From a virus, in the IMG/VR virus record IMGVR_UViG_3300045115_000088, positions 1 to 38,658 of that record: a DNA stretch of 38,658 nucleotides; one strand, 5' to 3'. Below are positions 1 to 38,658 of the stretch, in pieces. A program made the translations under genes and the position numbers. The notes under the pieces were generated by a model. That model did not search any database. It had not been told where the DNA came from and saw only the letters and a list, made by a program, of their open reading frames with translations. The stretch's first letter is position 1, and the number at the start of each line of letters is the position of its first letter.

Positions 1-741
1 CGCCCAGTCCGCAGACATGGGGCTGTAGGGTTCGAACTCCGGCATGTCCTTGCCCGTCCGTCTGTGCCACTCGATGTTGCACCGCCGCTCCAGATCCGCA
101 TCGTCCCGGGCATCCAGCAGCAGGCCGATGGACCGACATGGCTGCACCTGCGAGCCGGTGATCGCCTCGATGATGCCGGAGGACACGGGGATCAGCGATG
201 CGCGGCTCACTTCGAGGCAATCGACTTCGGGCCGGAGCCAATGCCCGAGCAGTTCGTTTCTGCCGACGCAGCGGTCGGCAATGCGAGACCACCACGAACG
301 GCCGTCACCGAGATGCCGATTCCTCTCGTCCGGCCAGCCGCAGTATCCCCTGTGCGACGCGTAGTCCTGGGCCAGGTGCACAGCCAAGCCAAGGGCGATC
401 CAGTCCCGACGCTGGTACTGGATGCCGATGTCGCACAGCGCACCCTGGTGCTCGTTGAGACCGTAGGGACCGGAGCCGCCGCCGAAATGCCGATTGTGGC
501 AGATCAGCCATGCGGGATTCCACGCTGAGCCGAGCACAGACCGAATGCCGTACGCCTCATCGACCTGGGTCACTCCGGGCAGGATGCCGGTAGCCGCCGG
601 CCAGTAGTCCGGCCCCAGGTTGCCGGGGGTTGCCCAGTCGGTCATCTGGTCTGCCAGGGCGACGGCGAGGGCCTGGTGTTCGGACAGGCCGCAGTCCAGC
701 ATCAGGAGCATGGTGTGGGAGTAGTGGACGGACTGCTTCAC
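1..741 (-). CDS. Unknown protein with His/Asp metal-site-like motif, 3' end cut by window edge
   Basis: A GTG start at 741 is preceded by a strong GGAGGT Shine-Dalgarno inside the end of the upstream gene. The frame stays open for 247 codons to base 1, so the C-terminus is missing. Residues 121-130 read VHLAQDYASH; this H-x3-D-x3-H pattern in a predicted helix is reminiscent of zinc-dependent phospholipase C/S1-P1-like folds and of phage/Rhs-associated proteins with HxxxDxxSH helices. Further His residues lie at 6, 9, 22, 82 and 85. There is no signal peptide or membrane segment. It is the last visible gene of the leftward RecE/RecT operon and starts one base after the previous stop codon, which suggests translational coupling. 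The family assignment is my inference; the reading frame itself is well supported. Confidence 0.7.
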   Translation of the reverse strand, partial: MKQSVHYSHTMLLMLDCGLSEHQALAVALADQMTDWATPGNLGPDYWPAATGILPGVTQVDEAYGIRSVLGSAWNPAWLICHNRHFGGGSGPYGLNEHQGALCDIGIQYQRRDWIALGLAVHLAQDYASHRGYCGWPDERNRHLGDGRSWWSRIADRCVGRNELLGHWLRPEVDCLEVSRASLIPVSSGIIEAITGSQVQPCRSIGLLLDARDDADLERRCNIEWHRRTGKDMPEFEPYSPMSADWA

Positions 742-742
742 G

Positions 743-1135
743 TTACCTCCGTTCGGCGGGCTGGGCGGCGCACGACCGTTTCGCGTCGCCCTCCGTGGAT
801 GTCACGGACCCGCCGACAGCCGGGCGAGATGCCCGGGTTGACTCATCCTCTTCCTGTTGATGGACACGAGCGGCCACAAGCGCTCCCCGAGATGCCGACG
901 ATGCCGCCTGCTCCCACCGTCCCATGTCCATGCAGGCAAGCGTCTCGTGCATCGCCGCTTCCGCCGCCTGCTCGAGCACAGACCGGCCACGGCGTTCCCG
1001 GCGCGGGTTGAGCCCGGATGCAAGCAGCTCGATTTCCCGAAGCATGGCTGCACACCCGGGCGTCATCGGGTGTCGCTGGGCAAGAGCCGCCAACGTTCGG
1101 ATGCGAACGAGGCGGTCGGCGTGGCGGTAGACCAT
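743..1135 (-). CDS. Hypothetical protein, 130 aa, in RecE/RecT operon
   Basis: The ATG lies directly against the stop codon of the gene upstream, and the TAA stop overlaps the Shine-Dalgarno of the gene downstream, so it fits the tight operon spacing seen here. The protein is Arg/Ala-rich with predicted helices in the first 90 residues and a low-complexity, polar C-terminal tail. The tail from about residue 90 is probably disordered. I recognise no catalytic motif and no membrane segment. Position between a RecE-like nuclease and an unknown metal-site protein suggests an early accessory role, but no function can be assigned. Confidence 0.6.
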   Translation of the reverse strand: MVYRHADRLVRIRTLAALAQRHPMTPGCAAMLREIELLASGLNPRRERRGRSVLEQAAEAAMHETLACMDMGRWEQAASSASRGALVAARVHQQEEDESTRASRPAVGGSVTSTEGDAKRSCAAQPAERR

Positions 1136-1429
1136 TCAGCCCTCCGACTTGCAGGCGTCTTCTGCCAGACGGATGGCATCGTCAAGCGGAAGCAGGATGA
1201 TCTCGGCAGACTCCGAAGCATCCTGGAGAATGATGTTGTCGAGCACCCCCCGCGCTCTCCTGAGCCCCTGGAGTCGGTCGGGAGGATACTTGAGCTCGCA
1301 GATGCCACGGAAGGCATCGCGGGCAAACTCGTCAAGGCCATCCAGGCTCCGAGCGGAGTAGACGGCCAGTCGTTCGCAACACCGGTCACAGGCCGCCATG
1401 ATGTTGATGGTGCTCGTGTCCATGCTCAT
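1136..1429 (-). CDS. Hypothetical protein, 97 aa
   Basis: I chose the ATG at 1429 because it forms an ATGA overlap with the stop of the RecE-like gene and lies about 6 bases after GAGGTG. An in-frame GTG at 1438 would overlap that SD. The product is a small helical protein with Cys residues near the N-terminus (C-x2-C about residues 14-17) and an acidic C-terminal half. No family is recognised. Location immediately after the nuclease gene and tight coupling imply co-expression with the recombination genes. Confidence 0.6.
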   Translation of the reverse strand: MSMDTSTINIMAACDRCCERLAVYSARSLDGLDEFARDAFRGICELKYPPDRLQGLRRARGVLDNIILQDASESAEIILLPLDDAIRLAEDACKSEG

Positions 1430-2232
1430 TTCGCCCACCTCGGTAGTTCGACCAGCTCAATGCCGCGGGTTGCCCTTGTGGGCCAACCGTGCGTCCGGTA
1501 GTAGAGGGCCTTGCCGAGCGCCTCCACGATTCGCCCCCACCAGTATTCCCGCTCCGTCAGGCCGGGTTCCTTCTCCTTGGCCCAGTCGAAGTGCACAGTA
1601 CCGACGAGGGGATACTTCGTGTTGGTCGGGATGCCGACGAGACAGAACGGGCGGTCAATGCCTGTTGCCTCGCGGGTGGCCGCCGCGTACCAAAGCATCT
1701 GCACAGGCCAGCGCCGCCGACCAGCGACATCGGACAACCCATTCCCGTCGCTGTGGAAGTTGCCGGTCTTGAGGTCGCAAACCCAGTTGGCAGAGAGGAT
1801 GTCGATGCGGGCCTTGCAGGGCAACCCGGTCGGCAAGTCGGTCCAGAAGAGGCTCACTTCCGTCTCTGCACCGGCCAGCAGATCGGCCACCTTGGGATCT
1901 TCGAGAAGGGCCTTGGCGCAGAGCCTCGCCCGCTCCCATTTCGCTGGGGTGAACAGGCGACGCCCGTACTCATCGGGTAGCGGGTTTCCGTCATCATCCA
2001 TCTTGCGGCGCCCCGTCGCACAGGCGAACAGGGAATCGACGGAAACGGGTTCAAGCACCATCGCGTGAATCAGGGTGCCCAGTGCCATCTCCTCGGTTTC
2101 TTCCGTCGGCTGGCCTGCCGTGGCCTCAGTTTCGAGAAGGTCTCGGAGTAGGGTCGACGACACCGCATCGACCGCATGGTACTCAGCGGCAGGCATCCTA
2201 CGGACGATGGTGACGGGGCCGTGGCGGCTCAT
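1426..2232 (-). CDS. recE: RecE/exonuclease VIII-like PD-(D/E)XK nuclease
   Basis: This is a predicted 5'-3' dsDNA exonuclease that resects ends so the adjacent RecT-type protein can anneal single strands. The 268 residues match the catalytic module of the phage/prophage RecE family (exodeoxyribonuclease VIII, PDDEXK-like, DUF3799-type). The N-terminal YHAVDAVSSTLL segment (18-29) resembles the family entry motif, and GTLIHAMVLEP (52-62) carries the conserved His. An acidic residue lies near 124-126, D144 sits in the RIDIL segment, VCDLKTG (151-157) supplies the D-x-K pair, and Q178 is in QMLWYAAA. It is far shorter than E. coli RecE (866 aa) but normal for the phage catalytic form. The start at 2232 has GGAGGTGCATGA before it. 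It belongs to the leftward operon, two genes after RecT, and overlaps the next gene by 4 bases. The family call is firm; the exact polarity is inferred from the family. Confidence 0.88.
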   Translation of the reverse strand: MSRHGPVTIVRRMPAAEYHAVDAVSSTLLRDLLETEATAGQPTEETEEMALGTLIHAMVLEPVSVDSLFACATGRRKMDDDGNPLPDEYGRRLFTPAKWERARLCAKALLEDPKVADLLAGAETEVSLFWTDLPTGLPCKARIDILSANWVCDLKTGNFHSDGNGLSDVAGRRRWPVQMLWYAAATREATGIDRPFCLVGIPTNTKYPLVGTVHFDWAKEKEPGLTEREYWWGRIVEALGKALYYRTHGWPTRATRGIELVELPRWAK

Positions 2233-2296
2233 TCATGCACCTCCAAGCGGTCTCTCTCGTTTGACGTCAGCGCCCACCGGAACAGCACTTCGAGCG

Positions 2297-2315
2297 TCAT
2301 CGCAACCTGCGATGA
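2297..2315. promoter_or_regulatory. Perfect 8-bp inverted repeat between recE and the upstream gene
   Basis: TCATCGCA and TGCGATGA are separated by three bases, in the only sizeable gap (about 95 bases) of the leftward RecE/RecT operon. A 3-base loop with no following T-run is more typical of a dimeric regulator operator than of an intrinsic terminator. A processing hairpin is also possible. Confidence 0.45.
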
Positions 2316-2327
2316 TCCGCCCGCTTT

Positions 2328-2609
2328 TCAGTCCCACCCTGTGTAGTCGCACCAGGCGCGCACCGCGAAAAACCTACCGTCCTTCAGTCGTCCAACGGCA
2401 ATCCAATCATCTCCATCGTTTTCGCCATTGGCAGACCCGAGGATTTCAGCCACGTCGCAGAGAGAAAACGCCGCCAATGGAGCACTATCTCCATTGAGGA
2501 CAGGCTCAGGAGTCCCGTACTTGAACACTTCGCCCCAGTCGTACGCAACGCCGTCCCATGTCTTATTCGGGTCTCCAAGCATGTCCTGTAGTGAGGCTTC
2601 GGTCTTCAT
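2328..2609 (-). CDS. Hypothetical acidic protein, 93 aa
   Basis: The ATG at 2609 overlaps the RecT stop as ATGA and has a GCAGGA SD. The protein is acidic, with about seven Trp/Tyr residues, and its C-terminus reads as strands (IAVGRLKDGRFFAVRAWCDYTGWD split over the last 25 residues). The sequence looks like a single small alpha/beta domain. No family is recognised. Sitting between RecT and RecE, it could be a recombination partner, but that is inference only. Confidence 0.65.
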   Translation of the reverse strand: MKTEASLQDMLGDPNKTWDGVAYDWGEVFKYGTPEPVLNGDSAPLAAFSLCDVAEILGSANGENDGDDWIAVGRLKDGRFFAVRAWCDYTGWD

Positions 2610-3403
2610 TCCTGCACCTCATCGACCTCTTCCACGTCCACGAACGGCAGGTCGGCTGCCGGAGCCGTCATCGGGTGTGCTGGCCTACCGAGAGTCGCCG
2701 CATCGTCCAGGTTCACGGCGAGCTGCATCTGCACGGACTTGGGCAGGTACTTGTAGAGCGCCCGCACCGCCGTCTTTTTCCACATCTCTTCGGGCCAGTT
2801 CTTCCACGGGGAGTCACCGAAGGATGCCGACTTGCTCACCTTGCGCCGCGCCTCCACTTCGTCCGCGGAGAGAACGACGCAATCGAGGCCGCCGTTGACG
2901 TAGGTGGCGCACGCATAGGCGTGGAGCAGTTTCGCACCAAGCGCGGACTTGCGGACGTGTGTGATCTTCCGGTCGGTCCCCAAGGTGTACTCGAAGTCAT
3001 CCCCCTCCCGCACGACCTCGGCCCAGATGTTCACGATTCGGCCGGAGTTGCGGGCAAGTTGGATCATGCCCTGGTAGCCGAGTTGCATGGTCACGTTCTG
3101 CTTGTAGGGCACCGGGTAGCAATGCCCCATCACCGGCTCAAGCTGGAATTCGGCCATCTGTAGGATCGCCAACGCGAACGACCGGGGGTTGCACTCCAGC
3201 AACTTCGGGTTCTTGCGGAGCATGTTCTCCGCGAGCAGGCAGAATCGCCCGGCCTCGGATGGCTCCTTGAGGACTGCCTGGATTAGCAGCTTGTATTGGA
3301 CAAGGACCTCCTGGAACTCGCGGAATCTCTGAGCGGGCGTCGGTGCGGGCATCGGCTCCGACGTGCGCTTGGCCTTCGTGTCCATCGGCAGGTTGTCGCT
3401 CAT
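2606..3403 (-). CDS. recT: RecT-family single-strand annealing protein
   Basis: This is a recombinase that coats ssDNA and pairs complementary strands, working with the RecE-type exonuclease encoded just downstream. The 265 residues carry the RecT hallmarks. These are CNPRSFALAILQMAEFQLEP (about 75-94), then the YPVPYKQNVTMQLGYQGMI region with its G-Y-x-G-M core (about 97-117), LARNSGRIVNIWAEVV, and the later WPEEMWKKTAVRALYKYLP segment (about 210-230). Length is typical (E. coli RecT is 269 aa). The tail after residue 240 is Ala/Pro-rich and ends in an acidic VDVEEVDEV stretch. Such acidic tips are common on ssDNA-binding proteins and may contact partners; that last point is inference. The gene overlaps both neighbours by 4 bases. 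Confidence 0.93.
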   Translation of the reverse strand: MSDNLPMDTKAKRTSEPMPAPTPAQRFREFQEVLVQYKLLIQAVLKEPSEAGRFCLLAENMLRKNPKLLECNPRSFALAILQMAEFQLEPVMGHCYPVPYKQNVTMQLGYQGMIQLARNSGRIVNIWAEVVREGDDFEYTLGTDRKITHVRKSALGAKLLHAYACATYVNGGLDCVVLSADEVEARRKVSKSASFGDSPWKNWPEEMWKKTAVRALYKYLPKSVQMQLAVNLDDAATLGRPAHPMTAPAADLPFVDVEEVDEVQE

Positions 3404-3639
3404 TCGACCACCTCGACGATGATGCGGGTCGTCGTCTCCGTCCGCTTCCGCAGTTTGCGGAACATCCGCCCGATCTCATACACCCCCTCGGGCGCCCCCC
3501 CCTCGCTCTGGTCGTTGACCCATGTCTCCAGATCCTGGATGCTCGCCCCCGTCTTCACGAACACGAGCCCGGCCTCCTCGACCTTGAACACGGTCGCGGT
3601 CCCCAGGTTGCGCACGACGACTTCGCTTTCATCTGCCAT
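3400..3639 (-). CDS. Hypothetical protein, 79 aa, upstream of recT
   Basis: A small protein with an acidic N-terminal half rich in beta-prone residues and a C-terminal helix plus strand (RMFRKLRKRTETTTRIIVEVVE region). Its ATG at 3639 lies within the end of the preceding membrane-protein gene (11-base overlap) and its stop overlaps the RecT start as ATGA, so all three are translationally coupled. No recognised family. A regulatory or partner role for RecT is possible but unsupported. Confidence 0.62.
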   Translation of the reverse strand: MADESEVVVRNLGTATVFKVEEAGLVFVKTGASIQDLETWVNDQSEGGAPEGVYEIGRMFRKLRKRTETTTRIIVEVVE

Positions 3640-3748
3640 CGGAATCCTCCATCATGGGCCGGATCACGTCCGGTCCGAGTCTGTAGCAGCCCTTGGTCAT
3701 CAGGACCACGGCTGCAAGCGCCACGACGATCCACAGGGCGGTTTTCAC
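3629..3748 (-). CDS. Small single-span membrane protein, 39 aa
   Basis: The GTG at 3748 overlaps the stop of the HTH gene as GTGA. The product starts with VKT, followed by a hydrophobic segment of about 17 residues (ALWIVVALAAVVLMTKG) and a short polar tail of about 20 residues. That organisation is a one-pass inner-membrane peptide with the tail probably in the periplasm or cytoplasm. A longer frame extending to 3853 is a shadow of the HTH gene. Function is unknown; early phage operons often hold such host-directed or superinfection peptides. Confidence 0.55.
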   Translation of the reverse strand: MKTALWIVVALAAVVLMTKGCYRLGPDVIRPMMEDSDGR

Positions 3749-3921
3749 TTGCCGCCCATCCACTCGGTGACGGCCGATTCCGGGTACAGAACCCGGGACT
3801 GGGCCGTCTTGCCGATCTTCACGAAGCGGGGGCCAACCCCCCGCCACCGCCACTTGCGAAGTGTCTGCGGCTTGACCCGCAGCATCTCCGCCACCTCGCT
3901 CGCCTTCAGCATCGTCTCCAT
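3745..3921 (-). CDS. Excisionase/MerR-type helix-turn-helix DNA-binding protein
   Basis: A 58-residue protein that is essentially a single winged HTH. LKASEVAEMLRVKPQTLRKW (residues 5-24) is a textbook HTH_17/excisionase motif, and the wing is formed by the RFVKIGKTAQSRVLYPESAV segment. I took the ATG at 3921 because AGGAGG precedes it by 6 bases; upstream ATGs in frame lack an SD. It is the first gene of the leftward RecE/RecT operon, so it could autoregulate that operon or act as an excisionase/architectural factor. No integrase is visible in the window, which makes a transcriptional role more likely. The DNA-binding call is firm; the biological role is inferred. Confidence 0.8.
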   Translation of the reverse strand: METMLKASEVAEMLRVKPQTLRKWRWRGVGPRFVKIGKTAQSRVLYPESAVTEWMGGK

Positions 3922-3950
3922 TCGCGGCCTCCTATCAGCCATCTGGACAC

Positions 3951-3978
3951 ACTCTACCACGTTTGTCGTCAACGTCAA
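3951..3978 (-). promoter_or_regulatory. Leftward sigma70-like promoter for the RecE/RecT operon
   Basis: On the minus strand, TTGACG (3978-3973) and TAGAGT (3956-3951) are separated by 16 bases, about 30 bases upstream of the HTH gene start. A second TTGACG directly follows the first (3972-3967), giving a tandem direct repeat that could also be a regulator site. Confidence 0.5.
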
Positions 3979-4069
3979 GCGCCGCTCAGAAACGGAAGGG
4001 CGGGCCGACAAGCCCCGAGGTTGCAAGAGCCGCATGGCAGTAGGGCGTGCTGTCACATTCTCGTCTCCG

Positions 4070-4085
4070 CTGTGTCGGAGCACAG
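4070..4085. promoter_or_regulatory. Operator-like inverted repeat CTGTG-N6-CACAG in the divergent promoter region
   Basis: CTGTG and CACAG flank TCGGAG roughly midway between the leftward HTH gene and the rightward terminase genes. The same half-sites recur, with wider spacing, across the -10 element of the promoter at 6555-6584. This suggests a shared regulator, but the evidence is only sequence similarity. Confidence 0.35.
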
Positions 4086-4163
4086 AGAGCAGGAGGGAGG
4101 GCCGGAAGATCGCTAACCGGCTGGAATCATTGACACACGACGGAAAAGCGGGCGCATTGGGGC

Positions 4164-4192
4164 TTGCCATCCCGTGGAGGCTCGGCTATCCT
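4164..4192 (+). promoter_or_regulatory. Rightward sigma70-like promoter for the packaging/structural operon
   Basis: TTGCCA (4164-4169) and TATCCT (4187-4192) are separated by 17 bases and lie just upstream of the first rightward gene. Initiation near 4199 would leave a leader of about 15 bases containing the GGAGG SD. Confidence 0.5.
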
Positions 4193-4213
4193 GCCGAAAG
4201 ATGGAGGGGCAAC

Positions 4214-4573
4214 ATGGGCAAGGCATCCAGGGTCAAAAGGATAAGGCGGGAGGAGAAGGCGGCGCAGGCCGAAGGCGGCCCGATGTATCAGGGGCGGCAC
4301 TTCTCGAAGCGAGACTACGACATGCTCGTGGCCGGGTACAGGACGGCTGCGCAGTTGGCCGGCCTTTCCGGCTTTCCGCAGAAGGGGGTTGAGCGGTTGC
4401 TCGACATCGGCATCGTCGGTTTTCTCGGGGGCGGCATCACGAACGAACGCGTCGCAGGGATCACCGGCATGTCGGACGGAATGGTGCAGGGGTTCCTGGC
4501 TGCACTCAATAAGGCCAAGCAGGCCATCTACGTACCGACAGCCGAAGAACAGAAGATGATCCTGGAGGCGTGA
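4214..4573 (+). CDS. Putative small terminase subunit / HTH protein
   Basis: The 119-residue product starts at the ATG at 4214, preceded by GGAGG; a longer frame upstream has no SD and crosses the divergent promoter region. The N-terminus is very basic (KASRVKRIRREEK), suggesting nucleic-acid binding. Residues about 33-85 form a helical core with two HTH-like units (DMLVAGYRTAAQLAGLSG and ITNERVAGITGMSDGMVQGF). The position immediately before TerL, with a 1-base gap, is the classical place for a small terminase that recognises packaging sites and recruits TerL. I infer the role from context and fold impression; no specific TerS signature is recognised. A transcription regulator of the late operon is the alternative. 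Confidence 0.6.
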   Translation: MGKASRVKRIRREEKAAQAEGGPMYQGRHFSKRDYDMLVAGYRTAAQLAGLSGFPQKGVERLLDIGIVGFLGGGITNERVAGITGMSDGMVQGFLAALNKAKQAIYVPTAEEQKMILEA

Positions 4574-4574
4574 C

Positions 4575-6545
4575 GTGCAGCCTGCCCTGAAGCTGCAACC
4601 CGACAACGCAGTTTCACAACCAGCACACCCGGACCCGCACCTCAAGCCGCCGTGGGGCAGCGACTCATTCCACGAGGCAATCGGAAAGAGTGGCCAGAGA
4701 CAAAAGCTGTTCTTTGAGTGGTACTCGCAGCAACCGATAGCCTTCCTGCGCGATGCCGTCAAGATCGCCGGCAAGGACAAGAAACTCTGCCCGCTCGACA
4801 TCAGTCACCCGGACTACACGAGGGCGCAGACGTACTTCTGTGAGCAGTTCCTCGACATGCTATGGACCACGGGCCGCGTCCGTCTCGTCGTCCTGAAGGC
4901 CCGACAGTGGGGATGCACCACACTGACTAACGCGTTGATGCTCTGGCTCATGATCTTCAGTGAGTTTGCCGAGTGCGTCACCGTGGCCGAGAAGCAGAAG
5001 AAGTCCATCGGCATCCTGCGCATGCTGCACCGCATGGTGAAGAACCTACCGAGGTGGCTCCGCCCCAACCTCCAGCGGTCCGCGACGCACACCATAGCCT
5101 TTGAGGGGTTCGACAAGGAACATAACTACCTGCGGAGGAACAACGACTCGCAGATCCAGGTGGACACCGCGAACAACTGCGACGTGGGCTCATCGTTGAC
5201 CCTGAGCGGCCTGCACGGGTCCGAGGTGTCCCGCTGGCCGGACCGCGCCGAGGAGGTCCTGGACGCCGCACGGAACGCACTGGCGGACCGGGGCGTGTCG
5301 ATCTGCGTGCTGGAATCAACGGCCTACGGCGTCGGAGGCGTGTTCTATGACGAGTGCATGAAGGCGATGCGCGGGGAGTCCGAGTACCGCCTCATCTTCA
5401 TTCCGTGGTTTGCCATCGACGAGTACCGCCTGCGGCCCGGGGACAACCGCCTGTGGAAGACTCCGGGACAATGGCAGGACCCTGTGCCGTTGCAGGCCCT
5501 GCTCGATGCGAAGAAGTACTCCGAGGCCGGGCTGGACGAGACGGAACAGCGCCTCATGCAGGCCGGCGAGGAAAGCATGTTCGGCCCCGTCTCTGCCGAG
5601 CAGTTGCTGTGGCGACGATGGGCCATTCCGAACAAATGCCGCAACAACCCGCTCACCTTCCGCCAGGAGTACCCGGCCACCCCAGAAGAGGCGTTCATCG
5701 GATCGGGCCAGCCGGTGTTCAATCCGTCACCGATTCGCTGGCAGATGATGCACAACTGCAAGGCCGGCGAGCGCGGCGACTTCGTGCGGGACGAAAACAA
5801 GAACGAGGTTGTCTGGTATCCGCACGAAAGCGGCCTGTTCGAGCGGTTCGCCCCGGTCGTCGAGGGGCACGAGTACGTACTTGCCACGGACTTTGCCGAG
5901 GGCGACGTGATGCCCCTGTCTCACCAGCGGGAGCCGGACAAGACCGCGCTGTGCATCATCGACCGCAACACGCGGGAGCAGGTCTGTCGGGCCAAGGGGC
6001 GCTTCATGTCCTACGAGACGGCAGAGATGAACCTGCTGGCCGGCCAGTACTACAACTGGGCAACCTTGGCCCCGGAGAACAACGCCGGCTTCGGAACCGT
6101 GACCATCGAGGCGGCAAAGACGGCCAACTACCCCAACGTCTACATGACCCGCGTGTGGGACACGATGGGACAGGAGGTGGGGCGAAAGTTCGGGTGGGTG
6201 ACTTCGGTTGCCAGTCGAGCACAGATGTTCGACACGGCGCAGCGGGTCGTCCACAACAAGGAGTTCGCGATCCACTCCACGGACCTCTGTCAAGAGCTCA
6301 TGTCCATGATCTACGTCCAGCGGGGTAGTTCACGCATTCGCCCGGAGGCGAAGCCGGGCGCCAAGGATGACGAGGCCATGGCGTTCGTGATTGCCCTTGA
6401 GGTGGACCGGCAACTCGGCATCATCGCCAAGCTGGAAAAGGTCAATCAGCGTCCCATGCCGGACCCGAACTCCCCGCTGTACGCCAAGATGCTGCGGCAG
6501 ATGGAGGAGGACGGACAGGTCGGAACCTTCGAGGAGTATTTCTAG
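4575..6545 (+). CDS. terL: Terminase large subunit (ATPase and nuclease)
   Basis: The motor that cuts concatemeric DNA and pumps it into the prohead through the portal. The ATPase domain has a Walker A-like VVLKARQWGCTT at about residues 106-117, in which the usual Gly-Lys is Gly-Cys, with a Lys upstream (K-A-R-Q). Many phage terminases show this variant (K-A-R-Q-x-G-x-S/T). The GSEVSRWP segment (about 214-221) matches the conserved E-V-x-x-W region. The nuclease domain of RNase H/RuvC fold is shown by YVLATDFAEGD (about 433-443), PENNAGFG (about 500) and DDEAMAFVIA (about 598). Length (656 aa) is normal. The GTG start has GGAGG upstream, overlapping the end of the preceding gene. Confidence 0.93.
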   Translation: MQPALKLQPDNAVSQPAHPDPHLKPPWGSDSFHEAIGKSGQRQKLFFEWYSQQPIAFLRDAVKIAGKDKKLCPLDISHPDYTRAQTYFCEQFLDMLWTTGRVRLVVLKARQWGCTTLTNALMLWLMIFSEFAECVTVAEKQKKSIGILRMLHRMVKNLPRWLRPNLQRSATHTIAFEGFDKEHNYLRRNNDSQIQVDTANNCDVGSSLTLSGLHGSEVSRWPDRAEEVLDAARNALADRGVSICVLESTAYGVGGVFYDECMKAMRGESEYRLIFIPWFAIDEYRLRPGDNRLWKTPGQWQDPVPLQALLDAKKYSEAGLDETEQRLMQAGEESMFGPVSAEQLLWRRWAIPNKCRNNPLTFRQEYPATPEEAFIGSGQPVFNPSPIRWQMMHNCKAGERGDFVRDENKNEVVWYPHESGLFERFAPVVEGHEYVLATDFAEGDVMPLSHQREPDKTALCIIDRNTREQVCRAKGRFMSYETAEMNLLAGQYYNWATLAPENNAGFGTVTIEAAKTANYPNVYMTRVWDTMGQEVGRKFGWVTSVASRAQMFDTAQRVVHNKEFAIHSTDLCQELMSMIYVQRGSSRIRPEAKPGAKDDEAMAFVIALEVDRQLGIIAKLEKVNQRPMPDPNSPLYAKMLRQMEEDGQVGTFEEYF

Positions 6546-6554
6546 GCAGACATC

Positions 6555-6584
6555 TTGACAGCGGCTCCGGACTGTGCATACACT
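6555..6584 (+). promoter_or_regulatory. Strong rightward promoter inside the structural operon
   Basis: A perfect TTGACA (6555-6560) and TACACT (6579-6584) are separated by 18 bases, in the 70-base gap after terL. It could drive the portal-to-capsid genes separately from terminase. Confidence 0.55.
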
Positions 6585-6592
6585 GCGCACAG
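6572..6592. promoter_or_regulatory. Operator-like inverted repeat spanning the -10 element
   Basis: CTGTGC (6572-6577) and GCACAG (6587-6592) form perfect 6-bp arms around the -10 hexamer. A protein bound here would block RNA polymerase. The outer half-sites match those at 4070-4085. Confidence 0.45.
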
Positions 6593-6617
6593 GATGCTCG
6601 GTGTGCAGGAGGTTTAC

Positions 6618-6959
6618 ATGGCTGCGGCGTTGGTGCTCACGGTCCTGATTTTCGTGACCTACCTGGCCATCGAATCGGAGCGCAGCCGACGCATGGCGGC
6701 CAGGCACTCCGAGGCCGAACAGGAGTACCGCAACCGACAGCTGGACCTCGACAAGCAGAAGCTCGAACTGGACGCGGAGTTCCGTCGCGCCGCCCTTCAG
6801 GACAGGGCCGAAGAGAGGGCTTTGTCCGAAAAGCAGCGAGCCGACCAGATGGACATGTACCGGAGGCAGTTTGAGGCACCAGAGACACAGCCGGCGGCAG
6901 AACCCGCTTTTCCAAGGGTGGGAATGGAGCGCGCCAATGACCTTTTCGGGCCGGGGTGA
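6618..6959 (+). CDS. Membrane-anchored coiled-coil protein, 113 aa (spanin-like layout)
   Basis: The start at 6618 has an ideal GGAGG SD; an earlier in-frame ATG lies in the promoter. Residues 2-18 are a hydrophobic helix (AAALVLTVLIFVTYLAI). A long charged coiled coil of about 70 residues follows (Glu/Arg/Gln/Leu rich, RRMAARHSEAEQEYRNRQLD onward), then a Pro-rich C-terminus. This N-in membrane anchor plus extended coiled coil is the layout of inner-membrane spanins, but also of other phage membrane proteins. The place between TerL and portal is unusual for a spanin, and no o-spanin lipoprotein is seen overlapping it. Function is left open. Confidence 0.7.
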   Translation: MAAALVLTVLIFVTYLAIESERSRRMAARHSEAEQEYRNRQLDLDKQKLELDAEFRRAALQDRAEERALSEKQRADQMDMYRRQFEAPETQPAAEPAFPRVGMERANDLFGPG

Positions 6960-7128
6960 TTCCGTGCTGACCGGAATCCCGCTCCCCGAAAACGTCTCAT
7001 CGTCCACGACGGGCGACCCATCCGACTTCTCGCGGCAGTTGCAGGGCAAGGTGGAGCACGAGGCGCTGTCCGCCATCGGCAAGGAGCGCGGGCGACAGTC
7101 CCCGTTCTCGCTGGTGGTGTGGGGGTGA
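6937..7128 (+). CDS. Hypothetical small protein, 63 aa, before portal
   Basis: The frame ends one base before the portal ATG. Two starts are plausible: ATG 6937 with GGAG 7 bases upstream (23-base overlap with the previous gene), or GTG 6964 with GGGGTGA close by (54 aa, 4-base gap). The product is polar with no membrane segment, and the portion shared by both starts begins LTGIPLPENVSSS. No family is recognised. Small genes between terminase and portal are common, but none can be equated with this one. Confidence 0.5.
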   Translation: MTFSGRGDSVLTGIPLPENVSSSTTGDPSDFSRQLQGKVEHEALSAIGKERGRQSPFSLVVWG

Positions 7129-7129
7129 C

Positions 7130-9109
7130 ATGGCCTATCTCGACGACGTGAAGGCGATATGCCGGGCCACGGAACAGGCAAAGCAGCCCTACGTGGACCG
7201 CTGGCTGATCAACGTCGCGATGTTCAAGAACAAGCAGTTCCACGACTGGAGCCGGGTGTACGGCCTGTCCGCCAAGCGGAACAAGCCGAAGTGGCGCGTG
7301 GAGTTGTCCTTCAACTACATCCGGGCGATTGCCCTGACAATGGCCGCGAAGCTCACCATGAACCGGCCGGGATGGACCGTAAAGCCAGCCACGTCGGACC
7401 AGGACGACCGAGACAAGGCGCGCATGTCGCAGCTCCTGCTCGACTATGTGTGGGAGGAACTGCGCTGCCAGTCGAAACTGTACCACACGGCGCTTGTGTC
7501 CGTGCTCTGCGGCATCGGCTGGTGGGGCGTGTGCTGGGACAAGACGGCCGGCATGGACTGGATCGACCGGGCACCGGACGGGACGGACAGCAAGACCGGA
7601 AGAACCGGGTTTCCGCAGATCGACAGCATCCTGCCGTTCGACATCGGAATCGACCCGTTCGCAACGGATGACCGGGCGGCCGAGTGGGGATACAGAATCC
7701 GCCTCGTCTCGCTGGATTGGGCTCGCAAGATGTACGCCAAGACACTCAAGGGAGACACGGCTGCGTCTGACGACGAACTGACAAGCCGCCTTGAGAATGC
7801 CCCCGTGCTGCGGACAGTCGAAGACGCTGCGGCCCTACAGAAGAACTACACGAGCATTGTGGAGTTCTACGACGTGGCGAAGGGCAAGTTCATCGTGTTT
7901 GCCCCGCGGGAGGGAACCGTGTTGCAGCAGGGGCGGTGGAACATGCCGGTCCCCTTCATTCCATGCCGCAACATCCCGAACATCGGGGACATCGAAGAGG
8001 GCGGCGTCGGCAGTAACTGCGGCATGGGCGAGACGGTCATTTCGGACCTCATCGACCTCCAGAAGCAGTTGAACCGGAGCGAGTGCCAGCTCCTGGAGAT
8101 GAACAACCTCATCGCGTACCCCCGCATCATGGCCCACTCCTCGGCCAGGCTCGACCCGCTGTCCCTCATCGACGCACCCGGAAGTGTGATGACCTACCAC
8201 GGCATGGGGCAGCCGCCGCAGCCGTTCCACCTGGGGTCCGTTCCGGGGTGGTCCTTCAACTTGCCCGAACGGATCAAGGACCGAATGCACGACATCTCCG
8301 GCGTGCACGAGATCAGCTACGGGGCGCAGGTCGGCAGCATTCAGTCCGGGCGCGGCCTGGCAATCCTGGCCGAGCAGGACGCAACGAAGTTCGCCCCGAT
8401 GGCCCGGTCGCTCTCCGAGATGGTCCGGCAGGCGGCGGTGCAGATCCTGCTCTCTTGGAGGGCCTTCGCGACCGGAAAGTATACGGTGCGCGTCGTCGGC
8501 CAGAACAGCGGCCTCGAAGTTTTCGAGTTCTTCGACTCCGACGTGACGAGCACGGACGTTCAGGTCGAACTCGGAAGCACGTTTGCGGGAAACAAGGCGC
8601 TGCGCATCGACCAGTCGATACAGGCGTGGGACCGGGGAATCATCCAGGACCGCCGCCTGATGCAGCGCATGATGGAGTTCGGGGAGACGAACCCGGAGAC
8701 CCTGGACATCCACCGCATGAAGCAGCAGCGGGAGATCGAGGCGATCCTGAGCGGCGACGGGGCGAGCGTGAAGATCGAGCCGTTCCACGACCATTTCGTC
8801 CACCTCGACCGGCTGACCGAGTTCCTGAACTCGACCACGTTTGAAAAGCTGGACCTCGCCGCGCAGGACGAGTTGCGAGCCCACTACGAGGCGCACATGC
8901 AGCAGGTCCAGCAGCAGATGCAGCAGGACGCACTGGCTGCGCAGCAGCGGGGAGTTGCCGCGGCAGGCAAGTCGGAAGGGGTGCCGCAGATGCCGATGAT
9001 GCCAGGAGGCCCCGGAGGCGTGCCGTCGATGGGGGTTGACCGCCTGGCCGAAGCGTTCCCGGGAGCGGGAGCAGGGACCATGCTACAAGGAGGAGGGCTC
9101 AAACAATGA
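7130..9109 (+). CDS. Portal protein
   Basis: The 659-residue dodecameric portal forms the DNA entry vertex and docks TerL and the tail. The sequence shows portal traits. The N-terminal helical region ends in WRVELSFNYIRAIALTMAAKL (7250-7350), where the Asn-rich turn of the wing starts. The core then reads LLLDYVWEELRCQ, DWIDRAPDG and PQIDSILPFDIGIDPFA, which is the 'v.p.di..DP.a' element typical of podovirus portals. A stem/crown segment follows at about DRMHDISGVHEISYG (8275-8320). The C-terminal 90 residues are Gln/Met/Gly-rich and probably form the barrel or a disordered tail. It follows terL and overlaps the scaffold gene by 4 bases (ATGA). Length fits P22-type portals (725 aa) better than long-tailed phage portals. 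Confidence 0.88.
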   Translation: MAYLDDVKAICRATEQAKQPYVDRWLINVAMFKNKQFHDWSRVYGLSAKRNKPKWRVELSFNYIRAIALTMAAKLTMNRPGWTVKPATSDQDDRDKARMSQLLLDYVWEELRCQSKLYHTALVSVLCGIGWWGVCWDKTAGMDWIDRAPDGTDSKTGRTGFPQIDSILPFDIGIDPFATDDRAAEWGYRIRLVSLDWARKMYAKTLKGDTAASDDELTSRLENAPVLRTVEDAAALQKNYTSIVEFYDVAKGKFIVFAPREGTVLQQGRWNMPVPFIPCRNIPNIGDIEEGGVGSNCGMGETVISDLIDLQKQLNRSECQLLEMNNLIAYPRIMAHSSARLDPLSLIDAPGSVMTYHGMGQPPQPFHLGSVPGWSFNLPERIKDRMHDISGVHEISYGAQVGSIQSGRGLAILAEQDATKFAPMARSLSEMVRQAAVQILLSWRAFATGKYTVRVVGQNSGLEVFEFFDSDVTSTDVQVELGSTFAGNKALRIDQSIQAWDRGIIQDRRLMQRMMEFGETNPETLDIHRMKQQREIEAILSGDGASVKIEPFHDHFVHLDRLTEFLNSTTFEKLDLAAQDELRAHYEAHMQQVQQQMQQDALAAQQRGVAAAGKSEGVPQMPMMPGGPGGVPSMGVDRLAEAFPGAGAGTMLQGGGLKQ

Positions 9110-9954
9110 CGAAACTGGACGTGGAAGTGGACGGCAAACCGAAGGATGATGCGGGCGACAAGGAGACTCCGAAGGAGGAACCGAAGGATGACCGCGAGTT
9201 CGAATACCCGGATCTCGATGTGCCCCCCGAGCCCGAAGAGGACGGCAGGGGTCCCGAATTGGACCGCGATGCGGCCTTGATGGACCTTCTGTCCCAGCAG
9301 CAGGAGTCGAATCGGCTCCTTCAGCAGCGCCTCGACCAGCTCGAACGGCGGATGACGCAGCAGCCTGCGCAGCGTCCGGCCAGGGACCGCGAGGACTTCG
9401 GGGATGACGACGATGATGATGGGCCGGTGACCAACGCACAGGAGGCGAGCGCCGTGCTGCTCAAGGAAATGCGGAGGATGCGCGCCGAGAACCAGTCGCT
9501 TCGCGAACAGGTGAAGCGCGACCTGGAGGCCGCGACCTACGGACTTCGCCGGGAGTTCGCACAACGCGAGCTCGACGACGCGGTGGCCAAGCTGAACGCG
9601 AAACACGGAGACGGGATGTTCGACGACCTGGACATCGTGAAGATCAAGCGGGCCAACCCGAACATGAGCATCGAGCGGGCGGCCCGTGCGGCAGAGCACA
9701 AGAAGGTCTCCTCCATGCAGAAGGCGGGATACCGCCGACAGCAGGAAGTCGAGAAGGACGACGCCCCCGCGCTGCCCGGACGGTTCGACACGGCCAGCCG
9801 TCCAGCGTTCCAGCCGGCCAAGCGCGCCACGACCGTTGACGAGTTGCGCAGGAACACGGAGGAGGCCCTTCGGCACTCCGGCTTCGATGAACTGGTAGCC
9901 GAGGCGAACCGCGTCAAGGAGGCTCGCCTGCGGCAGATGGAAGACATGGGCTGA
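9106..9954 (+). CDS. Scaffolding protein
   Basis: A 282-residue, very acidic then basic, largely helical protein located between portal and major capsid protein, which is the canonical scaffold position. Residues 1-60 are Asp/Glu/Lys/Pro-rich and disordered. A Gln-rich coiled coil follows (DLLSQQQESNRLLQQRLDQL, about 60-80), then an Asp run (DFGDDDDDDG) and further helices (EMRRMRAENQSLREQVKRDL). The basic C-terminus (LVAEANRVKEARLRQMEDMG) would bind the capsid protein, as helix-loop-helix ends of scaffolds do. It would assemble inside the prohead and leave before packaging. The assignment rests on position and composition, not on a recognised motif. Confidence 0.78.
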   Translation: MTKLDVEVDGKPKDDAGDKETPKEEPKDDREFEYPDLDVPPEPEEDGRGPELDRDAALMDLLSQQQESNRLLQQRLDQLERRMTQQPAQRPARDREDFGDDDDDDGPVTNAQEASAVLLKEMRRMRAENQSLREQVKRDLEAATYGLRREFAQRELDDAVAKLNAKHGDGMFDDLDIVKIKRANPNMSIERAARAAEHKKVSSMQKAGYRRQQEVEKDDAPALPGRFDTASRPAFQPAKRATTVDELRRNTEEALRHSGFDELVAEANRVKEARLRQMEDMG

Positions 9955-9978
9955 GAGACGCCCGAAGGAGATTGAACC

Positions 9979-11310
9979 ATGAGCATCAAGGGACAGAGCT
10001 TGTTCGCGGGCGGTTCGTCCGCATACGCCGCAGTACTCGCCAGCACCGCGCTCGACGCGATGCTCCGCGACATCGAGCAGGACATCACCAACGTCGTGAT
10101 GAAGAGCACCCCGGCCTTCAAGGTGTTCGGGCGGGAGCGCCTGGACTGGAAGGGGCGCCGGGCCGTGCTCACCATCAAGACGGGGATCAACGGGTCGTTC
10201 TCCGGCTACGGGGAAGGCGGCATTCTTCCCGAGCCCGGAGCCAGCAAGACGGCCCAGGCCGAGGTGTTCCAGAAGTCCGTCGCCGGGCAGTTCGCACTGA
10301 CCGGCCAGGCCATCGCCAACACGAGCACGGACGCCGCGTCGCTGGCCCGCGCGGTGAACCTCGAGCAGGAGGCACTGATCGAGGGCATCCAGTTCAACGT
10401 CGAGCGCATGTTCTGGGGAGACGGCAACGGCGTCCTCGGCAAGTGCCTCACCAACGTCGCCTCGCTGATCACGATGGACACCACGATCACCACGGGCTTC
10501 ACCAACACGACCCCGCTGTTCCCGCAGCAGAAGATCGTGTGGGGAACCCTGGTGCAGCTTGCCGCCGGCACCCCGGCCGGGTACGGGTACATCGTGAGCG
10601 TGGACAGCGACAGCACGTTCACCATCTCCGTCACGGGCGGCCTCAACCCCGTCAACGCGACGGACTTCTTCTGCTGCGGGACGTACAACTCGGCCAAGGC
10701 CGAGTACGCCATCTCGTACCAGAAGGAGTTCATGGGGATGCGCGGAATGGCGTCCGCAACCTCCACCCTCCAGGGCCTCGCCGTGGCGACCTCGCCCTAC
10801 TGGAAGGCCCGGATTCTCCAGGCCAACGGCGGAGCGGGCAACATCAACCTGACCGACGATCTGCTCAACAGGTCCATGATCCTGTACAAGCGGTACCTCG
10901 GCGGGGACAAGCTGCCCGACATGATCTGGGGCACCCCGGGGATGCAGAACGAACTGTTCAAGATGACCTACTCGCAGCGGCGTTTCCAGCCCCTGGAGTA
11001 CAAGGGCGGCTTCCGCGGGGACCTGACCTACAACTACGGCAACGCCGAGATCCCGTTCCACTACGCGGACATGGCGTTCCGCAACGAGCTGCTGCTCATG
11101 CGGAAGGAGGACATCAAGTACTCCTTCGCGACCCCGCTGGGGTGGTTGCTGGGCGAGTTCAACGGTGGCCGGGTGCTGTACCTCGACACCGGGTACAACC
11201 AGGGCATCGGGGCGTTCGGTGCGGACGGCAACATGTGGACCCGCAACCGGCGCTCGCTGTTCCGGCTCCAGGAGATCGCCTGCACGGACGACTTCGCACA
11301 GCCGGCGTGA
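9979..11310 (+). CDS. Major capsid protein
   Basis: A 443-residue protein following the scaffold gene, with a strong GAAGGAG SD. It has the features of HK97-fold capsid subunits of the larger podovirus type. A helical N-arm precedes the basic KVFGRERLDWKGRRAVLTIK stretch (about 48-67). A long spine-helix region follows (SLARAVNLEQEALIEGIQFNVERMFWG split over about 116-142), then a beta-rich insertion at about 170-235 (TTITTGFTNTTPLF, GYIVSVDSDSTFTISVTGG) that could be a surface-exposed I-domain. The C-terminal half continues with the FQPLEYKGGFRGDLTY and YADMAFRNELLLMR segments. It should be the most abundant virion protein, consistent with the hairpin terminator placed right behind the gene. 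Confidence 0.85.
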   Translation: MSIKGQSLFAGGSSAYAAVLASTALDAMLRDIEQDITNVVMKSTPAFKVFGRERLDWKGRRAVLTIKTGINGSFSGYGEGGILPEPGASKTAQAEVFQKSVAGQFALTGQAIANTSTDAASLARAVNLEQEALIEGIQFNVERMFWGDGNGVLGKCLTNVASLITMDTTITTGFTNTTPLFPQQKIVWGTLVQLAAGTPAGYGYIVSVDSDSTFTISVTGGLNPVNATDFFCCGTYNSAKAEYAISYQKEFMGMRGMASATSTLQGLAVATSPYWKARILQANGGAGNINLTDDLLNRSMILYKRYLGGDKLPDMIWGTPGMQNELFKMTYSQRRFQPLEYKGGFRGDLTYNYGNAEIPFHYADMAFRNELLLMRKEDIKYSFATPLGWLLGEFNGGRVLYLDTGYNQGIGAFGADGNMWTRNRRSLFRLQEIACTDDFAQPA

Positions 11311-11325
11311 TGACGTGAAGGGCTA

Positions 11326-11355
11326 GGCGGGGGTGGGCTTCGGCCTGCCCCCGCC
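11326..11355 (+). terminator. Hairpin terminator with UUCG tetraloop after the capsid gene
   Basis: GGCGGGGG pairs with CCCCCGCC, and the inner GGGC-TTCG-GCCT closes on a C(UUCG)G tetraloop, giving a stem of about 13 bp beginning 15 bases after the MCP stop. There is no T-run, so it may terminate partially or protect the mRNA 3' end. That would favour high capsid expression relative to downstream genes. Confidence 0.65.
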
Positions 11356-11378
11356 TCAACACACTGACGGAGGATGAA

Positions 11379-13538
11379 ATGAAGAGGATTTTCACGGCCC
11401 TTCTCGTTGCTGCCCTGCTGCTCGGGATCGCGCCGGTTGCGAATGCGCAGGTGGACCTCATCGACATCAAGATCCCGTTCCGCAACGTGCTCCAGAACCG
11501 GGTATACGGGTTCGACTTCTACGGCCTGCTGCCCGGCACGGGATGGTCCGGGGAACTCCGAGGGAAGTACGGGCACGTCCTGGCCGACTCTGCGGTCGGA
11601 TGGGCCATTTCCGGCGCTGCGATGGTCATCAACGCGGCGGCCCTCACGGGAAGCAACAACGTCTCCGGCCTCACGTCGGGGACAATGTACGTCATCAACG
11701 CGAACGGAGGCGGCGTGACCATCGCGCTGAACGCTGCCCCGTCTGCAAACGCGTACGTCCTGTTCAGCATCGGGGACGATACGAATGCAGTCACGGTTGA
11801 CGTGGCGGTGGGCGGCGGAACGGACTATTCGCTGTGGGGGGCGGACCGGGTATTTCCTGCGGCGGCCTCTGCGGGAAGGACGTTTGCCCTGTACCAGAGC
11901 AAGAACAACGCCGGCCAACTCCGGTGGGCGATTTCGGACCCCAGGAGCGAGTTCTACGGCGGAACGCTCGGGGTTGGCGGACTCGTGACGGCAAGTTCCG
12001 GCGTGTCCATCGACCGAGACAACTACTCCTATGCGCTCGGCGCGTCCGGCGACTATGCCTGTGTCCATGACGGCACGGACACGACCTGCACCACGGCGAC
12101 GGGAGACTTCTTCCTGGACAACACGGACACGAACGATCAGACCGTGTTGCGGCTTGGAACCGACACCGCAGCGACCGGGGTGGAAATCAGGAACAACTCG
12201 GATGTGGCGCAGTTCACGGTTCTCGGGTCCGGGCAGGCCGACATCATCGGCAACCTCGACGTGACCGGGGGTGTTGACATCGACTCCGACACGAATGGGG
12301 TTGTCGTCGGCGCCTCGGCAGACTGCAAGTACTACCACAACGGCACGAACTCCTACCTGCTGAACGCGACCGGCTCGCTGGTGGTCCAGAATGCGGACTC
12401 CGGGGTCGATTCGCCAGGCCGGGACACCTATCTGTCCGGGGGAATCGGCGGTACTGCAAGTCTGGTTGGCGGCGGTACCGGCGGAATCGGCTACGTCTTT
12501 GGCGGGGCCGGAGGCGCAGCGGCCGGTCTGCTGAACGCAGGCACGGGCGGATCAGCCAGCATTGAGGCTGGTGCCGGCGGGGCCGGTTCTGCTGCCGGTG
12601 CTGGCACCGCAGGAGCTGGCGGCATCACCTGGCTCGTTGGCGGCACCGGCGGGGCCGGCGGTGCGGCAGTCGCTTCCGGGGCCGGAGGAAACACCCGGGT
12701 CTACGGCGGTGCGGCCGGAGTCGCCGGAGGCGCAGGAACCAGCGGCAACGGCGGCAACGTCTACATCCGGGGCGGCAACGCAACCGCCCCCGGAACGGAC
12801 GGCCTCGTGTATCTCGCAGATGACCATACGTCGGCTGTCTACCTGGATGAAGACAGCGTGGCGTTCGCCATCGGGGAGGGGCAGGACTATTCCTGCGTTC
12901 ACGACGGAACCGACACGGTTTGCACGACCGCAACCGGGGATTTCTACATCGACAACACCGACGTGAACGACCAGACGATCCTTCGACTCGGAACGGACAC
13001 CACGGCAACCGCCGTCGAGATCCGCAACGACTCCAATGCCGTGATCTGGTCGGTCAATGGAGCGGGGAACCTCGTAACGGCGACCGGGTACAGGCTCACG
13101 CAGACGTTGCATTTCACGCCAACCCTGGCGGGAGCTTGCGTCACCGCCCCGCTTGGGGTGTTCTGTCCGCAGAACCTGACCAACGCACTGACAGCTGTTC
13201 GGTTGAGCGGACTGAAGACCGGCGACATCATCCAGGGATACACCGTGACCGGGGGGTACGGGGCCGCTGCCATACCCAACACGACGACCGTCACGTCCCG
13301 CCTCTATTCGGCAGCAAGCCTGGCCGGCGGCGCAACGCTGACCGCGCTCGGAGCCGGGGATACCACCGGGGCCGCAGAGGCAGACGGAGTGCTGTCGGTA
13401 TTGAGCGAGGCGGCGCTTGCCGTGACCGTGGCGGCCGACACGGAGTACTACATCCTCATCGACACCACGACGGCAAACAACGTGGCGTGCGACGTGTCGC
13501 TCGTGGGAGCCGACGTGGTGGTGGACCAGAAGCTGTAG
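11379..13538 (+). CDS. Glycine-rich repeat protein with N-terminal signal peptide in the structural operon
   Basis: This 719-residue protein starts MKR, followed by a hydrophobic core (IFTALLVAALLLGIAPVA) and an ANA-Q cleavage site: a textbook Sec signal peptide. Two homologous modules of about 85 residues occur at about 210-292 and 487-573. Each contains CVHDGTDT-x-CTTATGDF, then a strand-rich stretch with Q-T-x-L-R-L-G-T-D-T, and each has a conserved Cys pair. Between them, about 352-474 is a Gly/Ala-rich, PGRS-like region built from GGTGGAGG-like units. The final 145 residues look like a beta-sandwich. The start has GGAGGATGAA upstream. Such beta modules occur in phage fibre/decoration proteins, but export signals are rare there. 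It may be a secreted or envelope-displayed phage protein, or a virion decoration with a misleading N-terminus. Confidence 0.8.
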   Translation: MKRIFTALLVAALLLGIAPVANAQVDLIDIKIPFRNVLQNRVYGFDFYGLLPGTGWSGELRGKYGHVLADSAVGWAISGAAMVINAAALTGSNNVSGLTSGTMYVINANGGGVTIALNAAPSANAYVLFSIGDDTNAVTVDVAVGGGTDYSLWGADRVFPAAASAGRTFALYQSKNNAGQLRWAISDPRSEFYGGTLGVGGLVTASSGVSIDRDNYSYALGASGDYACVHDGTDTTCTTATGDFFLDNTDTNDQTVLRLGTDTAATGVEIRNNSDVAQFTVLGSGQADIIGNLDVTGGVDIDSDTNGVVVGASADCKYYHNGTNSYLLNATGSLVVQNADSGVDSPGRDTYLSGGIGGTASLVGGGTGGIGYVFGGAGGAAAGLLNAGTGGSASIEAGAGGAGSAAGAGTAGAGGITWLVGGTGGAGGAAVASGAGGNTRVYGGAAGVAGGAGTSGNGGNVYIRGGNATAPGTDGLVYLADDHTSAVYLDEDSVAFAIGEGQDYSCVHDGTDTVCTTATGDFYIDNTDVNDQTILRLGTDTTATAVEIRNDSNAVIWSVNGAGNLVTATGYRLTQTLHFTPTLAGACVTAPLGVFCPQNLTNALTAVRLSGLKTGDIIQGYTVTGGYGAAAIPNTTTVTSRLYSAASLAGGATLTALGAGDTTGAAEADGVLSVLSEAALAVTVAADTEYYILIDTTTANNVACDVSLVGADVVVDQKL

Positions 13539-13548
13539 GGAGGCCGCG

Positions 13549-13914
13549 ATGGCAAGCAGAATCCTGAAACTGACCGTTGCGACGGACAACCAGAAGTCGT
13601 CCGCCTCGTTCATTCCTGACAACGTGAAGGGAATCCTGGCCCACATCCCGCCGCTGGAGGCCCCCGGACATACCGTGACCATCGAGGTCTACACGGGGGA
13701 GCCGCCGTCGCCTGCCGACGTGACCAACCCCGTGCTGGCCGCGTCCTACGACACCAACTGGGTTCCCATCGCGACCACTGTCTCGACGGGCGGCAATGAG
13801 GTGTCGGTCGTCCCGCGGGACTGGCCTGTCGGTGGAAACTGGGTTCGCTTCGTCGTGAGCGGGGCACAGACGGTGGCGAGGACCTTCCGCATCCTGTTCC
13901 CCGAGCGGGGGTAG
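13549..13914 (+). CDS. Hypothetical beta-rich virion protein, 121 aa
   Basis: A compact, strand-rich protein (alternating Val/Thr/Ile patterns such as HTVTIEVYTGE and GNWVRFVVSGAQTVARTF) with no signal or membrane segment. A GGGAGG SD precedes the ATG. It sits between the secreted glycine-rich protein and the connector genes. A head decoration or beta-sandwich accessory protein is plausible by size and place, but no family is recognised. Confidence 0.68.
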   Translation: MASRILKLTVATDNQKSSASFIPDNVKGILAHIPPLEAPGHTVTIEVYTGEPPSPADVTNPVLAASYDTNWVPIATTVSTGGNEVSVVPRDWPVGGNWVRFVVSGAQTVARTFRILFPERG

Positions 13915-13916
13915 TC

Positions 13917-14345
13917 ATGGACAGCGCACGGGCGATGGAGGCGAGGTGGTGTGGACCAGGGCACAACGAGCGTCGCCCGCCCGCCTCCTTCGTCCGGGAG
14001 CTGAAGACCTACGATGACAAGCTCGTCGTCCGGTGGGACAACCAGAAGCAGCGGTGGCAGATCGCGTGCGAGGACGACCGACCGAACGGCCCGGATGGGT
14101 TGATGCTGCAACACCTGTTCATGGTCGTGAACGACGACGGGTCGTACCGCGAACTCGATGGACGTGTGTTCGAGCGCCTGCACGCGATGGACAAGCAACG
14201 GCCGCACTGGTACTCGCAATATCTGGCAGAACGGAAGGCGCTAAAGGCGGGCGAGCGCAAGGAGTTGTCGGACTACTCCGCTGGACTGTCCCGTGAAGTG
14301 GCCCGGTACATCACCACGAGGCCGTCCGACAGGAGGGTGGTCTGA
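13917..14345 (+). CDS. Hypothetical virion-operon protein, 142 aa
   Basis: A soluble, charged protein. Its N-terminal half contains a strand-rich core (YDDKLVVRWDNQKQRWQIAC and LMLQHLFMVVNDDGSYREL). Its C-terminal half is helical and basic (WYSQYLAERKALKAGERKEL). The ATG lies 3 bases after the previous stop, with GGGGG as SD, and the stop overlaps the next start (TGATG). Comparable small proteins with a 'W.i.....d' core occur in podovirus structural operons, but the function is not known to me. Confidence 0.68.
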   Translation: MDSARAMEARWCGPGHNERRPPASFVRELKTYDDKLVVRWDNQKQRWQIACEDDRPNGPDGLMLQHLFMVVNDDGSYRELDGRVFERLHAMDKQRPHWYSQYLAERKALKAGERKELSDYSAGLSREVARYITTRPSDRRVV

Positions 14346-15034
14346 TGACGGTGGCACAAGCACAGACCCTCATGCGGCTGTTGCTCGGGGAGAAGGACAC
14401 CTCCGACACCTACAACAGCACGAACACGATGCTGTTGCTCAACGCCGCCACGCGGCTCGCGTGGACGAAACTCGCCAACATCGCGCCCCAGGCGTGCAGC
14501 GAGGACAAGTACATCTCGTTTGCTGCCGGCGAGCTCAGCAAGACGCTCAAGGGTGTGGGAGAGAACGACGTGCTGCTCGTCTTGTCCGCATACCAACTCC
14601 CCAACGCGGGCGCGATTGCCGACGCGAACCGGCCCATCAAGATCCGGCCGGCACACCTCGTGGACCTGGAGAGCGACAGCGACGGGCTCTATCGCAGCAC
14701 GGACGCCCGTCTCTGCTACACCTACGACGGCAACAACAACCTGATCCTGCGGTCCGGGTCGGGGCCTGTGCAGTCGGCAACCTACGTTCTGGTGCGGCTC
14801 ATCCGGCAGGCCACGACATACACGGCCACGAGCGACAACCTGCTCGGCGGCCGGTTTCCGCACCTCCACGACCTTGTGGTGTACGGGGCCGTGCGGATTG
14901 CGACGGAGATGATGGGGGAGCGGGGCAACCGCTTTGCCCGCAGGGAAGACGAACTATGGAATGAGGCGATTCCGGCCCTGCGCGCGACGCTTCAGGAGCC
15001 GCCGGGGATACGGACAGAGACGGAATGGGACTAG
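14345..15034 (+). CDS. Putative head-tail connector/adaptor protein
   Basis: A 229-residue protein immediately before the beta-propeller tail hub, the position of P22 gp4/T7 gp11-type adaptors that fasten the tail to the portal. The N-terminus is helical (TVAQAQTLMRLLLGEKDTSD, then LLLNAATRLAWTKLANIA), and a strand-rich middle spans about 90-165. A long C-terminal helix (GAVRIATEMMGERGNRFARREDELWNEAI region) resembles the packing helix of gp6/gp11-like connectors. I infer the role from order and secondary-structure impression; no signature residue exists for this class. Confidence 0.66.
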   Translation: MTVAQAQTLMRLLLGEKDTSDTYNSTNTMLLLNAATRLAWTKLANIAPQACSEDKYISFAAGELSKTLKGVGENDVLLVLSAYQLPNAGAIADANRPIKIRPAHLVDLESDSDGLYRSTDARLCYTYDGNNNLILRSGSGPVQSATYVLVRLIRQATTYTATSDNLLGGRFPHLHDLVVYGAVRIATEMMGERGNRFARREDELWNEAIPALRATLQEPPGIRTETEWD

Positions 15035-15037
15035 AAG

Positions 15038-17200
15038 ATGCCCATCGGAATCGAGGCGACCGTTGTTCCGATCTACAAGCCGACCGGCATGGATGCCCGC
15101 TCGGACAGCGACAACCCATGGGAACTCCTCGTCAACATTGCTCCGACCCCTACCGGATGGGAGCAGCGGCCAGGTAGTGCCGTCATCCACAAGCCCGGGG
15201 CCACGACGACGGTGCGGTTCCGTTGCGCCAACGTCTTCCGCTTCAAGGACTTCCTGTTGTGCGCCGCCATCGGGATCACGGACGAGGACTACCAGTACCT
15301 GCTGATCGTGGACACGCAAGGGCGTGTTCTTCACGCATCCATCTCTGCCGATGCCCCCGGGATTTCCACGCAGGACATTGAGGGGGAGAGCCCGTGGGGG
15401 TGTGCCTCCTTCGGGAAGCGCATGTTCTTCTCCAACAGCAGCGGGGGCGGCGTCGGTGTCATCGCCGGCGACAAGACGGGCATCTACAACCCGACGGCCC
15501 TGGCAATGGCGCAACTGGAGAACTTCTACTACGGAACGGTGCAGTGGCGTGCGGGGACCGACAGCGACAACTGGCCCTACGTCTCCGGGCAGTTCTCCGG
15601 GCGCATCCTCTGCTCACACCTGAACCGGATCTTCTATGCCGGCTTTGACGAGGGACAGAAGGTCATTTACGACCAGGAGGTTCCCGCGAATCAGACCGCC
15701 GTGGATGGGGCCAACGTCGATGCGGACAACCGGACGATCTGCTATCTCGGCAAGCAGAGCATCGTCTGGACCGATCCGCTGGACCCGTTCGCAATCCGGT
15801 TCCCGAACATGCGGCAGCTCGGGACGCACTACGAGATCACGGCGCTTGCTTCATGGAACGGCCAACTGTTCGTCTTCACGGAAAACGACGTGTGGGCGAT
15901 GTCTGGCCAGTACGACGAGGAGTTCTCGTTCCGCCAAGTCGTGTCCGGCGTCGGGTGTGCGAGCAAGGGGTCGTTTGCCGTGGCCCCCGAGGGCGTTCTG
16001 TTTGCTCACTCGTCCGGCATCTACATCACGGACGGGAGCCGCACGGAGAAGTTGTCCGAACCCATCGAGTTCCTGTTCGACCCGTCCTACATGCTGCCGG
16101 TAAGCCTCGGGGACATGGACGACGTTGGTGCCCCGATGCACCTGGAGCGCACCTTCGGCCAGGCGGCCTACGTGGCATCGAGGCGGGAGGTGTGGTTCCC
16201 GGTGAAGCGGAGGTCGACCGGGGAGTTCCATTTCGCGCTGGTGCTGTCCCTGGCAACGGGCGGGTGGTGGCTTGCGACCGGCGAGCGGGACTACGCGGGA
16301 AAGACCAACCACGCCACCACAAGGGCAACCGGCACGCTTACCGGGGCCTCGTCGAGCTCAAGGACGATCGCGGACGCCGGGGCCGGTTTCGTTGCGGCGG
16401 GCGTGGCCAAGAACGACGTGTTCACGGACATCGCAACGGGCCTGTCGGCCAGGGTCGAATCCGTTGCGGCGACGACCCTTGTTCTGAAGACCTGGCCCTA
16501 TGGCACGGCGGCCCCGCACGCGTACAGCGTGAAGACCCCAGCCCTGTCCTGTTTCTGCTCGGGATACAGGATCGTCCTTCCTGTCGGAGACACGGTTCTG
16601 TGCTTCGGGTGGGACGAGAACGCCTATTCGGACGTGCTCATGGAGTGGACGCAGGGCGGCGGCGTGCTGCGGAAGATCCCAGATCCTGGCTCCCCGACCC
16701 TTCCGATCTCGGCGCGCACGAGAACGCCGATCCTCATGGTTTCAAAGCCGCTCCTCGTCCAGCGTGCCCGCGACGTGTCGGTTGTCGGGATCGAGATGAA
16801 CTGGCGCCGGGCACCGAACGGTGCGTACCATGACCGGGGCGGGACGTGGGGTGTTGCGTCGGAACACAAGATCTACTTGTGGAGCGCGGAGACGAACTGG
16901 TTTGGCGAGACGGACGTGGTGGAGGCCCGCAAGGCCCCCTACCCGGACAAGGTATATGCGGCGTTGCAGACAGACCCCCCGGTTCACTACGTCTGGAACG
17001 CAACCGTGTGGTCGGCAACGGGGGGGGTGCACGGGACGCTGAGGTACGGCAGGAGAGACGGCTATGTGACGCGCATCGACGTGAACCACAAGAGTAGGTT
17101 TGTGAGGTTTGCCGTGTACGGCTTTGGCCTAACCAGGGCGTTGCTGCGCGGCATTCATCTGCTCTATCGGGACGAGGGTGCAAGCGGAGGGCCGACATGA
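15038..17200 (+). CDS. Tail hub/nozzle beta-propeller protein (P22 gp10/T7 gp12-like)
   Basis: A 720-residue, beta-rich protein. Blade-like repeats are visible: AVIHKPGATTTVRFRCANVF, LLIVDTQGRVLHASI, ICYLGKQSIVWTDPLDPFAI, ITALASWNGQLFVFTENDVW and FAVAPEGVLFAHSSGIYITD. The segment W-T-D-P-L-D-P-F-A-I-R-F and the 'xxNGQLFVFTxxxVW' pattern are characteristic of phage tail nozzle/stabilisation propellers that close the tail tube in short-tailed phages. A small inserted beta domain at about 425-490 (TGTLTGASSSSRT, LSARVESVAATTLVLKTWPY) resembles a surface-exposed insertion. It follows the connector by 3 bases and overlaps the spike-like gene by 4 bases. This is one of the best markers of podovirus morphology in the window. 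Confidence 0.8.
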   Translation: MPIGIEATVVPIYKPTGMDARSDSDNPWELLVNIAPTPTGWEQRPGSAVIHKPGATTTVRFRCANVFRFKDFLLCAAIGITDEDYQYLLIVDTQGRVLHASISADAPGISTQDIEGESPWGCASFGKRMFFSNSSGGGVGVIAGDKTGIYNPTALAMAQLENFYYGTVQWRAGTDSDNWPYVSGQFSGRILCSHLNRIFYAGFDEGQKVIYDQEVPANQTAVDGANVDADNRTICYLGKQSIVWTDPLDPFAIRFPNMRQLGTHYEITALASWNGQLFVFTENDVWAMSGQYDEEFSFRQVVSGVGCASKGSFAVAPEGVLFAHSSGIYITDGSRTEKLSEPIEFLFDPSYMLPVSLGDMDDVGAPMHLERTFGQAAYVASRREVWFPVKRRSTGEFHFALVLSLATGGWWLATGERDYAGKTNHATTRATGTLTGASSSSRTIADAGAGFVAAGVAKNDVFTDIATGLSARVESVAATTLVLKTWPYGTAAPHAYSVKTPALSCFCSGYRIVLPVGDTVLCFGWDENAYSDVLMEWTQGGGVLRKIPDPGSPTLPISARTRTPILMVSKPLLVQRARDVSVVGIEMNWRRAPNGAYHDRGGTWGVASEHKIYLWSAETNWFGETDVVEARKAPYPDKVYAALQTDPPVHYVWNATVWSATGGVHGTLRYGRRDGYVTRIDVNHKSRFVRFAVYGFGLTRALLRGIHLLYRDEGASGGPT

Positions 17201-17853
17201 GACGCGAGGCCGTCGCCAGGCATCTCTATCCGCCCCAGGTCCAGGACCAGATGCAGGCCCTTACGCAGCGGCCAGTCCATACCCTGCGCCCGCGGGACAG
17301 CTTGCAGAAGTTCCTCGGTAAGATGCCGGCCGGCGGTGCGCTCCTTCTTCCCGAGGGGACATGGACGTTCTACGACGACCTCGACGTGCCGGCCGACGTG
17401 TGGATTGTCGGCTGCGGGTGGAAGACGATCCTCCAGTTCAAGAACGAGAAGATCATGCGCGTCACAGGAGCACGGGCGCACGTCCGGCATCTGTGTATCG
17501 CGGGAGACGCGGCAGGTCCGCGGACGACGGAGGGGGTAATCACGGTGACCGGCGCCCAGGCGGCTCTCGACGACCTCCGGTTCAGCTCCTGCTACAACGG
17601 GGTGTCGATCCTGACTGGAGGCTTGGCGGCAACCATCATCGGGTGCCACTTTACGGGCACGGCGAGCGGGGCCAAGGGCCTCTTCATGAACGAGACGCAC
17701 GGGTTTGCGGGGTGGAACTACTTTGTGGATGACGGGGGTGGTGGCCTGGAACTGCATTGCCCGGCGGCCAGTTGTGCCTGCATCGGCAACCGAATGCCGG
17801 GCGGGGCTTTCATCATCAACGCCCTCAGTACGGACGTGGGGAACTACGCATGA
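17197..17853 (+). CDS. Beta-helix (pectate-lyase-like) tail spike/fibre protein
   Basis: A 218-residue protein with the start of a right-handed parallel beta-helix. GGALLLPEGTWTFYDDLDVP (about 46-65) followed by VWIVGCGWKTILQF (about 68-81) is the typical 'GG-x-ILLP-G-Y...L-x-IP-x-V-x-I-x-G-G' tailspike entry. Repeating coils with N-x-G/T turns then run to the end (VTGAQAALDDLRFSSCYNGV and TGGLAATIIGCHFTGTASGA). It is short compared with enzymatic tailspikes (500-700 aa) and lacks an obvious catalytic cluster, so it may serve as an adaptor or receptor-binding spike. It overlaps its neighbours by 4 bases on both sides. Confidence 0.72.
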   Translation: MRREAVARHLYPPQVQDQMQALTQRPVHTLRPRDSLQKFLGKMPAGGALLLPEGTWTFYDDLDVPADVWIVGCGWKTILQFKNEKIMRVTGARAHVRHLCIAGDAAGPRTTEGVITVTGAQAALDDLRFSSCYNGVSILTGGLAATIIGCHFTGTASGAKGLFMNETHGFAGWNYFVDDGGGGLELHCPAASCACIGNRMPGGAFIINALSTDVGNYA

Positions 17854-18368
17854 CAGACGTGTTCGAGTACCCATACCCGCTGGAGTTCGATGCCGCCGGA
17901 GACGCGTCGAGGATCACGGCCAACTTCACCGCCATCGCGGCCCACATCAACAACAACCTCCAGGCGAGCAAGACCTTTGTGCTGAAGTCCCCGCTTGTCC
18001 TTCAGGCGTCTGCAAAGATGTTGAGCGACGGAACGGCGATGACGCTGCTTTCGGTCGAGGTGCCGGTTTTCGGAGAGATGGTGCAGCAGTCGGTGTGGCT
18101 GTGGGTGAGCGGGAATCCGCAGTTGACCGGGCAACTGGAGATACGCAACAGCTCCGGTGCCGTCGTTGGCAGCAAGTGGTTGGACGGCTCCTCGGCCTGC
18201 AAGACGCCGCTGCGACTGCAACTGGAGATTCTTGGCGGCAAGAACCACGTGGCCGGAACCCTCCTGAATCTGTACACTACGGGCCTGACTCGGGTGTCTG
18301 GCGGCCCGTCTATTGACGGCCTGTGTGTGGCGATGACGTGCGTGCTCAAGGCGGAGGTGGTGGCCTGA
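17850..18368 (+). CDS. Small tail-fibre-like protein, tandem paralogue 1
   Basis: The ATG at 17850 overlaps the previous stop as ATGA; a longer frame further upstream is a shadow of the spike gene. The 172-residue protein begins with a short anchor-like motif (YPYPLEF...DASRITANFTAIAAHIN, within residues 6-34). This 'A-x-x-V/I-x-A-N-F-x-A-I-A-x-x-I/V-N' pattern is common at the start of phage fibre proteins. The remaining 135 residues form a beta-sandwich-like C-domain. The next gene shares the same N-terminal motif and the third has a looser version, which points to duplication. A receptor-binding or fibre-tip role is inferred. Confidence 0.7.
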   Translation: MTDVFEYPYPLEFDAAGDASRITANFTAIAAHINNNLQASKTFVLKSPLVLQASAKMLSDGTAMTLLSVEVPVFGEMVQQSVWLWVSGNPQLTGQLEIRNSSGAVVGSKWLDGSSACKTPLRLQLEILGGKNHVAGTLLNLYTTGLTRVSGGPSIDGLCVAMTCVLKAEVVA

Positions 18369-18369
18369 C

Positions 18370-18864
18370 ATGGCGCTGACCCTTCCATACCCGACGTTCA
18401 CCAACGGACAGACCGCCGACGCTGCGAAGGTCATGGCGAACTTCTACGCGATTGCCGACTTCGTGAACGAGACGAAGCTCGATGCAAGCACATTGCCGAA
18501 CAAGGTTGTCCGTGCCGACATGTTCGGATGCACCAACTTCCGTCGATCCCCGGCCCTTTCCGGGGTGGTAAGCATCCCGTCTCTCGTGGAATGGCGGTCT
18601 CCGAATGCCGTGTCTCTCGTGCTGTTCCGGTGCACGGCGGAGTTTGCCGCCGGCGGGGTGACGATGGACCTTCTCAAGAACGGCGCCCTGGTCGTGTCCG
18701 TCCCGGTTGTTGCGTCCGGGGTGTGGGTTGGAAGCGGTGCGCTTGCTCCTGCCTCTTTGGTGGCCGGCGATGTCCTGTCTGTCCGGCTCACCTCGCTTGC
18801 GGTGACGAACCTGTGCAGGGCAAGCGCCGTCGTGCGCGCAACCTCGTTGCTGGAGGCATCGTGA
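18370..18864 (+). CDS. Small tail-fibre-like protein, tandem paralogue 2
   Basis: A 164-residue protein whose N-terminus (LPYPTFTNGQTADAAKVMAN then FYAIADFVN) is clearly related to that of the upstream gene: a YP motif, then A-x-x-V-M-A-N-F-Y-A-I-A-x-F-V-N. The C-domain is beta-rich and hydrophobic (VSLVLFRCTAEFAAGGVTMD, VVSVPVVASGVWVGSG) and differs in sequence from the upstream copy. This fits a conserved attachment module carrying diversified tips. The ATG is 1 base after the previous stop, and the stop overlaps the next gene (GTGA). Confidence 0.7.
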   Translation: MALTLPYPTFTNGQTADAAKVMANFYAIADFVNETKLDASTLPNKVVRADMFGCTNFRRSPALSGVVSIPSLVEWRSPNAVSLVLFRCTAEFAAGGVTMDLLKNGALVVSVPVVASGVWVGSGALAPASLVAGDVLSVRLTSLAVTNLCRASAVVRATSLLEAS

Positions 18865-19352
18865 AACTAAAACTCCCGCACAGCCAGGTTGCCTACGATC
18901 TTGCCGAGGCGCAGGAACTGAACGACATGTTTGTTGCGCTCAAGCGGTTCCTGAACAGCGACTTCCTGGACAGCCTGGACATCGGGACGCCGTACTGCCG
19001 GTTCACCATCAACTTTCCGGTCCAGTACAACACGCCGGTCCCCGGAGTCTTCGAAGTGTCGCTGCCGTTTGCCTGCACCATAGAGGCTGTTCGCTTCTGG
19101 TCAACCTGGGGTGGCGGTCCTGCCGGGCAACTCGACGTGCAGATCGTGGCAAACTACTCGGCGGGTGCGGCGGCCACGGCAAGCGCCGGCCTGACTTCCG
19201 CTGTTCCTGTTGCGACGGTCAACGGCCTGGCCGTGCAGCAAGGGGGCAACGAGAAGTTGAACTTCCAGGGGGTTGCGGGGGCCATTCCCCCGGTGTCGCT
19301 GGTGTCGTGGGGGTGTTCCATCGACTGCAAGGCGCTGGTGGAGGTGGAGTGA
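18861..19352 (+). CDS. Small tail-fibre-like protein, tandem paralogue 3
   Basis: The GTG at 18861 overlaps the previous stop as GTGA and lies about 6 bases after GGAGG. The 163-residue product is nearly identical in length to its two upstream neighbours. It has a helical N-terminal element (VAYDLAEAQELNDMFVALKR then FLN) in the place of their ANF-x-AIA motif, so its relationship is weaker. The C-domain is beta-rich, with a TIEAVRFWSTWGGGPAGQLD strand pair. Expected to be a virion surface protein; the role is inferred from the neighbours. Confidence 0.66.
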   Translation: MKLKLPHSQVAYDLAEAQELNDMFVALKRFLNSDFLDSLDIGTPYCRFTINFPVQYNTPVPGVFEVSLPFACTIEAVRFWSTWGGGPAGQLDVQIVANYSAGAAATASAGLTSAVPVATVNGLAVQQGGNEKLNFQGVAGAIPPVSLVSWGCSIDCKALVEVE

Positions 19353-19579
19353 TGCCGGGACAGGAATACAAGCCGAAGTCTGCGTTCACAGGAAAGCGCC
19401 TGTCCGGAGTTGACAACCGGAGCTCCAGCAAGAAGAATGGGGATGCGGAGTCGGACCTGTGGGACAGCATGATGCCGCGGCTCGACTATCTGCCCGGGCA
19501 CATCCGGGAGGACCGCCGGCCTGCAACCGAGAAACTGCGGGCGCTTCCGTCGTGGTTGCGCTCACTGATCGGGAGGTGA
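19352..19579 (+). CDS. Hypothetical small basic protein, 75 aa
   Basis: The ATG at 19352 overlaps the preceding stop (TGATG). The protein is Lys/Arg/Ser-rich and probably disordered for the first 35 residues. It ends in a short amphipathic segment (EKLRALPSWLRSLIGR). It lies between the fibre-like proteins and the internal virion proteins. No family is recognised; a minor virion component is possible. Confidence 0.6.
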   Translation: MPGQEYKPKSAFTGKRLSGVDNRSSSKKNGDAESDLWDSMMPRLDYLPGHIREDRRPATEKLRALPSWLRSLIGR

Positions 19580-19582
19580 CAG

Positions 19583-20119
19583 ATGCCTCAGAACCAGAAC
19601 GGTAGCCTGTTTGACGAGTACGCGTCCGGGAGCAAGAAGAACTACGGCCTGGACGACAAGTACTGGAACGACATGTGGCAGGGGATGACGGGAGACATCA
19701 ACCGGCAGTTCTCCAGCAACCGCTACAAGATGAGCCAGCAGGCCGCCGCCGCCGGGGCTCCCGTGTCTGGCCAGTGGATGGGCGACATGGCGATGCTTGC
19801 CCGCGGACAGACGGCCGAGATGGGACGTGCCGCAAACGACCTCATGAAGCAGCGGGCCACGCTGGCGCTTCAGGACAAGTGGCAGGCGCTGGAGGCGGCC
19901 AAGGCCAAGGCCGGCTTTGCCTCCCAGGAGAAGATCGCCCAGATGCAGGCCGACATCCAGAAGCAGCTCGCAGACCTCCAGAAGCAGCAGGTCATGGCGG
20001 ACATCCACGCGCAGGCCACGGACTGGACGCGGATGCTGCGCAGCGAGGGCGTGCCCATGAGCGACACGCGGTTTCTCGGGTGGATGCTCGGGCAGTACGA
20101 CCCCTATTCCAACTGGTAG
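19583..20119 (+). CDS. Internal virion (ejection) protein, 178 aa
   Basis: First of three consecutive genes growing in size (178, 407, 2262 aa), matching the order and size gradient of podovirus ejection proteins (T7 gp14-gp15-gp16; P22 gp7-gp20-gp16 order differs). The sequence is helical and Gln/Ala/Met-rich. It has AARGQTAEMGRAANDLMKQR-like segments and a long coiled coil (IAQMQADIQKQLADLQKQQV). A Gly/Ala stretch (QQAAAAGAPVSGQW) could insert in membranes, as T7 gp14 does. SD is GGGAGGTGACAG. The role is inferred from context and composition. Confidence 0.65.
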   Translation: MPQNQNGSLFDEYASGSKKNYGLDDKYWNDMWQGMTGDINRQFSSNRYKMSQQAAAAGAPVSGQWMGDMAMLARGQTAEMGRAANDLMKQRATLALQDKWQALEAAKAKAGFASQEKIAQMQADIQKQLADLQKQQVMADIHAQATDWTRMLRSEGVPMSDTRFLGWMLGQYDPYSNW

Positions 20120-20128
20120 GAGGGAGCC

Positions 20129-21352
20129 ATGCCCTACAAGCCGACCCCGATTGAGACGGACAGGCAGCGGTTCGAGAAGGCGTTTTGGCCCGCGTACTTC
20201 GACCAGCAGACCCGGCTCGCACTTGCCGACAAGCAGGCGGAGCTCGAGGCCGGGCTTGCTCCGGGCGGGCGACTGCGCGTTGAGGCAATGGACCCCCGGT
20301 TCCGGAAGGCGGAACTGGCTGCGCAGGCTGCGGCGACTGCGCAGCGGTACGCCGACATCGCAGCGGAGAACCGGGCCCTGGACATGAAGCAGGCCATGCT
20401 GGGTCCGCAGATGGAGAATCTACAGGCCCGGTCGATCAACCAACTCTCGTCGGCCAGGGAACGCCAACGGCGCACGGACTTGCAATATGCGAGGTTCGAG
20501 CCGGAGATGGAGAATCTTGCCGCCCGTACCGCGTGGATCGGGGAGCAGAAGCCGGCCATCGAGTGGGACCGCAATGCGCTCGGATGGGCGAAGTTGCGGC
20601 AGGCGAACGACCAGTTCCGGGAGACCCAGAAGTTGAGCTGGAGCAAGGCCCGCAAGAAGGGGGCGGGGAAGTCGCAGGAAGAGAAGTTTGCCGACGCGTT
20701 CGACACCTTCCTTGGCGACATCGCCAAGGGTAGCGTCCACTACGGGCTTGACGAGAAGGGCGGCTACGTCGCACAGAGCATCCTCACGCCTGGCGAGATC
20801 AAGAAGGGAGAACTGTCTGCCACGCGCGTCATGCAGGAGTTCGACCGGCTCCCGCAGGAAGTGAAGTCGGGGATCTGGATGCAGACGCTTGATGCGATGG
20901 GGTACGCGCCTCTGGTTGAGTCCGTCAAGACGCGCATTGCCCGCGGCGAGAAGGTGGACATCGCAACAGAACTTCCGAGCATGAGGGCGCTCACCCTGGA
21001 GGCGGCCAGGGGTGCCGGCGCACCGAAGGCGGAAACCCTGAAAGAGGGCGTGGCCCCCGCAACGGTCGGGGAGCCCGGGGCGGACAGGCTGGAGCGCGAG
21101 GAGATGGAGAAGGAGCGGCAACGGCGGACGGCCGAGTACGAGAAGCGCAAGAAGCGAAAGCGGCAACTCGAATCGGACATCTACGCCCTTCAGAAGCAGA
21201 TGGAGAGGGAAGAGAAGCGTGGCACCGTTTTGTCGCGATTCGGGATGGGCGGGGGCGTGTCCCCCCTGGACATTCAGCGACTCAACAAGATGCAGCTTGA
21301 GCTTGATCAACTTGAGGGGATTGATGCCTCCGGGCTGAACGGCGGGTTCTGA
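20129..21352 (+). CDS. Internal virion (ejection) protein, 407 aa
   Basis: The second of the putative ejection-protein set. It is overwhelmingly helical and charged. Repeated segments (PQMENLQARSINQLSSARER and EPEMENLAARTAWIGEQKPA) suggest an internal duplication, and a strongly basic/acidic coiled coil runs near the C-terminus (about 320-360, REEMEKERQRRTAEYEKRKK). No enzymatic motif is visible. Such proteins are packaged in the head and ejected to form a periplasmic conduit. The gene has a GGAGGGAGCC SD, and its stop overlaps the giant gene's start (TGATG), implying coupled synthesis. Confidence 0.65.
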   Translation: MPYKPTPIETDRQRFEKAFWPAYFDQQTRLALADKQAELEAGLAPGGRLRVEAMDPRFRKAELAAQAAATAQRYADIAAENRALDMKQAMLGPQMENLQARSINQLSSARERQRRTDLQYARFEPEMENLAARTAWIGEQKPAIEWDRNALGWAKLRQANDQFRETQKLSWSKARKKGAGKSQEEKFADAFDTFLGDIAKGSVHYGLDEKGGYVAQSILTPGEIKKGELSATRVMQEFDRLPQEVKSGIWMQTLDAMGYAPLVESVKTRIARGEKVDIATELPSMRALTLEAARGAGAPKAETLKEGVAPATVGEPGADRLEREEMEKERQRRTAEYEKRKKRKRQLESDIYALQKQMEREEKRGTVLSRFGMGGGVSPLDIQRLNKMQLELDQLEGIDASGLNGGF

Positions 21353-24300
21353 TGCCAAGGAAAGCCGACGACTACATGGACCTGTCCGCGTTTATCGGGA
21401 CGCCGCAGGATCAACTCCGTCTGCCGGACGAGAACACGGACTACATGCGGAGCTTCGTGGACATGGCCCCTGTGAAGCCCAGGATGCCCCAGGACGGCCT
21501 TTTCCCCGACCCCCTGGACGAGATGCTTCGCGGCCAGGAAGAGGCGATTTCCGGGCGTGCGCAGGCGTACATGCCGGAGCCGCTGAGTATCGGCCTTCCG
21601 GTCGGGCCGCCAAGCATCCCCGAACTCGACATCCCCATTGAGGAGTTGGAGCGCATCGGGCGCGAGGCCGCGACCCCGCCCACCCGTCCGGCTCGCAGGC
21701 TTCCCGTGCTCGCAAGCGAGGAGCCCGAGCCCGTGGCGGACGAGACGGTGCCGCCGGGCAAGGTGGCAATCCGCGGTGAGTTGATCGACAAGGACCGACT
21801 CGACGCGCTCGCGGGAAAAAGGGTTGCATCGAAGCGTGCGTTTTACGGCGGCATCGCCCTGGAGAAGTATCTCCCCTGGATGGACCCGGACCAGCCGGGC
21901 CTGTCGGAAGTGGAGCGGTCGAAGCGGCTGTTGCAGTACGGGGACCTGTCGGCAGAGACGGCGCTTGGCGTAGGGGCGACGCGCGAAAGCATGAAGCGCA
22001 GGCTGTCCGTGTGGCAGGGGGCTAGACAGGAGGAGCTTCTTGGCACCAACCCGGAAGCCCGCATGTGGGACGACGTGGCAGCCGCCGCGCAGTTCAAGGG
22101 CATCGGCACCGCCGAGGCCGGGCTCGACCAGGGGCAACCCAAGCCGCCGGCCCCGGAAGTCAAGGTCGGCCTTCTGCACCCCGCAGTCGCGTCGATGGCC
22201 TGGGGCCTGAACATCAACGGCCTGAACCCCGACCGCACGAGCCGGGGGATTCAGCGGTTGACCCGCCTCTCCGTCAACGAGGGGGCAACCCGGGAGCAGG
22301 GCAGGCTCTACGGGTTTGACTTTGAGAGGTTCAAGCAGTTCACGGGGAAAAGCACACTTCCTCCCGATCAGAGCATCTTCCTGCTTTCGCTGGCCGAACG
22401 CGCACGGGCAGACCTGGGGCTTGAGCAGGTCCTGGAGAGCCCGGAGATCCGGCGGGTCTTCCTCTTGAAGACCCCATACGGATTCGACGGGATGACGCCG
22501 GAGGCTGCGGATGCCGAGTTGCAGATCGCGAGGTCTCGTGCGATGGCTTGGCTCGACGACGCCGTGCGGAAATCGCCCGACCTTGGGAACATGCTGGAGA
22601 TCGAGAGGGACGAGAAGGGCGTAATCATCCCAGCGTCGTTTGCGGAGGACCCGGAGTACTGGCGGCAGTGGAGCCAGGAAGCGAACCTCGGGGACATCAT
22701 CATCCGGGCCGAATGGGCGGCCAAGAACAAGGACTACGCCCTCGCACAGCAGCTCATGCAGGCACACTCCGAGCGCGAGGTCATCCGGGACGCGTCGTTC
22801 CTTGAGGCGATGGGCAACGTCCCGCAGTCCGCCGGACGGACGGCAGTCGGCATCCTCCAGTTCTACTTCTCCGCTGTGACCTACTTCGCGAACCAGACGA
22901 AGTGGGGACTGGAGTACCTTGGCGACAAGGCGGCCGGGGCCGGACATCAGGCGGACCTGGACTTTCAGAAGAAACAGCAGGCCGCACAGGACGGCTTGGT
23001 CGCGGGCATCGACGGGACGTGGGGACTGTTTCGCGACACGGCGCTCGGCGGCATGAAGGCGGTCGGGTTGCCCACGATGACGGATCGGGAGTTCGCCCGG
23101 TGGAAGTTGGAGGCCGAACACGACCCGGTGGGCATCGCCCTGACGGCGTTTGCCCTGCTGGATGGGTGCTTCCGCGTCGGCGGGGCGGCGATAAACCTGC
23201 ATCGCGTCCGCACGGACGGAGCCCTGGCCGCGATCATGGCAGGGCAGAAGAAGGGAAGCGCCGCCTACAAGAAGGCGATGCGGTTCCGCAACCTCCTGAA
23301 GGGGGCAGGTGCGGCGGCGGATCTGGCCGGCCGACCCCTGCGTGCCTACCGGGCGAAGAAACTCACCGTCTCGAACGAGGAGTGGCTGAAGGATGCACAG
23401 CCGGACACTGGTCCCGTGGCGGAGCGCATCGCCGCGATCAACGAGGCACTGAAGACGCTCACGGATTCAGCAGAGGACGTGGCGATTCGCGGCGTGCTGG
23501 ATGCGGAGTTGAAGCAGTTGGGACAGGTAGACCAGTACCGGGCCGCGCTGGAGGCCAGCACGTCGAGAATGGCGGCAGACCCGACGCTCGGCCCCTGGCT
23601 CAAGCGGTGGCTGTACCCACCCAGCAAGCAGCAACTGTCCGCCGACATGCAGTCATTCGTGGCCGACGCCAAGAACCGGGGACACCGCAAGGCCGCTCAG
23701 ATGGATGCTCTATTGCGCGCGGTCGTAGAGAGCCTTGTGCGGTCCGGAGTGCCGCTGGAGACTGCCCGGATTTGGGCGAGCCACATGGAGCAGGGCATCG
23801 GGCAGTTCGCCGGGACGGCGGCGTGGGATGTTGCGCGACCGTATGGCCGCGTTGCGGAACAGGCCATCGAGGGCGCCCGGGGTGCCGGCGGCAAGCTGAA
23901 GATCGGCAAGGTCGAGTACGACCTGGCGGCGATGGAAGCGCAGGCGGCCAAGGAGGGCATCGACATCCAGGGGGTCGTTCACAACGCACTCGTGCGGGAG
24001 ATGGACGCCTACAAGCCGAAGATCGTCCTGCCGCCAGACTTCGAGCGGATGGTTTCGGAGGGAGCGGCCCGCCACCGGATGACCGAGGGGCAGTTCGCAT
24101 ACAAGTGGCTCGTGTGGGAGATGGACCGGGTAGCGCACCAGGGCCGGGTTGCGGCCGGAGCCGCCTGGACTCCTGATGGAATGGTCGCTGGCCCGACGAT
24201 GCGGATTCCCGAACTTCGCGTCGGAGAGGGAGGCGTCCGGCACTTCGAGTGGGAGGGTACTTCCTATCAGGTGCGCCCGTCCGTGGTGAAGGGGGCAACC

Positions 24301-27300
24301 GGGTACGACGCCAAGTACTCCGTGTGGGGACCGGCCGGAGAAGTGAAGCGGACCCGGGCGAAGAAGCCAGACAAGGCACTTCGGAACTTCCTGGGGGAGC
24401 AGTTGGCAGACACGGGGGCGACGCGGCGGTACTACACGCAGGCGCTTGAACTCCCGGAGATCACGGGGGTTGCGCCCGAGGCCGTGCAATTCGCACTGGC
24501 GACCGACTGGGCGCTCGGGCAGATTCCCGGCAAGGTCGCTGGCGTCGAGGCCGGACAACTCATGTCCTTCTACAACGCGCTCCTCAAGAACTCGCCGCTG
24601 CTCAAGTCGTTGCCCGGCGGGACGTGGGCGCGACACTCGATTGCACTGGAAACGCTGCGGCAGCTGCACCCGAAGATGTACCTGGACCCCGCCATCCCGA
24701 AGGATGCCGCCGTATCCTACGCGACTGCCGGGGGGGCGTCATCCAGCATGTCGATGGTGGACGTGTTCAAGGGGATGGGCAAGCGGGTCGAAGACCGGGC
24801 GCGCTATCGCTTCGAGGCCGGCCTGAAGCTGGCAGAGCAGGGGCTCATCCCGATTGAGTCGCTGGGCAAGATGGGGCTTCAGTACGCACCGCGCCTGGTG
24901 CTGCCGGAGGCGCGGCGTGCAAGCGGCTTCCTGGGCGCGTTGCGCCGGTTTGCCGCCGAAGATCCGAAGTGGACCGGCATTCCGACCGACGTGCGGGCCG
25001 CATTCATCCAGGAGATCGAGCGGGGAGCCATCGGACGAGAGGCGCTTCCGAAGGTCGAGGGGCCGACACAGGGGCCGCAGACCCGACAGGCGCTCCATTC
25101 CCTGGAGATGGACCCGGTGATTGCCGGAGTTGAGGCGAAGAACCTGCCGGGCGGCCGTGCGTTGAGACAAAGACAGTATCTCGCGGAGACACGGCTGCCG
25201 GGAAAGACGGGCGAGGAACTGTTCAAGCGCGTGTATGAGACCGGGGCCGCTGCGGATGCGGCGTCGTTCGCAATCACCGTCATGTCGAACAACCTGGCCG
25301 ATATGGTCGGGTCGATGCGCTCGATGGGGGCCTACGCCGGGACCATCATCTCGGATCTCGTGGCCGGCAAAACCTTGTCGGCCGAGGCGACGAAGTTCCT
25401 TTCCGACCGGATCGGCAACGTGATGCACACCGTGGACCCCGCGGCCCGGCTGTCGATGGTCATGGACCTGTTGCGGCAGACCGATGCCGTCATTCTACCG
25501 CCGGAGCTTCGCGAGCGGCTGGCCCCGCACCTGAAGGCGGCCGGCTTCGACGAGCCGATACTGAAGGGGTTGGGCGATCCGAAGACCGCGCCCTGGAAGC
25601 AGGGCATCGTCGTCAACCGGCAGACGCAGTACGCCCTCGAGCACATCGCGGGACCGGCGCTCACACAATCGGACTTCGTGCAGAGCATGGCCGGGTTCAC
25701 CTCCTGGATCAAGGGGAACCAGATCGTCTACCAGATCGCCCCGTGGACGCGGGACATGGTGTCGAACTGGGCGATCCTCGGTCCGGTTGCCGGGCTCATG
25801 CCGCACTCCAGGGCCTGGAGCATCGCCATGCAGCTCGCAGAGACGGACAACCCGATCACGCGGCCACTCATGGCAGAGGGGCAGGCTGGCGGCCCGCTGA
25901 CGGAAACGGCCTTTGGGGTCGGGGAGCAGGCGGCCAGGCGCGGGATTCGGGCGCAGTCGTCGCAGTTGTGGTCCAGGTTCCGGCGCGACTTCAACGGAGA
26001 GCTCGCCGGGAAGAACGGACCGGCCCAGGTCGCGCGCATCGGGATGCTGTTCGTCAAGACGGCCGCAGCTTTGACCGCGGCTCCGGGGCGCACGGCGCTC
26101 GCGAAGTTCCTCTCCCATCAGCGGGGAATGACGGACTTCGGTGCCCGCGTCGCCCTGCTCACGCAGAAGCTCGCCAAGGAGGTCGCCGTCGTCCCCGAGT
26201 ACATGAACCATCTGCTTGCCGTGGCGAAGAAGTACGGCGTGCGCCCGATGGGGAACAACCCCTTCCTGTTCTGGGCGAACGAGGAGGTCATTCTCGGGAC
26301 GGCCGGCCGAATTGCAGACGCCGCATGGAAGCAGGCGTACAAGGCCGCCCGCAAGCGCAAGGGGAAGGGTTACTCCAGGCAGGTCGCGGACGAGGCCATG
26401 TCGCAGGCATACGACGAGGTGTTTGCCGAGGCATGGAAGCACGTCGATGGAGAGCGGGCATCGGTCATCCTCGACGAGACGATCAAGGCGTTCGTGGACT
26501 ACAACGACAAGCCGAAGATCGTGGACGCCCTCAGCAAGACACCGTTCGGCCCCATCTACATCACGTGGTCCTCGCAGATGATCCCGAGGGTGGCGGGCTT
26601 CTTCCTCCAGAACCCGGCCCAAGCAATGGCCTTCAGGGGGCTCTACGAGGTCTTTGCCAACACCAACCTGCACTCCATGCAATGGGACCGGGACGAAAAG
26701 GACCGGGAGACCCTGCGCCAGTTCGAGAAGGCCAGTCCCCCGTGGCAACTCGGCCTGCCGTTCACGGAAACGGAGTTCACGGGAGCGGAGGGGGAGACCA
26801 TGCGCATGTTCGGCGCGCTCGACGCGTCGTTCCTGCAACCGTTCTCTGTCAACCTGGACATGGTAAACCCGCTGTCCGCTCCAGCGACGACCGCTCTGCT
26901 GGAGGCGTCGCAGCTCGCCACGGCGGAAGGCGGAACGCCCCGTTCCATGTTCCCGCTCAAGGATCACTACAAGCCCGGAGGCCCACCGCTGGTGGAGCCC
27001 TCTGCGTCTGGCGGCATGAAGGCGCTCCAACTCCTCATGTCGCAATGGGCGAAGGTCGAGCCGGGCACGTCTCCGGCCGCGCTTCTCCGGGCCTTTGCCG
27101 GGCACGCGTGGGGGGATTCCGACCGTGGGGTGCTCGAAACCGGCCCGTTGCCGGCGGGGTACAGCGTGCCCTCATCGTATGCACCGCTTGTGGAGGCCGT
27201 GGAGGGGCCTAGAAAGCCCGAACAGCCCGTGGCGGGGGTGATGGCCGGGATTGCCAGGATGGTCGGGATGCGGGTCGTTCCAGGCGGCGAGGCAGCGGCA

Positions 27301-28140
27301 GCCTACCGCCTGCTCCAACCCGAGGAGTATGCAAAGTCCCAGCGCGCACAGGCGGAGGCACGAGGGGAACGCCCGGCGAGCACGCGGTCGGCAATCGGGT
27401 ATGCCAAGCAGGAGATGCACCGGCCGGCGCTTGCGGTCCTGGACGACTTCTCGGCGCACCTTGAAGCCAGGCAGACAAAGGCGGCACGCAAGGGGACCGC
27501 CAACATCGTCTCCGGCGGCGAGGCGTGGCGGGACGTGGAGCGGGACGAGGCCCGGTTGCAGCGGGCCAACGCCCTCTACAAGCGACTGACGGAGCGCGGC
27601 GACGGGATGCTCGACACGTTCCGGGCCGGTGCACTGCACGCGTACAGGACCCAGCCGGCATCTGAGCTGTGGTTCCGTGCCGAGGACATCGAGCATGTCT
27701 GCGAGGTCGCAAAGACGGACGTGGCCTATCGCATGGCCGAAGTCATGGAGTACGTCTTGACCGACCAGGAGTTCCCGAGGGCGGCAAAGAAGTCCGATGT
27801 GCCCTACGAGGTGCTGGACAAGGCGGCGCTTGAGTACGTCTACGAGCCGCTGAATGTGGCGCTCAACTTCGGGTTTTCTCCCGACTCCGTGCGCGGGGGG
27901 CGCATGGTCACGATGCAGCAGGTGGCCGACGCAGCGAAGGCCGAGGCGGAAATCCCGTTCAAGCAGCACGTCCGCAGGTACGCGGCCGAAGACAGGACCG
28001 ACCGCAAGGTGCAGCGGTTCCTTGAACAGACGACGCAGAAGCCCGAGGCCCCCATCCGGGCGAAGGCTCGACGCGGAGAGGACACCGGCAAACCGAACAT
28101 ACTGATGGTCGGGGAGCCGCTACAGGAGGAGCAGGAATGA
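21352..28140 (+). CDS. Giant internal virion protein, 2262 aa (large polyvalent-type)
   Basis: The longest gene in the window, nearly 18% of its length. The first 120 residues are Pro-rich and disordered. The rest is mainly helical with interspersed globular pieces and one hydrophobic segment near residue 595 (VGIALTAFALLDGCFRVGGA). At about 1713-1745 the sequence FVDYNDKPKIVDALSKTPFG followed by PIYITWSSQMIPR closely resembles the LPD-type domains of large polyvalent and ejected phage proteins ('D-Y-x-x-x-P-x-x-v-x-x-l-x-x-x-p-F'). I see no convincing lytic transglycosylase, protease or polymerase signature, though the length could hide one. By position and size it matches T7 gp16/phage ejectosome proteins that enter the host with the DNA. 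Overlaps on both sides show it is part of the late operon. Confidence 0.75.
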   Translation: MPRKADDYMDLSAFIGTPQDQLRLPDENTDYMRSFVDMAPVKPRMPQDGLFPDPLDEMLRGQEEAISGRAQAYMPEPLSIGLPVGPPSIPELDIPIEELERIGREAATPPTRPARRLPVLASEEPEPVADETVPPGKVAIRGELIDKDRLDALAGKRVASKRAFYGGIALEKYLPWMDPDQPGLSEVERSKRLLQYGDLSAETALGVGATRESMKRRLSVWQGARQEELLGTNPEARMWDDVAAAAQFKGIGTAEAGLDQGQPKPPAPEVKVGLLHPAVASMAWGLNINGLNPDRTSRGIQRLTRLSVNEGATREQGRLYGFDFERFKQFTGKSTLPPDQSIFLLSLAERARADLGLEQVLESPEIRRVFLLKTPYGFDGMTPEAADAELQIARSRAMAWLDDAVRKSPDLGNMLEIERDEKGVIIPASFAEDPEYWRQWSQEANLGDIIIRAEWAAKNKDYALAQQLMQAHSEREVIRDASFLEAMGNVPQSAGRTAVGILQFYFSAVTYFANQTKWGLEYLGDKAAGAGHQADLDFQKKQQAAQDGLVAGIDGTWGLFRDTALGGMKAVGLPTMTDREFARWKLEAEHDPVGIALTAFALLDGCFRVGGAAINLHRVRTDGALAAIMAGQKKGSAAYKKAMRFRNLLKGAGAAADLAGRPLRAYRAKKLTVSNEEWLKDAQPDTGPVAERIAAINEALKTLTDSAEDVAIRGVLDAELKQLGQVDQYRAALEASTSRMAADPTLGPWLKRWLYPPSKQQLSADMQSFVADAKNRGHRKAAQMDALLRAVVESLVRSGVPLETARIWASHMEQGIGQFAGTAAWDVARPYGRVAEQAIEGARGAGGKLKIGKVEYDLAAMEAQAAKEGIDIQGVVHNALVREMDAYKPKIVLPPDFERMVSEGAARHRMTEGQFAYKWLVWEMDRVAHQGRVAAGAAWTPDGMVAGPTMRIPELRVGEGGVRHFEWEGTSYQVRPSVVKGATGYDAKYSVWGPAGEVKRTRAKKPDKALRNFLGEQLADTGATRRYYTQALELPEITGVAPEAVQFALATDWALGQIPGKVAGVEAGQLMSFYNALLKNSPLLKSLPGGTWARHSIALETLRQLHPKMYLDPAIPKDAAVSYATAGGASSSMSMVDVFKGMGKRVEDRARYRFEAGLKLAEQGLIPIESLGKMGLQYAPRLVLPEARRASGFLGALRRFAAEDPKWTGIPTDVRAAFIQEIERGAIGREALPKVEGPTQGPQTRQALHSLEMDPVIAGVEAKNLPGGRALRQRQYLAETRLPGKTGEELFKRVYETGAAADAASFAITVMSNNLADMVGSMRSMGAYAGTIISDLVAGKTLSAEATKFLSDRIGNVMHTVDPAARLSMVMDLLRQTDAVILPPELRERLAPHLKAAGFDEPILKGLGDPKTAPWKQGIVVNRQTQYALEHIAGPALTQSDFVQSMAGFTSWIKGNQIVYQIAPWTRDMVSNWAILGPVAGLMPHSRAWSIAMQLAETDNPITRPLMAEGQAGGPLTETAFGVGEQAARRGIRAQSSQLWSRFRRDFNGELAGKNGPAQVARIGMLFVKTAAALTAAPGRTALAKFLSHQRGMTDFGARVALLTQKLAKEVAVVPEYMNHLLAVAKKYGVRPMGNNPFLFWANEEVILGTAGRIADAAWKQAYKAARKRKGKGYSRQVADEAMSQAYDEVFAEAWKHVDGERASVILDETIKAFVDYNDKPKIVDALSKTPFGPIYITWSSQMIPRVAGFFLQNPAQAMAFRGLYEVFANTNLHSMQWDRDEKDRETLRQFEKASPPWQLGLPFTETEFTGAEGETMRMFGALDASFLQPFSVNLDMVNPLSAPATTALLEASQLATAEGGTPRSMFPLKDHYKPGGPPLVEPSASGGMKALQLLMSQWAKVEPGTSPAALLRAFAGHAWGDSDRGVLETGPLPAGYSVPSSYAPLVEAVEGPRKPEQPVAGVMAGIARMVGMRVVPGGEAAAAYRLLQPEEYAKSQRAQAEARGERPASTRSAIGYAKQEMHRPALAVLDDFSAHLEARQTKAARKGTANIVSGGEAWRDVERDEARLQRANALYKRLTERGDGMLDTFRAGALHAYRTQPASELWFRAEDIEHVCEVAKTDVAYRMAEVMEYVLTDQEFPRAAKKSDVPYEVLDKAALEYVYEPLNVALNFGFSPDSVRGGRMVTMQQVADAAKAEAEIPFKQHVRRYAAEDRTDRKVQRFLEQTTQKPEAPIRAKARRGEDTGKPNILMVGEPLQEEQE

Positions 28141-28751
28141 TCCGACGACGAAAGACCGAAGAAGAGCCGAAACTCCAAACACCGCCGCCCGTGGATGTGC
28201 GGGGCGACAACCGCGGCACGCCTCCCCCGGGCTACAAGGTCGGGGATCGCGTCGAGCGCGGGATGGAGCGCTATCTCTCCCTCTTCGACAACGCGAGCCA
28301 GTGGACCGGCATTTCGGGGTGCTTCTGCCCGGCCGATCTGCCGGCCCGCAGACACAGGATGTCGCGAGTCACCATGATCCGGGTGGTTTGGCCGCAGTAC
28401 GGCATGGTGGACGCGAAAGAAGCGAAGTCGTGGGGCTGGTGGCCAGGTCCTGAGCAATGCCCTCCTTCCTCGGTCCCACACTTCGCCATTGACCAGGAAG
28501 GCCAGGTGGTGCAGTTCCTCGACCCGGGGATCAACGGCTCGGACTTCATGCGCGACCCGGAACTGGACCGCACCTACCCCCCCGAGCAGACCATCGTCAT
28601 TGCCGCCATGAGCCCCTACAAGAACCCGGTTCTTGCGGTGACGGTGGCCCAGCGCGTGGCGCTCGACCGCCTGCTCAACATGCTGGCAACCGCGTTCCTT
28701 CGCCCGCGCGTGGAACTGTACGGCTACTGGAAGAAGGCCGTCAACGGCTAG
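28137..28751 (+). CDS. Amidase/PGRP-like protein, apparently lacking zinc ligands
   Basis: A 204-residue protein ending the rightward operon. The middle reads SSVPHFAIDQEGQVVQFLDP (about 117-136), which is the 'S-x-H-Y-x-I-D-x-x-G-x-V-x-Q' element of type 2 N-acetylmuramoyl-L-alanine amidases/PGRP domains. The helix AVTVAQRVALDRLLNMLATA (about 166-185) matches the 'T-x-x-Q-x-x-A-L-x-x-L-x' helix of that fold. However, the first Zn-binding His normally on strand 1 is replaced (VTMIRVVWP), and the final G-H is YGYWK. It is therefore probably a degenerate, peptidoglycan-binding or inactive domain, or a divergent endolysin. The basic N-terminal 40 residues are Pro-rich. The stop codon shares the CTAG with the converging gene. 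Confidence 0.62.
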   Translation: MIRRRKTEEEPKLQTPPPVDVRGDNRGTPPPGYKVGDRVERGMERYLSLFDNASQWTGISGCFCPADLPARRHRMSRVTMIRVVWPQYGMVDAKEAKSWGWWPGPEQCPPSSVPHFAIDQEGQVVQFLDPGINGSDFMRDPELDRTYPPEQTIVIAAMSPYKNPVLAVTVAQRVALDRLLNMLATAFLRPRVELYGYWKKAVNG

Positions 28752-29170
28752 GGCTGTCTGTCAAGGGCTTTGAGGGTATCCTCGACCACCTGCTGAATCT
28801 GCACCGGATCGGGCGACGAGCTGCCCTTGTACGCGACGCCGCCGCCAATCCCCAACGCAAGCAGGATGTACGGCAGGAACTTGATGACGAGCCGTACAAT
28901 CGTGTTGGTGTCCTGCCGCCGCTCCGCCAGGGTTTCTTTGACGGTCCGAACGTCCGCCGCCAGCAGGTCCACCTTGGTGTCGATGGCGGAGATCCGCTCG
29001 CTGTCTCGCTCCCGGCCCTCGGTCATGAAGTTCAGGCTTGCCTGGATTGCGGACATGGTGGATTCGTGGGCTTTTCGGCATATCTCGCATTCTCGCTCGG
29101 AGATGAAAACTTGGTCGGGGCTCACGCTATCACCTCGTGCGTCGGTCGGGGCTCTGTCGTCGGGGCTCAT
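28748..29170 (-). CDS. Holin/XhlA-like membrane protein with cytoplasmic coiled coil
   Basis: The 140-residue frame starts at ATG 29170 with a GGGAGGAG SD; the longer frame upstream crosses the promoter. It has an acidic polar N-terminus, a C-x2-C (CEIC, about 28-31) and a coiled coil (about 52-88, RERDSERISAIDTKVDLLAA). A single membrane helix follows (about 92-115, VRLVIKFLPYILLALGIGGG) with a short C-terminal tail. Coiled coil then single C-terminal membrane span is the layout of XhlA-type holin-associated proteins and some class III-like holins. Its place directly against the amidase-like gene supports a lysis role, but convergent orientation is unusual for a lysis cassette. Family call is tentative. 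Confidence 0.65.
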   Translation of the reverse strand: MSPDDRAPTDARGDSVSPDQVFISERECEICRKAHESTMSAIQASLNFMTEGRERDSERISAIDTKVDLLAADVRTVKETLAERRQDTNTIVRLVIKFLPYILLALGIGGGVAYKGSSSPDPVQIQQVVEDTLKALDRQP

Positions 29171-29194
29171 CGACTCCTCCCGAGTTCCAGCACA

Positions 29195-29223
29195 AGCATA
29201 GACACGCGCGCTCACGCGCGCAA
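29195..29223 (-). promoter_or_regulatory. Leftward promoter with palindromic spacer before the holin-like gene
   Basis: On the minus strand TTGCGC (29223-29218) and TATGCT (29200-29195) are 17 bases apart, about 25 bases upstream of the ATG at 29170. The spacer contains CGCGCG-N4-CGCGCG arms (29205-29210 and 29215-29220) that could be an operator. Confidence 0.45.
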
Positions 29224-29332
29224 GCCAATTCGCACAAGAGCCCCGCACGGAGACCCCGAGGCGTGAATGGACATACGGGACGTTGGGGCAGTCAGGACTA
29301 CGGGCGCCCGCAAGCGGGAAGAGCCTCCGGCC

Positions 29333-29348
29333 GGGCACCGACGTGCCC
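29333..29348 (-). terminator. Hairpin directly after the 89-aa gene
   Basis: GGGCAC-N4-GTGCCC forms a 6-bp GC-rich stem that begins at the base after the stop codon. No T-run follows, so it may act as an attenuator or RNA-stabilising hairpin. Confidence 0.4.
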
Positions 29349-29618
29349 CTACCGTATCACAATCCCGTGCTCCGTCAAGGGGTCAGGCCAGGCTTCCAGG
29401 ATCTTCAAGAGGTCGCGGTCCGTTTCGTCGAAGTCCCGCGCTCCGCTCCCGTACAGCTCCCGCCGCTGCTTCCACAACTTGCAGTTGCGGCAGGGGTTGC
29501 GCTTCACGGCCGGGTCGCCCTTGCGAAACCCGAACCCGGACGAAGCATTGAGTCCTCGCTGGTAGCACTCGTCGAAGTCCACGGTCCGGCCGAGCCGGCA
29601 TTTCACGGTTGGGGTCAT
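29349..29618 (-). CDS. Hypothetical Cys-containing protein, 89 aa
   Basis: ATG 29618 is preceded by GAGGAGGTGAGCC. The protein is basic, with Cys residues at about 7 and 18 and a C-R-N-C-K-L-W motif at about 43-49 that could bind a metal. The last 25 residues form a helix and strand (DRDLLKILEAWPDPLTEHGI). The pattern KRNPCRNCKLWKQRRELYG is reminiscent of small phage zinc-binding proteins, but I cannot name a family. It is separately transcribed judging by the hairpins on both sides. Confidence 0.62.
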   Translation of the reverse strand: MTPTVKCRLGRTVDFDECYQRGLNASSGFGFRKGDPAVKRNPCRNCKLWKQRRELYGSGARDFDETDRDLLKILEAWPDPLTEHGIVIR

Positions 29619-29703
29619 GGCTCACCTCCTCGGCAATTTCGCGCTCCGTTCTCCGCCAAAAACGCTCGTTTGGGTTGCATGTGACACAAGTTACAGCCAC
29701 CCC

Positions 29704-29754
29704 TTACAAATCAAATGGCCCCGGAGCGGAGGGGGGATGTCCGCCGCCCCGGGG
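29704..29754 (-). terminator. Rho-independent-like terminator downstream of the 77-aa gene
   Basis: On the minus strand a GC-rich stem (29754-29740 against 29730-29719, CCCCGG...CCGGGG with small mismatches) is followed by the T-rich CCATTTGATTTG. It lies just after the stop at 29768. Confidence 0.45.
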
Positions 29755-29767
29755 CATCTGTGAATGC

Positions 29768-30001
29768 CTAGCGATTGCAGAACCACCGGCCATCGAACCG
29801 CTGGTACACGGCCGTGGTGCCATCCGGATCGCCACACACGACGCGGTCCGGTCCGTACTCGCAGCGCGTGGTTCCGAAGTTCAGGTGCGGCTCCGGGGTC
29901 AGGACACTGCATGCGGTGGGCTCTCCCCATCCCCGCTGCCCCGCCTCCGCCTTGATCGCCGCCATTCTCTCATCGGGCGTTGCCCATTCCCGCAGTTCCA
30001 T
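29768..30001 (-). CDS. Hypothetical protein, 77 aa, G-run leader family
   Basis: The ATG at 30001 follows a GGGGGGAAGGC leader shared with other genes of this island; the long open frame upstream is noncoding. The 77 residues contain four Cys (about 31, 47, 56, 75), arranged as potential metal or disulfide sites in a strand-rich second half (TTRCEYGPDRVVCGDPDGTT, YQRFDGRWFCNR). The protein is of unknown family. Location in the ArdA island suggests a host-interaction or anti-defence accessory gene, by inference only. Confidence 0.6.
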   Translation of the reverse strand: MELREWATPDERMAAIKAEAGQRGWGEPTACSVLTPEPHLNFGTTRCEYGPDRVVCGDPDGTTAVYQRFDGRWFCNR

Positions 30002-30096
30002 GCCTTCCCCCCGTCCGCCCTGCCCGGACTTGGCGCCACCGGCGCGTCTGGTCCCCGCGGTTTGACGCAATCGCCCCGCTGGGATGGCACTACTCT
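30002..30096 (-). repeat. Intergenic leader element, copy A
   Basis: Read on the minus strand, this gap shares an ordered series of words with copy B (30561-30647): AGAGTAG at the upstream stop codon, GCGGGG and GATTGC, AACCGCG, AGACGCGC, GCGCC, GGGCAGGGC, then a G-run before the ATG. It probably carries a terminator/promoter or a leader regulatory element. Confidence 0.6.
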
Positions 30097-30560
30097 TCAT
30101 CCGGCATGCTGTACTCGACCGTGTCCGCCTCCCCGGGGTTGCGCTGGCTTCCGTATTCGGTCCGGATTCGCTGCAATCCGCAGAGCAGACAGTGGTCGGC
30201 AAAGCGCAGTGTCGTCCCGCCGAGCGACCAGACGCCGGGGTTTTCCCGACATCCACCCTCGTGCTCCTCGTCGGCGGTCCACTCGTGCTCGCAGTCCGGG
30301 TCGGCCCCCGCCTGCCGCATGAGTGCGGCGTGGTCGGGCTCAATCTCGACCGTGCCGGACAGCTCCGCGACCGTATTGTCGTCCTCGTCCTCAACGGAGG
30401 CCCGCCAGTCGACCAAGGCGCCCTCATCGCCCCAGTCGCCATTCTCGATCCAGTCGACGGCGATGTCCTCTGCCTCCTGGGTTGCCTCGTCATCGGATTC
30501 GGCTTCGAATTCGATCGTCTCGCTCCCTCCGTCATCGCTGACTGTGACTGTGTATTTCAT
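30090..30560 (-). CDS. Very acidic protein with putative zinc-ribbon C-terminus, 156 aa
   Basis: I count 44 Asp/Glu against 8 Lys/Arg. Residues 1-80 form an acidic strand-helix-strand unit (MKYTVTVSDDGGSETIEFEA, then DDEATQEAEDIAVDWIENGD, then a second Val/Glu strand pair). Residues about 88-150 contain C-E-H-E-W, G-G-C-R-E-N-P-G-V and H-C-L-L-C-G-L, a likely zinc-binding module. The start has GGGGGGAGC before it. The acidity and the place two genes from ArdA raise the possibility of a DNA-mimic anti-defence protein, but no named family is recognised; a general regulatory protein is equally possible. Confidence 0.7.
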   Translation of the reverse strand: MKYTVTVSDDGGSETIEFEAESDDEATQEAEDIAVDWIENGDWGDEGALVDWRASVEDEDDNTVAELSGTVEIEPDHAALMRQAGADPDCEHEWTADEEHEGGCRENPGVWSLGGTTLRFADHCLLCGLQRIRTEYGSQRNPGEADTVEYSMPDEE

Positions 30561-30647
30561 GCTCCCCCCTTCCCGGCCCTGCCCCGGTCGGCGCTTCGTG
30601 CGCGTCTAGCCACGCGGTTGCAATCCCCGCGGGGGTGGTGCTACTCT
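30561..30647 (-). repeat. Intergenic leader element, copy B
   Basis: Partner of the 30002-30096 element, with the same words in the same order. It additionally contains the perfect palindrome CCCCGCGGGG at 30625-30634, right after the upstream stop. Two related noncoding gaps in front of unrelated proteins imply duplicated regulatory DNA. Confidence 0.6.
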
Positions 30648-30946
30648 GCCGGAAACACGCCGAGATGAAACGGCGTGCCGTCACCAGGAACCATCAAGTC
30701 CGGCCCGTCCGACCGGATGTCAACGTACAGATAATTCCGGCTTTGCCTGTGCTTGAACCGATAGCGCGGCTGGGCGCAGGCGAAGTTGGTCACAACGTCC
30801 ATCAACATGAACTCCCCGGGGTCCGCCTGCCGATACTCGTTGTCCGGGCCGGCAGGAAGCCGGTAGCGCGAGAGACACAGGGTCAGCGCATAGAAGCCGC
30901 TTTCCACGTCATCATCGGTCGGAAGTCGCCAGTTGTTCGCACTCAT
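30641..30946 (-). CDS. Hypothetical protein, 101 aa, G-run leader family
   Basis: ATG 30946 is preceded by TAGGGGGATGAC. The protein begins acidic (TDDDVESGFYALTLCLSRYR) and has a mixed alpha/beta pattern with a strand-rich C-terminal half (SRNYLYVDIRSDGPDLMVPG). No membrane segment, no recognised motif. It lies directly upstream, in transcription, of copy B and the acidic gene, and downstream of ArdA. Confidence 0.62.
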   Translation of the reverse strand: MSANNWRLPTDDDVESGFYALTLCLSRYRLPAGPDNEYRQADPGEFMLMDVVTNFACAQPRYRFKHRQSRNYLYVDIRSDGPDLMVPGDGTPFHLGVFPAE

Positions 30947-31003
30947 GTCATCCCCCTATGCGGGCTCGATTGCCCGGCGCGCCCAGCCTCGACCGAGACG
31001 GGC

Positions 31004-31020
31004 GCCCCGGAAAACCGGGC
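31004..31020 (-). terminator. Hairpin just after the ardA stop
   Basis: CCCGG-TTTT-CCGGG on the minus strand starts two bases after the ArdA stop codon (core arms 31015-31019 and 31006-31010). It is a short GC-rich stem without a downstream T-run. Confidence 0.4.
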
Positions 31021-31530
31021 CTAGTGGTTGTCAAAGATGTAGAACATGCCACCCAGTTCAACGGCGGAAATGTCTCCGTTGTATTCCATGTCGCGCCCCA
31101 TTTTCTCCCAGTCGATGTAGGAATCCAGCCAGTCCGGGATCTCCTGGCAACTCCGCGTCATCTCCTCAGCGTAGTCCGCAACGGAGTCGAACGCGCCGCG
31201 ATACGCGTCTCCGATCTTCTCCTCCAGGTCCGACGCTTCGCGGGGCAGGTAGTGATCCCCGACGTGCTCGGCATAGGCCCGGATAAGGTCTGGGTCCATG
31301 CCCCCGTCGATGCACCCCTTGACGGCCCACACGAGATCCCAATCCGGGGCCTCCCCGAAGTCAACGGGCGCGTCCTCCCAGTCGGCGCACATGACCTCAT
31401 CCGCGTTGCGGGTCGCGGCCATCACGGCCGCCCAGAATTCGTCACGGTCCGCGTAGTCGTCGGGGTCGAGCCAGTCTCCAACGATTGCCCCCGCGTTGTA
31501 CGATCCCCAGTTCTGAACGAATACTCTCAT
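31021..31530 (-). CDS. ardA: ArdA antirestriction protein (DNA mimic)
   Basis: ArdA proteins mimic bent B-form DNA with surface acidic residues and occupy type I restriction-modification enzymes, so incoming phage DNA escapes cleavage. The 169-residue length is typical (about 165). The N-terminus RVFVQNWGSYNAGAIVGDWL (2-21) is the family's 'I-Y-V-x-x-L-x-x-Y-N-x-G-x-x-x-G-x-W' signature. It is followed by the acidic EVMCADWEDAPVDFGE block and an acidic helical C-terminus (ASDLEEKIGDAYRGAFDSVA, YIDWEKMGRDMEYNGDI). The protein is strongly acidic throughout. The start has AAAGGGGGGATGCT upstream, part of the shared G-run leader. It would be expected early in infection, consistent with the leftward early-type cluster. 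Confidence 0.9.
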   Translation of the reverse strand: MRVFVQNWGSYNAGAIVGDWLDPDDYADRDEFWAAVMAATRNADEVMCADWEDAPVDFGEAPDWDLVWAVKGCIDGGMDPDLIRAYAEHVGDHYLPREASDLEEKIGDAYRGAFDSVADYAEEMTRSCQEIPDWLDSYIDWEKMGRDMEYNGDISAVELGGMFYIFDNH

Positions 31531-31547
31531 AGCATCCCCCCTTTGGC

Positions 31548-32123
31548 CTACGCGGCCAGTCTACGGACCGCGACCCGATCCCCGTCGCGCTCCAGTCTAA
31601 CGCCCGGGACAGACACAACCACGCATCCGCCCGTCAACACACACAGCCTGCGCATCGTGCGAGGACGGAGACGGCAGGACCACTCCCCGCCGCGCTCCCC
31701 GGCTTTCTCGCACAGCCACTCGACCAACCGAACAGCCCCCAACAGCTCCCACCACGCCCGGACATCCCGGACGCGGGCGAACAACCCCGCCGACCATGCC
31801 GGGACCGTCGCACCCTGTTTCCGCTTGCTCCGGCTCTCCCCGCCTCGAGCGAGCGGCCACGAAATGACCGCATCGGCCGTCCGCGTCTCGACCCGGCATC
31901 CAACCGGAGCATAGGCCACGGTGGACACCGGCAGCGACAGAACCGCGGCCAGTCCGGCCTCGGGGGGCGGCTCGTCCGCCTCGTCCGGCGCATCCTCCAC
32001 GGACACGCACGCGTCCATGTCCGACCACTCGCACCCGGTCAGGTCGTCCGCGGGGATGCCGTCCAGGGATACGAGGCCATCCAGGCGCACGGCGATGCGA
32101 CCAACGCAGGCGTACCAGATCAT
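31548..32123 (-). CDS. Hypothetical protein, 191 aa, upstream of ardA
   Basis: ATG 32123 overlaps the stop of the 40-residue gene as ATGA with a GAGGTGCGCTC SD; a longer frame upstream is not supported. The protein has a beta-rich N-terminal domain (IWYACVGRIAVRLDGLVSLD), an acidic Pro-rich linker (EDAPDEADEPPPEAG, about 43-57), then a basic second half with Trp-rich helix (RDVRAWWELLGAVRLVEWLC). Unlike its neighbours it is net basic at the C-terminus. No recognised family. It is coupled to the small gene upstream and 17 bases from ArdA. Confidence 0.62.
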   Translation of the reverse strand: MIWYACVGRIAVRLDGLVSLDGIPADDLTGCEWSDMDACVSVEDAPDEADEPPPEAGLAAVLSLPVSTVAYAPVGCRVETRTADAVISWPLARGGESRSKRKQGATVPAWSAGLFARVRDVRAWWELLGAVRLVEWLCEKAGERGGEWSCRLRPRTMRRLCVLTGGCVVVSVPGVRLERDGDRVAVRRLAA

Positions 32124-32242
32124 GAGCGCACCTCGCGGATCTGGCGCATGAGCTGCTCGCACAGCTCGACGGCCCGATCCCCCAACCTGGACTGCTCGGC
32201 CTCCCATTCTCTCACGATCTCTGCCACCAAGTGTTTCGTCAT
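32120..32242 (-). CDS. Small helical protein, 40 aa, first gene of the accessory cluster
   Basis: The start at 32242 has GGGGGGATGACA before it; an ATG six bases upstream would overlap the SD. The sequence begins MTKHLVAEIVREWEAEQSRL and continues as one amphipathic charged helix to the end, with an ATGA overlap to the next gene. Such a short gene would usually be missed, but its SD and coupling are both good. Function unknown; perhaps a regulatory leader peptide or coiled-coil partner. Confidence 0.55.
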   Translation of the reverse strand: MTKHLVAEIVREWEAEQSRLGDRAVELCEQLMRQIREVRS

Positions 32243-32306
32243 TGTCATCCCCCCTTGTCACCGCCACCATCGGCGGGCATCCCGGTATAGTGCAAGCGCC
32301 GTGCCA

Positions 32307-32322
32307 AACGTGGATGCACGTT
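32307..32322. promoter_or_regulatory. Palindrome AACGTG-N4-CACGTT upstream of the leftward cluster
   Basis: Perfect 6-bp arms around GATG, lying about 65 bases upstream of the first leftward gene (32242) and close to a TATACC sequence on the minus strand. A repressor or activator site is likely. Confidence 0.45.
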
Positions 32323-32393
32323 GACGATTCGCCGCAAACCCGCATCGCAGGCCAGTGCGCCGACCACAACCGAATCGGCCACCGGGCAACAGG

Positions 32394-32490
32394 TTGTCTC
32401 ACGACTGTCTCGCCGGTGTCTCACAAGTGTCTCACGAACGTCCGGCCCTACTCCCATGCGGGTGCGCGGTGTCTCACCACTGTCTCACGC
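32394..32490. repeat. 11-bp iteron array (consensus NTGTCTCACSA)
   Basis: Four contiguous 11-bp units start at 32394, 32405, 32416 and 32427, each containing TGTCTC. After a degenerate interval of about 31 bases, two more units start at 32469 and 32480. The exact 11-base period puts the sites on one face of the helix and cannot be codon-driven. Such phased repeats bind initiators at phage/plasmid origins or cooperative regulators. Confidence 0.72.
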
Positions 32491-32499
32491 CGGAAACCT

Positions 32500-32950
32500 C
32501 ACAAACCACACACGCCTCCCCGTCCTTGCCGGCTACCTCCGGGGAAAAATCTCGCGCGCCCGGGACACTGACCGGATGTATTAATAGTCCCGGATCTTCA
32601 ACGGTCAGGGAAGGGTTATCTATCCCCGTAGTCCTATCGGACTACTCTACAGAGACAACCCCCCCCTGTAGTCCCCCCCCTTTCAAGGCCAGCGCCGCAC
32701 CTCGTGGCACCAGGCAACGACCGGGCACGCACGGCCGAAAGTCACAAACCCCACACGGCCGACAGAAGTACCCCCTCCCGTGGGGCGCGCGGAAAATCAC
32801 AAACCTATCGAACCTCACACGGCAGACGGGGGACGGACGAGGGAAGAGAGAGGTTTGTTAGGTTTGGGGCCTTTCCTCCCCCCTACCCCCCGCCATGACC
32901 GCCTCAGCACCCCCGCCCCGGGGGTGCGAGAAGGGTGGGACCCACAAACC
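32500..32950. repeat. Dispersed CACAAACC repeats
   Basis: CACAAACC occurs at 32500, 32743, 32798 and 32943, and the complement core GGTTTG at 32852 and 32861. The copies at 32743 and 32798 are also followed by CACACGGC and a GACRG-like end (at about 32752 and 32816). No codon pattern explains them. Confidence 0.5.
32628..32645. promoter_or_regulatory. Inverted repeat GTAGTCC-N4-GGACTAC
   Basis: Perfect 7-bp arms around TATC. The half-site TAGTCC also appears at about 32585 and 32668, giving three copies in one orientation plus the inverse. Probably a protein-binding site or hairpin within the origin-like region. Confidence 0.45.
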
Positions 32951-33075
32951 CTTCGCCTCATCAACCAACTCCCCGCCCACCCGACGGGTCCCTTCTCCTT
33001 TCTTCCCTCTCCCATTTCGGGACTTCCGTCTGTCCGCGCGCGCTCTTTTGTGCCATGCCGGACCGGAGACGGTTC

Positions 33076-33104
33076 TTGCGAATGCCCCTGTGGACGCGTA
33101 GGAT
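33076..33104 (+). promoter_or_regulatory. Rightward promoter for the isolated zinc-finger gene
   Basis: TTGCGA (33076-33081) and TAGGAT (33099-33104) are 17 bases apart, about 80 bases before the ATG at 33183. Moderate match to consensus. Confidence 0.35.
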
Positions 33105-33182
33105 GGGCCTAGAACGCGAGGAAGGCCGGAGGGGGCACCTCGGATATGGGTGGTACGAAAAACGGGCCAAGGGAGGGCAAGG

Positions 33183-33830
33183 ATGGAACAGGACAAGAGG
33201 GATCGGCGGTTGGAGTTGTTGAGCAAGCCGTTGATGGATTTACGTCCGAGGGAGAGGTCGGAGGTAACGCGGAAGAAGTTGCGGGAACGGCGGCAGTATG
33301 CGTGGACGCACAACTCGTTGCTGCGTGTGATCCGGGTGATGTGCCAGCATTGCCGCGGCGGGGAGGAGGGGATGGTGGTGAAGTGTCGCCGGGTGCGGTG
33401 TCCGGTGTGGCCTTGGCGGTTGGTGAAGGGGACGGCGGACGGGTTTCGGATCGCGCGCGACATGGTGGAGCTCGAGCAGCGGCAGGATCGGATAGTGGCG
33501 GCGCGGTTGCGAGCGGAGCAGGATATTGCGTATGAGGTGCGGGGGATCGAGGCGTTGGAGTTTCCGTGGTGGCGCGGTCCTCAAGAGGGGTTGTCGGTGG
33601 ACGAGGAGATGGAGGGGTTGTTGCAGGAGCAGTATGGAGCGGGGACGGCGGAGGTGGAGCGGTTGATGGAGGAGGCCCGTGCGGTTGCGGAGGGGTTGCA
33701 GGCGGAGGCGGCGGAGGTTGGGGCGATGCGGAAGGAGGTGTGGGGGAGTCATCCGGGGATGCAGACGAGATCGGGACAAGGGGAGGGGAGGGGGCCGCGT
33801 GCGGTGGAGAAGAAGTTGAAGGTGGACTAG
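33183..33830 (+). CDS. Zinc-finger-like phage protein beside the putative origin
   Basis: The ATG at 33183 follows GGAGGGCAAGG. The 215-residue protein is basic at the N-terminus (EQDKRDRRLELLSK, RPRERSEVTRKKLRERRQYA). It carries a Cys4 motif, C54-x2-C57-x10-C68-x4-C73, embedded in RVIRVMCQHCRGGEEGMVVK then CRRVRCPVWPWRLVKG. The same 'C-x2-C-x-GG...V-x-x-C...C-P-x-W-P-x-R' arrangement is found in many uncharacterised phage early proteins. The remainder is a charged helical coiled-coil. It is the only rightward gene outside the late operon, uses many TTG/GCG/CGG codons unlike its neighbours, and abuts the iterons, so an initiator or regulator role is a reasonable guess. Its stop shares CTAG with the converging gene. 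Confidence 0.72.
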   Translation: MEQDKRDRRLELLSKPLMDLRPRERSEVTRKKLRERRQYAWTHNSLLRVIRVMCQHCRGGEEGMVVKCRRVRCPVWPWRLVKGTADGFRIARDMVELEQRQDRIVAARLRAEQDIAYEVRGIEALEFPWWRGPQEGLSVDEEMEGLLQEQYGAGTAEVERLMEEARAVAEGLQAEAAEVGAMRKEVWGSHPGMQTRSGQGEGRGPRAVEKKLKVD

Positions 33831-34030
33831 ACGGGGATGCAGCGGCGGTAGCGGATGATGGGGAAGGACTTAGGGGCTTCGTCGCCGGTGCGGTTGGGGG
33901 CTTCGCCTTGATAGCAGGGGGTTTCGGAGTCGGGGCATCCCTTCTTGTGTTTGTGGGGGATGGCCTTCGAGCAGGAGCGGACGAAGGTGCAATCGGCCTG
34001 GTCGCAACGGCATCGCGGTTTCTTCTTCAT
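33827..34030 (-). CDS. Cys-rich microprotein, 67 aa
   Basis: ATG 34030 has AGGAG five bases upstream; a longer frame is unsupported. The N-terminus is Lys-rich, then Cys residues occur at about 7, 9, 14, 20, 33 and 39 (CRCDQADCTFVRSC, KKGCPDSETPC) with His between them: likely one or two zinc sites. The C-terminus is a basic strand. It is the last gene of the leftward replication operon; the stop overlaps the stop of the converging gene. Confidence 0.68.
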   Translation of the reverse strand: MKKKPRCRCDQADCTFVRSCSKAIPHKHKKGCPDSETPCYQGEAPNRTGDEAPKSFPIIRYRRCIPV

Positions 34031-34203
34031 GGGTTCTCCTGTTGGACGCAACGGGCGTCGGTCATGGGCAAGAGGAAGACGGCGAGGCAAGTTGCGGGGG
34101 TCGTGCATGGTCCCCAACGGTCGGGCTCGTGGGGGGTCGCGTGGGGGCAATGGTTTGCTGCGGGGCAATGGTCGGTGTGGATGCAAAGCACGGGCGGTTT
34201 CAT
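34027..34203 (-). CDS. Cys/His-rich microprotein, 58 aa
   Basis: The ATG at 34203 overlaps the upstream stop and the stop overlaps the downstream start (both ATGA). Residues include CIHTDHC, NHCPHATPHE and GPCTTPATC: six or seven Cys with several His in a 45-residue stretch, so a compact metal-binding fold is likely. The C-terminal LAVFLLP is mildly hydrophobic. No family recognised. Confidence 0.62.
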   Translation of the reverse strand: MKPPVLCIHTDHCPAANHCPHATPHEPDRWGPCTTPATCLAVFLLPMTDARCVQQENP

Positions 34204-34982
34204 TCGGGCCTCGGCGCGAGGATGGCGAGGCCGTCGTTGAGCCATTCCCGGGCTTCGGCATTCATGGCCGATTTGAGCCGTTCCGCATCGCCAGACGGAA
34301 CGCCTCCTGCCATCATGGAAACGGGGGCCTCGTCGTTCATGACGATCCAGGAGCCCCACTTCTTGTTGCCGAAGTAGGTCTTTGGCGTCGGCTCGGTGCA
34401 TCTCGACTGTCGTCCGTTGAACACCCGGAACACCCACCAGAAGATTCCGTCAACCGATGACCAGGCCACGATGCGAAAGATTCCGCTGCGGCCCGTTCGG
34501 ATGATAATGCTCTTGATGTGCTTTTCGACATGAAACGGCTCCTGATCGACCCATGCGTCCCCGGGCTTGTTGGCCTCGGAGATCCTGGCTGCCCTTGCTG
34601 CCCTCAGTGCTGCGATGCACTCTTCTAGGGACGCCTTGACGGCATCCGGTGAGCAATCAACAGTTCGGCTGTTGCCGATGGCCGGCTCTTTGGCCGCCCT
34701 GTTGTCCCGCTTGGCCCGGATGCGCTCCATCATGCTGTCGAGGATGTGCTTGCCCAGGTTGTGCGTTTCTGCCGCGTCGGTCAGTGCTGTGCGCATCTCG
34801 AAGTCGAGGGCTTCCTCTGCCTGCTTTCGCACGCGCTCGATGGGGTCGAGCTCCTGTTCTTCTACGCCTATGGCCAGGTCGAACGCTCGCTGTGCCGGGC
34901 TCAACCCGTGGTGCTTGGGCGGAAGCGCCCGGTCGTGTTCCTGTGTGTGGATGGAGTCGATGATGTCGTCGATGGTTCTCAT
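34200..34982 (-). CDS. Hypothetical protein, 260 aa, replication operon
   Basis: ATG 34982 follows AAAGGAG and overlaps the upstream stop. The first 120 residues are helical and charged, with a coiled-coil stretch (RVRKQAEEALDFEMRTALTD). A central helix pair (ECIAALRAARAARISEANKP) precedes a compact alpha/beta C-domain rich in Trp/Phe (IIIRTGRSGIFRIVAWSSVD, GIFWWVFRVFNG, KKWGSWIVMND). I do not recognise it. Its place in the replication operon suggests a DNA-metabolism or host-takeover role. Confidence 0.66.
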   Translation of the reverse strand: MRTIDDIIDSIHTQEHDRALPPKHHGLSPAQRAFDLAIGVEEQELDPIERVRKQAEEALDFEMRTALTDAAETHNLGKHILDSMMERIRAKRDNRAAKEPAIGNSRTVDCSPDAVKASLEECIAALRAARAARISEANKPGDAWVDQEPFHVEKHIKSIIIRTGRSGIFRIVAWSSVDGIFWWVFRVFNGRQSRCTEPTPKTYFGNKKWGSWIVMNDEAPVSMMAGGVPSGDAERLKSAMNAEAREWLNDGLAILAPRPE

Positions 34983-35335
34983 CTCTTGTCTCCTTTGCGG
35001 CGCATGACGCAGACGAAGCTTGACAGATCCCACGAGATTTCGGTGAGGTGCGGGTGGTGGACCAGGATGTGCGCGACGCGGCCGAGATGGGGTGCGCATT
35101 CATCGACGGCTTCCCTGAGCGGGGATTCCTTCGCGTATGCGTCTGCCAGGGTGAATCCGGGGCATCCCGTGATCCGCCAGTGGCCGTCGCCGCCCCGTCG
35201 CGTGTCGTCCGGGCTTGCCGTCGCCCCACAGGCCAGCGCCATTTCTGATCCCGGCGATCCACCGATCCGCCTTATCGTGCTTGGGGAGCGCCCGTCCTTG
35301 CATCCGAGACAATCCCTTGTCGTTGCCGCTCTCAT
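34979..35335 (-). CDS. Cys-motif protein, 118 aa, tandem paralogue of the upstream gene
   Basis: ATG 35335 is preceded by GAGGAG. The N-terminus DCLGCK and the later GCPGFTLAD correspond to DCIGCR and CCPGFCLRSD of the neighbouring gene (35332-35700), with a central Cys-Ala in both. The shared Cys positions point to a small zinc-binding domain (about residues 1-60). The rest is a divergent helical C-terminus with HH/H clusters (HLGRVAHILVHHPHL). Function unknown. Confidence 0.66.
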   Translation of the reverse strand: MRAATTRDCLGCKDGRSPSTIRRIGGSPGSEMALACGATASPDDTRRGGDGHWRITGCPGFTLADAYAKESPLREAVDECAPHLGRVAHILVHHPHLTEISWDLSSFVCVMRRKGDKR

Positions 35336-35700
35336 CTGCCGCTCTCCTCTTTCGGGTCGTACAGGGTGTGCCTGATCTTCCGAATGAAGTCCGAAATGGC
35401 TGCGCTTTGCTCCTCTAGGAGCCGGGTCTTGCGGTCGAGTGCGACTTGCAGGTTGCGCACGCCGAAGTCGCTGCTTGTTGCGATGGTGACCTTGACGTCG
35501 CTTCTCAGGCAGAACCCGGGGCAACACCGCACCCGCATCTGTTTCGTTCCGTCCTTGAGGGTGCGGCTCCATGCCTGTGCCTCGCACGGCAACTTCTTGA
35601 AACCGTCCTCTCTCGACCCGACAAGCTCAAGGTCGAGCGGGCTCATTGGTTCATGCCGACAGCCGATGCAGTCGTCGACGGTGCTTGCCTTCATGCTCAT
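35332..35700 (-). CDS. Cys-motif protein, 122 aa, tandem paralogue
   Basis: ATG 35700 has AGAGGA upstream. DCIGCRHEPM near the N-terminus, C-E-A in the middle and RCCPGFC (about 67-73) match the metal-site arrangement of the downstream paralogue. The C-terminal 45 residues form a coiled coil (NLQVALDRKTRLLEEQSAAI). The pair is likely a gene duplication within the leftward operon. Confidence 0.66.
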   Translation of the reverse strand: MSMKASTVDDCIGCRHEPMSPLDLELVGSREDGFKKLPCEAQAWSRTLKDGTKQMRVRCCPGFCLRSDVKVTIATSSDFGVRNLQVALDRKTRLLEEQSAAISDFIRKIRHTLYDPKEESGR

Positions 35701-35927
35701 GCGTTCCTCTTGTCGTTGGTGCCAGGCATTCGGAACCGTTCGGGGTGGTAGTGAAATTCCCACAACAGCGAGATCCCCCGTCCGCTTTGGACGTGGTACC
35801 TCCACGTGTGGCGCCTTGGGTTATTGCAGATGCGGCGGCCGCAGACGCAATATGTGTGCCCATCCGGGCTCCCGAACATGCGGCCGTCGTCCCATTTCTG
35901 TCGTCCACACTTGCATCTGCGCCTCAT
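35697..35927 (-). CDS. Cys-rich basic microprotein, 76 aa
   Basis: ATG 35927 follows AAGGAG and overlaps the upstream stop as ATGA. Cys residues at 5, 7, 27, 29 and 34 (CKCGRQKW, YCVCGRRIC) form a likely zinc ribbon or knuckle. The C-terminus is His/Arg-rich (HTWRYHVQSGRGISLLWEFH). Nucleic-acid binding is plausible from composition; no family is known to me. Confidence 0.66.
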   Translation of the reverse strand: MRRRCKCGRQKWDDGRMFGSPDGHTYCVCGRRICNNPRRHTWRYHVQSGRGISLLWEFHYHPERFRMPGTNDKRNA

Positions 35928-36472
35928 GCGTTCTCCTTGTCGGTGAGGTTCTTGCGTGCGGCATCGAGGAGTCGCGGGTTGACGCCGGCCCCGATGGTCC
36001 GGGTGTCCCCGTGGATGCCGCGCAACTCGCAGGCGAACGAGTCGCCGGAGCGCCGGACGCGCTCGAAGTGTGCCATGAACTCCTTGCGTTTCCAGTCCCA
36101 CTGGTCCTCGTCGGTCTGGCAGATGGCGACCCATCCGCCGCAGAGGTGGACGGCGCGGGCGATGTCGGGGTCGTCCGAGAAGTCCGGGGTTCCGTAGGAG
36201 CCGACCCGTCGCACGGCCTCGTCTACGCGCGCCCAGGCGTGAGCGGCGCGTCCGGCGAGGTCGTCCTTGGCGGTGCCGTCCGCGAACTGTCGGACGACGG
36301 CGGGGACGGGCCAGAACTGGCATTCGGCAATGGCCCGATTGACGGCGGCGACGGCCCGGTCCTCGGAGACGTGGGCGAGCTGGTCGAGGTAGACTTGGAG
36401 CACGAGGGGTTCGGGGGTCCGATTGAAGGCGACGCACATCCCCATGATGGCCTTCTTCAGTTTGGCGCTCAT
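35924..36472 (-). CDS. Putative helicase-loader-type replication protein, 182 aa
   Basis: The ATG at 36472 overlaps the replisome-organiser stop (ATGA). The sequence begins with helical segments (LKKAIMGMCVAFNRTPEPLV, LDQLAHVSEDRAVAAVNRAI). Then comes FWPVPAVVRQFADG (about 49-62), recalling the 'F-x-P-x-P-x-x-I/V' turn of phage proteins related to helicase loaders/DUF6475, followed by a helical domain ending in QWDWKRKEFMAHFERVRRSG. Its partner gene upstream supports a role in DnaB-type helicase loading. I consider the family assignment tentative. Confidence 0.6.
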   Translation of the reverse strand: MSAKLKKAIMGMCVAFNRTPEPLVLQVYLDQLAHVSEDRAVAAVNRAIAECQFWPVPAVVRQFADGTAKDDLAGRAAHAWARVDEAVRRVGSYGTPDFSDDPDIARAVHLCGGWVAICQTDEDQWDWKRKEFMAHFERVRRSGDSFACELRGIHGDTRTIGAGVNPRLLDAARKNLTDKENA

Positions 36473-37362
36473 TGCACCCCTCCCTGTTCGGCCCGCTCCT
36501 CGGCCTCGATGTCCGCGAGCATCCGGGCGACGCCCCATTCGAGCTTGGTCATTGCCGGCCGGTTGCGGTGGTACTTGCCGTCTGCGAGCTTTGCGAAGTT
36601 CCGGGGGCGGATCAGCCATTCGAGGTCGGCCTGGAAGGGGGCCTGCCCGTCCTTGCCCGGTCCCCGGCCCATGAGGAAGTCGGACTTGCGGACCCAGGAG
36701 AAGAAGGTACGCCACCACTCAACGTTCTGCCGTTTGGGTTCTTCCCTCCATCGGGCACGGAGCAGGGTTTTCCTATGGTCGGTCCAGGAACGCATGGCGC
36801 AGAGTTCTGGAAGCAGCTCGTGGTAGGCGTCCAGGATCTCCTGATGGGGGCATTCCGGGATCTTGGACGCGTCGCCGGCAGCCGGCCGGGGACGAGAAGG
36901 CGAAGCCTTCGGCAGATCCTTTTCTTCTCCTACTCCTGATTCTACTACTACTTCTTCTACTACTTCTAGGGGCACCGTGGGGGTAGGGTGGGGGTAGGGT
37001 GGGGGTAGGGTGGTCTCACCCTGTACCCAGGCCTGAACCTCCGGGGGGTGCTTGGCAAGCGCGGCTTCAGCCGCCGTTCTCCAGGTCTCGTTCTTGCAGT
37101 TGTGCTTGATCCAACCCCGGATAGCAAAAAGGCCGTCGAACTCTCTCACGATCCTGGACAGTTGCCCGACTGCGGCGTCGAACTCTACCTCTGTGACGCA
37201 CAAGATCACAGCCGAGAGGCGCTTGCTCAGACGGACGCAGCCGCACTTGTCGCTGTTCGGGTTGATGTACAGGAACAGGTAGACCAGCTTTGCCAGGGCA
37301 GACAGGTCTGCGATCCCGTGGTGGGTCCAAATGTCGGTGTCTACTTGTCGCGAGAGCCCCAT
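36469..37362 (-). CDS. Replisome organiser / replication initiator, 297 aa
   Basis: The N-terminal winged-helix reads VDTDIWTHHGIADLSALAKL, VYLFLYINPNSDKCGCVRLS, AVGQLSRIVREFDGLFAIRG. This follows the 'fw-D-x-k-i-x-x-L-s-x-x-a-k-l-L-f-l-Y-L-x-t-n' pattern of phage replisome organisers that bind origin DNA. A disordered Pro/Glu linker (about 118-165, containing Val/Glu and Pro/Arg repeats) joins a C-terminal domain. That domain starts HQEILDAYHELLPELCAMRS and continues with WWRTFFSWVRKSDFLMGR and DLEWLIRPRNFAKLADGKY, the signature of replication proteins that recruit the helicase loader/DnaB. It is the clearest replication gene here. The upstream promoter and +1 palindrome suggest repression control. 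Confidence 0.87.
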   Translation of the reverse strand: MGLSRQVDTDIWTHHGIADLSALAKLVYLFLYINPNSDKCGCVRLSKRLSAVILCVTEVEFDAAVGQLSRIVREFDGLFAIRGWIKHNCKNETWRTAAEAALAKHPPEVQAWVQGETTLPPPYPHPTPTVPLEVVEEVVVESGVGEEKDLPKASPSRPRPAAGDASKIPECPHQEILDAYHELLPELCAMRSWTDHRKTLLRARWREEPKRQNVEWWRTFFSWVRKSDFLMGRGPGKDGQAPFQADLEWLIRPRNFAKLADGKYHRNRPAMTKLEWGVARMLADIEAEERAEQGGVQ

Positions 37363-37448
37363 GTTTTCCTCCCCAATCTGCTGTTGTCGGGCGGGCCGAG
37401 GGCGAGATTGGGGATCTGTGACGACCCCCGGCCCCCTCCCGACCGTCT

Positions 37449-37467
37449 GTCCGGTGGCCTACCGGAC
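37449..37467. promoter_or_regulatory. Operator-like palindrome at the start of the replication transcript
   Basis: GTCCGGT (37449-37455) and ACCGGAC (37461-37467) flank GGCCT, placed right at the predicted +1 of the leftward promoter at 37474-37502. A dimeric repressor bound here would block transcription of the replisome genes. Confidence 0.5.
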
Positions 37468-37473
37468 GGACAC

Positions 37474-37502
37474 AGCCTACATCCCGTCGCCGGCCTTGTC
37501 AA
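37474..37502 (-). promoter_or_regulatory. Leftward promoter for the replisome organiser operon
   Basis: On the minus strand a perfect TTGACA (37502-37497) and TAGGCT (37479-37474) are 17 bases apart. The -10 begins with the stop codon of the upstream gene. About 110 bases of leader precede the ATG at 37362. Confidence 0.5.
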
Positions 37503-37905
37503 CCGGCTTGCGTGCCGGGAACAGTTCCGGCTCTACCTGCCGCGGCTCCAGGTCGATCTCGACGGCGCCGCCTTCCCATGCGTCCAGGAGCTCCAGGAAG
37601 TCGGCGTGGTCCCGCAGCGGCGAGTCGAACACGCGGGCCAGCTTCACGACGGCCGCTTTCTTGACGTGGTTCGTCTTCATGAAGCAGAAGGCGAACGGCA
37701 GCCCCCGTGACGGGTCGTCGGTATAGGGCACAGTCCGGGCCAGCGTCGCCTCGGGTCCGTACATGCGCTCTTTCGTCTCGAGCAGGCCGGAGTCTCCAGC
37801 CCCCTCCGCCTCGACCTCACAGAACACATGGACCTCGACGGACCGTCCGCACTTCTTCAGGGCCAGGCGCTTCAGGGTTCCTTCCAGTGTCGTTACTTCA
37901 CTCAT
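37477..37905 (-). CDS. Hypothetical protein, 142 aa, between RuvC and replisome genes
   Basis: ATG 37905 overlaps the RuvC stop as ATGA. The protein starts with a short helix, then strand-rich segments (RSVEVHVFCEVEAEGAGDSG, LPFAFCFMKTNHVKKAAVVK), and ends acidic and Pro-rich. No domain recognised. Its place suggests a DNA-metabolism role, for instance with recombination or replication proteins, but there is no direct evidence. Confidence 0.66.
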   Translation of the reverse strand: MSEVTTLEGTLKRLALKKCGRSVEVHVFCEVEAEGAGDSGLLETKERMYGPEATLARTVPYTDDPSRGLPFAFCFMKTNHVKKAAVVKLARVFDSPLRDHADFLELLDAWEGGAVEIDLEPRQVEPELFPARKPVDKAGDGM

Positions 37906-38465
37906 GGTCTCCTCCAGATGCCGCAGAGGGCATCGTCAAAGCGGCTCGCCGTCAAGACGGCCGCGGCGTCGTGAACGTGCTCGGATTCTACCGCAGGATG
38001 GACCTGAGTCCAGCGGTACAGGGCCTCCCCGAGGGCCGGATCGGCGTGCCGGATGCGGAGAACCATGTCGTTCTTGCTCGCGCCCTTCGGGAGCCCGAGC
38101 AGGCGCCGCACGGCCTGGGGTTGGATGGAGTGCAACTCCCGTCCCTCCCGGCCGAGGTTCAGCCTGGCCCCCCGCAACGCGACATAGGCGAGCCACTGGG
38201 GAAGCGTGCTCTTGATGGACACCCGCGGACCGACCCGCACGATGGTCGGCTCCTCGTAGACGATGGCCCGCACGTCATGGGACGACAGCAGGCAGGTCAG
38301 CCACTCCATGATGCCGTCATGCCGTGCCCCCATGTCCTCGGCGTAGGACAGGCGGGATTTCTTGCCCGCGGGCGGGATGCGCTTGCAGTGGAAGGCGTAT
38401 TCCTTGCCGCCCCAAATGACGACGCCGCACCCGTTCAGGCCAAGGTCGATTCCTGCGATGTTCAT
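37902..38465 (-). CDS. RuvC-like Holliday junction resolvase
   Basis: A 187-residue nuclease of the RuvC/RNase H fold that would cleave branched recombination or replication intermediates before packaging. Active-site signs are D7 in IAGIDLGLNGCGVV, E71-E72 in AIVYEEP, and the C-terminal H163-x2-D166 in EHVHDAAAV. Between them QAVRRLLGLPKGASKNDMVL (117-136) is the RuvC 'P-x-x-V/v-K-x-x-l-x-G-x-g-x-a-x-K-x-q' element. Length matches RuvC (173 aa). It overlaps both neighbours by 4 bases, so it is translationally coupled. Whether it is a resolvase in the strict sense or a related nuclease is not decided by sequence alone. Confidence 0.84.
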   Translation of the reverse strand: MNIAGIDLGLNGCGVVIWGGKEYAFHCKRIPPAGKKSRLSYAEDMGARHDGIMEWLTCLLSSHDVRAIVYEEPTIVRVGPRVSIKSTLPQWLAYVALRGARLNLGREGRELHSIQPQAVRRLLGLPKGASKNDMVLRIRHADPALGEALYRWTQVHPAVESEHVHDAAAVLTASRFDDALCGIWRRP

Positions 38466-38650
38466 TCCTCCACCTCCTCCTCCGTCTCCTGCGCCTCCAT
38501 CTCCCGGCAGGCGCGGTCCTCATTGGCATCGGCCTTCATGTCCTGCATGTGCTCCTTGTAGCACTCCCGGCACAGGCCCCATATGTAGGCCGGCTGCTTG
38601 CACCATCGGCATCTGTCCGTCCTGTCGAGGCACGTGTCACGCTGGCACAT
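38462..38650 (-). CDS. Zinc-finger-like small protein, 62 aa, at the window edge
   Basis: The frame starts with ATG 38650, 8 bases from the right end; the preceding bases (GGGCGACC) have no in-frame stop, so the true start may lie outside. Cys at 2, 7, 14, 17, 28 and 31 give C-x2-C pairs (CRWCKQP and GLCRECYK), a likely zinc ribbon. The C-terminus is a strongly acidic tail (ENE/EEE type). It overlaps RuvC by 4 bases. It might be the C-terminal end of the gene seen at 1-741 if the sequence is circular. Confidence 0.6.
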   Translation of the reverse strand: MCQRDTCLDRTDRCRWCKQPAYIWGLCRECYKEHMQDMKADANEDRACREMEAQETEEEVEE

Positions 38651-38658
38651 GGTCGCCC

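Follow-up and report, generated by a model that had tools for sequence, protein, structure and literature searches.

The replication sites most similar to those described here are known from two phages. In SPP1, oriL lies inside gene 38 and oriR is intergenic; both consist of repeats with an AT-rich region, and both are bound by gp38 (PMC6316719, PMC3485210). At the intergenic site, oriR, recombination-dependent replication is perhaps triggered by a fork barrier (PMC6316719, PMC3485210). In lambda, the iterons of ori lie in the middle of gene O and are flanked by an AT-rich tract (PMC7466680).

Here we report two arrays of 11-bp phased direct repeats in the DNA of an uncultivated phage. The stretch analysed, referred to as the window, covers an entire virus record from IMG/VR, 38,658 bp long and with a G + C content of about 64%. 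One array, with the core TGTCTC, lies in an intergenic region and had been proposed as a candidate replication origin; the second, which is equally exact and was absent from the original prediction, lies inside the replication initiator gene (36978-37010). The comparison shifts the likely origin of this phage from the obvious noncoding array to the hidden in-gene array.

Results and discussion

The intergenic control region (32245-33182; 938 bp) separates a leftward operon that starts at 32242 from a rightward gene that starts at 33183. The first genes of the operon (31548-32242, minus strand) are a 40-codon ORF (32120-32242), which is preceded by a strong Shine-Dalgarno sequence and most plausibly represents the start of the operon, and the gene at 31548-32123; these are followed by the ArdA gene (31021-31530, minus strand). 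The rightward gene (33183-33830, plus strand; best start at ATG 33183) had no match in family searches, and its CxxC...CxxxxxC cysteine motif makes its product a possible DNA-binding protein. The replication genes, which encode a RuvC-like resolvase, the initiator and a DUF6475 protein, run leftward from 38465 to 33827, and genes for RecE-like and RecT proteins are located at 1426-3403. The array had been placed close to a rightward gene and facing the replication genes; the rightward gene is indeed nearby, but the replication genes converge with it, and the leftward operon across the gap is that of the 40-codon ORF and ArdA.

On the plus strand, TGTCTC occurs at 32395, 32406, 32417, 32428, 32470 and 32481, which confirms the six predicted units at their predicted places. 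Four contiguous 11-bp units, each consisting of TGTCTCAC or TGTCTCGC followed by NNN, form the first block (32395-32438), and two more form the second (32470-32491), which begins 42 bp after the fourth unit. In its longer form the unit reads TGTCTCAC in five cases and TGTCTCGC in one. The periodicity of exactly 11 bases that had been claimed for the whole array applies within each block but not between the blocks, whose offset of 42 bp is no multiple of 11 and is near four turns of 10.5 bp. The four-unit run of TGTCTC is the longest run of any 6-mer in the window at fixed periods of 7-25, and no other 6-mer reaches four units at any of these periods. Runs of four were found in none of 200 dinucleotide shuffles of the whole window and in none of 2000 shuffles of the intergenic gap. 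The array is a real, non-random set of helically phased direct repeats in the main noncoding gap, as originally predicted.

The pairwise identity within the array is 96% for the 8-bp cores and 31% for the 3-bp spacers. Conserved cores between random spacers are expected of binding sites and suggest a protein-binding array and not recent slippage. Dispersed intergenic TGTCTC-phased arrays in some bacterial genomes would fit a neutral intergenic minisatellite without function, but a pattern opposite to that of recent slippage makes this explanation quite improbable for the window. Rfam and tRNA searches for an RNA element at the array gave none, and the array's own fold is not unusual. The idea that the array overlies the remains of an initiator gene was rejected, as the initiator HMM had no match there, and so was that of transposon ends, the window containing neither an inverted partner array nor a recognised transposase.

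The gap contains several further features. An AT-richer patch (32576-32625; 56% AT) lies about 85 bp from the TGTCTC array and overlaps an imperfect inverted repeat (32609-32666) with a perfect GTAGTCC/GGACTAC core, within which GTAGTCC occurs three times; the minus-strand fold of 32560-32690 has a z-score of -2.3. A second repeat family, CACAAACC, is present on the plus strand at 32500, 32743, 32798 and 32943 (span 32500-32950), with an inverted ACAAACC at 32852. A scan of the gap region for promoters found no consensus sigma-70 promoter. The largest step in GC skew of the window (+0.69) is located at 33,075; it is independent of gene direction and belongs to a 1-kb island, not to a genome-wide replichore signal. 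From 33075 to 34200 this island shows an extreme excess of G over C on the plus strand across one rightward and one leftward gene, with 4-fold-site skews of +0.84 and +0.59, respectively.

Two clusters of 11-bp direct repeats also characterise parC of plasmid R1. A partition centromere of that type would fit the two blocks and their position in a divergent promoter region, but none of the genes scanned was recognised as ParM-, ParR-, ParA- or ParB-like or as encoding an integrase or repressor, and we consider a centromere highly improbable.

The initiator gene (36469-37362, minus strand) encodes an N-terminal part of putative winged-helix type, a variable linker and a conserved C-terminal domain. 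Its profile matches phrog_5810 (5.8e-29) and the O-like phrog_345 (2.2e-23); the assignment to the O-like family and the conserved C-terminal domain are backed by PHROG matches and alignments, and the winged helix is suggested by the alignment and by weak N-terminal profile matches. The structure model is of low confidence (pLDDT 59.6) and had no meaningful PDB match. The in-gene array consists of three perfect 11-bp units, CCCTACCCCCA on the minus strand (TGGGGGTAGGG on the plus strand), at 36978-37010, with a further degenerate unit at 36967, and falls in the linker-coding part of the gene. The longest exact match at lag 11 in the initiator gene spans 26 nt, as against at most 13 nt in recoded versions (0 of 2000 synonymous recodings came near), and since a period of 11 is out of step with codons of 3 nt, these iterons cannot stem from repetition at the protein level. 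They adjoin an AT-rich tract with pyrimidines on one strand (36911-36965), which includes the 50 bp with the highest AT content in the record (36916-36965; 64% AT), 12 bp from the iterons.

Two elements of a lambda-O-type origin, in-gene iterons beyond coding constraint and a flanking AT-rich tract, are present at 36911-37019. The window resembles lambda in that the iterons lie in the middle of an initiator gene that matches the O-like PHROG 345. It differs in having three or four 11-bp direct units, whereas lambda and Stx phages have 4-6 iterons, every one of them an inverted repeat, and its intergenic TGTCTC array has no counterpart in lambda. Primary theta replication would most likely start inside the initiator gene, where the initiator may bind the CCCTACCCCCA iterons and open the adjoining AT-rich tract, as O does in lambda. 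Judged from these features, the initiator gene probably holds a better candidate for the primary origin than the intergenic array, which lies about 4.6 kb away.

If the intergenic array itself were the primary origin, bound by the initiator, the presence of phased direct repeats and of an AT-richer patch within the window's longest noncoding stretch would be accounted for, as would the skew step at 33,075. This is unlikely, because the initiator gene has iterons of its own, of another sequence, beside the AT-richest stretch of the record and in the usual place for its class. The original prediction was correct in that 11-bp phased repeats are a true mark of initiator binding sites in phages; its naming of the initiator as candidate ligand of the intergenic array is not supported in the form proposed, since the 11-bp iterons of that initiator differ from the array units and are located in its own gene.

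Helically phased repeats are a habit of this class of initiators. Viral loci encoding relatives of the C-terminal domain were collected (n = 80), and in the 67 non-redundant initiator genes the excess of repeats over recoded controls peaked at lags 10-12 and 20-23, with lag 6 likewise raised. Exact phased runs numbered 32 in 68 kb of the relatives' initiator genes versus 18 in about 1.2 Mb outside, an enrichment of about 30-fold. IMG/VR was also scanned for three units of TGTCTC at 11-bp spacing, which yielded 98 loci; at 35 of them the array lies within an initiator gene of winged-helix type. As 10 array-bearing genes served to seed the initiator HMM, 25 of these 35 matches are independent of seeding. 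These 35 arrays have a single orientation throughout, and many have a T/C-rich tract alongside. The reversed control pattern CTCTGT was found at 42 loci, 7 of them inside initiator genes, so it is the phasing, and not TGTCTC as such, that marks these genes.

The comparison indicates that 11-bp phased repeats mark these initiators generally and that the repeat sequence varies between phages. For this large class of phage initiators the apparent rule is that the DNA encoding the linker often contains iterons in helical phase (10-12 bp) and of phage-specific sequence; since the iterons differ between phages, origins and initiator specificities should often be readable from sequence. Winged-helix initiator genes at IMG/VR loci such as L008, L035, L057 and L062 share the TGTCTC core and the 11-bp spacing with the intergenic array of the window, but their arrays lie within the gene, beside a pyrimidine-rich tract, whereas that of the window is intergenic and its initiator is of a different subfamily.

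The dominant units of the two arrays in the window differ in sequence, and the sites have only single boxes with one mismatch in common. Between the two TGTCTC blocks lies CCCTACTCCCA (32446-32456, plus strand), which has one mismatch to the in-gene iteron, and a second such box, CCCTACCCCCC, is located at 32881-32891 (plus strand), also with one mismatch. Outside the initiator gene these are the only boxes in the record with at most one mismatch to the iteron, and both lie in the gap, where shuffles gave a mean of 0.07 boxes and two boxes in 0 of 500 cases. Reciprocally, the in-gene array is followed in phase by a unit (37011-37021) that contains GTCTCAC as part of GGTCTCAC (37012-37019, plus strand), one mismatch from TGTCTCAC; only 0.013 such sites would be expected that close. 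This reciprocal sharing was spotted post hoc, and as a tie between the array and the in-gene site it is suggestive only.

The arrangement of the window resembles that of SPP1 in that the initiator gene contains a site with repeats and an AT-rich region, while another site is intergenic. SPP1 further has genes for an exonuclease, an SSAP and a Holliday-junction resolvase, and the window encodes RecE-like, RecT and RuvC-like proteins. The two phages differ in that gp38 binds the direct repeats of both SPP1 sites, whereas the dominant units of the window differ between sites; the sites are also 12-13 kb apart in SPP1 and only about 4.6 kb apart in the window. Of the features of an oriR-type site, direct repeats in noncoding DNA away from the initiator gene are present at 32395-32491, and the AT-rich neighbour is represented only by the weak patch of 56% AT at a distance of 85 bp.

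By analogy with SPP1, we tentatively favour the TGTCTC array as an auxiliary, oriR-like replication-control site, with the primary origin inside the initiator gene, and rank this reading, at rather less than an even chance, above a pure operator and a primary origin. The skew step at 33,075 also counts in its favour, with the reservation that it marks only a 1-kb island. A DNA-binding protein of the phage would recognise the helically phased units in the early control region, where a second complex of the initiator or of a partner protein would form. That complex might provide a secondary or late origin, or it might block forks and so feed recombination-dependent replication, and it might incidentally control the divergent early promoters. 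The recombination-dependent role is proposed because the phage encodes RecE-like, RecT and RuvC-like proteins. Motif sharing and the precedent of oriL and oriR are compatible with a secondary-origin or fork-barrier role. The sequences show the two arrays, their departure from chance, the habit of the initiator class and the boxes in common; we infer the identity of the protein that binds the TGTCTC boxes as well as each functional step. If the array is such a second site, the window would join SPP1 as the second case in which an in-gene replication site is paired with an intergenic one.

Nearly as likely is a site with no role in replication, an operator array whose phased TGTCTCAC boxes would be bound cooperatively by a regulator of the phage, for which the cysteine-motif product of gene 33183 is a possible candidate, so as to repress or activate the divergent early promoters of the ArdA operon and gene 33183. 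The array's distance of 150-250 bp upstream from the leftward operon, within a divergent control region that has other repeat families as well (four copies of CACAAACC, three of GTAGTCC), agrees with such a function. The probability of an operator comes so close to that of the auxiliary site because the array units are unlike the initiator's iterons, a second noncoding phased array is rare among relatives with this initiator, and comparable intergenic GTGTCTCA arrays occur in phages in which an initiator of this class was not detected, several of these records being fragments. No DNA-binding gene common to these phages and the window was detected. However, repressors less often use long tandem direct repeats that lack dyad symmetry, the region yielded no consensus sigma-70 promoter, and an operator leaves unexplained both the iteron boxes and the GTCTCAC box found reciprocally in the initiator gene.

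A more elaborate reading is conceivable, though we regard it as doubtful. The window would then have two 11-bp-phased replication sites with different boxes, each containing the other's box, and one initiator, alone or with a partner, would read a two-box code that couples the first round of replication to the changeover to late replication and to early-gene control.

Relatives with the same array were sought by protein searches (initiator, 33183 protein and portal), an MCP alignment and an exact scan for the in-gene iterons, which returned only L104 and distant initiators. The sole close relative found, L104, is an 8.7-kb fragment (portal 82%) without the array region, and searches for DNA similarity against phages and plasmids gave nothing useful.

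Phased arrays of related sequence were observed in other settings. Eight otherwise unrelated phage contigs carry intergenic TGTCTCAnnnG arrays at 11 bp, several of them near terminase genes; no DNA-binding gene that they have in common with the window was detected. Thirteen short viral contigs, a group apart, have an array of TGTCTCTC at 11 bp with TTACGGGAAACA after it; L049, the one inspected, has this array upstream of an operon that includes a T7-like primase/helicase. Six loci with TGTCTCGC arrays represent one sequence type, and in the two inspected (L031 and L092) the array is located at most 60 bp from the 3' end of a primase/helicase gene. In several bacterial genomes, mostly Bacteroidales, the TGTCTC 11-bp array occurs at several intergenic places per genome (four loci in one genome, besides two further sets of three loci), sometimes near genes judged by eye to be Y1/RAYT-like (L238 and L244), and these bacterial arrays are possibly a dispersed repeat family.
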